Assembly (NCBI GenBank): GCA_013140985.1
Contig: JABFRU010000062.1
Location: 1 to 39,627 of the forward strand
Direction of reading: 5' to 3'
Source of the DNA: Chitinophagaceae bacterium
Lineage (GTDB): Bacteria; Bacteroidota; Bacteroidia; Chitinophagales; Chitinophagaceae
Length of the DNA stretch: 39,627 bases
The number at the start of each line of letters is the position of its first letter. The first letter of the stretch is position 1. The position numbers and the translations under genes are program-made. The notes beneath the pieces are model-generated. The model was not told the origin of the DNA. It ran no database searches and was given only the letters and a program-made list of their open reading frames with translations. Below are positions 1 to 39,627 of the stretch, in pieces.

Positions 1-215
1 TAGAGTGAGTCAAGTTTTTCCTGGTAAACTCTTTGTGAGTCTATATTGCCGGGATATTTTTCTATAGCCGATTGAAAATTGGCATCTCTCCAGCTTTTAG
101 CTTTTGCTTCCATCTTTTTTTCATGGTTTCTTACAAACCAGGTGAAAGAAAGTTGATACAAAGAATAAACGATAAGCAGAATAGTAAAAAAGCGAACCAA
201 ACCTTTCAGTTGCAT
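1..215 (-). CDS. secDF: SecDF protein translocase, N-terminal fragment
   Basis: The gene starts at the ATG at 215 and runs off the left edge, so only about 71 codons are visible. The peptide begins MQLKGLVRFF, followed by a hydrophobic segment (about residues 7-27) and then NHEKKMEAKAKSW. I recognise this as the start of the fused SecDF of Bacteroidota: one membrane segment followed by the beginning of a long periplasmic region. SecDF uses the proton motive force to help SecYEG-driven export in the inner membrane. The partner gene yajC lies about 3 kb away on the same strand, separated by other genes. The family call rests on the N-terminus alone. Confidence 0.8.
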   Translation of the reverse strand, partial: MQLKGLVRFFTILLIVYSLYQLSFTWFVRNHEKKMEAKAKSWRDANFQSAIEKYPGNIDSQRVYQEKLDSL

Positions 216-289
216 ACGTAGAACAGTTTACATGTGGGGCCTTACTCCATTCATAAACAGGAGAGGGCTATACAATTTTTTAAGGACGG

Positions 290-322
290 CAAAGATAGCT
301 GTTTCGGATTAATTTCCACCAA
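290..322 (-). promoter_or_regulatory. Putative Bacteroidota promoter for secDF
   Basis: On the minus strand a perfect -7 box TATCTTTG lies at 297-290, with a TTG at 322-320, 22 nt upstream, slightly longer than the usual 19-21 nt. The predicted transcript would have a leader of about 70 nt before the secDF ATG at 215. The rest of the 206-nt divergent gap up to 421 shows only a weaker TATCTTTA (394-401), with no matching TTG, for the aminotransferase on the plus strand. Confidence 0.5.
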
Positions 323-421
323 CTAAAAAACGACTCCTGAACGTTGATTTTTAAAATATTAGCTCATCAATCCGTATCTAAAGATGTCTAACTTATCTTT
401 ACCCGGTCAAACCAAAGCAAC

Positions 422-1612
422 ATGCAGTTATCTTCTTTTTTGAATCGCTTTAATGAACCTGAGACACTTAAAATGGCAAAGCTGGGCCGGGAGTTAAGAG
501 CAAAGGGCATTGATGTGATAGACCTGAGTTTGGGCGAACCGGATTTTGATACACCAACACATATTAAAGAAGCTGCGATCAAAGCCATTCATGATAACTG
601 GACGCATTATACACCCGTTGCAGGGTTTTTGGATCTGAGAGAAGCGGTTTGCGGAAAATTTAAAAGAGATAATGATCTTGAATATAAACCAGAGAACATT
701 GTGGTGTCAACGGGGGCAAAACAAAGTCTTGCCAATGCTGTGCTGGCGCTGGTTGATGAAGGTGATGAAGTGATCATTCCCACACCATTCTGGGTTACTT
801 ACAGCGAATTGGTAAAAATTGCAAAAGGAAAAGTTGTTCAAATAAAAACTACAACTGAAGAGGGCTTCAAAATAAATGCACAGCAATTAGAAGCGGCTAT
901 TACTCCTAAAACAAAATTATTCTTATTCTCATCGCCCTGTAATCCAAGCGGCGCTGTTTACAGTAAAGAAGAGTTGCAGGCATTGGCTTCTGTATTTAAA
1001 AAGCATCCTGGTATTTTTATTGTATCGGATGAGATATACGAATACATTAATTATACAGGACATCACCAGAGCATTGCGCAGTTTGCAGATATAAAAGAAA
1101 GAGTTGTTGTGGTAAATGGTTTGAGTAAGGGATTTGCGATGACGGGCTGGAGGCTGGGATATATTGCCGCTAATGCCGAGGTTGCCAAAGCCTGTGAAAA
1201 AGTGCAGGGACAATTTACGAGCGGAGCAAATTCCATTACACAAAAAGCAGCCATCACTGCATTGACCAATGATCTTCGCCCATCGATGGAAATGGTAAAA
1301 GAATTTACCAAAAGAAGAGCAAGGGTGCTGGAGATAATGAAGGAAATTCCGGGTATTGAATGCAGTGAACCCGACGGAGCTTTTTATGTATTTCCTGATA
1401 TGAGCGCTTATTTTGGAAAAAAAGATGGTGAAGCCGTTATTGCCAACGCAGGTGATCTCAGCATGTATCTTCTTAATAAAGCCCATGTAAGTTCTGTAAT
1501 GGGCGATGCATTCGGTGATGCGAACTGCATACGTTTTTCCTTTGCTAACAGCATGGAAAAAATTGAAGAGGGGTGGAACAGGATCAAAAAAGCATTGGCT
1601 GCATTGAAATAA
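422..1612 (+). CDS. PLP-dependent aminotransferase, aspartate aminotransferase type (class I/II)
   Basis: This 396-residue cytosolic enzyme has the full fold-type I aminotransferase pattern. STGAKQSL (about 96-103) forms the phosphate cup, SPCNPSGA (171-178) carries the cofactor-contacting Asn174, SDEIY (202-206) holds Asp203 and Tyr206, and NGLSKGFAMTGWRLGY contains the Schiff-base Lys236. Arg371 in CIRFSFA is the expected carboxylate-binding arginine. Length and motifs fit the Ib subgroup of aspartate aminotransferases, which exchange amino groups between aspartate and 2-oxoglutarate; some members also accept prephenate or other amino acids, so substrate is not certain. The stop codon directly touches the stop codon of the convergent lipoprotein gene, with no spacer. 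Confidence 0.9.
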   Translation: MQLSSFLNRFNEPETLKMAKLGRELRAKGIDVIDLSLGEPDFDTPTHIKEAAIKAIHDNWTHYTPVAGFLDLREAVCGKFKRDNDLEYKPENIVVSTGAKQSLANAVLALVDEGDEVIIPTPFWVTYSELVKIAKGKVVQIKTTTEEGFKINAQQLEAAITPKTKLFLFSSPCNPSGAVYSKEELQALASVFKKHPGIFIVSDEIYEYINYTGHHQSIAQFADIKERVVVVNGLSKGFAMTGWRLGYIAANAEVAKACEKVQGQFTSGANSITQKAAITALTNDLRPSMEMVKEFTKRRARVLEIMKEIPGIECSEPDGAFYVFPDMSAYFGKKDGEAVIANAGDLSMYLLNKAHVSSVMGDAFGDANCIRFSFANSMEKIEEGWNRIKKALAALK

Positions 1613-2386
1613 TTAATCTTTTTCGAGTGTGATCTTTCCTTCATCAAATGTAAGCACCATCCTCTCTCTTCCTTTGAAAACAACATCAAATGTTTCCTTT
1701 TTATCGGCATCGTCTTCTGTGGTTACCAGCGTTTTTGTTCTTGAATCAAATTTGTAGGTGCCATATTCTTTTTTCATTTTGTCATCTTCACCTGATATTG
1801 CAGTATAGCTGCCATCACGGGAAAATTCAATTGTAGAAGACCTCATTTGCCTGAGTTCCTCTCCGGTGGGAGATTTCCCATCAGGATCTTCAAACTCAGC
1901 GATGCGCCATTTGCCAACAACAGAACCCGACCTGCTGTCATCTGTATCTTCATCATCTCTGTTATTTGAAAGGCTGCTGCCACCTCCCCTTCTTGAAAGC
2001 ACCGCAGTGCCGCCCTGGCCTTTCATTACCAAATTCTTGCCCCGCCAGCTTATTTTAAATTCAACTTCATTTTCGCTTTCTTCGCTTGTAACGATCAGTG
2101 TATTTGTTTCTTCATCGTATTTGTAAGTGCCATCTTCTGTGCCGTCGCTGTCTTTATGGGTATAAGAGCCGTCTTTTCTGATCACAATAGTGGCATTTTT
2201 TATTGCATCCTCCTTTTCTTCTTCATCCATTTCTTCGGAATCCATAGCTACTACTTTCCATTCTCCGACAATGGATTTGCTGTTTTCTGCTTTATCACTA
2301 TCATCAAGACCCGCCGGGTCTTTTTTATTGTTGCAGGAAAGAAAAGCGATAAAAAATACGGGCAGCAGGAGGAATAATTTTCTCAT
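1613..2386 (-). CDS. Lipoprotein with two lipocalin-like domains
   Basis: The 257-residue product starts with a lipoprotein signal (MRKLFLLL...FLSC, lipid-accepting Cys18) followed by a charged linker. Two similar halves follow. Each begins with a W-containing strand (GEWKVVAMD; GKWRIAEFE), continues with a strand ending KDGSYT or RDGSYT, then GTYKYD or GTYKFD, and ends with a Thr-rich strand. This is the pattern of the short lipocalin-like domains common in Bacteroidota lipoproteins. Acidic stretches (DSEEMDEEEKED and NRDDEDTDDS) separate the strands. It should be anchored in an envelope membrane facing the periplasm or surface; the ligand is unknown. It lies 44 nt downstream of coaE on the same strand and may be co-transcribed with it. 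Confidence 0.75.
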   Translation of the reverse strand: MRKLFLLLPVFFIAFLSCNNKKDPAGLDDSDKAENSKSIVGEWKVVAMDSEEMDEEEKEDAIKNATIVIRKDGSYTHKDSDGTEDGTYKYDEETNTLIVTSEESENEVEFKISWRGKNLVMKGQGGTAVLSRRGGGSSLSNNRDDEDTDDSRSGSVVGKWRIAEFEDPDGKSPTGEELRQMRSSTIEFSRDGSYTAISGEDDKMKKEYGTYKFDSRTKTLVTTEDDADKKETFDVVFKGRERMVLTFDEGKITLEKD

Positions 2387-2430
2387 GGTGGTAGTTTATT
2401 ATTTAAATATACAGTTTCTCTGAAAGAAAA

Positions 2431-3024
2431 TTACAGGGACGCCTTTACTGTGGAAAATTTTTTATGCAGGTCCAGCACCTGCGGTAACAGCAATTGTTCT
2501 TCATTATTGATAAGGACAAAATCGCAAAGGCTCATTTTCTTTTCTTCCTCCATCTGCCGGCTGATGCGTTTTATCACTTCGTCTTCTGTTATCCCATCCC
2601 TGTTCATCGTTCTTTTTACCCGAAGTGAAAGTGGCGCCTGAACGCCGATTACCCTGTCAACTGTTTTATTGGCGCCGCTTTCGAAAAGTAAAGCAGCTTC
2701 TTTAATGATATACGGAGAGTTTTGTTTTTTCATCCATTCTTCTGCATCACGGATGGTGACGGGGTGGGTGAGGCTGTTCAGCAATTCCAATTTTGCTTTA
2801 TCATTGAATACAACAGAAGCCATATACTTCCTGTTGAGTTCTCCATTGGTATATGACTGCTCACCAAAACTTTTTATGATCTCTTTTTTTAATGCCGCAT
2901 CGGTGTTCATCAATTTTTTTGCAGCGTTATCGGCATAGTAAACAGGAATGCCCAGCACTTCAAATATTTTTGCAACAGTTGTTTTGCCACTGCCAATGCC
3001 GCCAGTCAATCCTATTCTTACCAT
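2431..3024 (-). CDS. coaE: Dephospho-CoA kinase
   Basis: CoaE phosphorylates dephospho-CoA in the last step of coenzyme A synthesis in the cytosol. The Walker A loop GGIGSGKTT sits at residues 7-15 when translation starts at the ATG at 3024. The frame is open further upstream to 3090, but that extension has no family resemblance and overlaps a predicted terminator, so the 197-residue form is preferred and matches the usual family length. VYYADNAAK (substrate and magnesium binding region) and HPVTIRDAEEW (lid region) also fit. It sits between yajC and the lipocalin-like lipoprotein; placement beside yajC, DUF1573 and nusB is a familiar Bacteroidota neighbourhood. Confidence 0.93.
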   Translation of the reverse strand: MVRIGLTGGIGSGKTTVAKIFEVLGIPVYYADNAAKKLMNTDAALKKEIIKSFGEQSYTNGELNRKYMASVVFNDKAKLELLNSLTHPVTIRDAEEWMKKQNSPYIIKEAALLFESGANKTVDRVIGVQAPLSLRVKRTMNRDGITEDEVIKRISRQMEEEKKMSLCDFVLINNEEQLLLPQVLDLHKKFSTVKASL

Positions 3025-3074
3025 GTTCTGCTTTAAAAAACTAAATATCAAATAACAAGTTCCCGATAAATTAG

Positions 3075-3119
3075 AAAATAAAAAACTCAAAGCAGTTTTT
3101 TATTTCAGCTTTGAGTTTT
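3075..3119 (-). terminator. Intrinsic terminator after yajC
   Basis: A 12-bp perfect inverted repeat (AAAACTCAAAGC at 3082-3093 and its complement at 3108-3119) encloses a 14-nt loop. Read on the minus strand it is followed by TTTTTATTTTC. It lies just downstream of yajC and within the open extension of coaE, which supports the downstream coaE start at 3024. Confidence 0.75.
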
Positions 3120-3145
3120 ATTCGATTTTTGCTGGTTGGTTCTTT

Positions 3146-3544
3146 TTATTTTTTATCCGTTCCCGCTGCTTTATGCAACGCAGCTGTCCAATCCATGCTG
3201 ATAGCACTCTTCTCAATTTTCAGGTAACTGCCGGGGCTTACTTCTATGTTCAGCGTTCCGTCTTCATTTACTTTATTGATGGTGCCATGAATACCGGCGA
3301 TGGTGACGATCTTATCGCCTTTGCCCAGTTCTTCAATGAATTTTTTCTGGTTCTTGGCCCTTTTTGCCTGCGGCCTGATAAAGAATAACCAAAACACAAC
3401 GATCATCAATCCTAAAAAGATGAATTGGAATCCGCCAAAACCGCCACCTTTTTTGTCACCTGCCTGTTCGGCGCCGGGCATGCAGGATTGAAGAGAAATA
3501 ACAACTAACAATGCAGCAGTAGCATATTTTGAAAATGATTTCAT
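3146..3544 (-). CDS. yajC: Preprotein translocase subunit YajC
   Basis: YajC is the small accessory subunit of the SecDF-YajC complex in the inner membrane. The 132-residue product has the family hallmarks: a single membrane helix IFLGLMIVVFWLFFIRPQ (about 42-59), the conserved FFIRPQAKRAKNQ junction, and a cytosolic domain with GDKIVTIAGIHGTI. It is unusual in carrying an extra N-terminal hydrophobic stretch with Cys21 (LQSC) and a Gly-rich linker before the normal helix, resembling a signal peptide or relaxed lipobox. No internal Met precedes the membrane helix, so this start is the only ATG choice. It follows the DUF1573 gene with a 49-nt gap and is probably co-transcribed with it. Confidence 0.92.
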   Translation of the reverse strand: MKSFSKYATAALLVVISLQSCMPGAEQAGDKKGGGFGGFQFIFLGLMIVVFWLFFIRPQAKRAKNQKKFIEELGKGDKIVTIAGIHGTINKVNEDGTLNIEVSPGSYLKIEKSAISMDWTAALHKAAGTDKK

Positions 3545-3593
3545 GTGTAGATTTTAATTTTTAAAATTTTATAGCGCAATTGATTTATAAATC

Positions 3594-4064
3594 TTATTCA
3601 ACAACAACCTGGAAGCTCAGTATGTGTGAGCGGCTTGGTTTTGTATTAGCGTCAACAAATATGTCTTTTTTGTTCAGATCTTTTCTGCCACTGCTGTTAA
3701 ATACCGCCTTTATTGTTCCTTCTGCTCCCGGCATAATGGGTTCTTCAGGTTTTTCAGGCACAGTGCAACCACAACCAGCGGTAACATTAGCGATCACAAG
3801 GGGATGATCGCCGGTGTTTTTAAAACGAAAGGTCACATCGACAGGGTCGCCTTCTTTCACTTTACCCATATTCTTAAAAGTAGAATCCAGCCATTGGATA
3901 GTAGTGTAATTAGCCGTATCCTCCATCGCTTTTTGTTTCTCCACCATCCTAAGGCTGTCTTTCCTTCTATCCTCAGGAGATATCTCCCCGTTTTTTTTCT
4001 TATCCGATGTTTTGCAGGCAGCTAGTAAAAGCACTGCCATCAAAAAACCGCTTACTCTTTTCAT
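3594..4064 (-). CDS. DUF1573 lipoprotein
   Basis: The 156-residue product has a lipoprotein signal peptide (MKRVSGFLMAVLLLAAC, Cys17), a Lys-rich linker and one DUF1573 domain. The domain is recognised by FRFKNTGDHPLVI, the cysteine pair in TAGCGCTVP and the following GAEGTIKAVFNSSGR. These Ig-like domains are common in Bacteroidota envelope proteins; the molecular role is not established. The neighbourhood nusB-DUF1573-yajC is a recurring arrangement in this phylum. A strong promoter lies just upstream, so this gene and yajC likely form a unit separate from nusB. Confidence 0.88.
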   Translation of the reverse strand: MKRVSGFLMAVLLLAACKTSDKKKNGEISPEDRRKDSLRMVEKQKAMEDTANYTTIQWLDSTFKNMGKVKEGDPVDVTFRFKNTGDHPLVIANVTAGCGCTVPEKPEEPIMPGAEGTIKAVFNSSGRKDLNKKDIFVDANTKPSRSHILSFQVVVE

Positions 4065-4083
4065 AACTGAAAATTAAAGAGTG

Positions 4084-4114
4084 CAAATGTAAAGGTTAGT
4101 TGATAGGTGAGCAA
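4084..4114 (-). promoter_or_regulatory. Bacteroidota-type promoter for DUF1573-yajC
   Basis: On the minus strand, TTG (4114-4112), a 20-nt spacer and a perfect TACATTTG -7 box (4091-4084) match the Bacteroidota consensus. The -7 box ends 19 nt upstream of the ATG at 4064, giving a very short leader. This is the best complete promoter in the window. Confidence 0.75.
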
Positions 4115-4120
4115 GTTTAA

Positions 4121-4203
4121 GTGAGAAGTCGTTAGTCATTATTCAATAGGCGGTATTCCTAATACACCGGATTAAATTCCTGACTCCCGACTATTGACTT
4201 TTC
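4121..4203. repeat. Heptamer-periodic inverted element (AGTC word) at the nusB 3' end
   Basis: The left arm (about 4121-4140) has AGTC at 7-nt steps (AGAAGTCGTTAGTCATTA). The right arm (about 4181-4203), read on the opposite strand, repeats the pattern (AGTCAATAGTCGGGAGTCAG). The arms face each other and can partly pair through TGACTnnCGACT. The nusB stop codon TAG and its last codons (AGT CAA TAG) lie inside the right arm. Confidence 0.65.
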
Positions 4204-5120
4204 TTATATTCCACTTTCTGCAATTTGCCCTGGCTGACCAGTTCTTTGTGAATATTATCCAGTATGCCATTTACAAACTGTCCGCTTTGCGGAGTGCTGT
4301 AATCTTTTGCAAGGTCAATGTATTCATTAATGGTCACTTTAGGAGGTATGGTTTCAAAATAAAGGAATTCAGCTACTCCCATTTTCATCATGATCATATC
4401 CAGCAATGCAATACGTTCGGGATCCCAGTTTTTTAATTTAGGAATGATCAGGCTTTGCAGGTGATCGCCTTTTTCCAGTACGGTTTGTAATAGCGTTTTG
4501 GCAAACTGTTCTTTATCGGCACTCATCATCTGCTTGAAATTGTAGCTGCCTGGCTTTTGCAGGTAAGCAACAAGCAATTGTACTACCAATTCCCCGTCAT
4601 CATCCCAATTGGAAAAATTTTCTTCTGCGTAACTTACAAATGTCTCATTGGCGAGCATAAGGTCATTCAGAATGAACTCAACGATCTTTTTTTCTTCTGA
4701 CCTGTCTCTTTCCGGCTTGTTGATATATGATCTGTATTCAGATGAATTGACAAGGCTGTGATATACTTTGCGTAACAACTCTTTATCTGTTATGTTGCCG
4801 GGTTTTTCTTTGGCGAATTGTTCCTTCAGCGCCGGGTCATTCATCATTTTTACCAGCACTTCATTGTTCGAGATCTTGGTATTGACATTCAGGTCTGCAG
4901 TAGTAGGGAGGTGTTTGGATGCTTTTTGGTGCGCATCCGTTTCCGCATAGCGGGCAACTTCCGAAAGAAAATAAATAAGATAGATGAGCAGGGAACGGGT
5001 TTGATCAAAATGATCCTGTAAGATCTTTTGTGGTTCACCGGGCTTCACTTCTTTTTCAAGAGTGGTGACAGTATAAATCGTCTGCATCACCTTCACACGG
5101 ATATTTCTTCTGCTGATCAT
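4191..5120 (-). CDS. nusB: Transcription antitermination factor NusB
   Basis: The preferred start is the ATG at 5120 (MISRRNIRVKVMQTIY), giving 309 residues; the frame stays open to 5195, but that extension contains a promoter -7 box and no conserved sequence. NusB pairs with NusE (S10) on boxA RNA to prevent premature termination in rRNA operons. The N-terminal RRNIRVKVMQTIY and the C-terminal half (ERIALLDMIMMKMGVAEFLY ... VTINEYIDLAKDYSTPQSGQFVNGIL) carry the family signature. The protein is about twice as long as E. coli NusB because of an N-terminal helical region, which is normal for Bacteroidota. Its 3' end lies in a heptamer repeat. Confidence 0.93.
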   Translation of the reverse strand: MISRRNIRVKVMQTIYTVTTLEKEVKPGEPQKILQDHFDQTRSLLIYLIYFLSEVARYAETDAHQKASKHLPTTADLNVNTKISNNEVLVKMMNDPALKEQFAKEKPGNITDKELLRKVYHSLVNSSEYRSYINKPERDRSEEKKIVEFILNDLMLANETFVSYAEENFSNWDDDGELVVQLLVAYLQKPGSYNFKQMMSADKEQFAKTLLQTVLEKGDHLQSLIIPKLKNWDPERIALLDMIMMKMGVAEFLYFETIPPKVTINEYIDLAKDYSTPQSGQFVNGILDNIHKELVSQGKLQKVEYKKSQ

Positions 5121-5139
5121 TCGTAAGAACTTTATGCGG

Positions 5140-5147
5140 CAAATGTA
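5140..5147 (-). promoter_or_regulatory. Putative -7 box for nusB
   Basis: TACATTTG on the minus strand matches TAnnTTTG exactly and lies 19 nt upstream of the chosen ATG at 5120. No clear TTG is seen at the matching upstream distance. Its position supports starting nusB at 5120 rather than 5195. Confidence 0.5.
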
Positions 5148-5325
5148 ACCTAAAAAGATAAACCGGTCTAAACCAGTATAAAAATTCAGGATCAATTATC
5201 GAAAAGATCATATTCGGTTTCCTCTTTGCAAAAAGAAATACACAGTAGAAATATAGCATATATCTGCATTGAAAAATGATTTAACTTACAAAGGAAGAAA
5301 TTCTTAAACCTTAAAACCATTGGCT

Positions 5326-8300
5326 ATGAGAAAAAAAATTACCACAATTGTTTTTTTCTTCTTTTTGTTTTCTCTTCTGCTTATTTCCTGCAAACAACTG
5401 CAAAATAAAAATGCTGATACCGAAAACATGTTCACCAGGGAGAAAGGGCCTGACGGGAAGATGACGGACCTTAAAGGCGCCATGGAGTATGAATTCAATA
5501 TGATTAAAAATCCCACTACAGGCACAATTCCTGAAGGTATATTTGAAGCCGAACGGGCGCAGGCAAGAGAAATTCTTGCCAGGCAACAAATGAATAGCAG
5601 GATAGAAGCTGTAAATGCATATAGCTTCCAGGGCCCGAATAATCTTGGTGGAAGAACAAGGACCATTGCTTATGATGTAAGATATGATGGAGTGGCAAAC
5701 CGGATCATTCTTGCCGGCGGAGTAAGCGGCGGTGTTTATAAATCAACAGATGATGGAGCCACATGGGTTCGCAAAAGTCCCGCAGGCGAACATTTCGCCT
5801 GCATGAGTATTGCACAGGATACAAGGGTTGGCTTCCGGGATACATGGTATTATTGTGTCGGAGAGGGAACCGGAAATTCGGCAGGCGCATCAGGTGCAGG
5901 ATATTCCGGAAATGGTGTATATAAATCAACAGATAATGGAGAAACATGGAGCCGTTTGTCAGCATCCAATACAACAGCTTTAGAATCATTCTCAGTTCCT
6001 GAAGATTACATAACTAAAATCATTGTTGATCCGACAGACGGATATGTTTATGCTGCCTGTGCTGCGGCAATAAGAAGATCAACTGATGGTGGCACTACCT
6101 GGGCAACTGTTTTATCCGGGCCTTTATCTTTTTCAAGTCAATTCACAGATATTGTTGTTTCCAGTACCGGCCGGTTATATGCATCGTTTGGAGGTACAAA
6201 TGATTCAGGAGTTGATGGTGTTTGGGCTTCAGCCCCTGGCCCAACATCAGGTGATGTGGGATCCTGGACCCGTATTGCGGGTACCGGCGCCGGAGGTTCA
6301 CCTGCCGGATGGAATGCTGAACCGGCTTATGGAAGAGTGGTGCTTGCTATTGCACCCAGCAGTGAGAATCTTTTGTATGCGCTTTATTATACCAGTGGAA
6401 GTCCGGTCTGCCCCGGAGCTGTAGTTGAAGCAGATCTGTTCAGATGGGATGATATTGGCGGAACCTGGACCGATCTTTCTGCCACATTACCAAATGAAGC
6501 GGGTTGCCTTTCCGGAAATGATCCATTTGCAGTACAGGGAGGATACGACCTTGTAGTTGCTGTTAAACCTGATGATCCTTTAACCATTTTTATTGGTGGA
6601 ACGAATGCCTACCGTTCAAGTGATGCCGGACTTACCTGGACAAGGATAGGAGGATATGCAAGCCCGGCCAGCTATGCATTGTATGCCAGTTCACACCCGG
6701 ATATTCATTCATTTGTATTTCAACCGGGCAGTCCCCTGATCATGCTTTGTGGTAATGACGGAGGAATTCAACGGACAACAGATTGTACAGCAGGCAGCGT
6801 AAGCTGGTCGCAGATAAATGTGGGGTACCGAACGTATCAATATTATTATGTGGACATTGATCCCCGTGTAGCTAATGACAAAGTGATCGGCGGCGCACAG
6901 GATAATGGCTCAACGAGAAACATTGGAGGCACAGGTACCAGCTTTGAAATGGTTTGGGGCGGTGATGGTGTTTCAGTGGGATTAAATGACCCGGCAGCAA
7001 CCGGCGGCACACAATATGAATATGTCGGATCGCAATTAGGCGCTATTAACAGAAGAACTTCCGGAACTGCTCTTGGATTTTCGACAGCGATTACCCCGGA
7101 ATATGCAAATACCGTAACAAGCGCAGGATTATTTGTTACACTTTTCAAATTGGACCAGGATAATTCTCAAATTCTATACTATGCCAATGATGATACTTTA
7201 TACCGCACTACTTCTGCATCAACTGTAACAACAACTACCTGGACAAAAATGACAGGTGTAGCGGCTTCGGTAGGTGTTGCAAACGATATTACAGCATTAG
7301 CTATGACAAGGGGTACCTATAGTCCGGCTACTGCCAGTTTATTTTTCGGAACATCCGACGGAAGAGTTTTCAGGTTGGATGACCCGGCAGGAGCGGCAGC
7401 AGGAACAGCACCAGAGGATATTGAGGATGGAGATTTTCCTGCAGGTTATATAAGCAGTATTGCTGTTAATCCCCGAAATGATGATACGGTTATGGTTACT
7501 TTATCAAATTATGGAATATCCGGTAATGTCTGGTGGACAGGTAACGCCAATTCAGCAAACCCGACCTGGACAAATGTTGAAGATAATCTCACCCTGCCTT
7601 CTTATCGCAGTTGCGCTATACATGTTGTTCCCAATTCAACTGAAGTGCAATATTATGTAGGCACATCTGTAGGATTATACAGGAAAACCGGAGAGCTTCC
7701 GGTAGTTGCCGGAGCTGCTAATGATTGGGCACAGGAAGGTGCAAGCACACTGGGTAATGCAGTTGTCTCGTCGCTGGCATTACGGCCTTCTGACGGCAAT
7801 ATGTTAGTAGGAACTCACGGATATGGCATGTGGAAGACAGCGTTAAGTTTATTTGTAGTACCTGTTGAATTAACAGAGTTCAAAGGAACATTACAAAACA
7901 ATAAAACAGCTTTACTGCAATGGACCACTTCGGCAGAATACAATAGCAAGCATTTTGAACTGGAAAGATCTTTTGATGGTGTCAATTTCAGAAAGATCAC
8001 AACTATTGCTGCGGCTGGTAACAGCACAACTACCCGTCAATATAGTTATGTTGACAGGGAACCACTCACTGAAAAGAATTATTACAGGCTGCGAACTGTT
8101 GACATGGATAATCAAAGCAAGTTGAGCAACATAGTGCTATTGCAATTGACAGGAGCCAAACAGGAGATACAGGTGCTTGGCAATCCTTTTACGGATAATA
8201 AACTTACTATACGTTTTGTAAAAACTCCTGATGCAAAAGGTGAACTAAGATTAAATGATATGACAGGCCGGCTGGTGGCAAGAAGAGTTATCGGGCCGGG

Positions 8301-8406
8301 AGAACAGCAGATCGAATTCACTATTCCGGGTACTGCTGCAGGAACTTACATTTTACAAGCAATACTTGGCAATAAAACATATACTGTCAAAGTGCTGAAA
8401 GAGTAA
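5326..8406 (+). CDS. Large Asp-box (BNR/sortilin-like) T9SS cargo protein with lipobox
   Basis: The ATG at 5326 is preferred; a TTG two codons upstream is also open. The 1026-residue protein begins with a hydrophobic signal ending LLISC (Cys22), a good lipoprotein box. The middle contains at least four Asp boxes of the form STDxGxTW (near residues 139, 201, 251 and 430), typical of beta-propellers of the sialidase/Vps10/BNR superfamily; no sialidase active site was identified. A fibronectin-like module follows (about 843-940, PVELTEFKG...ALLQWTTSAE), and the last 77 residues form a T9SS type A sorting domain ending GTYILQAILGNKTYTVKVLKE. It is probably secreted and surface-attached. Combining a lipobox with a T9SS tail is odd. 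A strong terminator follows. Confidence 0.8.
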   Translation: MRKKITTIVFFFFLFSLLLISCKQLQNKNADTENMFTREKGPDGKMTDLKGAMEYEFNMIKNPTTGTIPEGIFEAERAQAREILARQQMNSRIEAVNAYSFQGPNNLGGRTRTIAYDVRYDGVANRIILAGGVSGGVYKSTDDGATWVRKSPAGEHFACMSIAQDTRVGFRDTWYYCVGEGTGNSAGASGAGYSGNGVYKSTDNGETWSRLSASNTTALESFSVPEDYITKIIVDPTDGYVYAACAAAIRRSTDGGTTWATVLSGPLSFSSQFTDIVVSSTGRLYASFGGTNDSGVDGVWASAPGPTSGDVGSWTRIAGTGAGGSPAGWNAEPAYGRVVLAIAPSSENLLYALYYTSGSPVCPGAVVEADLFRWDDIGGTWTDLSATLPNEAGCLSGNDPFAVQGGYDLVVAVKPDDPLTIFIGGTNAYRSSDAGLTWTRIGGYASPASYALYASSHPDIHSFVFQPGSPLIMLCGNDGGIQRTTDCTAGSVSWSQINVGYRTYQYYYVDIDPRVANDKVIGGAQDNGSTRNIGGTGTSFEMVWGGDGVSVGLNDPAATGGTQYEYVGSQLGAINRRTSGTALGFSTAITPEYANTVTSAGLFVTLFKLDQDNSQILYYANDDTLYRTTSASTVTTTTWTKMTGVAASVGVANDITALAMTRGTYSPATASLFFGTSDGRVFRLDDPAGAAAGTAPEDIEDGDFPAGYISSIAVNPRNDDTVMVTLSNYGISGNVWWTGNANSANPTWTNVEDNLTLPSYRSCAIHVVPNSTEVQYYVGTSVGLYRKTGELPVVAGAANDWAQEGASTLGNAVVSSLALRPSDGNMLVGTHGYGMWKTALSLFVVPVELTEFKGTLQNNKTALLQWTTSAEYNSKHFELERSFDGVNFRKITTIAAAGNSTTTRQYSYVDREPLTEKNYYRLRTVDMDNQSKLSNIVLLQLTGAKQEIQVLGNPFTDNKLTIRFVKTPDAKGELRLNDMTGRLVARRVIGPGEQQIEFTIPGTAAGTYILQAILGNKTYTVKVLKE

Positions 8407-8430
8407 AAAATATTTCCATTAAACGCTAAG

Positions 8431-8462
8431 GCCGTTTCGGGTTTTACCGGAACGGCTTTTTA
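8431..8462 (+). terminator. Intrinsic terminator after the Asp-box protein
   Basis: A 10-bp stem (GCCGTTTCGG at 8431-8440 with CCGGAACGGC at 8447-8456, one G-T pair) and a 6-nt loop are followed by TTTTTAT. It isolates the upstream gene from groES. Confidence 0.85.
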
Positions 8463-8581
8463 TTTAAGTATAAATGAAATTTTGTCTTACTTATCAGTGC
8501 AATAAGCTGTATAAGTACTGTCATTTAATTCATTTAGCTGAAAAATTGGCTTTTTGATAGCTGCTGGCATACTATTTCCTG

Positions 8582-8589
8582 TACCTTTG
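8582..8589 (+). promoter_or_regulatory. Putative -7 box for groES-groEL
   Basis: TACCTTTG matches the Bacteroidota -7 consensus and lies 38 nt before the groES ATG. The nearest upstream TTG is 25 nt away, longer than usual. No CIRCE-type inverted repeat (TTAGCACTC-N9-GAGTGCTAA) is present, so HrcA control is not supported by the sequence. Confidence 0.55.
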
Positions 8590-8627
8590 CAGTCCTAAAT
8601 TTTCAAAAATTCAAAATCAATACAATT

Positions 8628-8909
8628 ATGGCTAAGAAGGTGAATGTGTCCCCACTTCATGACAGGGTGATCGTAAAAGCAGCCGCAGCAGAAGAAAAAA
8701 CAGCCGGCGGCATCATTATTCCTGATACGGCAAAAGAAAAACCACAACGTGGAATCGTCATCGCAGCAGGTCCTGGTAAAAAAGATGAACCTGTAACAGT
8801 GAAGACCGGTGATACAGTTTTATACGGCAAATATGCGGGTACTGAGATCCAGATCGATGGGGAAGATTACCTGATCATGAGAGAAAGCGATATACTGGCG
8901 ATAGTGTAA
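8628..8909 (+). CDS. groES: Co-chaperonin GroES
   Basis: This 93-residue protein is the heptameric lid of the cytosolic GroEL folding chamber. [11 protein letters not shown] near the N-terminus, the mobile loop [21 protein letters not shown], the VIAAGPGK turn and the C-terminal [13 protein letters not shown] are all intact, and the length is normal. groEL follows on the same strand after 99 nt, a wider gap than in many bacteria, and that gap is filled by a heptamer-periodic inverted repeat. Confidence 0.98.
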
Positions 8910-8914
8910 GAAAG

Positions 8915-8977
8915 CCTTTAGCCATTAGCTGTTAGCCAGCTAGTAGCTAAAAGCTCACAGCTCACAGCTAATAGCAA
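8915..8977. repeat. Heptamer-periodic inverted element (TTAGC word) between groES and groEL
   Basis: 7-nt units of the form TTAGCNN run left to right (8919-8936), then units of the complementary form GCTNANA run to 8975. The arms 8921-8936 and 8960-8975 pair at 14 of 16 positions (GCTnACAGCTAATnGC). The element sits inside the groESL transcription unit, so it would be transcribed as a hairpin between the two cistrons. Confidence 0.7.
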
Positions 8978-9008
8978 CAAATTCTAAAACATTTCAAAAC
9001 TAAATAAA

Positions 9009-10643
9009 ATGGCAAAACAACTCTTCTTCGATATTGAAGCAAGAAATAGAATGAAAAAAGGCGTGGATATTTTATCCAATGCAGTGAAAGTAACACTCGG
9101 TCCTAAAGGACGTAATGTGGTGTTAGAGAAAAAATTCGGTGCGCCTTCCATTACTAAGGATGGTGTTACTGTAGCAAAAGAAATTGAACTGGAAGATCCC
9201 ATCGAGAATATGGGAGCACAGATGGTAAAAGAAGTAGCTTCTAAAACGGCAGATATTGCTGGTGATGGTACTACTACTGCTACGGTGTTAGCTCAATCTA
9301 TCATCAGTGAAGGATTGAAAATGGTAGCAGCCGGCGCCAACCCGATGGACCTGAAAAGAGGTATTGATAAAGCGGTAAGCAAAGTGGTTGAGCATCTGAA
9401 AGGGCAATCACAGGCCGTAGGTAATGACAGCAGCAAAATTCAGCAGGTAGCTTCTATCTCTGCCAATAATGATAACGAGATCGGTAAGCTGATCGCTGAA
9501 GCCATGAAGAAAGTAGGTAAAGAAGGTGTGATCACGGTAGAAGAAGCAAGAGGTACTGAAACAACTGTTGAAGTGGTAGAAGGTATGCAATTCGACCGTG
9601 GATATATCTCTCCTTACTTCGTTACCAACAGCGAAAAGATGGAAGCTGAACTGGAGAATCCTTATATCCTGATCTATGATAAAAAGATCAGTAATATGAA
9701 AGATATCCTGCACATTTTGGAGAAAGTTGCACAGGGTGGCCGTCCATTATTGATCATTGCAGAAGACCTCGAAGGTGAAGCATTGGCAACATTGGTGGTA
9801 AACAAACTGCGTGGTACAATCAAAGTGGCAGCTGTAAAAGCTCCGGGCTTTGGTGACCGCAGAAAAGAAATGCTGCAGGATATTGCCGTGCTGACAAAAG
9901 GCATTGTGGTTAGTGAAGAGCAGGGTTATAAATTAGAAAGTGCAGACCTGACCTATCTCGGTGTTGCATCTACTGTTACCATTGATAAGGACAATACAAC
10001 GATCGTTGGCGGCAAAGGAAAGAAAGATGATATCACTGCCCGCATCAACCAGATCAAAGCGCAGATCGAAACAACAACCTCAGATTACGATAAAGAAAAA
10101 TTACAGGAACGCCTGGCTAAATTAAGCGGTGGTGTAGCCGTATTGAATATCGGCGCTGCCACTGAAATGGAAATGAAAGAAAAGAAGGACCGTGTTGACG
10201 ATGCTTTGCATGCAACAAGAGCGGCGGTTGAAGAAGGTATTGTTCCCGGTGGTGGTATTGCTTTTATCCGTGCTATCGAATCATTGGATAAATTGAAAGG
10301 CAGCAACGAAGATGAAGGTACAGGCGTAGCTATTGTAAGAAGAGCTTTGGAGGAACCACTTCGCCAGATCGTAGCCAATGCAGGTATTGAAGGTTCTATC
10401 GTTGTACAAAAAGTAAAAGAAGGGAAAGCTGACTATGGTTTCAATGCCAGGACCGAAGAATATGAGAACCTGCTGAAAGCCGGTGTTATTGATCCGACTA
10501 AAGTTACCCGTATTGCATTGGAAAATGCAGCTTCCATTGCAGGAATGCTGCTGACAACAGAATGTGTGATCGCTGACAAACCTAAAAAAGAGGAAGCTCC
10601 TCATTCTCATGGTGCTCCTGATATGGGCGGTATGGGTTATTAA
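9009..10643 (+). CDS. groEL: Chaperonin GroEL
   Basis: The 544-residue protein is the 60-kDa ATP-dependent chaperonin forming double heptameric rings in the cytosol. Diagnostic segments are [18 protein letters not shown] (about 29-46), the ATP-site [12 protein letters not shown] (85-96), the apical domain, and [10 protein letters not shown] near residues 412-421. The C-terminus ends in a His-containing GGM-type tail ([12 protein letters not shown]). Nothing essential is missing. It is co-transcribed with groES and closed by a terminator. Confidence 0.98.
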
Positions 10644-10671
10644 TCAGGCAAAAGACAACTTAAATAGCAAG

Positions 10672-10706
10672 AATCCCGTTTCCCAAAGAAGCGGGATTTC
10701 TTTTTC
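10672..10706 (+). terminator. Intrinsic terminator after groEL
   Basis: AATCCCG (10672-10678) pairs with CGGGATT (10692-10698) across a 13-nt loop, followed by TCTTTTTC. Confidence 0.8.
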
Positions 10707-10829
10707 ATGGCTGTTAAAAAAATCCCGGTTGGATTATAAGAAATATCCTTAATTTTAATCGCTTTTTTTATGCGACCAATTTCTTAAGTATTAATTGCTT
10801 AACCCCTTTGTTACCTAAAACTATTTTTT

Positions 10830-13800
10830 ATGAGTAAATTGTACAAAATTTTACTGGCTATTCTCATAGTTGGTAGTACATCTCTTACAGTTTCGGCCCA
10901 GGACTATTGGTCTTCAGAAACCAATAGAGCTGGTATCACTACTCACAAAGCTGTTGCGAGACTTTCATTCCCCACAGACTTCAAACTTTATAGTTTGAAT
11001 ATCGAACCTTTAAGACAAACATTGTTCTCCATTATCGGAGCAAATGCTTCAAGACATTCTGCGACCATTACTTTGCCCAATGTGGCTGGTCAAATGGAAC
11101 AGTTTGAAGTGTATGAAGCTTCCAACTTCGAACCTGCTTTACAGGCACAGTTTCCTGAGATAAGGGCTTATTCCGGAAGGAGCATTAGCGACCCGGCATC
11201 TACTCTGAAAATAAGTATCTCCCCGCAGGGAATCCAGACAATGGTTTTCAGAGCAGGCGGACCTTGTGAGTACATCGAACCTTATTCACAAGACAACACA
11301 GTATATGCTGTATTCCATTCGCAGAGAAACAAAGGGGCTTTACCATGGGTATGTTCTACACCCGACCAGCAATTAGCTACAAGCTTAAATGCACAGGTTA
11401 ACAGGATCGAGAGCAATGTAGGTCAATTAAAGACCATGCGTTTAGCCCAGTCCTGCAATGGTGAGTATTCAAACTATTTTGGTGCAACAAGTGCAGCACA
11501 GGTAGCATTGGTTTTAGCAGCATACAATGCAACGCTTACCCGTTGCAATGGTTGCTATGAAAAAGACCTTGCCATTCACCTCAACCTGATTGCTAATACT
11601 ACAGCAGTTATTTATTACGATCCTGCCACGGATCCCTATACAACATTAGCTAACTGGAATAACCAGTTGCAGGCAACATTAACAGCAAACATCGGTGAAG
11701 CCAACTATGATATCGGACACATGTTTGGTGCTTCCGGTGGTGGTGGTAACGCTGGTTGTATTGGTTGCGTTTGTGTTGACGGTCAGAAAGGAAGAGGTAT
11801 CACTTCTCCTGCTGATGGTATTCCGCAGGGAGACAACTTTGATATTGACTATGTGGCGCATGAAGTAGGCCACCAAATGGGTGCCAATCACACTTTCTCA
11901 ATGTCTAATGAAGGTACGGGTGTGAATAAAGAAGTTGGTTCCGGTATTACTATTATGGGTTATGCCGGTATCACTAACCAGGACGTTGCCCCTCACTCTA
12001 TTGATATATTCAACATGTCATCTATTCAGCAGATCCAGGTGAACATGGCTGGTAAGACTTGCCCTATCACAACAAGCCTTACAGGCATTAATGCAACTCC
12101 TGTTATAGCGGCACTTTCAAATTGGACTATCCCTATCAGCACACCATTTGAACTGACAGGTTCTGCTACAGATGCTGACCCGGGCGATGTATTGACATAC
12201 TGCTGGGAGCAAAATGATGATGGTACAGGCCAAACAGGAAATAACAGTGTGGCCCGTGAGAATAAGCCAACCGGTCCAAACTGGTTGTCATTCTCTCCAA
12301 CAACCAGTGGAACAAGGATGCTGCCCAGGCTGTCAACCGTTCTTGGCGGCCTTAATCTAACTCCACCTCTTCCGGGCGGAGATGCTATTGCCAATATTGA
12401 GGCTTTAAGTAATGTTGCCCGTACATTGAACTTTAGATTGACTGTTAGAGATAACAGACCTTATAATGGTACTGCTATTGGACAAACAAACTTCCAGGAT
12501 AATGTTATTACTGTAAGTGCTGCTGTCGGACCCTTCCTGATCACATCGCAGAATGCTGCGGTTAGCTACCAGGGCGGTTCTTCACAAACAGTTACCTGGT
12601 CAGTAAATGGTACTACCGGTGCACCTACCAATACTGCCAATGTGCGGATATTATGGTCATCAAATGCCGGTATCAGCTTCCCGACAGTTTTGGTTGCCAG
12701 CACACCTAATGATGGCAGCGAAGTTGTAACCATGCCTGCTGGTGTTACTTCAGAAGGAAGAATACGGGTGGAAGCTATTGGGAATATCTACTTTGATATC
12801 AACAATGCCAATATTTCAATTACTCCTCCGCCATCAGGATTTACATTAAGTACGCCTGCTGCGGTCAATTCTACCTGCCCCACACCGGCAACGCTGACAA
12901 CAAATACAACTGCAACTTATTCAGGAGGACATTCAGCTAATATCACTCTTTCCGCTATCAGTGGTGTGCCGGCCGGTACCAATGTAACATTTGGAACCAA
13001 CCCGCTGACAACAGGTTCAACTTCTACAACGATCAACCTGAATAATGCGAACACACTGGCTCCGGGTACTTATAATATCACTATTCAGGGTGTTTCTGCC
13101 CCGGCAGCTAACCAAACAATCATTGCATCGTTTACGATCACACCGGCTGTTGGACCACCTATCACACTGCAACCAACCGACCAGACAGTTTGTATTGGTA
13201 CAAATGCAACTTTCACTTCTGCTTCGCCCACTGCAACAGGATTCCAGTGGTATGTAAATAGTGGTGCCGGATTTAATATTATCCCCGGTGCTACATCTGC
13301 TTCTTATACTGTTGTAGGTGTAACGGCTGGTCAAAATCTTTATCAATATCGTGTAATTGCAAGCACTGCATGCGGAACTACTACTTCTAATAGTGCAGTT
13401 CTTAATGTGAACAGCAGCGCTACTATCTCAGCTCATCCGGCTGCACTTACTATTTGCGAAGGTGCTAATACATCAATGAGTGTTACAGCTACCACTGCGA
13501 TAGGAACGATCGTTTATCAATGGCAGGTTAGCGTAGATAACGGAGCCAACTGGATCAACCTTGCCGGCGCTACAACCAATACATTCAATCAAACGGGTGT
13601 ACTGGTAGGCCAGAATGGTTATCGTTTCCGTGTAGTGCTTACTACCGGTTGCGGATCTATCAATTCAAACGACGCATTACTTACCGTTAATGCATATCCA
13701 AAGTTTGAGTTCAATGGCTTGCCTAAACAAATGTGTATCTCCGATCCATCCTTTGCACTTTCTGCTACAATAGGCGGAGGTGTATGGAGCGGGCCAGGTG

Positions 13801-14213
13801 TTGCAGCAGGAATATTTGTACCGAAATCTGCCGGCACAGGTGTAAAAACAGTTACTTATACGGCAACGAATGCAGGATGCGTAACAGCAAAATCAACCGT
13901 AATACAAGTGGATGAGTGTCCTGACCGTCACAGGTTGTTGCCTGTTAAGGAAGCTGTGCTGATCTACCCGAATCCAAACCTTGGTAATTTCAGCTTGCGC
14001 ATGAATTCTGACCTTTATACCAAACTTGGTGTACAGGTAATAGGTACAGATGGTAAAGTGTTCATGACGAAAGAATTTACCAATCTTGTTTTCGGCAGTG
14101 TGATGCCAATGGATCTTACTTCACTTGCACAAGGCACTTACTTACTTTATATGTATAATGACGAGAATGGCTTTGTAAAACGTGGAGATGGTGTAGTGAT
14201 CTACAAACACTAA
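10830..14213 (+). CDS. Secreted M12B-type (reprolysin-like) zinc metalloprotease with T9SS tail
   Basis: The 1127-residue protein has a signal peptide (MSKLYKILLAILIVGST...VSAQ), a region of about 170 residues that looks like a propeptide, and a catalytic domain with the metzincin motif HEVGHQMGANH (zinc ligands His344, His348 and His354; catalytic Glu345) and a Met-turn ITIMGYAG (Met376). Cysteines in the catalytic domain probably form disulfides. Several Ig-like or PKD-like beta domains follow (about 420-1030), two of them similar to each other (VCIGTNATFTS... and ICEGANTSMSV...). The last 83 residues (YPNPNLGNFSL...GTYLLYMYND) are a T9SS type A sorting domain. It probably acts outside the cell on proteins; the substrate is unknown. 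A strong terminator follows. Confidence 0.88.
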   Translation: MSKLYKILLAILIVGSTSLTVSAQDYWSSETNRAGITTHKAVARLSFPTDFKLYSLNIEPLRQTLFSIIGANASRHSATITLPNVAGQMEQFEVYEASNFEPALQAQFPEIRAYSGRSISDPASTLKISISPQGIQTMVFRAGGPCEYIEPYSQDNTVYAVFHSQRNKGALPWVCSTPDQQLATSLNAQVNRIESNVGQLKTMRLAQSCNGEYSNYFGATSAAQVALVLAAYNATLTRCNGCYEKDLAIHLNLIANTTAVIYYDPATDPYTTLANWNNQLQATLTANIGEANYDIGHMFGASGGGGNAGCIGCVCVDGQKGRGITSPADGIPQGDNFDIDYVAHEVGHQMGANHTFSMSNEGTGVNKEVGSGITIMGYAGITNQDVAPHSIDIFNMSSIQQIQVNMAGKTCPITTSLTGINATPVIAALSNWTIPISTPFELTGSATDADPGDVLTYCWEQNDDGTGQTGNNSVARENKPTGPNWLSFSPTTSGTRMLPRLSTVLGGLNLTPPLPGGDAIANIEALSNVARTLNFRLTVRDNRPYNGTAIGQTNFQDNVITVSAAVGPFLITSQNAAVSYQGGSSQTVTWSVNGTTGAPTNTANVRILWSSNAGISFPTVLVASTPNDGSEVVTMPAGVTSEGRIRVEAIGNIYFDINNANISITPPPSGFTLSTPAAVNSTCPTPATLTTNTTATYSGGHSANITLSAISGVPAGTNVTFGTNPLTTGSTSTTINLNNANTLAPGTYNITIQGVSAPAANQTIIASFTITPAVGPPITLQPTDQTVCIGTNATFTSASPTATGFQWYVNSGAGFNIIPGATSASYTVVGVTAGQNLYQYRVIASTACGTTTSNSAVLNVNSSATISAHPAALTICEGANTSMSVTATTAIGTIVYQWQVSVDNGANWINLAGATTNTFNQTGVLVGQNGYRFRVVLTTGCGSINSNDALLTVNAYPKFEFNGLPKQMCISDPSFALSATIGGGVWSGPGVAAGIFVPKSAGTGVKTVTYTATNAGCVTAKSTVIQVDECPDRHRLLPVKEAVLIYPNPNLGNFSLRMNSDLYTKLGVQVIGTDGKVFMTKEFTNLVFGSVMPMDLTSLAQGTYLLYMYNDENGFVKRGDGVVIYKH

Positions 14214-14237
14214 GCAAACCGACTGTTTATATTTATT

Positions 14238-14273
14238 GTCCCGTCCCGCCTTAGGCGAGACGGGACTTTTTTT
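14238..14273 (+). terminator. Strong intrinsic terminator after the metalloprotease
   Basis: An 8-bp perfect stem GTCCCGTC/GACGGGAC continues after one C-A mismatch into a 4-bp CGCC/GGCG stem with a TTA loop, followed by seven T residues. The convergent OmpA-like gene ends 5 nt further on. Confidence 0.92.
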
Positions 14274-14277
14274 ATAG

Positions 14278-15096
14278 CTATTTGCTGATGATCTTTATTT
14301 CAACTCTCCGGTTCAGTTTCATTTCTTCGCTGCTTTTTTCCGGATAAGGAAACAATGGAGCAGAATGACCAAAGCCTTTGTAGTTTACTCTTGTCGCTTC
14401 AATACCATTCTCAATAAGATGATCTCTTACTGCTTTTGCTCTTGCTTCGGAAAGATTTCTTATACCTGTTTCCTGGTCAGTTCCGTCCTGCGGCCCGTTC
14501 TCGCAACAGATATGACCTTCTACACGGATGACAAGATCAGGATATGTTTTCATGGCATCCAGTAATTCTTCCAGCATGGGCTGCGATTCGGGAAGGAACT
14601 GGTGCATGCCGCCAACGAAATTGATATTGCGGAGAATAATGTTTGATCCTGAAGTGATGGCGCTGCCGGCGAGGATGTCTTTTAATACTTTCGGCACAGG
14701 TAAAGAAGTGGTAAATACAAAACTGATCTCTACCCGGCGGTTGAGTTGCCTTTCCTCTTCATTCCTGTTTCGATTTAATGGTTCTCTTTTTCCATGTCCT
14801 TTCTCTTCCCCAATATTGGCAAGGCCATTCTTTGTTAAATATTCTTTTACAACAGACACCCTTTTCTTTGAAAGTTTATCGTTATAAATATTGGACCCAA
14901 TGGCATCACAATGCCCGTTTAAGAGGATGACCTTAGCAACACTATCTTGTTTCTCAGCGATCACAAAACTATCAAGCCGGGCCCTGGCGGCATCTGTCAA
15001 TTCATATTTATTGAAATCAAAATGAACGGTGACTGATAATTGCGGATGCCCCGCTAACGTGATAAGTAACAAGGCGGCTGACAGAAGAGATCTCAT
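14278..15096 (-). CDS. Envelope protein with two OmpA-like domains
   Basis: The 272-residue product has a short signal peptide (MRSLLSAALLLITLAGHPQ) without a lipobox, then two OmpA C-terminal-type peptidoglycan-binding domains in tandem. The first runs about residues 22-130 (VHFDFNKYELTDAAR, LNGHCDAIGSN, LSKKRVSVVKEYL, LNRRVEISF), the second about 150-272 (EGHICCENG, LSEARAKAVRDHLIENGI, KGFGHSAP, LNRRVEIKI). Such domains bind diaminopimelate-containing peptidoglycan. No outer-membrane barrel or lipid anchor is present, so it is probably a soluble periplasmic protein. The doubled domain could bridge two peptidoglycan stems, which is inference. Confidence 0.85.
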   Translation of the reverse strand: MRSLLSAALLLITLAGHPQLSVTVHFDFNKYELTDAARARLDSFVIAEKQDSVAKVILLNGHCDAIGSNIYNDKLSKKRVSVVKEYLTKNGLANIGEEKGHGKREPLNRNRNEEERQLNRRVEISFVFTTSLPVPKVLKDILAGSAITSGSNIILRNINFVGGMHQFLPESQPMLEELLDAMKTYPDLVIRVEGHICCENGPQDGTDQETGIRNLSEARAKAVRDHLIENGIEATRVNYKGFGHSAPLFPYPEKSSEEMKLNRRVEIKIISK

Positions 15097-15179
15097 AACA
15101 TTGTTTTAAAGATGATGCGTTGATAACGCCGGAAATGATCTTTTCTTATACCGGTCTTCATCCGCTACTCATTTTAGCT

Positions 15180-15187
15180 TACCTTTG
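15180..15187 (+). promoter_or_regulatory. -7 box for the ABC-F gene
   Basis: TACCTTTG matches TAnnTTTG exactly and lies 21 nt upstream of the ATG at 15209. About 20 nt further upstream there is a TTC in place of the usual TTG. Confidence 0.6.
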
Positions 15188-15196
15188 CGGACTTAA

Positions 15197-16858
<1,662 letters not shown>

Positions 16859-16878
16859 TAAAGTAGGAGACTAAAATG

Positions 16879-17517
16879 TTATTCGATCTTGAACCAAAAA
16901 GGAACAAGTTTTCTTGTACGGCCATCCCAGGCCCTTGCTCTGATGTTTTCAACGGTGACCATCATCCCGCTTTTCATATTTTTTATCAGCCCGATCTGCT
17001 CTTCCGTCAATTGATTGCCTTTTGCTGAAGTAGTAATGATGCTGTCATTTTCTGTATCAAAAGTCATGTTAAAAGAGATGACCTGGTAATAATCTTTCAA
17101 ATAAAAATTCTTCCTGCCTGCATTTAAAAATGGATTCGCAAGGATATGGGTTTTGCTTATTATCGAATCATCAACACCGGCCAACCTTACGTCAGGATCA
17201 GGGATCGTTATTACTTTGAACTGTTTACTGAAGATCTCTTTTTTACCGTTAAGTATTTTAATAAAACAACTATCGGTAGCAGAAGTAGCTCTTACTATAC
17301 ATTGGTTATTGCCAATTAAACTGATAAGAGTTCCGCCTCCATTAACGATTACTCTATGGTTGGCTGATATTCTAACGCCTCTGACTTCAATCGGGTTATC
17401 AACTCCAATATAAAAATAGTTCAATGTACTATCAGTGAGTTGCGGGCAAATAATATTGATCTGTCCTGAAGCTTTAACTGTAACAATAAGCAAAAAAGAA
17501 ACAATAAGTGATCTCAT
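16879..17517 (-). CDS. Orphan GldM C-terminal-like periplasmic protein
   Basis: The 212-residue product has a signal peptide (MRSLIVSFLLIVTVKASGQ) and then YFYIGVDNPIEVRGV, followed by a GNNQCIVRA strand and IPDPDVRLAGVDDS. These resemble the third and fourth periplasmic domains of GldM, the T9SS motor-shaft protein. The N-terminal helix that anchors real GldM in the inner membrane and most of its length are absent, and no gldKLN genes are nearby. It could be a periplasmic paralogue that interacts with the T9SS trans-envelope ring, or an unrelated use of the same fold. It lies 74 nt beyond the terminator of the upstream type B cargo gene on the same strand. Confidence 0.7.
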   Translation of the reverse strand: MRSLIVSFLLIVTVKASGQINIICPQLTDSTLNYFYIGVDNPIEVRGVRISANHRVIVNGGGTLISLIGNNQCIVRATSATDSCFIKILNGKKEIFSKQFKVITIPDPDVRLAGVDDSIISKTHILANPFLNAGRKNFYLKDYYQVISFNMTFDTENDSIITTSAKGNQLTEEQIGLIKNMKSGMMVTVENIRARAWDGRTRKLVPFWFKIE

Positions 17518-17585
17518 AAAATTGAAAACGAAAATAAAAATGATTTCTTGTAAAGAATTAAAGATGCTTCAACTTTTCGGGGTCT

Positions 17586-17620
17586 AAAGCCCCTCCTTCG
17601 GAGGGGTTTGGGGCGGCTTT
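17586..17620 (-). terminator. GC-rich hairpin after the 641-aa T9SS type B gene
   Basis: CCCCTCC (17590-17596), loop TTC, GGAGGGG (17600-17606), with outer AAAGC/GCTTT pairing (17586-17590 with 17616-17620). It overlaps the last base of the upstream stop codon and is followed by TTTAGACCCC. GC-rich intergenic hairpins of this look (GGTCTAAAGCCCC...) seem familiar to me from other Bacteroidota genomes, from memory only. Confidence 0.6.
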
Positions 17621-19545
17621 TACCTGATCAGCGTCAGCGTCCCTTTTTGTGTATGAATTTTTTTATCGTAACCAATACCACTGAACATCCATACATATAC
17701 ACTGGTTGTTTGTAATTCACCGCCCACCTTGCCATTCCATCCGCGGCGGTCACCACTGTTATAATCATATACTACTTGCCCCCAGCGGTTATAGATCCTG
17801 AAATACTGAAGGTCTTTAATACCCAGCATAATGGGTTTGATATAGTCATTCAATCCATCATTGTTCGGGGTAAAGGCTGTCGGCACATACACTTTTACTT
17901 CTTTGATGACCTTTACCAATTGTGTATCTACTGTCATGCAGCCGGCAGTTGTTGTAATATCGATCGTATATAATTGCTCCAGCTCGAATGATGCATTGAA
18001 CACAGGAGTGGCAGTGGACGCATTATTAAGATAAATGGAAGGTTTCCATGATACCGATTCGCCAAAAGTCCTTGCCTGCAGGTCAACAGGAATATTCATC
18101 ACGGCGTATTGCAATGGGTATCTTATACCCGGTCTTGGTATTTCGATCGTTATTGTTTCCGTCCTGGTTTTAATACTGCAGCCATCACTGTTGGTCAGTA
18201 TTGCATAATAGCTGCCTGTTTGATTTACCCTGTAACGGGGTTGAGTGGCTCCCAAAATAATATTGCTGTTCATTGTCCATTGTATCGATGTGGTTGGCTG
18301 CACCACCAGCACTGCACTATCTTCTGAAGTAATACAGAAAAGTGATTTGCCCAGCAATTGCATTGAACTGTCAACAAAAGAGGGAGTGACAATTACAGAA
18401 TCTTTATTCATGCATCCTCCCCCGGTGCTGCGAACAGTAAGCTCATACAATGTTGTCGTAGCAGGTGTTGCTCTTGGATTAGACATGGCGGGGTTCGATA
18501 ACCAGGCCGAAGGGCTCCAGCTATATACAACTCCCGGTGAAGGAATATCTCCAATGATCACCCCTTCGTTGTTGCAGGATATCTTGTCAATTCCTGCTTT
18601 GGCCTGCAATTTTAAAGTGTCCACCATGTTTGCGTACAAAGTGTCCGGGCAACCATAACCATCATAAGGCGTGATCGCAACGGCAATAGTAGTTCCGGGA
18701 GGTGGTGGCGGTGTAAAATTGATCGTCTGCTGGTTTCCCAATACTTGTGTAAAAGTGCTGTTGTACCAGGTGTAAGCCTGGTAGCCATGCGGAGCTGTTA
18801 CAGAAACTGTTGTATCATCCGGGCAATAAGTAGCGCCGGTAAATTCACTGCTGCAACCGGTATTCACATCAATATAGGCATAGCCAAAATGTCTTCTGAA
18901 AGTACAGTCACCCGTTTTGAAAAATAGTCTTATTGTTTTGCCTGCTTTATTATTCAGGTTAATGGTGACGGCCGACCAATCCTTGCACCAGACAGCGGTC
19001 GTATCGGAATTAGGTGATTGAAAAAAACCCGGGAGCGGAGAACCATTAGGAAAAAAAGTAAAAGAAGAACAAGTGATCAGTTCATTATCGGTTACATTCG
19101 TTACTTCCAGTTCTAATCTTGGTTGCTCATAAGGCTGGTGATTCGGATCCTGGAAAACAACAGCATAATGATAAATGAGTGAATAAGTATTCTGACCGGC
19201 CGGGATGGTAAACTCATAGGACAACCCTTCAGCACGGGCCTCGCCGCTGGTGTTGCCCAGCTTCATTGAATAGTTGCTGCCATTGGGACACATAACGGGG
19301 AAATCACCATAATAATCTCTTGTACCTCCATCAATAACTCTTGAGTACATGGTATGCTGATCAGGCACCGGCCCGCCGGATGAATAAAGGTTAATGGTAT
19401 TGACCCCGCCTGCAGCCGATACGCCGCCTACATAACAGGTCCAACCGGTAAAATCTCCTCTTTCAAAATCAATATTGGGAGGACACTGGGCCTTGATAAC
19501 CATGCCGGAAAAAAATACCAGTACAAAGCATATTGATCTCCTCAT
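17620..19545 (-). CDS. Secreted protein with T9SS type B (gliding-associated) C-terminal domain
   Basis: The preferred start is the ATG at 19545 (MRRSICFVLVFFSGMVIKAQ), a typical signal peptide; the frame is open 13 codons further upstream. The 641-residue protein opens with CPPNIDFERGDFTGW, a start often seen in large Bacteroidota surface proteins, probably a lectin- or MAM-like beta-sandwich, followed by Ig-like repeats (CPDDTTVSVTAP; ISCNNEGVIIGDIPSPGVVYSWSP). The last 90 or so residues (VPTAFTPNNDGLNDYIKP, FRIYNRWGQVVYD, WNGKVGG, VYVWMFSG, KGTLTLIR) are a classical type B sorting domain. It should be exported by T9SS and presented on the cell surface. No enzymatic motif was seen. Confidence 0.88.
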   Translation of the reverse strand: MRRSICFVLVFFSGMVIKAQCPPNIDFERGDFTGWTCYVGGVSAAGGVNTINLYSSGGPVPDQHTMYSRVIDGGTRDYYGDFPVMCPNGSNYSMKLGNTSGEARAEGLSYEFTIPAGQNTYSLIYHYAVVFQDPNHQPYEQPRLELEVTNVTDNELITCSSFTFFPNGSPLPGFFQSPNSDTTAVWCKDWSAVTINLNNKAGKTIRLFFKTGDCTFRRHFGYAYIDVNTGCSSEFTGATYCPDDTTVSVTAPHGYQAYTWYNSTFTQVLGNQQTINFTPPPPPGTTIAVAITPYDGYGCPDTLYANMVDTLKLQAKAGIDKISCNNEGVIIGDIPSPGVVYSWSPSAWLSNPAMSNPRATPATTTLYELTVRSTGGGCMNKDSVIVTPSFVDSSMQLLGKSLFCITSEDSAVLVVQPTTSIQWTMNSNIILGATQPRYRVNQTGSYYAILTNSDGCSIKTRTETITIEIPRPGIRYPLQYAVMNIPVDLQARTFGESVSWKPSIYLNNASTATPVFNASFELEQLYTIDITTTAGCMTVDTQLVKVIKEVKVYVPTAFTPNNDGLNDYIKPIMLGIKDLQYFRIYNRWGQVVYDYNSGDRRGWNGKVGGELQTTSVYVWMFSGIGYDKKIHTQKGTLTLIR

Positions 19546-19863
19546 CAAAACCACAGCACTGCTTGTATTGTAAAAAAAGGTCAATTGACGAAAGTGTTTG
19601 TCTCTTAAAGGTAGAACTTACTTCAACAATAACGAGACCCGGAATTACAGGGTTGCCATTATTTTTAATTCTTGTTACGGAGATATACGATTCCCGCCTT
19701 AAGCAGGATTTTTTTGCAGTACTATTGACCGGGAAAGATCTTCTTTCTATCTTGTTTGTCCAACAACAGCTTGTAAACATTTTTTAAAAGGAATCCAATT
19801 CCTTCCGTACCTGTTAATCCTTCCGGGAAAAATTAATTATCCGGCCGGGAGGTATGTCGTTTG

Positions 19864-19886
19864 GTTCGAAACTGCAAGTTTCGAAC
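19864..19886. other. Perfect 10-bp hairpin
   Basis: GTTCGAAACT and its exact complement AGTTTCGAAC enclose a 3-nt GCA loop. It is not followed by a T tract, so it is not a terminator by itself. It lies 44 nt upstream of the orphan terminator and could be part of the same RNA. The GGTTCGAA string resembles a tRNA T-arm, but no tRNA can be folded around it. Confidence 0.6.
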
Positions 19887-19930
19887 AGCGGTATTCGGGT
19901 TGAAGCCAACTGTGAGAATGAAATGAATTG

Positions 19931-19957
19931 AGCCCTGGCTTAGGTCGGGGCTTTTTT
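19931..19957 (+). terminator. Orphan intrinsic terminator upstream of the permease
   Basis: AGCCCTG (19931-19937) pairs with CGGGGCT (19946-19952, one G-T pair) across an 8-nt loop, followed by TTTTTATT. No plus-strand protein gene ends upstream, so it may end a small RNA or attenuate the permease leader. Confidence 0.7.
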
Positions 19958-19962
19958 ATTAA

Positions 19963-20047
19963 TAGGAGTGGAGAGATTGGCGAGTAGCTAGTAGAAGTTT
20001 ACAATAGCACGAAAACCCTATGGCTACCAGACATTCCCTACTGGCTT
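19963..20047. repeat. Heptamer-periodic element (GNNAGTA word) upstream of the permease
   Basis: The left part contains GCGAGTA-GCTAGTA. The right part (20018-20045), read on the minus strand, contains GCCAGTA, GGGAATG, TCTGGTA and GCCATAG in 7-nt register. The arms face each other as in the other elements, but pairing is poorer. A related single arm (GAGTGGGGAATAGCAAGTAG) lies at about 36652-36671, after the first B gene. Confidence 0.5.
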
Positions 20048-20069
20048 TTTTCTTTATCTTCCTGCTACG

Positions 20070-21503
20070 ATGAATTCCACCAACAGTTCTCTCGCCAAAA
20101 AGATCGGTTTCTGGTCTGCTACTTCCATAATCATCGGCAGTATCATCGGTTCGGGTATTTTTAAAAATCCATCCGATATGGCGCAGCATCTCGGCTCGCC
20201 GGTATGGATGATCATTGTATGGGTGATCGCAGGCATTTTTACTTTGTTTGGCGCTTTGATCTATGCAGAACTCGGCGCTATGATGCCGGAGACAGGTGGC
20301 ATTTATGTTTACTTCAAAAAAATGTTCGGTGACTTTGTTGCTTATCTGTATGGCTGGGCTGCTTTTGCTGTTATCAATACAGCATCGGTAGCAGCCATTG
20401 CATTTGTGTGTGCTGAATATGCTGATTTCTTTTTGCATCTTCCAGGATTTGATGCAGCTACCGAAGCCATCACATGGCATATACCATTCATAGGCGATCT
20501 GCACCCGCTGGAAAATTTCGGAGTAAAATCACTGGCTATACTGCTGGTTCTCGTTTTCACTTTTCTTAGTTATCTCAGTACAAAAGCAGGCAGCATGTTC
20601 CAGGTGGTTTCCACTTTTGTAAAAGTGGCGGTGATAGCGTTATTGGTACTGGGAATATTTTTTTCGGGCAATGGCTCTTTCCAGCATTTTGTTTCGGCAG
20701 AAAACCCAAAACAGGGAGCTGCATTATTAAGCGGCATCATTGCTGCCATGACGGGAGCTTTCTTTGCCTATGATGGCTGGATCAACATTGTATCCATGGC
20801 CGGTGAAATAAAACAGCCGCAAAAAAATATTCCGAAAAGCTTATTCGTGGGTGCATTTGTTTGCATTATTGTATATGTGCTGGTCAATCTTGCTTATCTG
20901 TATGTATTGCCAATAGAAACAATAGCAGACTCAAAAACAAAATTGGTAGCAACCAATGCCATTAATGTAGCGCTGGGAAGTACCGGCGAAGCGATAGTAG
21001 CAGCCCTGATCGTTATTTGTACCCTGGGCGCTATCAATGGAAATACGATGGCCACTACAAGGATCACTTATGCCATGGGAAAAGACAAAGTGTTTGCAGC
21101 ATGGACCGGGAAAGAACATAAGAAATTTCATACACCGGGCAATGCGTTATGGCTGCATGGCATCTGGACATGTGTATTCATCTTAACCGGTTCATTTGAT
21201 ATGCTTGCTAATATGTTTGTATTTGTTACATGGATAGCATATGGGTTAGGCGCTGTCGGGATTTTTATGCTGCGTAAAAGAATGCCCCTGGCTGAAAGAC
21301 CATATAAGATATGGGGACATCCTGTTGTTACTGTTTTATTTATTGCTTTCACTGCTTTTTATCTTATTTCAACTATTTATAGCGATATAAGTAATTACCT
21401 GGCAAACGAACAGCCTGTGATTAATTCTGTACTTGGCCTGATCCTTACCGCAGCAGGAATTCCTTTTTATTATTATTACAAATGGAAATACAAGGGGAGA
21501 TAA
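20070..21503 (+). CDS. APC-superfamily amino acid permease
   Basis: The 477-residue inner-membrane protein has about 12 hydrophobic segments and the APC substrate-binding motif GSGIF (27-31) in the first helix (TSIIIGSIIGSGIFKNP). AELGAMMPETGGIYVYFK in the helix 2-3 region and AFFAYDGWINIVSMAGEIKQPQKNIPKSL near helix 6 are typical of the LAT-like and amino acid exchanger branch. It imports or exchanges amino acids, driven by a cation gradient or by antiport; the substrate cannot be read from the sequence. The last codon and stop (AGA TAA) coincide with a heptamer unit. A possible attenuating terminator lies in its upstream region. Confidence 0.88.
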   Translation: MNSTNSSLAKKIGFWSATSIIIGSIIGSGIFKNPSDMAQHLGSPVWMIIVWVIAGIFTLFGALIYAELGAMMPETGGIYVYFKKMFGDFVAYLYGWAAFAVINTASVAAIAFVCAEYADFFLHLPGFDAATEAITWHIPFIGDLHPLENFGVKSLAILLVLVFTFLSYLSTKAGSMFQVVSTFVKVAVIALLVLGIFFSGNGSFQHFVSAENPKQGAALLSGIIAAMTGAFFAYDGWINIVSMAGEIKQPQKNIPKSLFVGAFVCIIVYVLVNLAYLYVLPIETIADSKTKLVATNAINVALGSTGEAIVAALIVICTLGAINGNTMATTRITYAMGKDKVFAAWTGKEHKKFHTPGNALWLHGIWTCVFILTGSFDMLANMFVFVTWIAYGLGAVGIFMLRKRMPLAERPYKIWGHPVVTVLFIAFTAFYLISTIYSDISNYLANEQPVINSVLGLILTAAGIPFYYYYKWKYKGR

Positions 21504-21636
21504 TAGATAAAAACTAAAAGATAATAGTTGGAGGCTTACAGATACTATCTTTCTTATTCAATTTAAGTATTGTTCAAAACGTTAAGGACTTTTCGAATTG
21601 AAAGAACTATTATCTGTTCACTTTTAGTTTTTATCT
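21498..21636. repeat. Heptamer-periodic inverted element (AGATAAA word) joining two convergent genes
   Basis: The left arm (21498-21529) reads in units AGATAAT, AGATAAA, AACTAAA, AGATAAT, AGTT. The right arm (21605-21636), on the opposite strand, reads AGATAAA, AACTAAA, AGTGAAC, AGATAAT, AGTT. It is the exact complement of 21505-21529 except for one extra 7-nt-scale insertion. The AGATAA at each outer end supplies the final Arg codon and TAA stop of both the permease and the convergent T9SS type B gene. Confidence 0.8.
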
Positions 21637-23625
21637 TACTAACATCGTTGTTCCTTTCTGAAAAATTCTTTTGCCGGTATCCCGGTTGGTGTAACTAAGC
21701 ATCCAGACAAAAATGCCGCTGTTCAACCTTATGCCATTCAATCTCCCATCCCATTTAGCAGTAATAGTAGTAGAAGCAAATACTAATTGCCCAAAACGGT
21801 CATACACTTTAAATTCAGGGTTATCAACTTTTGATGCATTCAATAATCCGAGATAGTCATTCAATCCATCATCATTCGGCGTAAATGCGGTTGGTACCAG
21901 CACCTGACATTCATCCACTGCTATGATAGTATGCTTTATTGTATCGGTACACCCCGAGAACATATCGACAACTGTCAATTTTACCTGGTAGGAGATGGTG
22001 CGGTTGCTGATGGGATATTGATAAGGGGCCGGGTTGGGCAAATTGCTGATCATGCTATTGCCAAGATCCCATACCCAGTGTGTGATATTTCCGCTGCTGT
22101 TGCTTATCAATGTTACCATATCACCCGGGCAAACACCGGCCGGAGCTTTAAATGCAGCTTTCAGTTTGACCGGCATTTTGATTGTTTGTGTGGATGTATC
22201 ACTGCAATTGCCATTGCTTACGATCAGCCGCACTGTATGCGGTTCTGTATCGTTGATTAGCTGCATAAAGTTTTGCGTTGTTACAGGAACTGCATTATCA
22301 AATTTCCAGTTCCAGCTGTTTGCTCCATTATTTCCATCATGTAAAAAATCAAGGGTATCGTTTGTGCAGGATGATCTCCGGGAATAAGTAAATGCGGCTG
22401 ATACGGAAGATGATACAGTGAACGAAGCAGAAGACCCGGCAGGAGAGAGCAGGCCGCATTCATCTATCAATGTATTGCCATCCGTTCCGTTTTGTAATTG
22501 CACAGTGTAAATGCCTCCTGTGGTAAGCGGCGATGAAAGATTGAGCCGGATAACATTCACCAGTGCACTATTAATGCAGTTGTTCAGTGAAACAGTTGTG
22601 ATGACAGCTTGCGGGCCTGTCAATACAAAATCACTGCCATCGGGTGCAATGGAATTACACCGGATAGGCCTTTTAAATATCATTTCAATAAAAGATGGTT
22701 TGCAGCCTGCCGGCCTTATACTGTCAAGCAGGGTTGGTTGCGGAGTGCCTGATACTACATTAATATTATCGCCGGCAGCAACACTGAAGTCGCAAAGATC
22801 GATCAATGTATTGCCATCCGTCCCGTTTTTTATCATCAGCATATAATTACCGGCAGGAAGCGATTGATCAAGCGAAAGGGTGACCAGGTCGGTGAGTCCT
22901 TGTGGATTACATACTCCCGGTGCAGCACCGGTAATATTTGCACCGGCGCTAAGCATAAAATCAGATCCGTCTGCTGCAATACTGCCGCACCTAATACTTT
23001 TATTTAATTGCAAACTGATCTTTGTTGCATCGCAGTTAACCGTTGTCACTAATAATTGCGGCAATACAGGATCTGTAATGCTGGCCGAGCCACCGGTAAA
23101 ATTCAATTGGTAGTTTCCGGCGGAACCACTTTTATTGCTTACCATCAGCAGGTAAGTTCTTCCCTGCAGGACCGATGGCATGGAGCTGAATGGCAAAGCC
23201 GAGTTGGAACATTCCGAAATATTGATCCCATCTATTGAAGCGCCTGTTTCTCCCGGTTCGGGTGACCAGTTACAGGCAACAAATAAAGAAGGATCAGAAA
23301 AAATATCAAAAGGATTTCTATTGGTTATATCAAATAACTGCCAGTTGTAATTAGCTGTAAGATCATCGGGTGTAATAATAAAACCTAAAGTACCCGAACC
23401 AAAGCAGGCCACGCGGAAATAGGTTGGATTGATATTCTGATTGCCGGTACATGACCCCGGAACATCCGTTTGACCGCAAAGGGTAGGAGTGCCTTGCGTA
23501 AGTATGGCCGAGCCACACACAAGAATGGCTGACGCAGGAGTTTGAGGAGGGGCAAGGCATGTCTGTGCTTTTCCGGCAAAAGAAAATACAATCAGAAATA
23601 CTACAAAAGAAGATTTGCTGATCAT
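21631..23625 (-). CDS. Secreted protein with PKD-like domains and T9SS type B C-terminal domain
   Basis: The preferred start is the ATG at 23625 (MISKSSFVVFLIVFSFAGKAQ), a clean signal peptide. The frame is open to 23721, but the extra 32 codons are translated heptamer repeat and lack a sensible start. The 664-residue protein has an N-terminal domain with several Cys (CFGSGTLGFIITP). Two copies of a module of about 110 residues follow, each with RCxSIAxDGSDF and ending NGTDGNTLID-C (near 262-276 and 375-392), then one or two PKD-like domains (AAFTYSRRSSC..., WNWKFD). The last 90 residues (VPTAFTPNDDGLNDYLG, FKVYDRFGQLVF, WDGRLNG, KGTTMLVR) form a T9SS type B domain. Surface adhesion is a plausible role; no catalytic motif was seen. 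Confidence 0.87.
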   Translation of the reverse strand: MISKSSFVVFLIVFSFAGKAQTCLAPPQTPASAILVCGSAILTQGTPTLCGQTDVPGSCTGNQNINPTYFRVACFGSGTLGFIITPDDLTANYNWQLFDITNRNPFDIFSDPSLFVACNWSPEPGETGASIDGINISECSNSALPFSSMPSVLQGRTYLLMVSNKSGSAGNYQLNFTGGSASITDPVLPQLLVTTVNCDATKISLQLNKSIRCGSIAADGSDFMLSAGANITGAAPGVCNPQGLTDLVTLSLDQSLPAGNYMLMIKNGTDGNTLIDLCDFSVAAGDNINVVSGTPQPTLLDSIRPAGCKPSFIEMIFKRPIRCNSIAPDGSDFVLTGPQAVITTVSLNNCINSALVNVIRLNLSSPLTTGGIYTVQLQNGTDGNTLIDECGLLSPAGSSASFTVSSSVSAAFTYSRRSSCTNDTLDFLHDGNNGANSWNWKFDNAVPVTTQNFMQLINDTEPHTVRLIVSNGNCSDTSTQTIKMPVKLKAAFKAPAGVCPGDMVTLISNSSGNITHWVWDLGNSMISNLPNPAPYQYPISNRTISYQVKLTVVDMFSGCTDTIKHTIIAVDECQVLVPTAFTPNDDGLNDYLGLLNASKVDNPEFKVYDRFGQLVFASTTITAKWDGRLNGIRLNSGIFVWMLSYTNRDTGKRIFQKGTTMLVR

Positions 23626-23631
23626 TGGCTT

Positions 23632-23737
23632 AAGGCACAAGGTACAAGAAACAAGGAAAAGGGTAAAAGGAACAAGGAACAAGAGTGTACTATTCTCTGA
23701 AATTTTCTGCGTTATCAGCACTTGCGCCTTGTGCCTT
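23632..23737. repeat. Heptamer-periodic inverted element (GGNACAA word) in a divergent promoter region
   Basis: From 23634 the units GGCACAA, GGTACAA, GAAACAA, GGAAAAG, GGTAAAA, GGAACAA, GGAACAA follow each other without spacers. The facing arm (23719-23737), read on the minus strand, is GGCACAA, GGCGCAA. Both arms end in a similar AAG(AG)TG. The left arm lies immediately upstream of the minus-strand ATG at 23625. Confidence 0.75.
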
Positions 23738-23787
23738 TATAATCTGGCAAGGCTTTTGCAAAAAGGGGGTATATCAAATTCTTAGTT

Positions 23788-24465
23788 ATGAAAACAAAAT
23801 ATGTTGCTTTTACTATTCTTTTTCTTTCTCTTTATTTTAGTTCGCCGGCACAGATCATTAAAGCCGGTATCAATGCGGCCAATATCAGTATAACCAATGA
23901 TGGTGATATTGATAAGAATAATTCACTGACCAGTTTCCAGGCAGGCATTACCGGTGATATTAAGATAGTTCCTATGTTTTTTTTCCAGCCCGGTCTTCTG
24001 ATATCAGGCAAGGGTTCCAAAACATCACAGGGGGATCCCAATGGCGCCACTTATTACACGGCTACTACCAACCCGGTATATGTTGAGATCCCCGCCAATT
24101 TTGTTTTTAAATCTCCGGGGCCCCTGCGATTTTTTTTCGGGGCCGGGCCTTATATAGCTATCGGTATAGCCGGAAAAAATAAAGTAGATGGCAGGTTACT
24201 GGGAACTTCATTCCACAGCGAGGAAAATATTGAATGGTCCAATGATGATCCTTCTACCCTGAGCTATGAAGAAGGCGCCGGTTATGGTATCATGAAAAGA
24301 TTTGATTATGGTATCAATGCAACAGCGGGTTTGCAGTTCACTAAGATTGTTTTGGCAGTGAACTATGGTCATGGCCTGGCCAAGCTGCAATCGGGCAGTG
24401 AAAGCAGCGCTGATGATGAGAACAAGCACAGGGTGTTTAGCCTTACAGTGGGACTCAAATTGTAA
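23788..24465 (+). CDS. Outer-membrane beta-barrel protein, PorT-like
   Basis: The 225-residue product has a signal peptide (MKTKYVAFTILFLSLYFSSPAQ) and then the usual start of PorT-family barrels: IKAGINAANISI, SFQAGITGDIKI, FFFQPGLLISGKGSK. Alternating hydrophobic strands continue to the end, and the C-terminus HRVFSLTVGLKL looks like a closing barrel strand. It is probably an eight-stranded outer-membrane barrel. PorT/SprT itself is a T9SS component, but this wide family includes many barrels with no known role, so no T9SS function is claimed. The stop codon is 2 nt from a heptamer element. Confidence 0.78.
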   Translation: MKTKYVAFTILFLSLYFSSPAQIIKAGINAANISITNDGDIDKNNSLTSFQAGITGDIKIVPMFFFQPGLLISGKGSKTSQGDPNGATYYTATTNPVYVEIPANFVFKSPGPLRFFFGAGPYIAIGIAGKNKVDGRLLGTSFHSEENIEWSNDDPSTLSYEEGAGYGIMKRFDYGINATAGLQFTKIVLAVNYGHGLAKLQSGSESSADDENKHRVFSLTVGLKL

Positions 24466-24467
24466 AG

Positions 24468-24545
24468 AGATAAAAACTAATAGGTAAAAGATAAAAGTGG
24501 AACTGCGGCGCATCACTTTTATCTTTTAGTTTTTATCTTTTATCT
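24468..24545. repeat. Heptamer-periodic inverted element, 32-nt arms
   Basis: Arms 24468-24499 and 24514-24545 pair at 27 of 32 positions across a 14-nt loop. Units are AGATAAA, AACTAAT, AGGTAAA, AGATAAA, AGTG on the left. The right arm, on the minus strand, is AGATAAA, AGATAAA, AACTAAA, AGATAAA, AGTG. It uses the same word as the element at 21498-21636, 3 kb away. It begins 2 nt after one stop codon and ends 7 nt before the next ATG. Confidence 0.8.
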
Positions 24546-24552
24546 TTCCGGT

Positions 24553-24966
24553 ATGCGTTATATGAAATGGACCGGGCCGGTTGCTGCTGTATTATTGATC
24601 ATCTCTTGTTTTGCCCCCTGGGCTTATATATCTGTTATTGATTTTACAGCAACGGGACTGGATGCCGGTAAACAATTTCGCAGCCCCGGTTATTTCAATT
24701 TTGCATTTGTTTTTTTATTCCTCGTTTTTACATTCATTCCAAGGATCTGGGCCAAGCAATGGAACCTGTTGGTAACGGCAGTCAATCTTGGCTGGGCGAT
24801 CAGGAATTTTTTTAAACTATCGTCTTGTGAAGGCGGTGAATGCCCGGTAAGAAAATGGGGATTGTATCTTATGCTGATCGCATCGGTGCTGATGTTGGTG
24901 TCGGCTTTATTCCCGGGTATAAAATTGCCGGGCAGTAAGGATAATGCTTCAGGGGCCTCAAAATGA
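24553..24966 (+). CDS. Small membrane protein of unknown function
   Basis: I do not recognise a family. The 137-residue product has four likely membrane segments (about 7-28, 46-62, 68-85, 104-122) and a short loop with two Cys (SSCEGGECPVRKW). The N-terminus is MRYMKWTGPVAAVLLIISCFAPW, with an alternative start at Met4. The C-terminal tail is soluble and polar. It is separated from the PorT-like gene only by a heptamer inverted element and may be co-transcribed with it. Its stop codon lies in a hairpin shared with the opposite-strand toxin-like unit. Confidence 0.7.
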   Translation: MRYMKWTGPVAAVLLIISCFAPWAYISVIDFTATGLDAGKQFRSPGYFNFAFVFLFLVFTFIPRIWAKQWNLLVTAVNLGWAIRNFFKLSSCEGGECPVRKWGLYLMLIASVLMLVSALFPGIKLPGSKDNASGASK

Positions 24967-24996
24967 GAATGAGTTGTACCACAACCTTATTCTCAT
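24963..24996. terminator. Hairpin between convergent genes
   Basis: ATGAGAATGAGTTGT (24963-24977) and ACAACCTTATTCTCAT (24981-24996) pair almost completely around a 3-nt ACC loop. On the minus strand it is followed by TTTTGAGG, so it could end the zeta-toxin-like unit; on the plus strand there is no T tract. The stop codon of the plus-strand membrane protein lies in the left arm. Confidence 0.5.
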
Positions 24997-25017
24997 GCCA
25001 TTTCGAAGATCCAAGAA

Positions 25018-25179
25018 TTAAGAGGCTTTTTTGGGATACAGTTTTTGTATTTTACCATCAACACTTACAATGAGAGGCTGGTTGTTGCGGATACTTTGTT
25101 CATTGAGTTTTATAATTGCAAGGCGCAAGCCTTCCATCATTTTTTGCGACAATTCGCCTGGTTTATTTTTCTTTTCCAT
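25018..25179 (-). CDS. Small 53-aa protein overlapping the zeta-toxin-like gene (candidate antitoxin or partner)
   Basis: ATG at 25179, stop TAA at 25020-25018. The peptide starts MEKKNKPGELSQKMMEGLRL, continues AIIKLNEQSIRNNQPLIVS and ends VDGKIQKLYPKKAS. It looks like a helix followed by a short beta-hairpin (LIVSVDGKIQKL). It overlaps the 3' end of the kinase gene by 17 nt in another frame, so the two are translationally linked. Small proteins with a similar 'L-V-S-x-DGKI' ending often sit after zeta-toxin-like kinases in Bacteroidota, as far as I recall. An antitoxin role is inferred from this context only; the order toxin first, partner second is the reverse of classical epsilon-zeta. 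Confidence 0.65.
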   Translation of the reverse strand: MEKKNKPGELSQKMMEGLRLAIIKLNEQSIRNNQPLIVSVDGKIQKLYPKKAS

Positions 25180-25741
25180 ATTCAAGAATTTTTTTCCAAA
25201 TACCCCGGTTGTGGATCATTGGCGTTTTTTCTTTTATCCCTTCGGCAACCGGCTCAGGTTTGTCGGCCGAGTTGTCTGCTACCATCCATTCGTCGCACAA
25301 AGGCATAAACAAAGCTACAAAATTTTTTAGGCCTTTTCTGTATCTCCTCCTGATAACATCTTCAGGTATATTATGTCCTCCGTTCGTAACACGGTAACGC
25401 ACCCGTTCTATTGCAAGTTCCGGTGAACTGAGCCAGAGGAAGAGCATTACGATAGTATAATCCTTTTTCCGGCAACGTTCAATCATGCCTGAATAACTCA
25501 ATGTGGTCAATGTGGTTTCAAATGCAAAAGTTGTTTTCGAGTCAATCAATTGTTCTATTCTTTGCAACATGATCCGTCCTGCTTCAAAAGCCATGCTCTC
25601 CGGGTTAAAAGGCGAGAGGCCCCTTGCGATCTCATCTGCATTTACAAATTCCCGGCAGTCCAGCATATCCGGAAGTAGTGTATAAGAAGCGGTAGTTTTT
25701 CCTGCTCCATTTGGCCCGGCGATTATGTAAAGCACTGGCAT
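25163..25741 (-). CDS. Zeta-toxin-family P-loop kinase
   Basis: The chosen start is the ATG at 25741 (MPVLYIIAGPNGAGKTT), giving 192 residues; the frame stays open nine codons further upstream. Walker A is AGPNGAGKTT (8-17, Lys15). FVNADEIARGL (Asp36) and FAFETTL (Glu75) match the conserved Asp and Glu of zeta/PezT kinases, and an Arg-rich stretch RYRVTNGGHNIPEDVIRRRYRKGL matches the nucleotide-contacting arginines. Known zeta toxins phosphorylate UDP-N-acetylglucosamine and block cell-wall synthesis; whether this shorter chromosomal version does so is unknown. It is followed with overlap by a 53-codon gene. Confidence 0.85.
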   Translation of the reverse strand: MPVLYIIAGPNGAGKTTASYTLLPDMLDCREFVNADEIARGLSPFNPESMAFEAGRIMLQRIEQLIDSKTTFAFETTLTTLSYSGMIERCRKKDYTIVMLFLWLSSPELAIERVRYRVTNGGHNIPEDVIRRRYRKGLKNFVALFMPLCDEWMVADNSADKPEPVAEGIKEKTPMIHNRGIWKKILEYGKEK

Positions 25742-25746
25742 AGCAA

Positions 25747-25754
25747 CAAAGATA
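25747..25754 (-). promoter_or_regulatory. -7 box immediately before the zeta-toxin-like ATG
   Basis: TATCTTTG on the minus strand matches the consensus and ends only 5 nt before the ATG at 25741, so the transcript would be leaderless or nearly so. The upstream TTG is about 24 nt away, which weakens the call. It supports the start at 25741 rather than 25768. Confidence 0.4.
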
Positions 25755-25895
25755 ATTAAACCCCGCACCAGGCAGGGTCAACCGCCTTCAATAAAGCAAT
25801 ACTCGTGTGATAATAATAAAAATCTCATGTGTAATTCCAAAAATAATATCATCCGTTCACCGTAAACAATCGTTCGGGAAAACCATTTTTTACAG

Positions 25896-25925
25896 AGATC
25901 CCTTCCGGTAATTTGGAAGGGATCT
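25896..25925 (+). terminator. Orphan terminator-like hairpin with cassette-specific stem
   Basis: AGATCCCTTCC (25896-25906) and GGAAGGGATCT (25915-25925) form a perfect 11-bp stem with an 8-nt loop, followed by TGTTTA. The same 11-bp stem ends the first A-B cassette at 36692-36719. No plus-strand gene ends upstream here. Confidence 0.65.
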
Positions 25926-26000
25926 TGTTTATAGCAGATCGCCTGTCTTTGGAACCGGCCCTTAATCCCACTTAACTTTTCCCCACAGCCCTATAAAAAT

Positions 26001-26030
26001 TTGGCCGGTAAGTAAATCTTCCTATTTTTA
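26001..26030 (+). promoter_or_regulatory. Candidate promoter for the first adhesin cassette
   Basis: TTG (26001-26003), a 19-nt spacer and TATTTTTA (26023-26030, one mismatch to TAnnTTTG). It implies a leader of about 225 nt. Confidence 0.35.
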
Positions 26031-26263
26031 GAAGTCGAACCTTCCTGACTATTCTAAGTTTTTCCTGTCCCTGTTGAGATCCTTATTGTGTAAACGGTAT
26101 ATCATGACGGTAATAACCGGACGGGATAATTGTATTTATTAAGCAGGTAGTATGCAAAAGCTGGCTTTTATAGCCGGCTATTTGTGTTTTGATATAAAAA
26201 AAGATTTGAAAAACCGGACAAGAGAACCAAAGGAGCAACCACTTTAATTAACAAAACTCACTT

Positions 26264-29200
26264 ATGAGAAAAATTTACTTGATGCTGCTTACTGTTTGTT
26301 TTGCAGCCGCCGTGAATGGACAGATCACAATTACTGTTACGGGTAATACTAACACAACGCCAAATCTTTTGGCAACTTATCCAAGTTTAGCCGCAGCATT
26401 GACTGACTTAAATGCTGTTACTGCTATGACAGGGCCTGTTGTCCTTACCTGCGATGCAGGAACATCTGAAACAGCACCTGTAAAGGGATTTGCTTTGGGC
26501 AGTGCAACGCTAAATCCGGTATTAAGTTCAACAAATACTATTACAATCAATAAAACCGGGGGCGTAGTAACCATAAATGCTGCTGTTGGTACGGCGAACG
26601 GGCCATCAGCTACTCCAGATGGTATGCTATATCTTAACGGTGCTGACCATGTTACTATTGATGGTTTAACCTTTACCGATGGTAACGTAGCCAGTGCAAC
26701 TGTTGCCATGGAATTTGGTATTGCACTTTTCAAAAGGGCAGTAGGGGATGGTTGTAATAATAACACTATTCAAAACTGCACTTTCAATATGCAACGGATA
26801 AACAACAACTCCGGTAGTACCCCAATGCTGGATGGTTCATGGGCTATTGAAGTATTGAATTCAACTGCGGCAGCAGCTACTACTTCCCTTACTCCTACTA
26901 ATGGCGGAACACTTGCTACAAACGGAACAAACTCAGGCAATAAATTCTACGCAAATTCTATTAATAGCGGAAACGGAGGCATCGGTTTTGGAGGTTTTGC
27001 AGCTACTTTAGGAGTTGGGCCTGCCCCAACGGCAACAACCTTTCTTGGTGATTTAAGTAATGATGTTGGTGGATCAGCTTTAGCTACAGGTAACACTATC
27101 TTGAATTTTGGAGGCGGTGCAGCAACAAGTCCTGCTGCTGGTATAAGGGCAAATAACCAATGGAGTATTAATATTTCTTATAACACGATTAATAATAATG
27201 ATGGTGGCGGGGTAAATCATGCTACTACGTTACGTGGTATTTATGCTCAGGCGGGAACCAGTGCTAATGCTACTATTACTAATAACACGGTAACAGTTAA
27301 GTCAGCTGCTACTACAAGTGCATGTACTGGAATTGAAAATGTCATTGGCTCTACTGCTGCTGCTAACACTATTAATATTAATAACAACACAATTCAAAAC
27401 TGTACATATACAACGGCTACAACAGCAACATTTACTGGAATTTTGAGTTCGGCTACAGCGGCAACAGTTAATATTAATAGCAATACTGTAAACAACAACA
27501 ATATTGGTGCTGCGGCTACTGCAAGTTCATGCACTTTTCAGGGAATTTACAGCTCTGCGAGTGCTACAAATTTTATAGCAAGTAATAATACAATTACCAA
27601 TAATAGTGTATTGAATCAGGGAGGGACTTTGTATTGTTTAAGAGGTTCCACATCTCTGCTTACATGGAATAATAATAATATAAATACAAATTCTTTTCCA
27701 AATCATGGAGCTGCATTATCAGCTTCACTTCACGGGATGTATGATCTGTCTAGCCCAACCCAGGAGAATTTTTCGGGTAATACAATTTATAATCAAACTA
27801 TTTCCGGAAGCAGTACTTCTACGTCATCAGTTATTAATGGTATTATCATGAATACATCGTCTTCATCAATTAAGAACTGGACTGGAAATGATATACATAC
27901 ACTAACTTTTTCTAATTCCTCTACCGGGGCTGCTGTAGTCAATGGGGTGTCGCAAAGTTTAGGGGCAACAGTGAATATTTTCAAGAATAAGATATATGAC
28001 TTGACATCAAATGGTTCAGCTAGTACTGTTAATGGCATACTTATTACTTCAGGAACCAACCTGAATATTTATAATAACCTGATTGGAGATTTAAAAACTC
28101 CTTCTGCCAGCGCAAATGATGCTATCAGAGGTATCAGCAGTACTTCTACTACCACTTCTTCCACAATAAACGTTTATTACAATACTGTCTATTTAAATGC
28201 AACATCCTCCGGAGTAAACTTTGGTACTTCTGGAATTTTCCATACTACAAGTGCTACAGCAACCACTGCTGCCTTGAATCTAAGAAATAATATCATTGTA
28301 AACACTTCAACTCCTGCAGGTACCGGCTTCACTGTGGCATATCGCAGAAGTAGTACAACTTTGACCAACTTTGTCTCTACCTCAAATAATAATGATTTTT
28401 ACGCAAGCGCAACTACCGCTTCGCCGTATTTTATTTTTTATGATGGAACAACAGGTTATCAGATTGCCGGATATAAAACTTTGGTTGCGCCAAGAGATGC
28501 AACTTCAGTAAGTGAAGATCCTTCCTTCCAGAGTATTGTGGGTGCAAATGCCAATTTCCTTAAGTATGATGTTTTAAACCCCAAACAAATAGAAAGCGGT
28601 GCAGTAAATATTGCAACGTTTACAGATGATTATATCGGAACCATCCGCCAGGGTAATGGCGGCTATGCAGGAACAGGTACGGCGCCGGATATGGGCGCAT
28701 GGGAATTAGAGGGTATAGCAGCGGATTTAACTGGTCCTTCAATTTCTTACACAGGCTTTACTAATACTTCTTGTTTAACAGACAGAACACTTTCTCCCGT
28801 AACAATAACAGATGCAAGCGGCGTTAATATTACTGCTGGTACAAGACCACGCCTCTATTATAAGAAATCAGTTAATGCCAATACGTTTGTTGATAATACC
28901 AATGCCACTGACGGCTGGAAATATGTGGAGGCAACAGGAGTTGGCGGTTCACCGTTCAGCTTTACAACTGATTATAGTTTATTATTTGGCGGAGTTCCTG
29001 TAACCACTGATGTTATACAATATTTTGTGGTAGCGCAGGACAATGCGGGTACACCCAACATAGGTATCAACAGCGGTATTTTCGCTGCAACTCCTGCCAG
29101 TGTTGCGCTTACGGCAGCCGCATTCCCGCTTACCGGAACAATTAACAGCTATACTGTTGTTGCTCCCGGTTTGATTGGCACTGTTACCATTGGTGCAGCA

Positions 29201-32200
29201 GGTACCTATACAAGTATTAGCGGCACCGGCGGTTTGTTTGATGCCATCAATACGGGAGGAATGTCAGGTAACCTAGTTGCGAATATTCTTGATGCAAGCG
29301 TTACTGAAACAGGAACTGTGGCCTTGAATGCAATAAATTATAATGGTTGTGTTGCCGGTCCTTATACACTTACGATCAAACCAAATACTACATCCACTCT
29401 TACCGGTTCTGTTGGCACAGGCGCCATCATTAAACTGAACGGTGCAGATTATGTCACGATTGACGGTAGCAACAGCGGAGGTTCAGACAGGAGTCTTACT
29501 ATTGAGAACACTACAACAACTACTAGTGGCAATGCTGTTGTATGGCTGGCTTCGCCGGCTTCGGGCAATGGTGCTACAAATAATACAATTAAAAATTGTA
29601 TCATCCAGGGTAATGCTGCCACTACTACTTTCACAGGTGTTCATATCGGGGGCAGCACAACGATAGGGCTGACCACGGCAGGAACAGAATTGAACAGTAA
29701 CAACACGATTAATAATAACCTTCTCCGCAAATCCCAGTATGGGGTCACTATGTTTGGTTTTGCGGCGGCTTCTCCTGATCAGAATAATATTATCAGTAAT
29801 AATAATTTTGGTACTGCAGTTACAGGCGAAGGTTTTTCATTACTTGCTATCAATGCAGACAGGCAGCTTGGCCTGGTGGTTTCGGGTAACGAAGTGCAAA
29901 ATGTGGTGAACGCAACCAACACTTCATCTACTCCATTTGGCGGTATCCGCCTGCTTGATTTTAAGAACGGGCAGTGTTATAATAACAGGATACATGACCT
30001 GGCTTACACCGGTACAAGCACACCGAAGATCTATGGTATTGCTATCACCAGTGGCAGTTATACAACAGTGGGTAATCCATCCAATGCGCTGGTATATAAT
30101 AATTCGGTTGCCAGGATCACTTCAACCGGCGTAAGTAGTGTTTGGAATACAACCGGTATCCTTGCAAGTGCTGGTTATGGTGACCGGTTCTATTACAATT
30201 CAGTGCATTTAACTGGTCAGCTGGCCAACAGTTCATCTGGCCTGGCAGCAGCTTTCGCTAATGGAGATGGAAATATTACATCGGTATGTACCAACATTGA
30301 TGTACGGAATAATAGTTTCAGCCTGACTGGTTCAAGTGCTGTTGCCGGCGGTAATTTCTGGGCTTATTATTCTGCTGCTACAACTGTTGCAGGGTCAACA
30401 TTAAACTATAACGATCTTTATTGCAATGGTACCAATGCCACTAATAATGTGGGAAGGTTCAATGCAACAAACCATGCCAACCTTGCTGCATGGCAAGCTG
30501 CCACCGGCCAGGAGGCTAATTCAATTTCTGTGGATCCATTATATAATTCTATTACCAATCTGCAACCACAACTCGGCTCACCATTGGTTGGGGCGGGTAA
30601 TGGTGCAGGTACAGGAGTTACGTTGGACATACTCGGTATTACCCGCAGCGTTGGTACTCCACCAGCAGGATCCACAATCGGGGCTTATGAAAATGCTGCT
30701 GATGCGGCTGGTCCTGTCATCACATATACTCCATTAAGTAATACTTGTGCAACCGGCAGCCGCACACTTACAGCCAGCATCACTGATCCAAGCGGAGTAC
30801 CTACAGCCGGTGCAGGTCTTCCTGTGCTTTACTGGAGAATAAATGCTGGCGCATGGAATGCAGCAACAGGTGTATTTGTAAGCGGAAGCAATTATGATTT
30901 TACATTTGGCGCTGGTGTAGTTGTAACTGATGTGGTGCAATATTATATAGCGGCACAGGATAATGCAGGAACTCCAAATGTTTCAGTATTCCCTTCAGCG
31001 GGTGCAGCTGGGTTTACTATCAATCCTCCTGCGGCAGCAACACCACCAACCAATCCATCATCTTATACGATACAAAACCTTCTTGCCGCCGGTACTTATA
31101 CAGTTGGCGCAGCCGGAACTTATCCAACATTAAACGCAGCATTCACTGCTTACAATACAAGCTGTCTTGGTGGCCCGGTTGTATTCAACCTGATTGATGC
31201 AGCTTACACGAATACTTCTGATACGCTCAGGGCTAACGCCGATGCAAGTGCAATCAATACGCTTACCATAAAAGCAACACTTGCCGGTACAACTATCACC
31301 GGTAACTCAGCCCAGGCTACGATCGTGTTGCATGGTGCAGATTATATCATCATTGATGGTTCAATTGGCAGTACGGCCAATACGGTTTGCCCGCTAAGTG
31401 CAGCCAGCCGTGACCTGACCATCAGTAACACAAATGCCGGTACTTCCAGCTCTGTAGTTTCTCTTAACACTACAGGTTCCGGTGATGCGGCTACTAATAA
31501 TACTGTCAGGAACTGTATTATTACAGGAAATACCAACACCACCACACTTTCGGGTATTAATATAAGTGGTACCGCAATCGGAAACGGCACAGGAGCCAAT
31601 TTCAATAACAACAATTCTCTTATCAATAATGAAGTATCGAGGGCAGTAATTGGAATATTTACTGCAGGATCCGGAATAGCAACAAAAAGCGCTAATACGA
31701 CAATCAATCAGAATGTGATGACAACCGCAGGCACCAACAGTATTGGCCGTTTCGGAATTATGTCTTTGCTGGAAAATAACCTGACTGTATCCGGTAATTC
31801 CGTATCTGGTATTGTAAATTCAGCAAGTGCTGATGCAGGTGGTATTTGCGTAGGTGCGAATGGCGGGTTCAGTACGACTACAATGAGCGGAGGTGAAGTA
31901 ACCAACGCCACTATCACAAATAATACAATCGGCGTTGTTCAGCAAACCAACACCTTCAGTGTTTCAGGGATCGCTGTATTGGCCGGTACTACCGGTACCA
32001 TGCTTATTGCAAATAATATGCTTTCAGGCGTAAACGCAAATGGAACCAGCGGTGATTTTGCTACCGGTATTTATGTCACTGGCGGTACGGGTTCTACTAT
32101 CAATGTTTATCACAATACCGTTACAATGGCGGGCACACTCACGGGTGCAGATGAAGCTTCTTATGCTTTTGCCCTGTTGAGTTCCAGTCCAACGGTAAAT

Positions 32201-35200
32201 GTTCGCAATAATATCTTTACATCAACCGGCAGCACAGGAGCTAACAGGAACAGGGCAATAGGGCTTGGTTTTGCGCTTCCGGCAGCTAACCTTGTTTCCG
32301 ATTATAATGATCTTTTTGCAAGCGGTACAGGAGCAGAAGTGGCGCAGACGACAACAATGGATAATACCGGTGGTGTAAACCATACTACATTGCTTAACTG
32401 GCAGACCAATGCAACGCAGGATGCCAATTCAAAAAATGTACTGCCAACATTTGTATCGGCAACAAATCTGCATCTCGTAACACCGGATGGTATCAATTTT
32501 ACCAATCTTGAAAGCGCTGGTGTAGCTGTATCCGTTACCAATGATATAGACTGCGAATCAAGACCAAATGGTACTGCCCATGATATTGGCGCAGATGAAT
32601 TTGTTGGTGCGGTTCCAGCTTGTAATGTTCCGACTGCAGTTTCTGTCGGTTCCATTACAACTACGACAGCTTCTGTGTCATTCACCTGCACAGGTTGTGT
32701 CGGCACATTTATAGTTGAGTATGGACTTCCGGGCTTTACCCCTGGCACTGGCGCAACAGCAGGTGCAGGCGGCACCGTTGTAACCGGTGGAGCATCGCCA
32801 ATTGCGTTAAGCGGTCTTACTGCCGCAACAACATACGATGTATATGTAAGACAGGAATGCACACCGGGTAGCAGCTATAGCAATAATTCAACGGTGGTCA
32901 CATTTACTACATTATGTAATCCTTTCAGTATTCCTTACTCTGAGAATTTTGATGCGGTAACACCGCCTGCAATACCTGTCTGCTCATTCAAAGAGGATCT
33001 GAATGGCGCAACAACATGGAATACATCAACAACAAACCCACGGTCTGCACCTAATAACCTGACTTATAATTGGGATGGTGTTACACCTGGTGATGACTGG
33101 TGGTTCACACCGGGACTTAACCTGACAGGCGGTACGCAATACAGGCTTACTTTCTGGTACAGGGCGAGAAGCGCTTCTTTCCCTGAATCCCTCGAAGTAC
33201 TTTATGGTACAGGACAGAATGCTGCTTCTATGACATCAGGAACGTTGTTCAGCAGTCTTAATTTCACCAACACAACATATATACAGGCGGTGGTAGATTT
33301 TACTCCGGGATCAACAGGTGTATATTATATCGGGTTCCATGCTATTTCTGATCCTGATCAGTTTGATCTGCATGTGGATGATATCAATGTTGACCTTACT
33401 CCAACATGCTTCCCGCCAACAGGCCTTGCAGTTAATAATATTACAGCGACCACTGCTGATCTTAGCTGGGTGGCGCCCGTTGGTGGTTCACCCGTTAATT
33501 ATGAATGGAAAGTAGTACTGCAGGGTGCAGGTTCGGGCGGTGCTGCGGTATCTTCCGGTACAACAGTTCATCCGGTTGTAACAGCTACAGCTACCGGCCT
33601 TTCAGCACAGACCTCTTATGATCTGTTTGTAAGAACAGATTGCGGCGGCGGCGGCTTCAGTTCTTATGCCGGACCTGTAACCTTTACAACACCACCGGCC
33701 AATGATAATGCGCCGGGTGCACTCACTCTTACTGTAGGTGCAGGCTGTACAGGAAATCCTTATTCAAATTCCGGGGCGACACAATCAGCCGGTGAACCGT
33801 TTGCAGCTTGTAAAGGTTCTGCGGGCTTCAATACCGTATGGTTCCAATTTGTTGCACCGTCCAGTGGCGCTGTCAGGGTAACCAATGATTTCAGTGGTGG
33901 TACAATGGGTACTGACTCAAGAATGTCATTGTTCTCTACAACCAATGTGAACGACTATACACAATTCACCAATATTGCCTGCGATGATGATAATGGGGCA
34001 ACCGTCAGTACACGGTCAATATTGTATGCAACAGGATTAACTCCGGGTAATACATATTATATACAGGTGGATGGTTTCAGTGCAGGTACTGCGCAGGGTA
34101 CATTCTGTCTTGCTGTTGATGAGTTGGCTTCATCAATGATCACAACTACAGCGACAGCCTGTGCAGCAGGTCAATCCCTCTCTGCATATAATGATAATTA
34201 CACAGGTTGGATATCTGCTACAGATGCCAGCGGAAACCTGATAGCGCTGATCAATAACATGACAGGTGGCGCTACTACTTCTACATTCGATAATAGTGTA
34301 AATATTAATTCAGCTGCGGTAAGGCAGGATGCAGTATCCGGTCAGTATTATCATGACAGGAACTTCCGCATCACCAACGCTTCTGTTACCAATGCGAACA
34401 TCAGGTTCTTCATTCTGAATGCCGAGTTGTCTGCATTGCAGGGAGTGGACGCAGCAGTTACATTGGGTAACCTGCAGGCCACCCGCCAAACAGGCGCCGC
34501 ATGCCAGAGCAGTTTTGTTGCTGCTAATGGAACCAACTCCAGCTTATCACAAACAGCCAACGGAGGAGGTACAGGGTACAGCTGGATACAGGTCAATACA
34601 CCTGGTTTGTCCAACTTCTATTTGAATACAATGAGAACTTTTGTTCCGGTTAAAACATGGTTGCACGGAGCATATAACTCTGGCCTGGCCCGTCACAAAG
34701 ATGTAACAGCAACATGGGCAGCTGTGCTGAATGCAAGTGCATTAAGCCAGCCGTATAACACAGCAGCATTTGGTAACTATGCCGGCACTGAAACGGTGAC
34801 AGCAGGATTCTTTACTTCAACAGGTGCAACAACTGATGTGGTGGATTGGGTATTATTGGAATTAAGAGATGCAACAACACCATCCACGTTGATCACCCGC
34901 AGGGCTGCCTTTGTCCGTGAAGATGGCCGCATTGTTGATCTTGATGGTACTTCGGATGTTTCCTTCAGGAGTTTGGCACCGGCCAACTATTTCGTAGTGA
35001 TACGTCACAGGAACCATTTGGGTATAAGAACAGCGCTTGCTCAAACAGCAGACGGAACAATGGGTGTTGCGATACCTGCGGTGTATGACTTTAGTACAGC
35101 CCAGGCACAGGCATTCCAGGATCCGGCGATACTGGCACTTGCACCGCCGAATAATAATAATGCGATGAGAGATCTTGGCGCTGGCGTGTTTGGTATGTGG

Positions 35201-35452
35201 GCAGGTAACGCTAATGCCAATACAGCGGTAAGAGCAAGCGGTCCATTAGCGCAGAATGATTATTTATTCCTGATCAGTACAACATTGGGTAACGATGTAA
35301 ACCTTATTTTAAGTAATGTTTACAGCAATGCGGACATGAACATGGATGGCCAGGTAAGAGCCAGTGGTCCGTTATCCCAAAATGATTACCTGTTCCTGAT
35401 CTCAACCGTATTAGGCAACGATGTAAACAGGGTAGTGGCACAACATCAATAA
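26264..35452 (+). CDS. Giant beta-helix surface protein with C-terminal dockerin-like pair (A1)
   Basis: The 3062-residue protein has a signal peptide (MRKIYLMLLTVCFAAAVNGQ) and three large right-handed beta-helix blocks (starting near 30, 969 and 1606) rich in 'NNTIxN' turns and HVTIDG/YVTIDG strands. The first two are followed by a small SYTGFTN- or TYTPLSN-type Ig-like domain near 823 and 1482. Then come a fibronectin III domain (about 2117-2220), a MAM- or CBM-like jelly roll (2222-2378), a second fibronectin III (2380-2478), a pre-peptidase-like domain (2479-2620), an unknown domain and a conserved VVDWVLLELRD module (about 2858). The end is two dockerin-like repeats (about 2981-3062). 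No T9SS sorting domain is recognisable. The B1 gene follows after 31 nt and is surely co-transcribed. Adhesion or glycan binding is likely; no catalytic motif was seen. Confidence 0.85.
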   Translation: MRKIYLMLLTVCFAAAVNGQITITVTGNTNTTPNLLATYPSLAAALTDLNAVTAMTGPVVLTCDAGTSETAPVKGFALGSATLNPVLSSTNTITINKTGGVVTINAAVGTANGPSATPDGMLYLNGADHVTIDGLTFTDGNVASATVAMEFGIALFKRAVGDGCNNNTIQNCTFNMQRINNNSGSTPMLDGSWAIEVLNSTAAAATTSLTPTNGGTLATNGTNSGNKFYANSINSGNGGIGFGGFAATLGVGPAPTATTFLGDLSNDVGGSALATGNTILNFGGGAATSPAAGIRANNQWSINISYNTINNNDGGGVNHATTLRGIYAQAGTSANATITNNTVTVKSAATTSACTGIENVIGSTAAANTININNNTIQNCTYTTATTATFTGILSSATAATVNINSNTVNNNNIGAAATASSCTFQGIYSSASATNFIASNNTITNNSVLNQGGTLYCLRGSTSLLTWNNNNINTNSFPNHGAALSASLHGMYDLSSPTQENFSGNTIYNQTISGSSTSTSSVINGIIMNTSSSSIKNWTGNDIHTLTFSNSSTGAAVVNGVSQSLGATVNIFKNKIYDLTSNGSASTVNGILITSGTNLNIYNNLIGDLKTPSASANDAIRGISSTSTTTSSTINVYYNTVYLNATSSGVNFGTSGIFHTTSATATTAALNLRNNIIVNTSTPAGTGFTVAYRRSSTTLTNFVSTSNNNDFYASATTASPYFIFYDGTTGYQIAGYKTLVAPRDATSVSEDPSFQSIVGANANFLKYDVLNPKQIESGAVNIATFTDDYIGTIRQGNGGYAGTGTAPDMGAWELEGIAADLTGPSISYTGFTNTSCLTDRTLSPVTITDASGVNITAGTRPRLYYKKSVNANTFVDNTNATDGWKYVEATGVGGSPFSFTTDYSLLFGGVPVTTDVIQYFVVAQDNAGTPNIGINSGIFAATPASVALTAAAFPLTGTINSYTVVAPGLIGTVTIGAAGTYTSISGTGGLFDAINTGGMSGNLVANILDASVTETGTVALNAINYNGCVAGPYTLTIKPNTTSTLTGSVGTGAIIKLNGADYVTIDGSNSGGSDRSLTIENTTTTTSGNAVVWLASPASGNGATNNTIKNCIIQGNAATTTFTGVHIGGSTTIGLTTAGTELNSNNTINNNLLRKSQYGVTMFGFAAASPDQNNIISNNNFGTAVTGEGFSLLAINADRQLGLVVSGNEVQNVVNATNTSSTPFGGIRLLDFKNGQCYNNRIHDLAYTGTSTPKIYGIAITSGSYTTVGNPSNALVYNNSVARITSTGVSSVWNTTGILASAGYGDRFYYNSVHLTGQLANSSSGLAAAFANGDGNITSVCTNIDVRNNSFSLTGSSAVAGGNFWAYYSAATTVAGSTLNYNDLYCNGTNATNNVGRFNATNHANLAAWQAATGQEANSISVDPLYNSITNLQPQLGSPLVGAGNGAGTGVTLDILGITRSVGTPPAGSTIGAYENAADAAGPVITYTPLSNTCATGSRTLTASITDPSGVPTAGAGLPVLYWRINAGAWNAATGVFVSGSNYDFTFGAGVVVTDVVQYYIAAQDNAGTPNVSVFPSAGAAGFTINPPAAATPPTNPSSYTIQNLLAAGTYTVGAAGTYPTLNAAFTAYNTSCLGGPVVFNLIDAAYTNTSDTLRANADASAINTLTIKATLAGTTITGNSAQATIVLHGADYIIIDGSIGSTANTVCPLSAASRDLTISNTNAGTSSSVVSLNTTGSGDAATNNTVRNCIITGNTNTTTLSGINISGTAIGNGTGANFNNNNSLINNEVSRAVIGIFTAGSGIATKSANTTINQNVMTTAGTNSIGRFGIMSLLENNLTVSGNSVSGIVNSASADAGGICVGANGGFSTTTMSGGEVTNATITNNTIGVVQQTNTFSVSGIAVLAGTTGTMLIANNMLSGVNANGTSGDFATGIYVTGGTGSTINVYHNTVTMAGTLTGADEASYAFALLSSSPTVNVRNNIFTSTGSTGANRNRAIGLGFALPAANLVSDYNDLFASGTGAEVAQTTTMDNTGGVNHTTLLNWQTNATQDANSKNVLPTFVSATNLHLVTPDGINFTNLESAGVAVSVTNDIDCESRPNGTAHDIGADEFVGAVPACNVPTAVSVGSITTTTASVSFTCTGCVGTFIVEYGLPGFTPGTGATAGAGGTVVTGGASPIALSGLTAATTYDVYVRQECTPGSSYSNNSTVVTFTTLCNPFSIPYSENFDAVTPPAIPVCSFKEDLNGATTWNTSTTNPRSAPNNLTYNWDGVTPGDDWWFTPGLNLTGGTQYRLTFWYRARSASFPESLEVLYGTGQNAASMTSGTLFSSLNFTNTTYIQAVVDFTPGSTGVYYIGFHAISDPDQFDLHVDDINVDLTPTCFPPTGLAVNNITATTADLSWVAPVGGSPVNYEWKVVLQGAGSGGAAVSSGTTVHPVVTATATGLSAQTSYDLFVRTDCGGGGFSSYAGPVTFTTPPANDNAPGALTLTVGAGCTGNPYSNSGATQSAGEPFAACKGSAGFNTVWFQFVAPSSGAVRVTNDFSGGTMGTDSRMSLFSTTNVNDYTQFTNIACDDDNGATVSTRSILYATGLTPGNTYYIQVDGFSAGTAQGTFCLAVDELASSMITTTATACAAGQSLSAYNDNYTGWISATDASGNLIALINNMTGGATTSTFDNSVNINSAAVRQDAVSGQYYHDRNFRITNASVTNANIRFFILNAELSALQGVDAAVTLGNLQATRQTGAACQSSFVAANGTNSSLSQTANGGGTGYSWIQVNTPGLSNFYLNTMRTFVPVKTWLHGAYNSGLARHKDVTATWAAVLNASALSQPYNTAAFGNYAGTETVTAGFFTSTGATTDVVDWVLLELRDATTPSTLITRRAAFVREDGRIVDLDGTSDVSFRSLAPANYFVVIRHRNHLGIRTALAQTADGTMGVAIPAVYDFSTAQAQAFQDPAILALAPPNNNNAMRDLGAGVFGMWAGNANANTAVRASGPLAQNDYLFLISTTLGNDVNLILSNVYSNADMNMDGQVRASGPLSQNDYLFLISTVLGNDVNRVVAQHQ
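35204..35449 (+). repeat. Tandem dockerin-like repeats encoded at the 3' end of A1
   Basis: Two copies share VRASGPLxQNDYLFLISTxLGNDVN. Copy 1 has a degenerate loop with Asn2982, Asn2984 and Asn2986; copy 2 has Asp3024, Asn3026, Asp3028 and Gly3029, the first half of a dockerin calcium loop. The DNA of copy 1 is nearly identical to the first copy in A2 (38434-38540). Confidence 0.7.
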
Positions 35453-35483
35453 CTAACCTATCACAAAAGAAAAAACAATGAAT

Positions 35484-36409
35484 ATGAGAAAGATTTTAAT
35501 AGCGATAATGGTGATGCTGGTAAGCTATACCAGCGAAGCGCAGTTTATACAAGGCTCAGTGAGGAAAGGCACGGCCTATAACCAGGTGGATGTAATGTTC
35601 CGTTCGACCTTCAACAGTAATGTAGGAGAGTATGTGAACTATGTTCAGTTTTCGCTGTCCATTCCGGTATCAGCTTACCAGGCTGGAGTGACAGCTACCT
35701 TAACCCCGGTGGGTCCTTTTGCGCCATTAGTGTTTGCGCAGGGTCCTCAGTACACACAGGGCTCAACGAATGAAAGGGTATTTACCTGGGTATGTGTGAA
35801 TCCTGCGGTGACAGCGATGTCATGGACAACAGCAGATTTTGTAGGAGCTACCGTTACATTTACCGGCGGCATTGCCAATACGCTGGTGAAGATGTGTGAT
35901 TATACGAATGCCGGGGGTGGCAGTAACTCTAATACTTATTTTGCTATCAATGTAACCCAGCATGGCGGAGATGTGACCAACTATGGCGATCTGTATTTCA
36001 CGAACCTGGGAGAGAGCACTGAAAATATATATGGTAATGGCGACCAGTTTGTTCAGACCTCTGCATTGGTGAGTTTGCCGGTTGATTTTTTAAACTTCAG
36101 TGGCTACAGGGCAGGGGCAAGAAATATTTTGAACTGGACAACCTCAAGTGAGCAGAACAATAAAGGTTTTGAAGTACAGAGATCTATTGATGGTTCCAAT
36201 TATGTTGCACTTGGCTTTGTGAATTCACTGGCACCGGGTGGCAACAGTGCAACAGAACTGAGCTATACATTCAGTGATAATAATCTTTCAGGCAGCCGCC
36301 AGTATTATCGTTTGAAGCAGGTGAACCTTGACAACAGCAGCAAGTACAGTAATATAGTATTGATCAAAGGTGACAGGGGTATGCAGATGACGATAGATGG
36401 TTTATATCC
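35484..36409 (+). repeat. 926-bp direct repeat, copy 1 (second copy 38702-39627)
   Basis: The two stretches, offset by 3218 bp, look identical base for base along the whole visible length. Identity begins exactly at the ATG; the bases just upstream differ (AAT versus ACC). The second copy is cut by the window edge, so the true repeat may be longer. Confidence 0.93.
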
Positions 36410-36644
36410 TAATCCGGCCACTGCAAAGATCAATGTATTGCTGGAAGCCACGAACCGGGAGAAGGTGACCCTGGTGGTGAGTGATATGTCAGGCAAGATC
36501 GTATCACAAACGGTAGTGGAAGTACAGACGGGCAGCAATACAGTGCCGATAGAGATCAGCACACTGGCCAATGGCACCTATACAGTGAAGCTGGTATGTG
36601 CAAGTGGTTGTGAGAATGTGGTAAACAAGTTTGTGAAGCAGTAA
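35484..36644 (+). CDS. T9SS type A cargo with possible cohesin-like domain (B1)
   Basis: The start at 35484 is chosen because the identical second copy can begin only there; an ATG two codons upstream (35478) is also in frame. The 386-residue protein has a signal peptide (MRKILIAIMVMLVSYTSEAQ) and a domain of about 170 residues with alternating strands (VDVMFRSTF, YVNYVQFSLSIP, RVFTWVCVNP, GATVTFTGG). Its order resembles a cohesin or related CBM-type beta-sandwich. A fibronectin-like module (about 198-300, LPVDFLNFSG...ILNWTTSSEQ) and a T9SS type A sorting domain (about 308-386, YPNPATAKINVLL ... GTYTVKLV) follow. It should be exported by T9SS and anchored on the surface. It lies directly behind A1. 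The cohesin assignment is my inference; the T9SS tail is clear. Confidence 0.82.
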   Translation: MRKILIAIMVMLVSYTSEAQFIQGSVRKGTAYNQVDVMFRSTFNSNVGEYVNYVQFSLSIPVSAYQAGVTATLTPVGPFAPLVFAQGPQYTQGSTNERVFTWVCVNPAVTAMSWTTADFVGATVTFTGGIANTLVKMCDYTNAGGGSNSNTYFAINVTQHGGDVTNYGDLYFTNLGESTENIYGNGDQFVQTSALVSLPVDFLNFSGYRAGARNILNWTTSSEQNNKGFEVQRSIDGSNYVALGFVNSLAPGGNSATELSYTFSDNNLSGSRQYYRLKQVNLDNSSKYSNIVLIKGDRGMQMTIDGLYPNPATAKINVLLEATNREKVTLVVSDMSGKIVSQTVVEVQTGSNTVPIEISTLANGTYTVKLVCASGCENVVNKFVKQ

Positions 36645-37008
36645 GAAAAGGCGAGTGGGGAATAGCAAGTAGGAAATCCTTTAAATTATATAGATCCCTT
36701 CCTTAACAGGAAGGGATCTTTTTTGGCGTAATAAAAAGATAATAGAGGATTGCCGGGATATTGGTTTATTTTTTGTGTGTTATTTTGGCCGGGAGACAAA
36801 ATATCCCCCAAAAGTGGTATAGGTTGAGTGCTGAAAAACCTGAACTTTGTCCAGGACAAGCCGCTTACTCAACCGGGAGTTCCGTTTGCTAAATGCCCTG
36901 AGGACGATGATGATTTTATTTGAAAATTTGGGCTAACTTAGACGGACGCATCAGATCATACCGTACCAGGAACTAAAAATCATTGCTCAATTAAACAAGC
37001 AAGAGCTT
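36645..37008. other. 364-nt intergenic region between the two A-B cassettes
   Basis: No gene is seen. It contains a weak heptamer-like arm (about 36652-36671), the B1 terminator, TTTGGCCGG (36784-36792) shared with the region upstream of A1, and two nested dyads: GGTTGAGT (36822-36829) with ACTCAACC (36867-36874), enclosing TTGTCCAGGACAA (36847-36859). The inner dyad has a 1-nt centre and therefore fits a protein-binding operator better than an RNA hairpin. No convincing -7 box was found. Confidence 0.55.
36692..36724 (+). terminator. Intrinsic terminator closing cassette 1
   Basis: AGATCCCTTCC (36692-36702) and GGAAGGGATCT (36709-36719) form a perfect 11-bp stem with a 6-nt loop, followed by a run of T. 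The stem equals that of the orphan hairpin at 25896-25925. Confidence 0.92.
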
Positions 37009-38682
37009 ATGAAAAAAATTATCTTACTCTCAGCCAGCTGCTTTATGGTAATGGTCATAAAAGCGCAGTTGTACATTGACAATGCAACTTTCTTTATCCA
37101 GTCGGGAGCTACCGTAACAGTACAGGGTGATGTAACGAGCAATGTTGACATACAGGGTCCTGGCCTGCTGCAACTAAAAGGCAGCTCCAATCAAAATGTA
37201 AATATGAACGGCTTTACCATTCCCAACCTGGAAATGGATAATACGGCCAATGCTACTTTGCTAGGTCATGCAAGGATCGGCAGCAGCATGTTATTTACCA
37301 ATGGAAGGATACAACTGGGCACATTTAATATGACGATCGCTTCAACAGCTACCATCACAGGTCACAACAGTTCAAGATTCTTTATTACCAATAATACAGG
37401 GAACCTGGTAAGGCAAAGTCTTACTGCAGCTTTCACCTATCCTGTAGGTTTCAGTACTACGGAATATAACCCGGTAACAATAACCAATGCAGGTACTTCG
37501 GATGATTACAGTGTCCGTTGTTTACAGAATGTATTGGCTAATGGCACATCGGGTGCAACACTAACAACCAATTTTGCCGGCAATACATGGGTCATTTCAG
37601 AGGCGGTAGGAGGCGGAGGCAATCTTAGTTTAACGAATGAATGGGCTGTCGGTGATGAATTGGCCGGCTTTAATCGTTTGAAATCAGGTATTGCCCGTTT
37701 CAATACAGGCACAGACTGGGATCTTCCGGCGAGTAATGTTCTGGCAGCAGCCGGTGCGGGACCTTATACAAGATCAAGATCATCGATCACTAACTCCATA
37801 CCTTCCGGTACTCCCGGTGTGTTTGCAGTAGGGGATCTTGACCAGGTGAATAGAGCCAATCTCAACCTGAAAGTATTTTTAAGTGGTCCTTATTCAGGCG
37901 GGGTCATGGGAGATGGTTTAAGAACCGGTGCTGTGATACCTCTTACACAGCCATACTCTTCTGCCCTGAATGCATTCTTTACCCGTGTGGGTGTTTATGA
38001 CGGATCAGCCACCGTGAATGAAACAATACCTAACCTGGGTGTACTTGATGTAGTGGGTACCAATGATGATATTGTTGACTGGATCTATTTGTCTTTACAG
38101 GATGGAACAACGCCTGCTACCAAATTACAAACAAGGGCTGCGCTAGTACAAAGGGATGGCGATATAGTAGAATACGATCCGGTTGGCGCCACTTATATTC
38201 CGGTAAGGATGCCGATAGATGCCGATGCCAATTATCATTTGGTGGTAGGACACAGGAATCACTTGCCAATAAGAACCCCGGTTTCGCAATTATTACAGGA
38301 CGGCGTAACCTTCGCTTATAATTTCACGACAGCACAAGCACAGGCTTACCAGGATCCTGTGGTTCTTGCATTGCCTTCTCCCAATAATAATAATGCGATG
38401 AGAGATGTAAGTGGTGTATTTGTAATGTGGGGGGGTAATGGTAACAGCAATGGAACGGTAAGAGCAAGCGGCCCATTAGCCCAGAATGATTATTTATTCC
38501 TGATCAGTACGACATTGGGTAACGATGTGAACCTGATCCTTAGCCCGGTCTATCACACTGCCGATTATAATATGAACAGCGTTACCCGTGCCAGCGGTCC
38601 GTTGGCGCAGAATGATTACCTGTTCCTGATCTCAACCATGTTAGGCAACAACGTTAACCGTATAATTACCCAACATCAATAA
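37009..38682 (+). CDS. Surface protein with C-terminal dockerin-like pair (A2)
   Basis: The 557-residue protein has a signal peptide (MKKIILLSASCFMVMVIKAQ) and an N-terminal beta-solenoid-like domain (about 21-130; IDNATFFIQSGATVTVQGDV, VNMNGFTIPNLEM), followed by a linker domain. From about residue 290 the protein parallels the A1 end: VFLSGPYSGGVMGDGLRTG, IVDWIYLSLQDGTTPATKLQ, RAALVQRDGDIVEYD, GHRNHLPIRTP, then two dockerin-like repeats. In these the loops are Asn477/Asn479/Asn481 and Asp519/Asn521/Asn523. No T9SS tail is visible; the protein ends ITQHQ, close to VAQHQ in A1. The B2 gene follows after 19 nt. Module architecture suggests a surface structural or adhesive protein; no active site was seen. 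Confidence 0.82.
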   Translation: MKKIILLSASCFMVMVIKAQLYIDNATFFIQSGATVTVQGDVTSNVDIQGPGLLQLKGSSNQNVNMNGFTIPNLEMDNTANATLLGHARIGSSMLFTNGRIQLGTFNMTIASTATITGHNSSRFFITNNTGNLVRQSLTAAFTYPVGFSTTEYNPVTITNAGTSDDYSVRCLQNVLANGTSGATLTTNFAGNTWVISEAVGGGGNLSLTNEWAVGDELAGFNRLKSGIARFNTGTDWDLPASNVLAAAGAGPYTRSRSSITNSIPSGTPGVFAVGDLDQVNRANLNLKVFLSGPYSGGVMGDGLRTGAVIPLTQPYSSALNAFFTRVGVYDGSATVNETIPNLGVLDVVGTNDDIVDWIYLSLQDGTTPATKLQTRAALVQRDGDIVEYDPVGATYIPVRMPIDADANYHLVVGHRNHLPIRTPVSQLLQDGVTFAYNFTTAQAQAYQDPVVLALPSPNNNNAMRDVSGVFVMWGGNGNSNGTVRASGPLAQNDYLFLISTTLGNDVNLILSPVYHTADYNMNSVTRASGPLAQNDYLFLISTMLGNNVNRIITQHQ

Positions 38683-38701
38683 CGAGCAAAAGATACTAAC
38701 C

Positions 38702-39627
38702 ATGAGAAAGATTTTAATAGCGATAATGGTGATGCTGGTAAGCTATACCAGCGAAGCGCAGTTTATACAAGGCTCAGTGAGGAAAGGCACGGCCTATAAC
38801 CAGGTGGATGTAATGTTCCGTTCGACCTTCAACAGTAATGTAGGAGAGTATGTGAACTATGTTCAGTTTTCGCTGTCCATTCCGGTATCAGCTTACCAGG
38901 CTGGAGTGACAGCTACCTTAACCCCGGTGGGTCCTTTTGCGCCATTAGTGTTTGCGCAGGGTCCTCAGTACACACAGGGCTCAACGAATGAAAGGGTATT
39001 TACCTGGGTATGTGTGAATCCTGCGGTGACAGCGATGTCATGGACAACAGCAGATTTTGTAGGAGCTACCGTTACATTTACCGGCGGCATTGCCAATACG
39101 CTGGTGAAGATGTGTGATTATACGAATGCCGGGGGTGGCAGTAACTCTAATACTTATTTTGCTATCAATGTAACCCAGCATGGCGGAGATGTGACCAACT
39201 ATGGCGATCTGTATTTCACGAACCTGGGAGAGAGCACTGAAAATATATATGGTAATGGCGACCAGTTTGTTCAGACCTCTGCATTGGTGAGTTTGCCGGT
39301 TGATTTTTTAAACTTCAGTGGCTACAGGGCAGGGGCAAGAAATATTTTGAACTGGACAACCTCAAGTGAGCAGAACAATAAAGGTTTTGAAGTACAGAGA
39401 TCTATTGATGGTTCCAATTATGTTGCACTTGGCTTTGTGAATTCACTGGCACCGGGTGGCAACAGTGCAACAGAACTGAGCTATACATTCAGTGATAATA
39501 ATCTTTCAGGCAGCCGCCAGTATTATCGTTTGAAGCAGGTGAACCTTGACAACAGCAGCAAGTACAGTAATATAGTATTGATCAAAGGTGACAGGGGTAT
39601 GCAGATGACGATAGATGGTTTATATCC
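38702..39627 (+). CDS. T9SS type A cargo, second copy (B2), truncated by the window edge
   Basis: The gene starts at 38702 and is still open at the right edge (308 complete codons plus 2 nt). Its visible sequence is identical to B1 from the start codon to the beginning of the sorting domain (the last residues visible match the start of YPNP), so the signal peptide, cohesin-like domain and fibronectin-like module are all present. The T9SS tail would lie just outside. It is placed behind A2 exactly as B1 is behind A1, which points to a conserved A-B unit. Confidence 0.85.
   Translation, partial: MRKILIAIMVMLVSYTSEAQFIQGSVRKGTAYNQVDVMFRSTFNSNVGEYVNYVQFSLSIPVSAYQAGVTATLTPVGPFAPLVFAQGPQYTQGSTNERVFTWVCVNPAVTAMSWTTADFVGATVTFTGGIANTLVKMCDYTNAGGGSNSNTYFAINVTQHGGDVTNYGDLYFTNLGESTENIYGNGDQFVQTSALVSLPVDFLNFSGYRAGARNILNWTTSSEQNNKGFEVQRSIDGSNYVALGFVNSLAPGGNSATELSYTFSDNNLSGSRQYYRLKQVNLDNSSKYSNIVLIKGDRGMQMTIDGLY

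Follow-up and report, generated by a model that had tools for sequence, protein, structure and literature searches.

The window analysed here, a stretch of 39,627 nucleotides, is a complete contig (C17) of a 3.86-Mb genome (G000) assigned to a Chitinophagaceae bacterium, and carries at its right end, on the plus strand, four consecutive genes in the order A1-B1-A2-B2, with the following features:

26264-35452, plus strand: A1, an exported protein of 3062 aa with a signal-peptide-like start, beta-helix-like content, an fn3 domain, an X-like module and a dockerin-like pair
34643-35194, plus strand: X-like (Ig/transthyretin-like) module of A1, adjoining the dockerin-like pair, from model m292683052a0f and its fold matches
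35195-35449, plus strand: dockerin-like pair of A1, residues 2978-3062, two repeats
35478-36644, plus strand: B1, 388 aa (386 from the second Met), with a signal-peptide-like start, a cohesin-like domain, a linker domain and a T9SS type A tail
35541-36074, plus strand: cohesin-like N-terminal domain of B1
36402-36596, plus strand: T9SS type A sorting domain of B1 (PF18962)
37009-38682, plus strand: A2, an exported protein of 557 aa whose passenger differs from that of A1 and whose tail is of the same kind
37861-38424, plus strand: X-like module of A2, identical to that of A1 at 86 of 172 aligned positions (50%)
38425-38679, plus strand: dockerin-like pair of A2, identical to that of A1 at 66 of 85 positions (78%)
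38702-39627, plus strand: B2, cut by the contig end, its remainder most likely lying on contig C41
38759-39292, plus strand: cohesin-like N-terminal domain of B2, identical to that of B1

The N-termini of A1 and A2 are signal-peptide-like as judged by eye, and each protein ends in two copies of one unit, with 26 of 40 positions matching between the copies of A1 and 25 of 40 between those of A2. In scans with Pfam and NCBIfam, A1 matches fn3 (4.7e-10), choice_anch_Q (1.3e-5) and Beta_helix (0.0013, below that model's own cut-off) and A2 has no matches at all; enzyme domains are absent from both proteins, and no sorting-domain model of either collection matches A1 or A2 up to an E value of 1. 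The initial annotation, which had described both as proteins with signal peptides and terminal paired dockerin-like repeats that lack a T9SS tail, is borne out in these respects. Sequence searches of the genome reveal exactly two A-type tails and two B N-terminal domains, all of them in the window. Elsewhere in the window, two more matches to the T9SS type A tail are present at 8182-8394 (26.2 bits, just below the cut-off) and 13962-14180 (31.4 bits), within open frames of 1032 and 1136 aa, respectively.

Each A gene is closely followed by its B gene, with 25 nt between the A1 stop codon and the B1 ATG (31 nt to the next ATG) and 19 nt between A2 and B2, in keeping with the 19-31 nt originally read from the sequence. 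The C-terminal T9SS type A tail that had been noticed in B1 is recognized by both PF18962 (2.3e-12) and TIGR04183 (6.3e-11), and the linker domain that precedes it is common to the relatives of B1. The part of B2 inside the window is identical to B1, counted from its second ATG, at 926 of 926 nt. Contig C41 of the same genome opens with the 127 nt that close the window (39501-39627), an overlap that falls inside the repeated B gene. C41 then continues with the terminal part of a B gene, which includes a T9SS tail (PF18962 at C41:120-314) and differs from B1 at 14 of 362 positions. Because the overlap runs on into a B tail, B2 is most likely a real second copy with a tail of its own. Gene conversion was considered as the source of the perfect B1/B2 identity and set aside, as the 127-nt contig overlap means that the identity within the window may in part be an effect of assembly. 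The array probably comprises two cassettes, since the next gene on C41 (of which 6000 of 7840 nt were covered) lies on the opposite strand.

When the N-terminal domain of B1 is modelled, cohesins head both fold searches and occupy the first 38 rows of the re-alignment against PDB structures, and the domain is thus predicted to adopt the cohesin jelly-roll fold, as the initial annotation had proposed from strand order; a domain folded unlike the cohesin sandwich, one of the outcomes named there as counting against the proposal, is not what is seen. An alternative is that the sandwich is indeed of the cohesin/carbohydrate-binding kind but binds a glycan or some other surface partner, A and B being neighbours through participation in one process rather than through mutual binding. 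CBM3-type chains with the same sandwich do appear in both fold searches, and the domain is not recognized as a cohesin by Pfam: PF00963 yields no family for B1, and just 2 of 56 relatives match it (best E value 0.0038). Since the CBM3-type chains stand lower down, however, below an unbroken run of cohesins, and in view of the co-variation described below, we regard this alternative as improbable. When seven genomes were searched with the Pfam cohesin model, five contained matches, of which a single one, inside an A protein of genome G011, exceeded the cut-off, and the genome of the window had none. PDB sequences searched with profiles made from the B and A alignments yielded neither a cohesin nor a dockerin. 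We read the scarcity of Pfam cohesin matches as a sign of a narrow model and not of an absence of cohesins.

The tail of A is larger than was first supposed: the dockerin-like repeats originally noted are present, but the unit comprises an Ig/transthyretin-like module in addition to the dockerin-like pair. In the model of the A1 tail (m292683052a0f), pLDDT values of 72-92 are reached in 14 of the 19 leading ten-residue blocks, in support of the X-like module, while the helices of the dockerin part (model residues 205-214 and 246-256) fall at matching places of both repeats with pLDDT below 50, too poor for a separate fold claim. Among the 50 re-aligned fold matches, only seven chains, all X-dockerins, span the whole A tail (130-136 residues, compared with at most 91 for the others), at weak Z scores. 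As modelled, the A tail looks like an X-dockerin dyad. The Pfam dockerin model (PF00404) matches neither A1 nor A2, and 1 of 16 A4 members at an E value of 0.067. The ligand positions of the repeats are partly lost in the window; among 99 related tails, the strict motif D-x-[DN]-x-[DN]-G-x-[VI] occurs at least once in 70, against 0.4 in shuffled sequences. Although Pfam membership fails for both domains, they are placed in the cohesin-dockerin kind on account of their modelled fold and proposed working principle.

Within the genus of the window, A-type tails are uncommon (4 of 35 genomes match). The two tails of genome G009 and the single one of G007 each have a B-type gene after them whose product ends in a T9SS-like tail; the N-terminal domain of one of these is 29% identical to that of B1, the others escaped a single-sequence search, and all three are detected by the later profile, of which two of the three were members. 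One scan of genome contigs led to 15 loci, of which three (L051, L054 and L058) leave no space 3' of A. Among the other 12, ten (L047-L050, L052, L053, L055-L057 and L060) have a B-type gene that starts within 63 nt, that of L053 being longer than the others, and B is absent next to the A-type tail at L059 and L061, which belong to Thiofilum flexile and to a Bacteroidetes MAG, respectively. The tail of Thiofilum flexile, a gammaproteobacterium, is encoded at L059:6001-6756.

The pairing was followed further with a profile of 16 A tails (E value 1e-8) in 392 sampled genomes, in 51 of which 101 A-type tails were found, the two of the window included. For the other 99, whose neighbourhoods were examined, an open frame on the same strand starts within 400 nt 3' of A in 84 cases, eight of these frames being themselves A-type. 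When residues 23-210 are compared, 53 of the 84 products form one family together with 7 of 10 named B domains, those of the window included. Single linkage could in principle chain unrelated proteins; that none of 94 control open frames, drawn from the same loci and the window, joined the family argues against this. The 53 include one A-type protein that has a socket-like domain. The family members lie at a median of 24 nt from A, with 45 within 100 nt and 18 overlapping it. In comparisons with the B profile by hhalign, neighbours outside this main family, as well as L048, L056 and L060, were mostly not significant, and such neighbours are not counted as B family despite their same place and size. 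A B profile built from 56 domains and run on the same 392 genomes, with the window's own B below its cut-off, finds N-terminal domains in 47 genomes, 41 of which are among the 51 with A, a co-occurrence that is partly circular because the profile was built mostly from neighbours of A. Six genomes have B and no A at the cut-off; by eye, an A-like gene lies immediately 5' of B in four of these and is missing there in two.

The A-B pair thus recurs in many families of the phylum, though not uniformly so. The initial annotation had named, as a finding that would count against it, A-type tails that usually lack an adjacent B gene. This is not what is seen in genomes with a single A, where a cohesin-like gene of the main family lies directly 3' in 28 of 31, nor at the named loci (10 of 12), but in genomes with several A-type tails a main-family B adjoins only 25 of 68, even if 15 of 19 such genomes have at least one neighbour of this family. 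The 43 tails without an adjacent main-family B, together with L059 and L061, where there is a tail and no B, could suggest that the tail works without B, either as a new type of outer-membrane targeting signal or as a calcium-stiffened stalk, and its extreme C-terminal position (the protein stops within 60 residues of the match in 95 of 99 cases) would suit such a function. Set against the constancy of B in single-A genomes and the co-variation of the tail with the socket of B, this explanation appears very improbable.

Evidence that the two proteins evolve in concert comes from a comparison, over 55 A-B pairs, of the distance matrices of four segments: the X-like module and the dockerin-like plug of A, and the cohesin-like socket and the T9SS tail of B. 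The plug-socket correlation is the strongest between the two proteins (0.56), followed by plug-tail (0.40), X-socket (0.32) and X-tail (0.25). With the X-like module and the tail held fixed, the partial plug-socket correlation is 0.40, a value reached by none of 500 permutations, and the partial X-socket and plug-tail values are 0.10 and 0.09; the permutation counts here and below are not probabilities, because the permutation does not model the tree. The correlation persists when 20 deep-branching pairs, grouped by a list based on the end of B, are removed (0.46; 35 pairs, 0 of 500) and when a single pair is taken per genome (0.45; 29 pairs, 0 of 500). Restricted to the 20 deep-branching pairs, the correlation is 0.30 (11 of 500), with X-tail higher at 0.41. 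The X-like module and the T9SS tail share the history of linked genes too, and the excess correlation therefore belongs to the plug and socket, which speaks against a socket that binds a glycan or other partner and is indirect support for binding between A and B. The window points in the same direction: 66 of 85 positions are identical between the plugs of A1 and A2, against 86 of 172 between their X-like modules, and the two B genes do not differ over the part compared. The notion of one standard adaptor for very different A proteins, put forward in the initial annotation, is nevertheless too simple, as B varies strongly between genomes together with its own A.

The secretion machinery that the tail of B calls for is encoded in the genome of the window, where PorU and SprA are both found above the cut-off and T9SS tails number 55. 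B has the features of a T9SS type A substrate, namely a signal peptide (by eye), a PF18962 tail and a genome with a T9SS. Of the 84 open frames 3' of A, 41 (Pfam) or 44 (NCBIfam) carry a T9SS tail at an E value of 0.01, and 13 carry CHU_C. The T9SS is established to transport folded, even very large proteins, with SprA and PorV recognizing the C-terminal domain (PMC9251779).

Taken together, the paired A-B cassettes are confirmed as an observation, the earlier interpretation of them as a cohesin/dockerin-like display system tied to T9SS is supported, and A and B are very probably cognate. We put at roughly 0.8 the probability that each cassette is a cognate pair in which a plug-bearing A is displayed through a T9SS-tailed socket protein B. 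A would bring its passenger, adhesin-like in A1 and smaller and different in A2, along with the C-terminal X-like module and dockerin-like plug, and B would contribute the cohesin-like socket and the sorting tail. Both proteins would enter the periplasm by way of the signal peptides read from their sequences, where the plug would bind the socket, as fold, gene pairing and co-variation suggest, possibly with a role for calcium. The T9SS would then recognize the tail of B, as is established for this tail family, and carry B to the cell surface, so that the tail-less A is displayed through it. As A has no tail, the simplest route, and the one we favour, would be for A to pass the translocon already bound to B. 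Because the plugs of A1 and A2 are nearly the same and the sockets of B1 and B2 are the same, either B could hold either A.

Cellulosomal cohesins meet their dockerins outside the cell, and plug and socket might likewise bind only there, with A crossing by another route or B capturing A produced by other cells. Such a scheme has the binding step in common with the best explanation and is compatible with the present data as regards the place of binding; the lack of a T9SS tail on A, no other outer-membrane route for it having been noticed (without a systematic search), and the median gap of 24 nt, suggestive of co-synthesis, nonetheless make it unlikely. Extended to its full scope, the favoured route by co-export amounts to a widespread hitch-hiking branch of the T9SS, in which tail-less proteins of up to 3000 residues would be loaded in the periplasm onto a small, tailed cohesin adaptor, co-exported and displayed, and in which fast evolution of plug and socket would give each pair a specificity of its own; it would also be this fast evolution that makes sequence models miss both domains. 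We advance this generalization tentatively, at somewhat less than even odds. A cohesin-dockerin-like family coupled to the T9SS could account for the arrival at the surface of some big exported proteins that lack a sorting tail, makes co-export testable, and provides many candidate socket-plug pairs for engineered display.

Several wider variants of the arrangement were observed. An 841-aa protein of genome G245 (L176:1280-3805) contains a DUF11 domain and, in tandem, three cohesin-like domains of the B type, and is scaffoldin-like; two socket domains per protein occur in G432 (L178) and G406; and a protein of G071 (L092:3509-4735), whose gene is flanked by an A gene and a B gene, combines a socket-like N-terminal domain with a C-terminal A-type tail in the manner of an adaptor scaffoldin. 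In genome G045, which belongs to another family within the order, 25 A-like tails are spread over many contigs, a cellulosome-like number of genes; at 22 of these loci (L015 and L020-L040) the tails are mostly classical dockerin pairs by eye, mostly with no adjoining B, and the socket hits of this genome number four (E values 5.9e-9 to 6.6e-4), of which three share a contig. In 15 deep-branching loci (L136, L139-L142, L145, L147, L151, L152, L155, L163-L165, L167 and L175), a third related gene follows the A-B pair at -4 to 249 nt. Of the five third-gene products scanned, three contain an OmpA domain (L139, L141 and L151), two of these with a beta-barrel match, and this gene is possibly the outer-membrane anchor of a three-gene unit.

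Cohesin and dockerin modules outside cellulosomes, and outside plant-polymer degradation, were reportedly described by Peer et al. in 2009. The evidence presented here points to a cohesin-dockerin-like, T9SS-coupled family in Bacteroidota that is mostly missed by Pfam models. In open-access full text, judged by titles and the beginnings of abstracts (subscription papers and preprints being mostly outside this scope), no description of the A-B gene pair was found, nor, in the parts of the literature covered, any report of T9SS co-export of a tail-less bound partner. For cellulolytic Bacteroidetes, two articles report neither cohesins nor dockerins among the genomes or machineries that they treat (PMC5831590, PMC6247017).

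Compared with ordinary T9SS type A substrates, B ends in the same PF18962/TIGR04183 domain, but where these bear a passenger of their own, B seems to hold another, tail-less protein. The cellulosomal type II cohesin and X-dockerin pairs of Clostridium thermocellum and Acetivibrio, which are among the best fold matches, resemble the A-B pairs in having the socket on a surface-anchored protein, an Ig-like X module before the plug, and the plug at the extreme C-terminus. They differ in that the host here is Gram-negative, the anchor is a T9SS tail, the genes for plug and socket lie side by side, no enzyme domain is found in A1 or A2, and the Pfam cohesin and dockerin models fail to recognize the domains. 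A cellulosome in the strict sense, with a multi-cohesin scaffoldin and glycoside hydrolase clients, is not what the window encodes, where each B has a single socket and A1 and A2 lack enzyme domains. The combination of a cohesin with a T9SS tail is itself already known: Candidatus Stygibacter (Cloacimonadota) is inferred to have a multi-cohesin scaffoldin with a T9SS-type C-terminal domain and dockerins on exported enzymes (PMC8542988). The two systems would share the placement of cohesins on a protein that ends in a T9SS-type domain and of dockerins on exported partners, but whereas Candidatus Stygibacter has one large tandem-cohesin scaffoldin with recognizable domains and enzyme clients, the proteins described here are mostly single-socket adaptors encoded beside the gene of their client.
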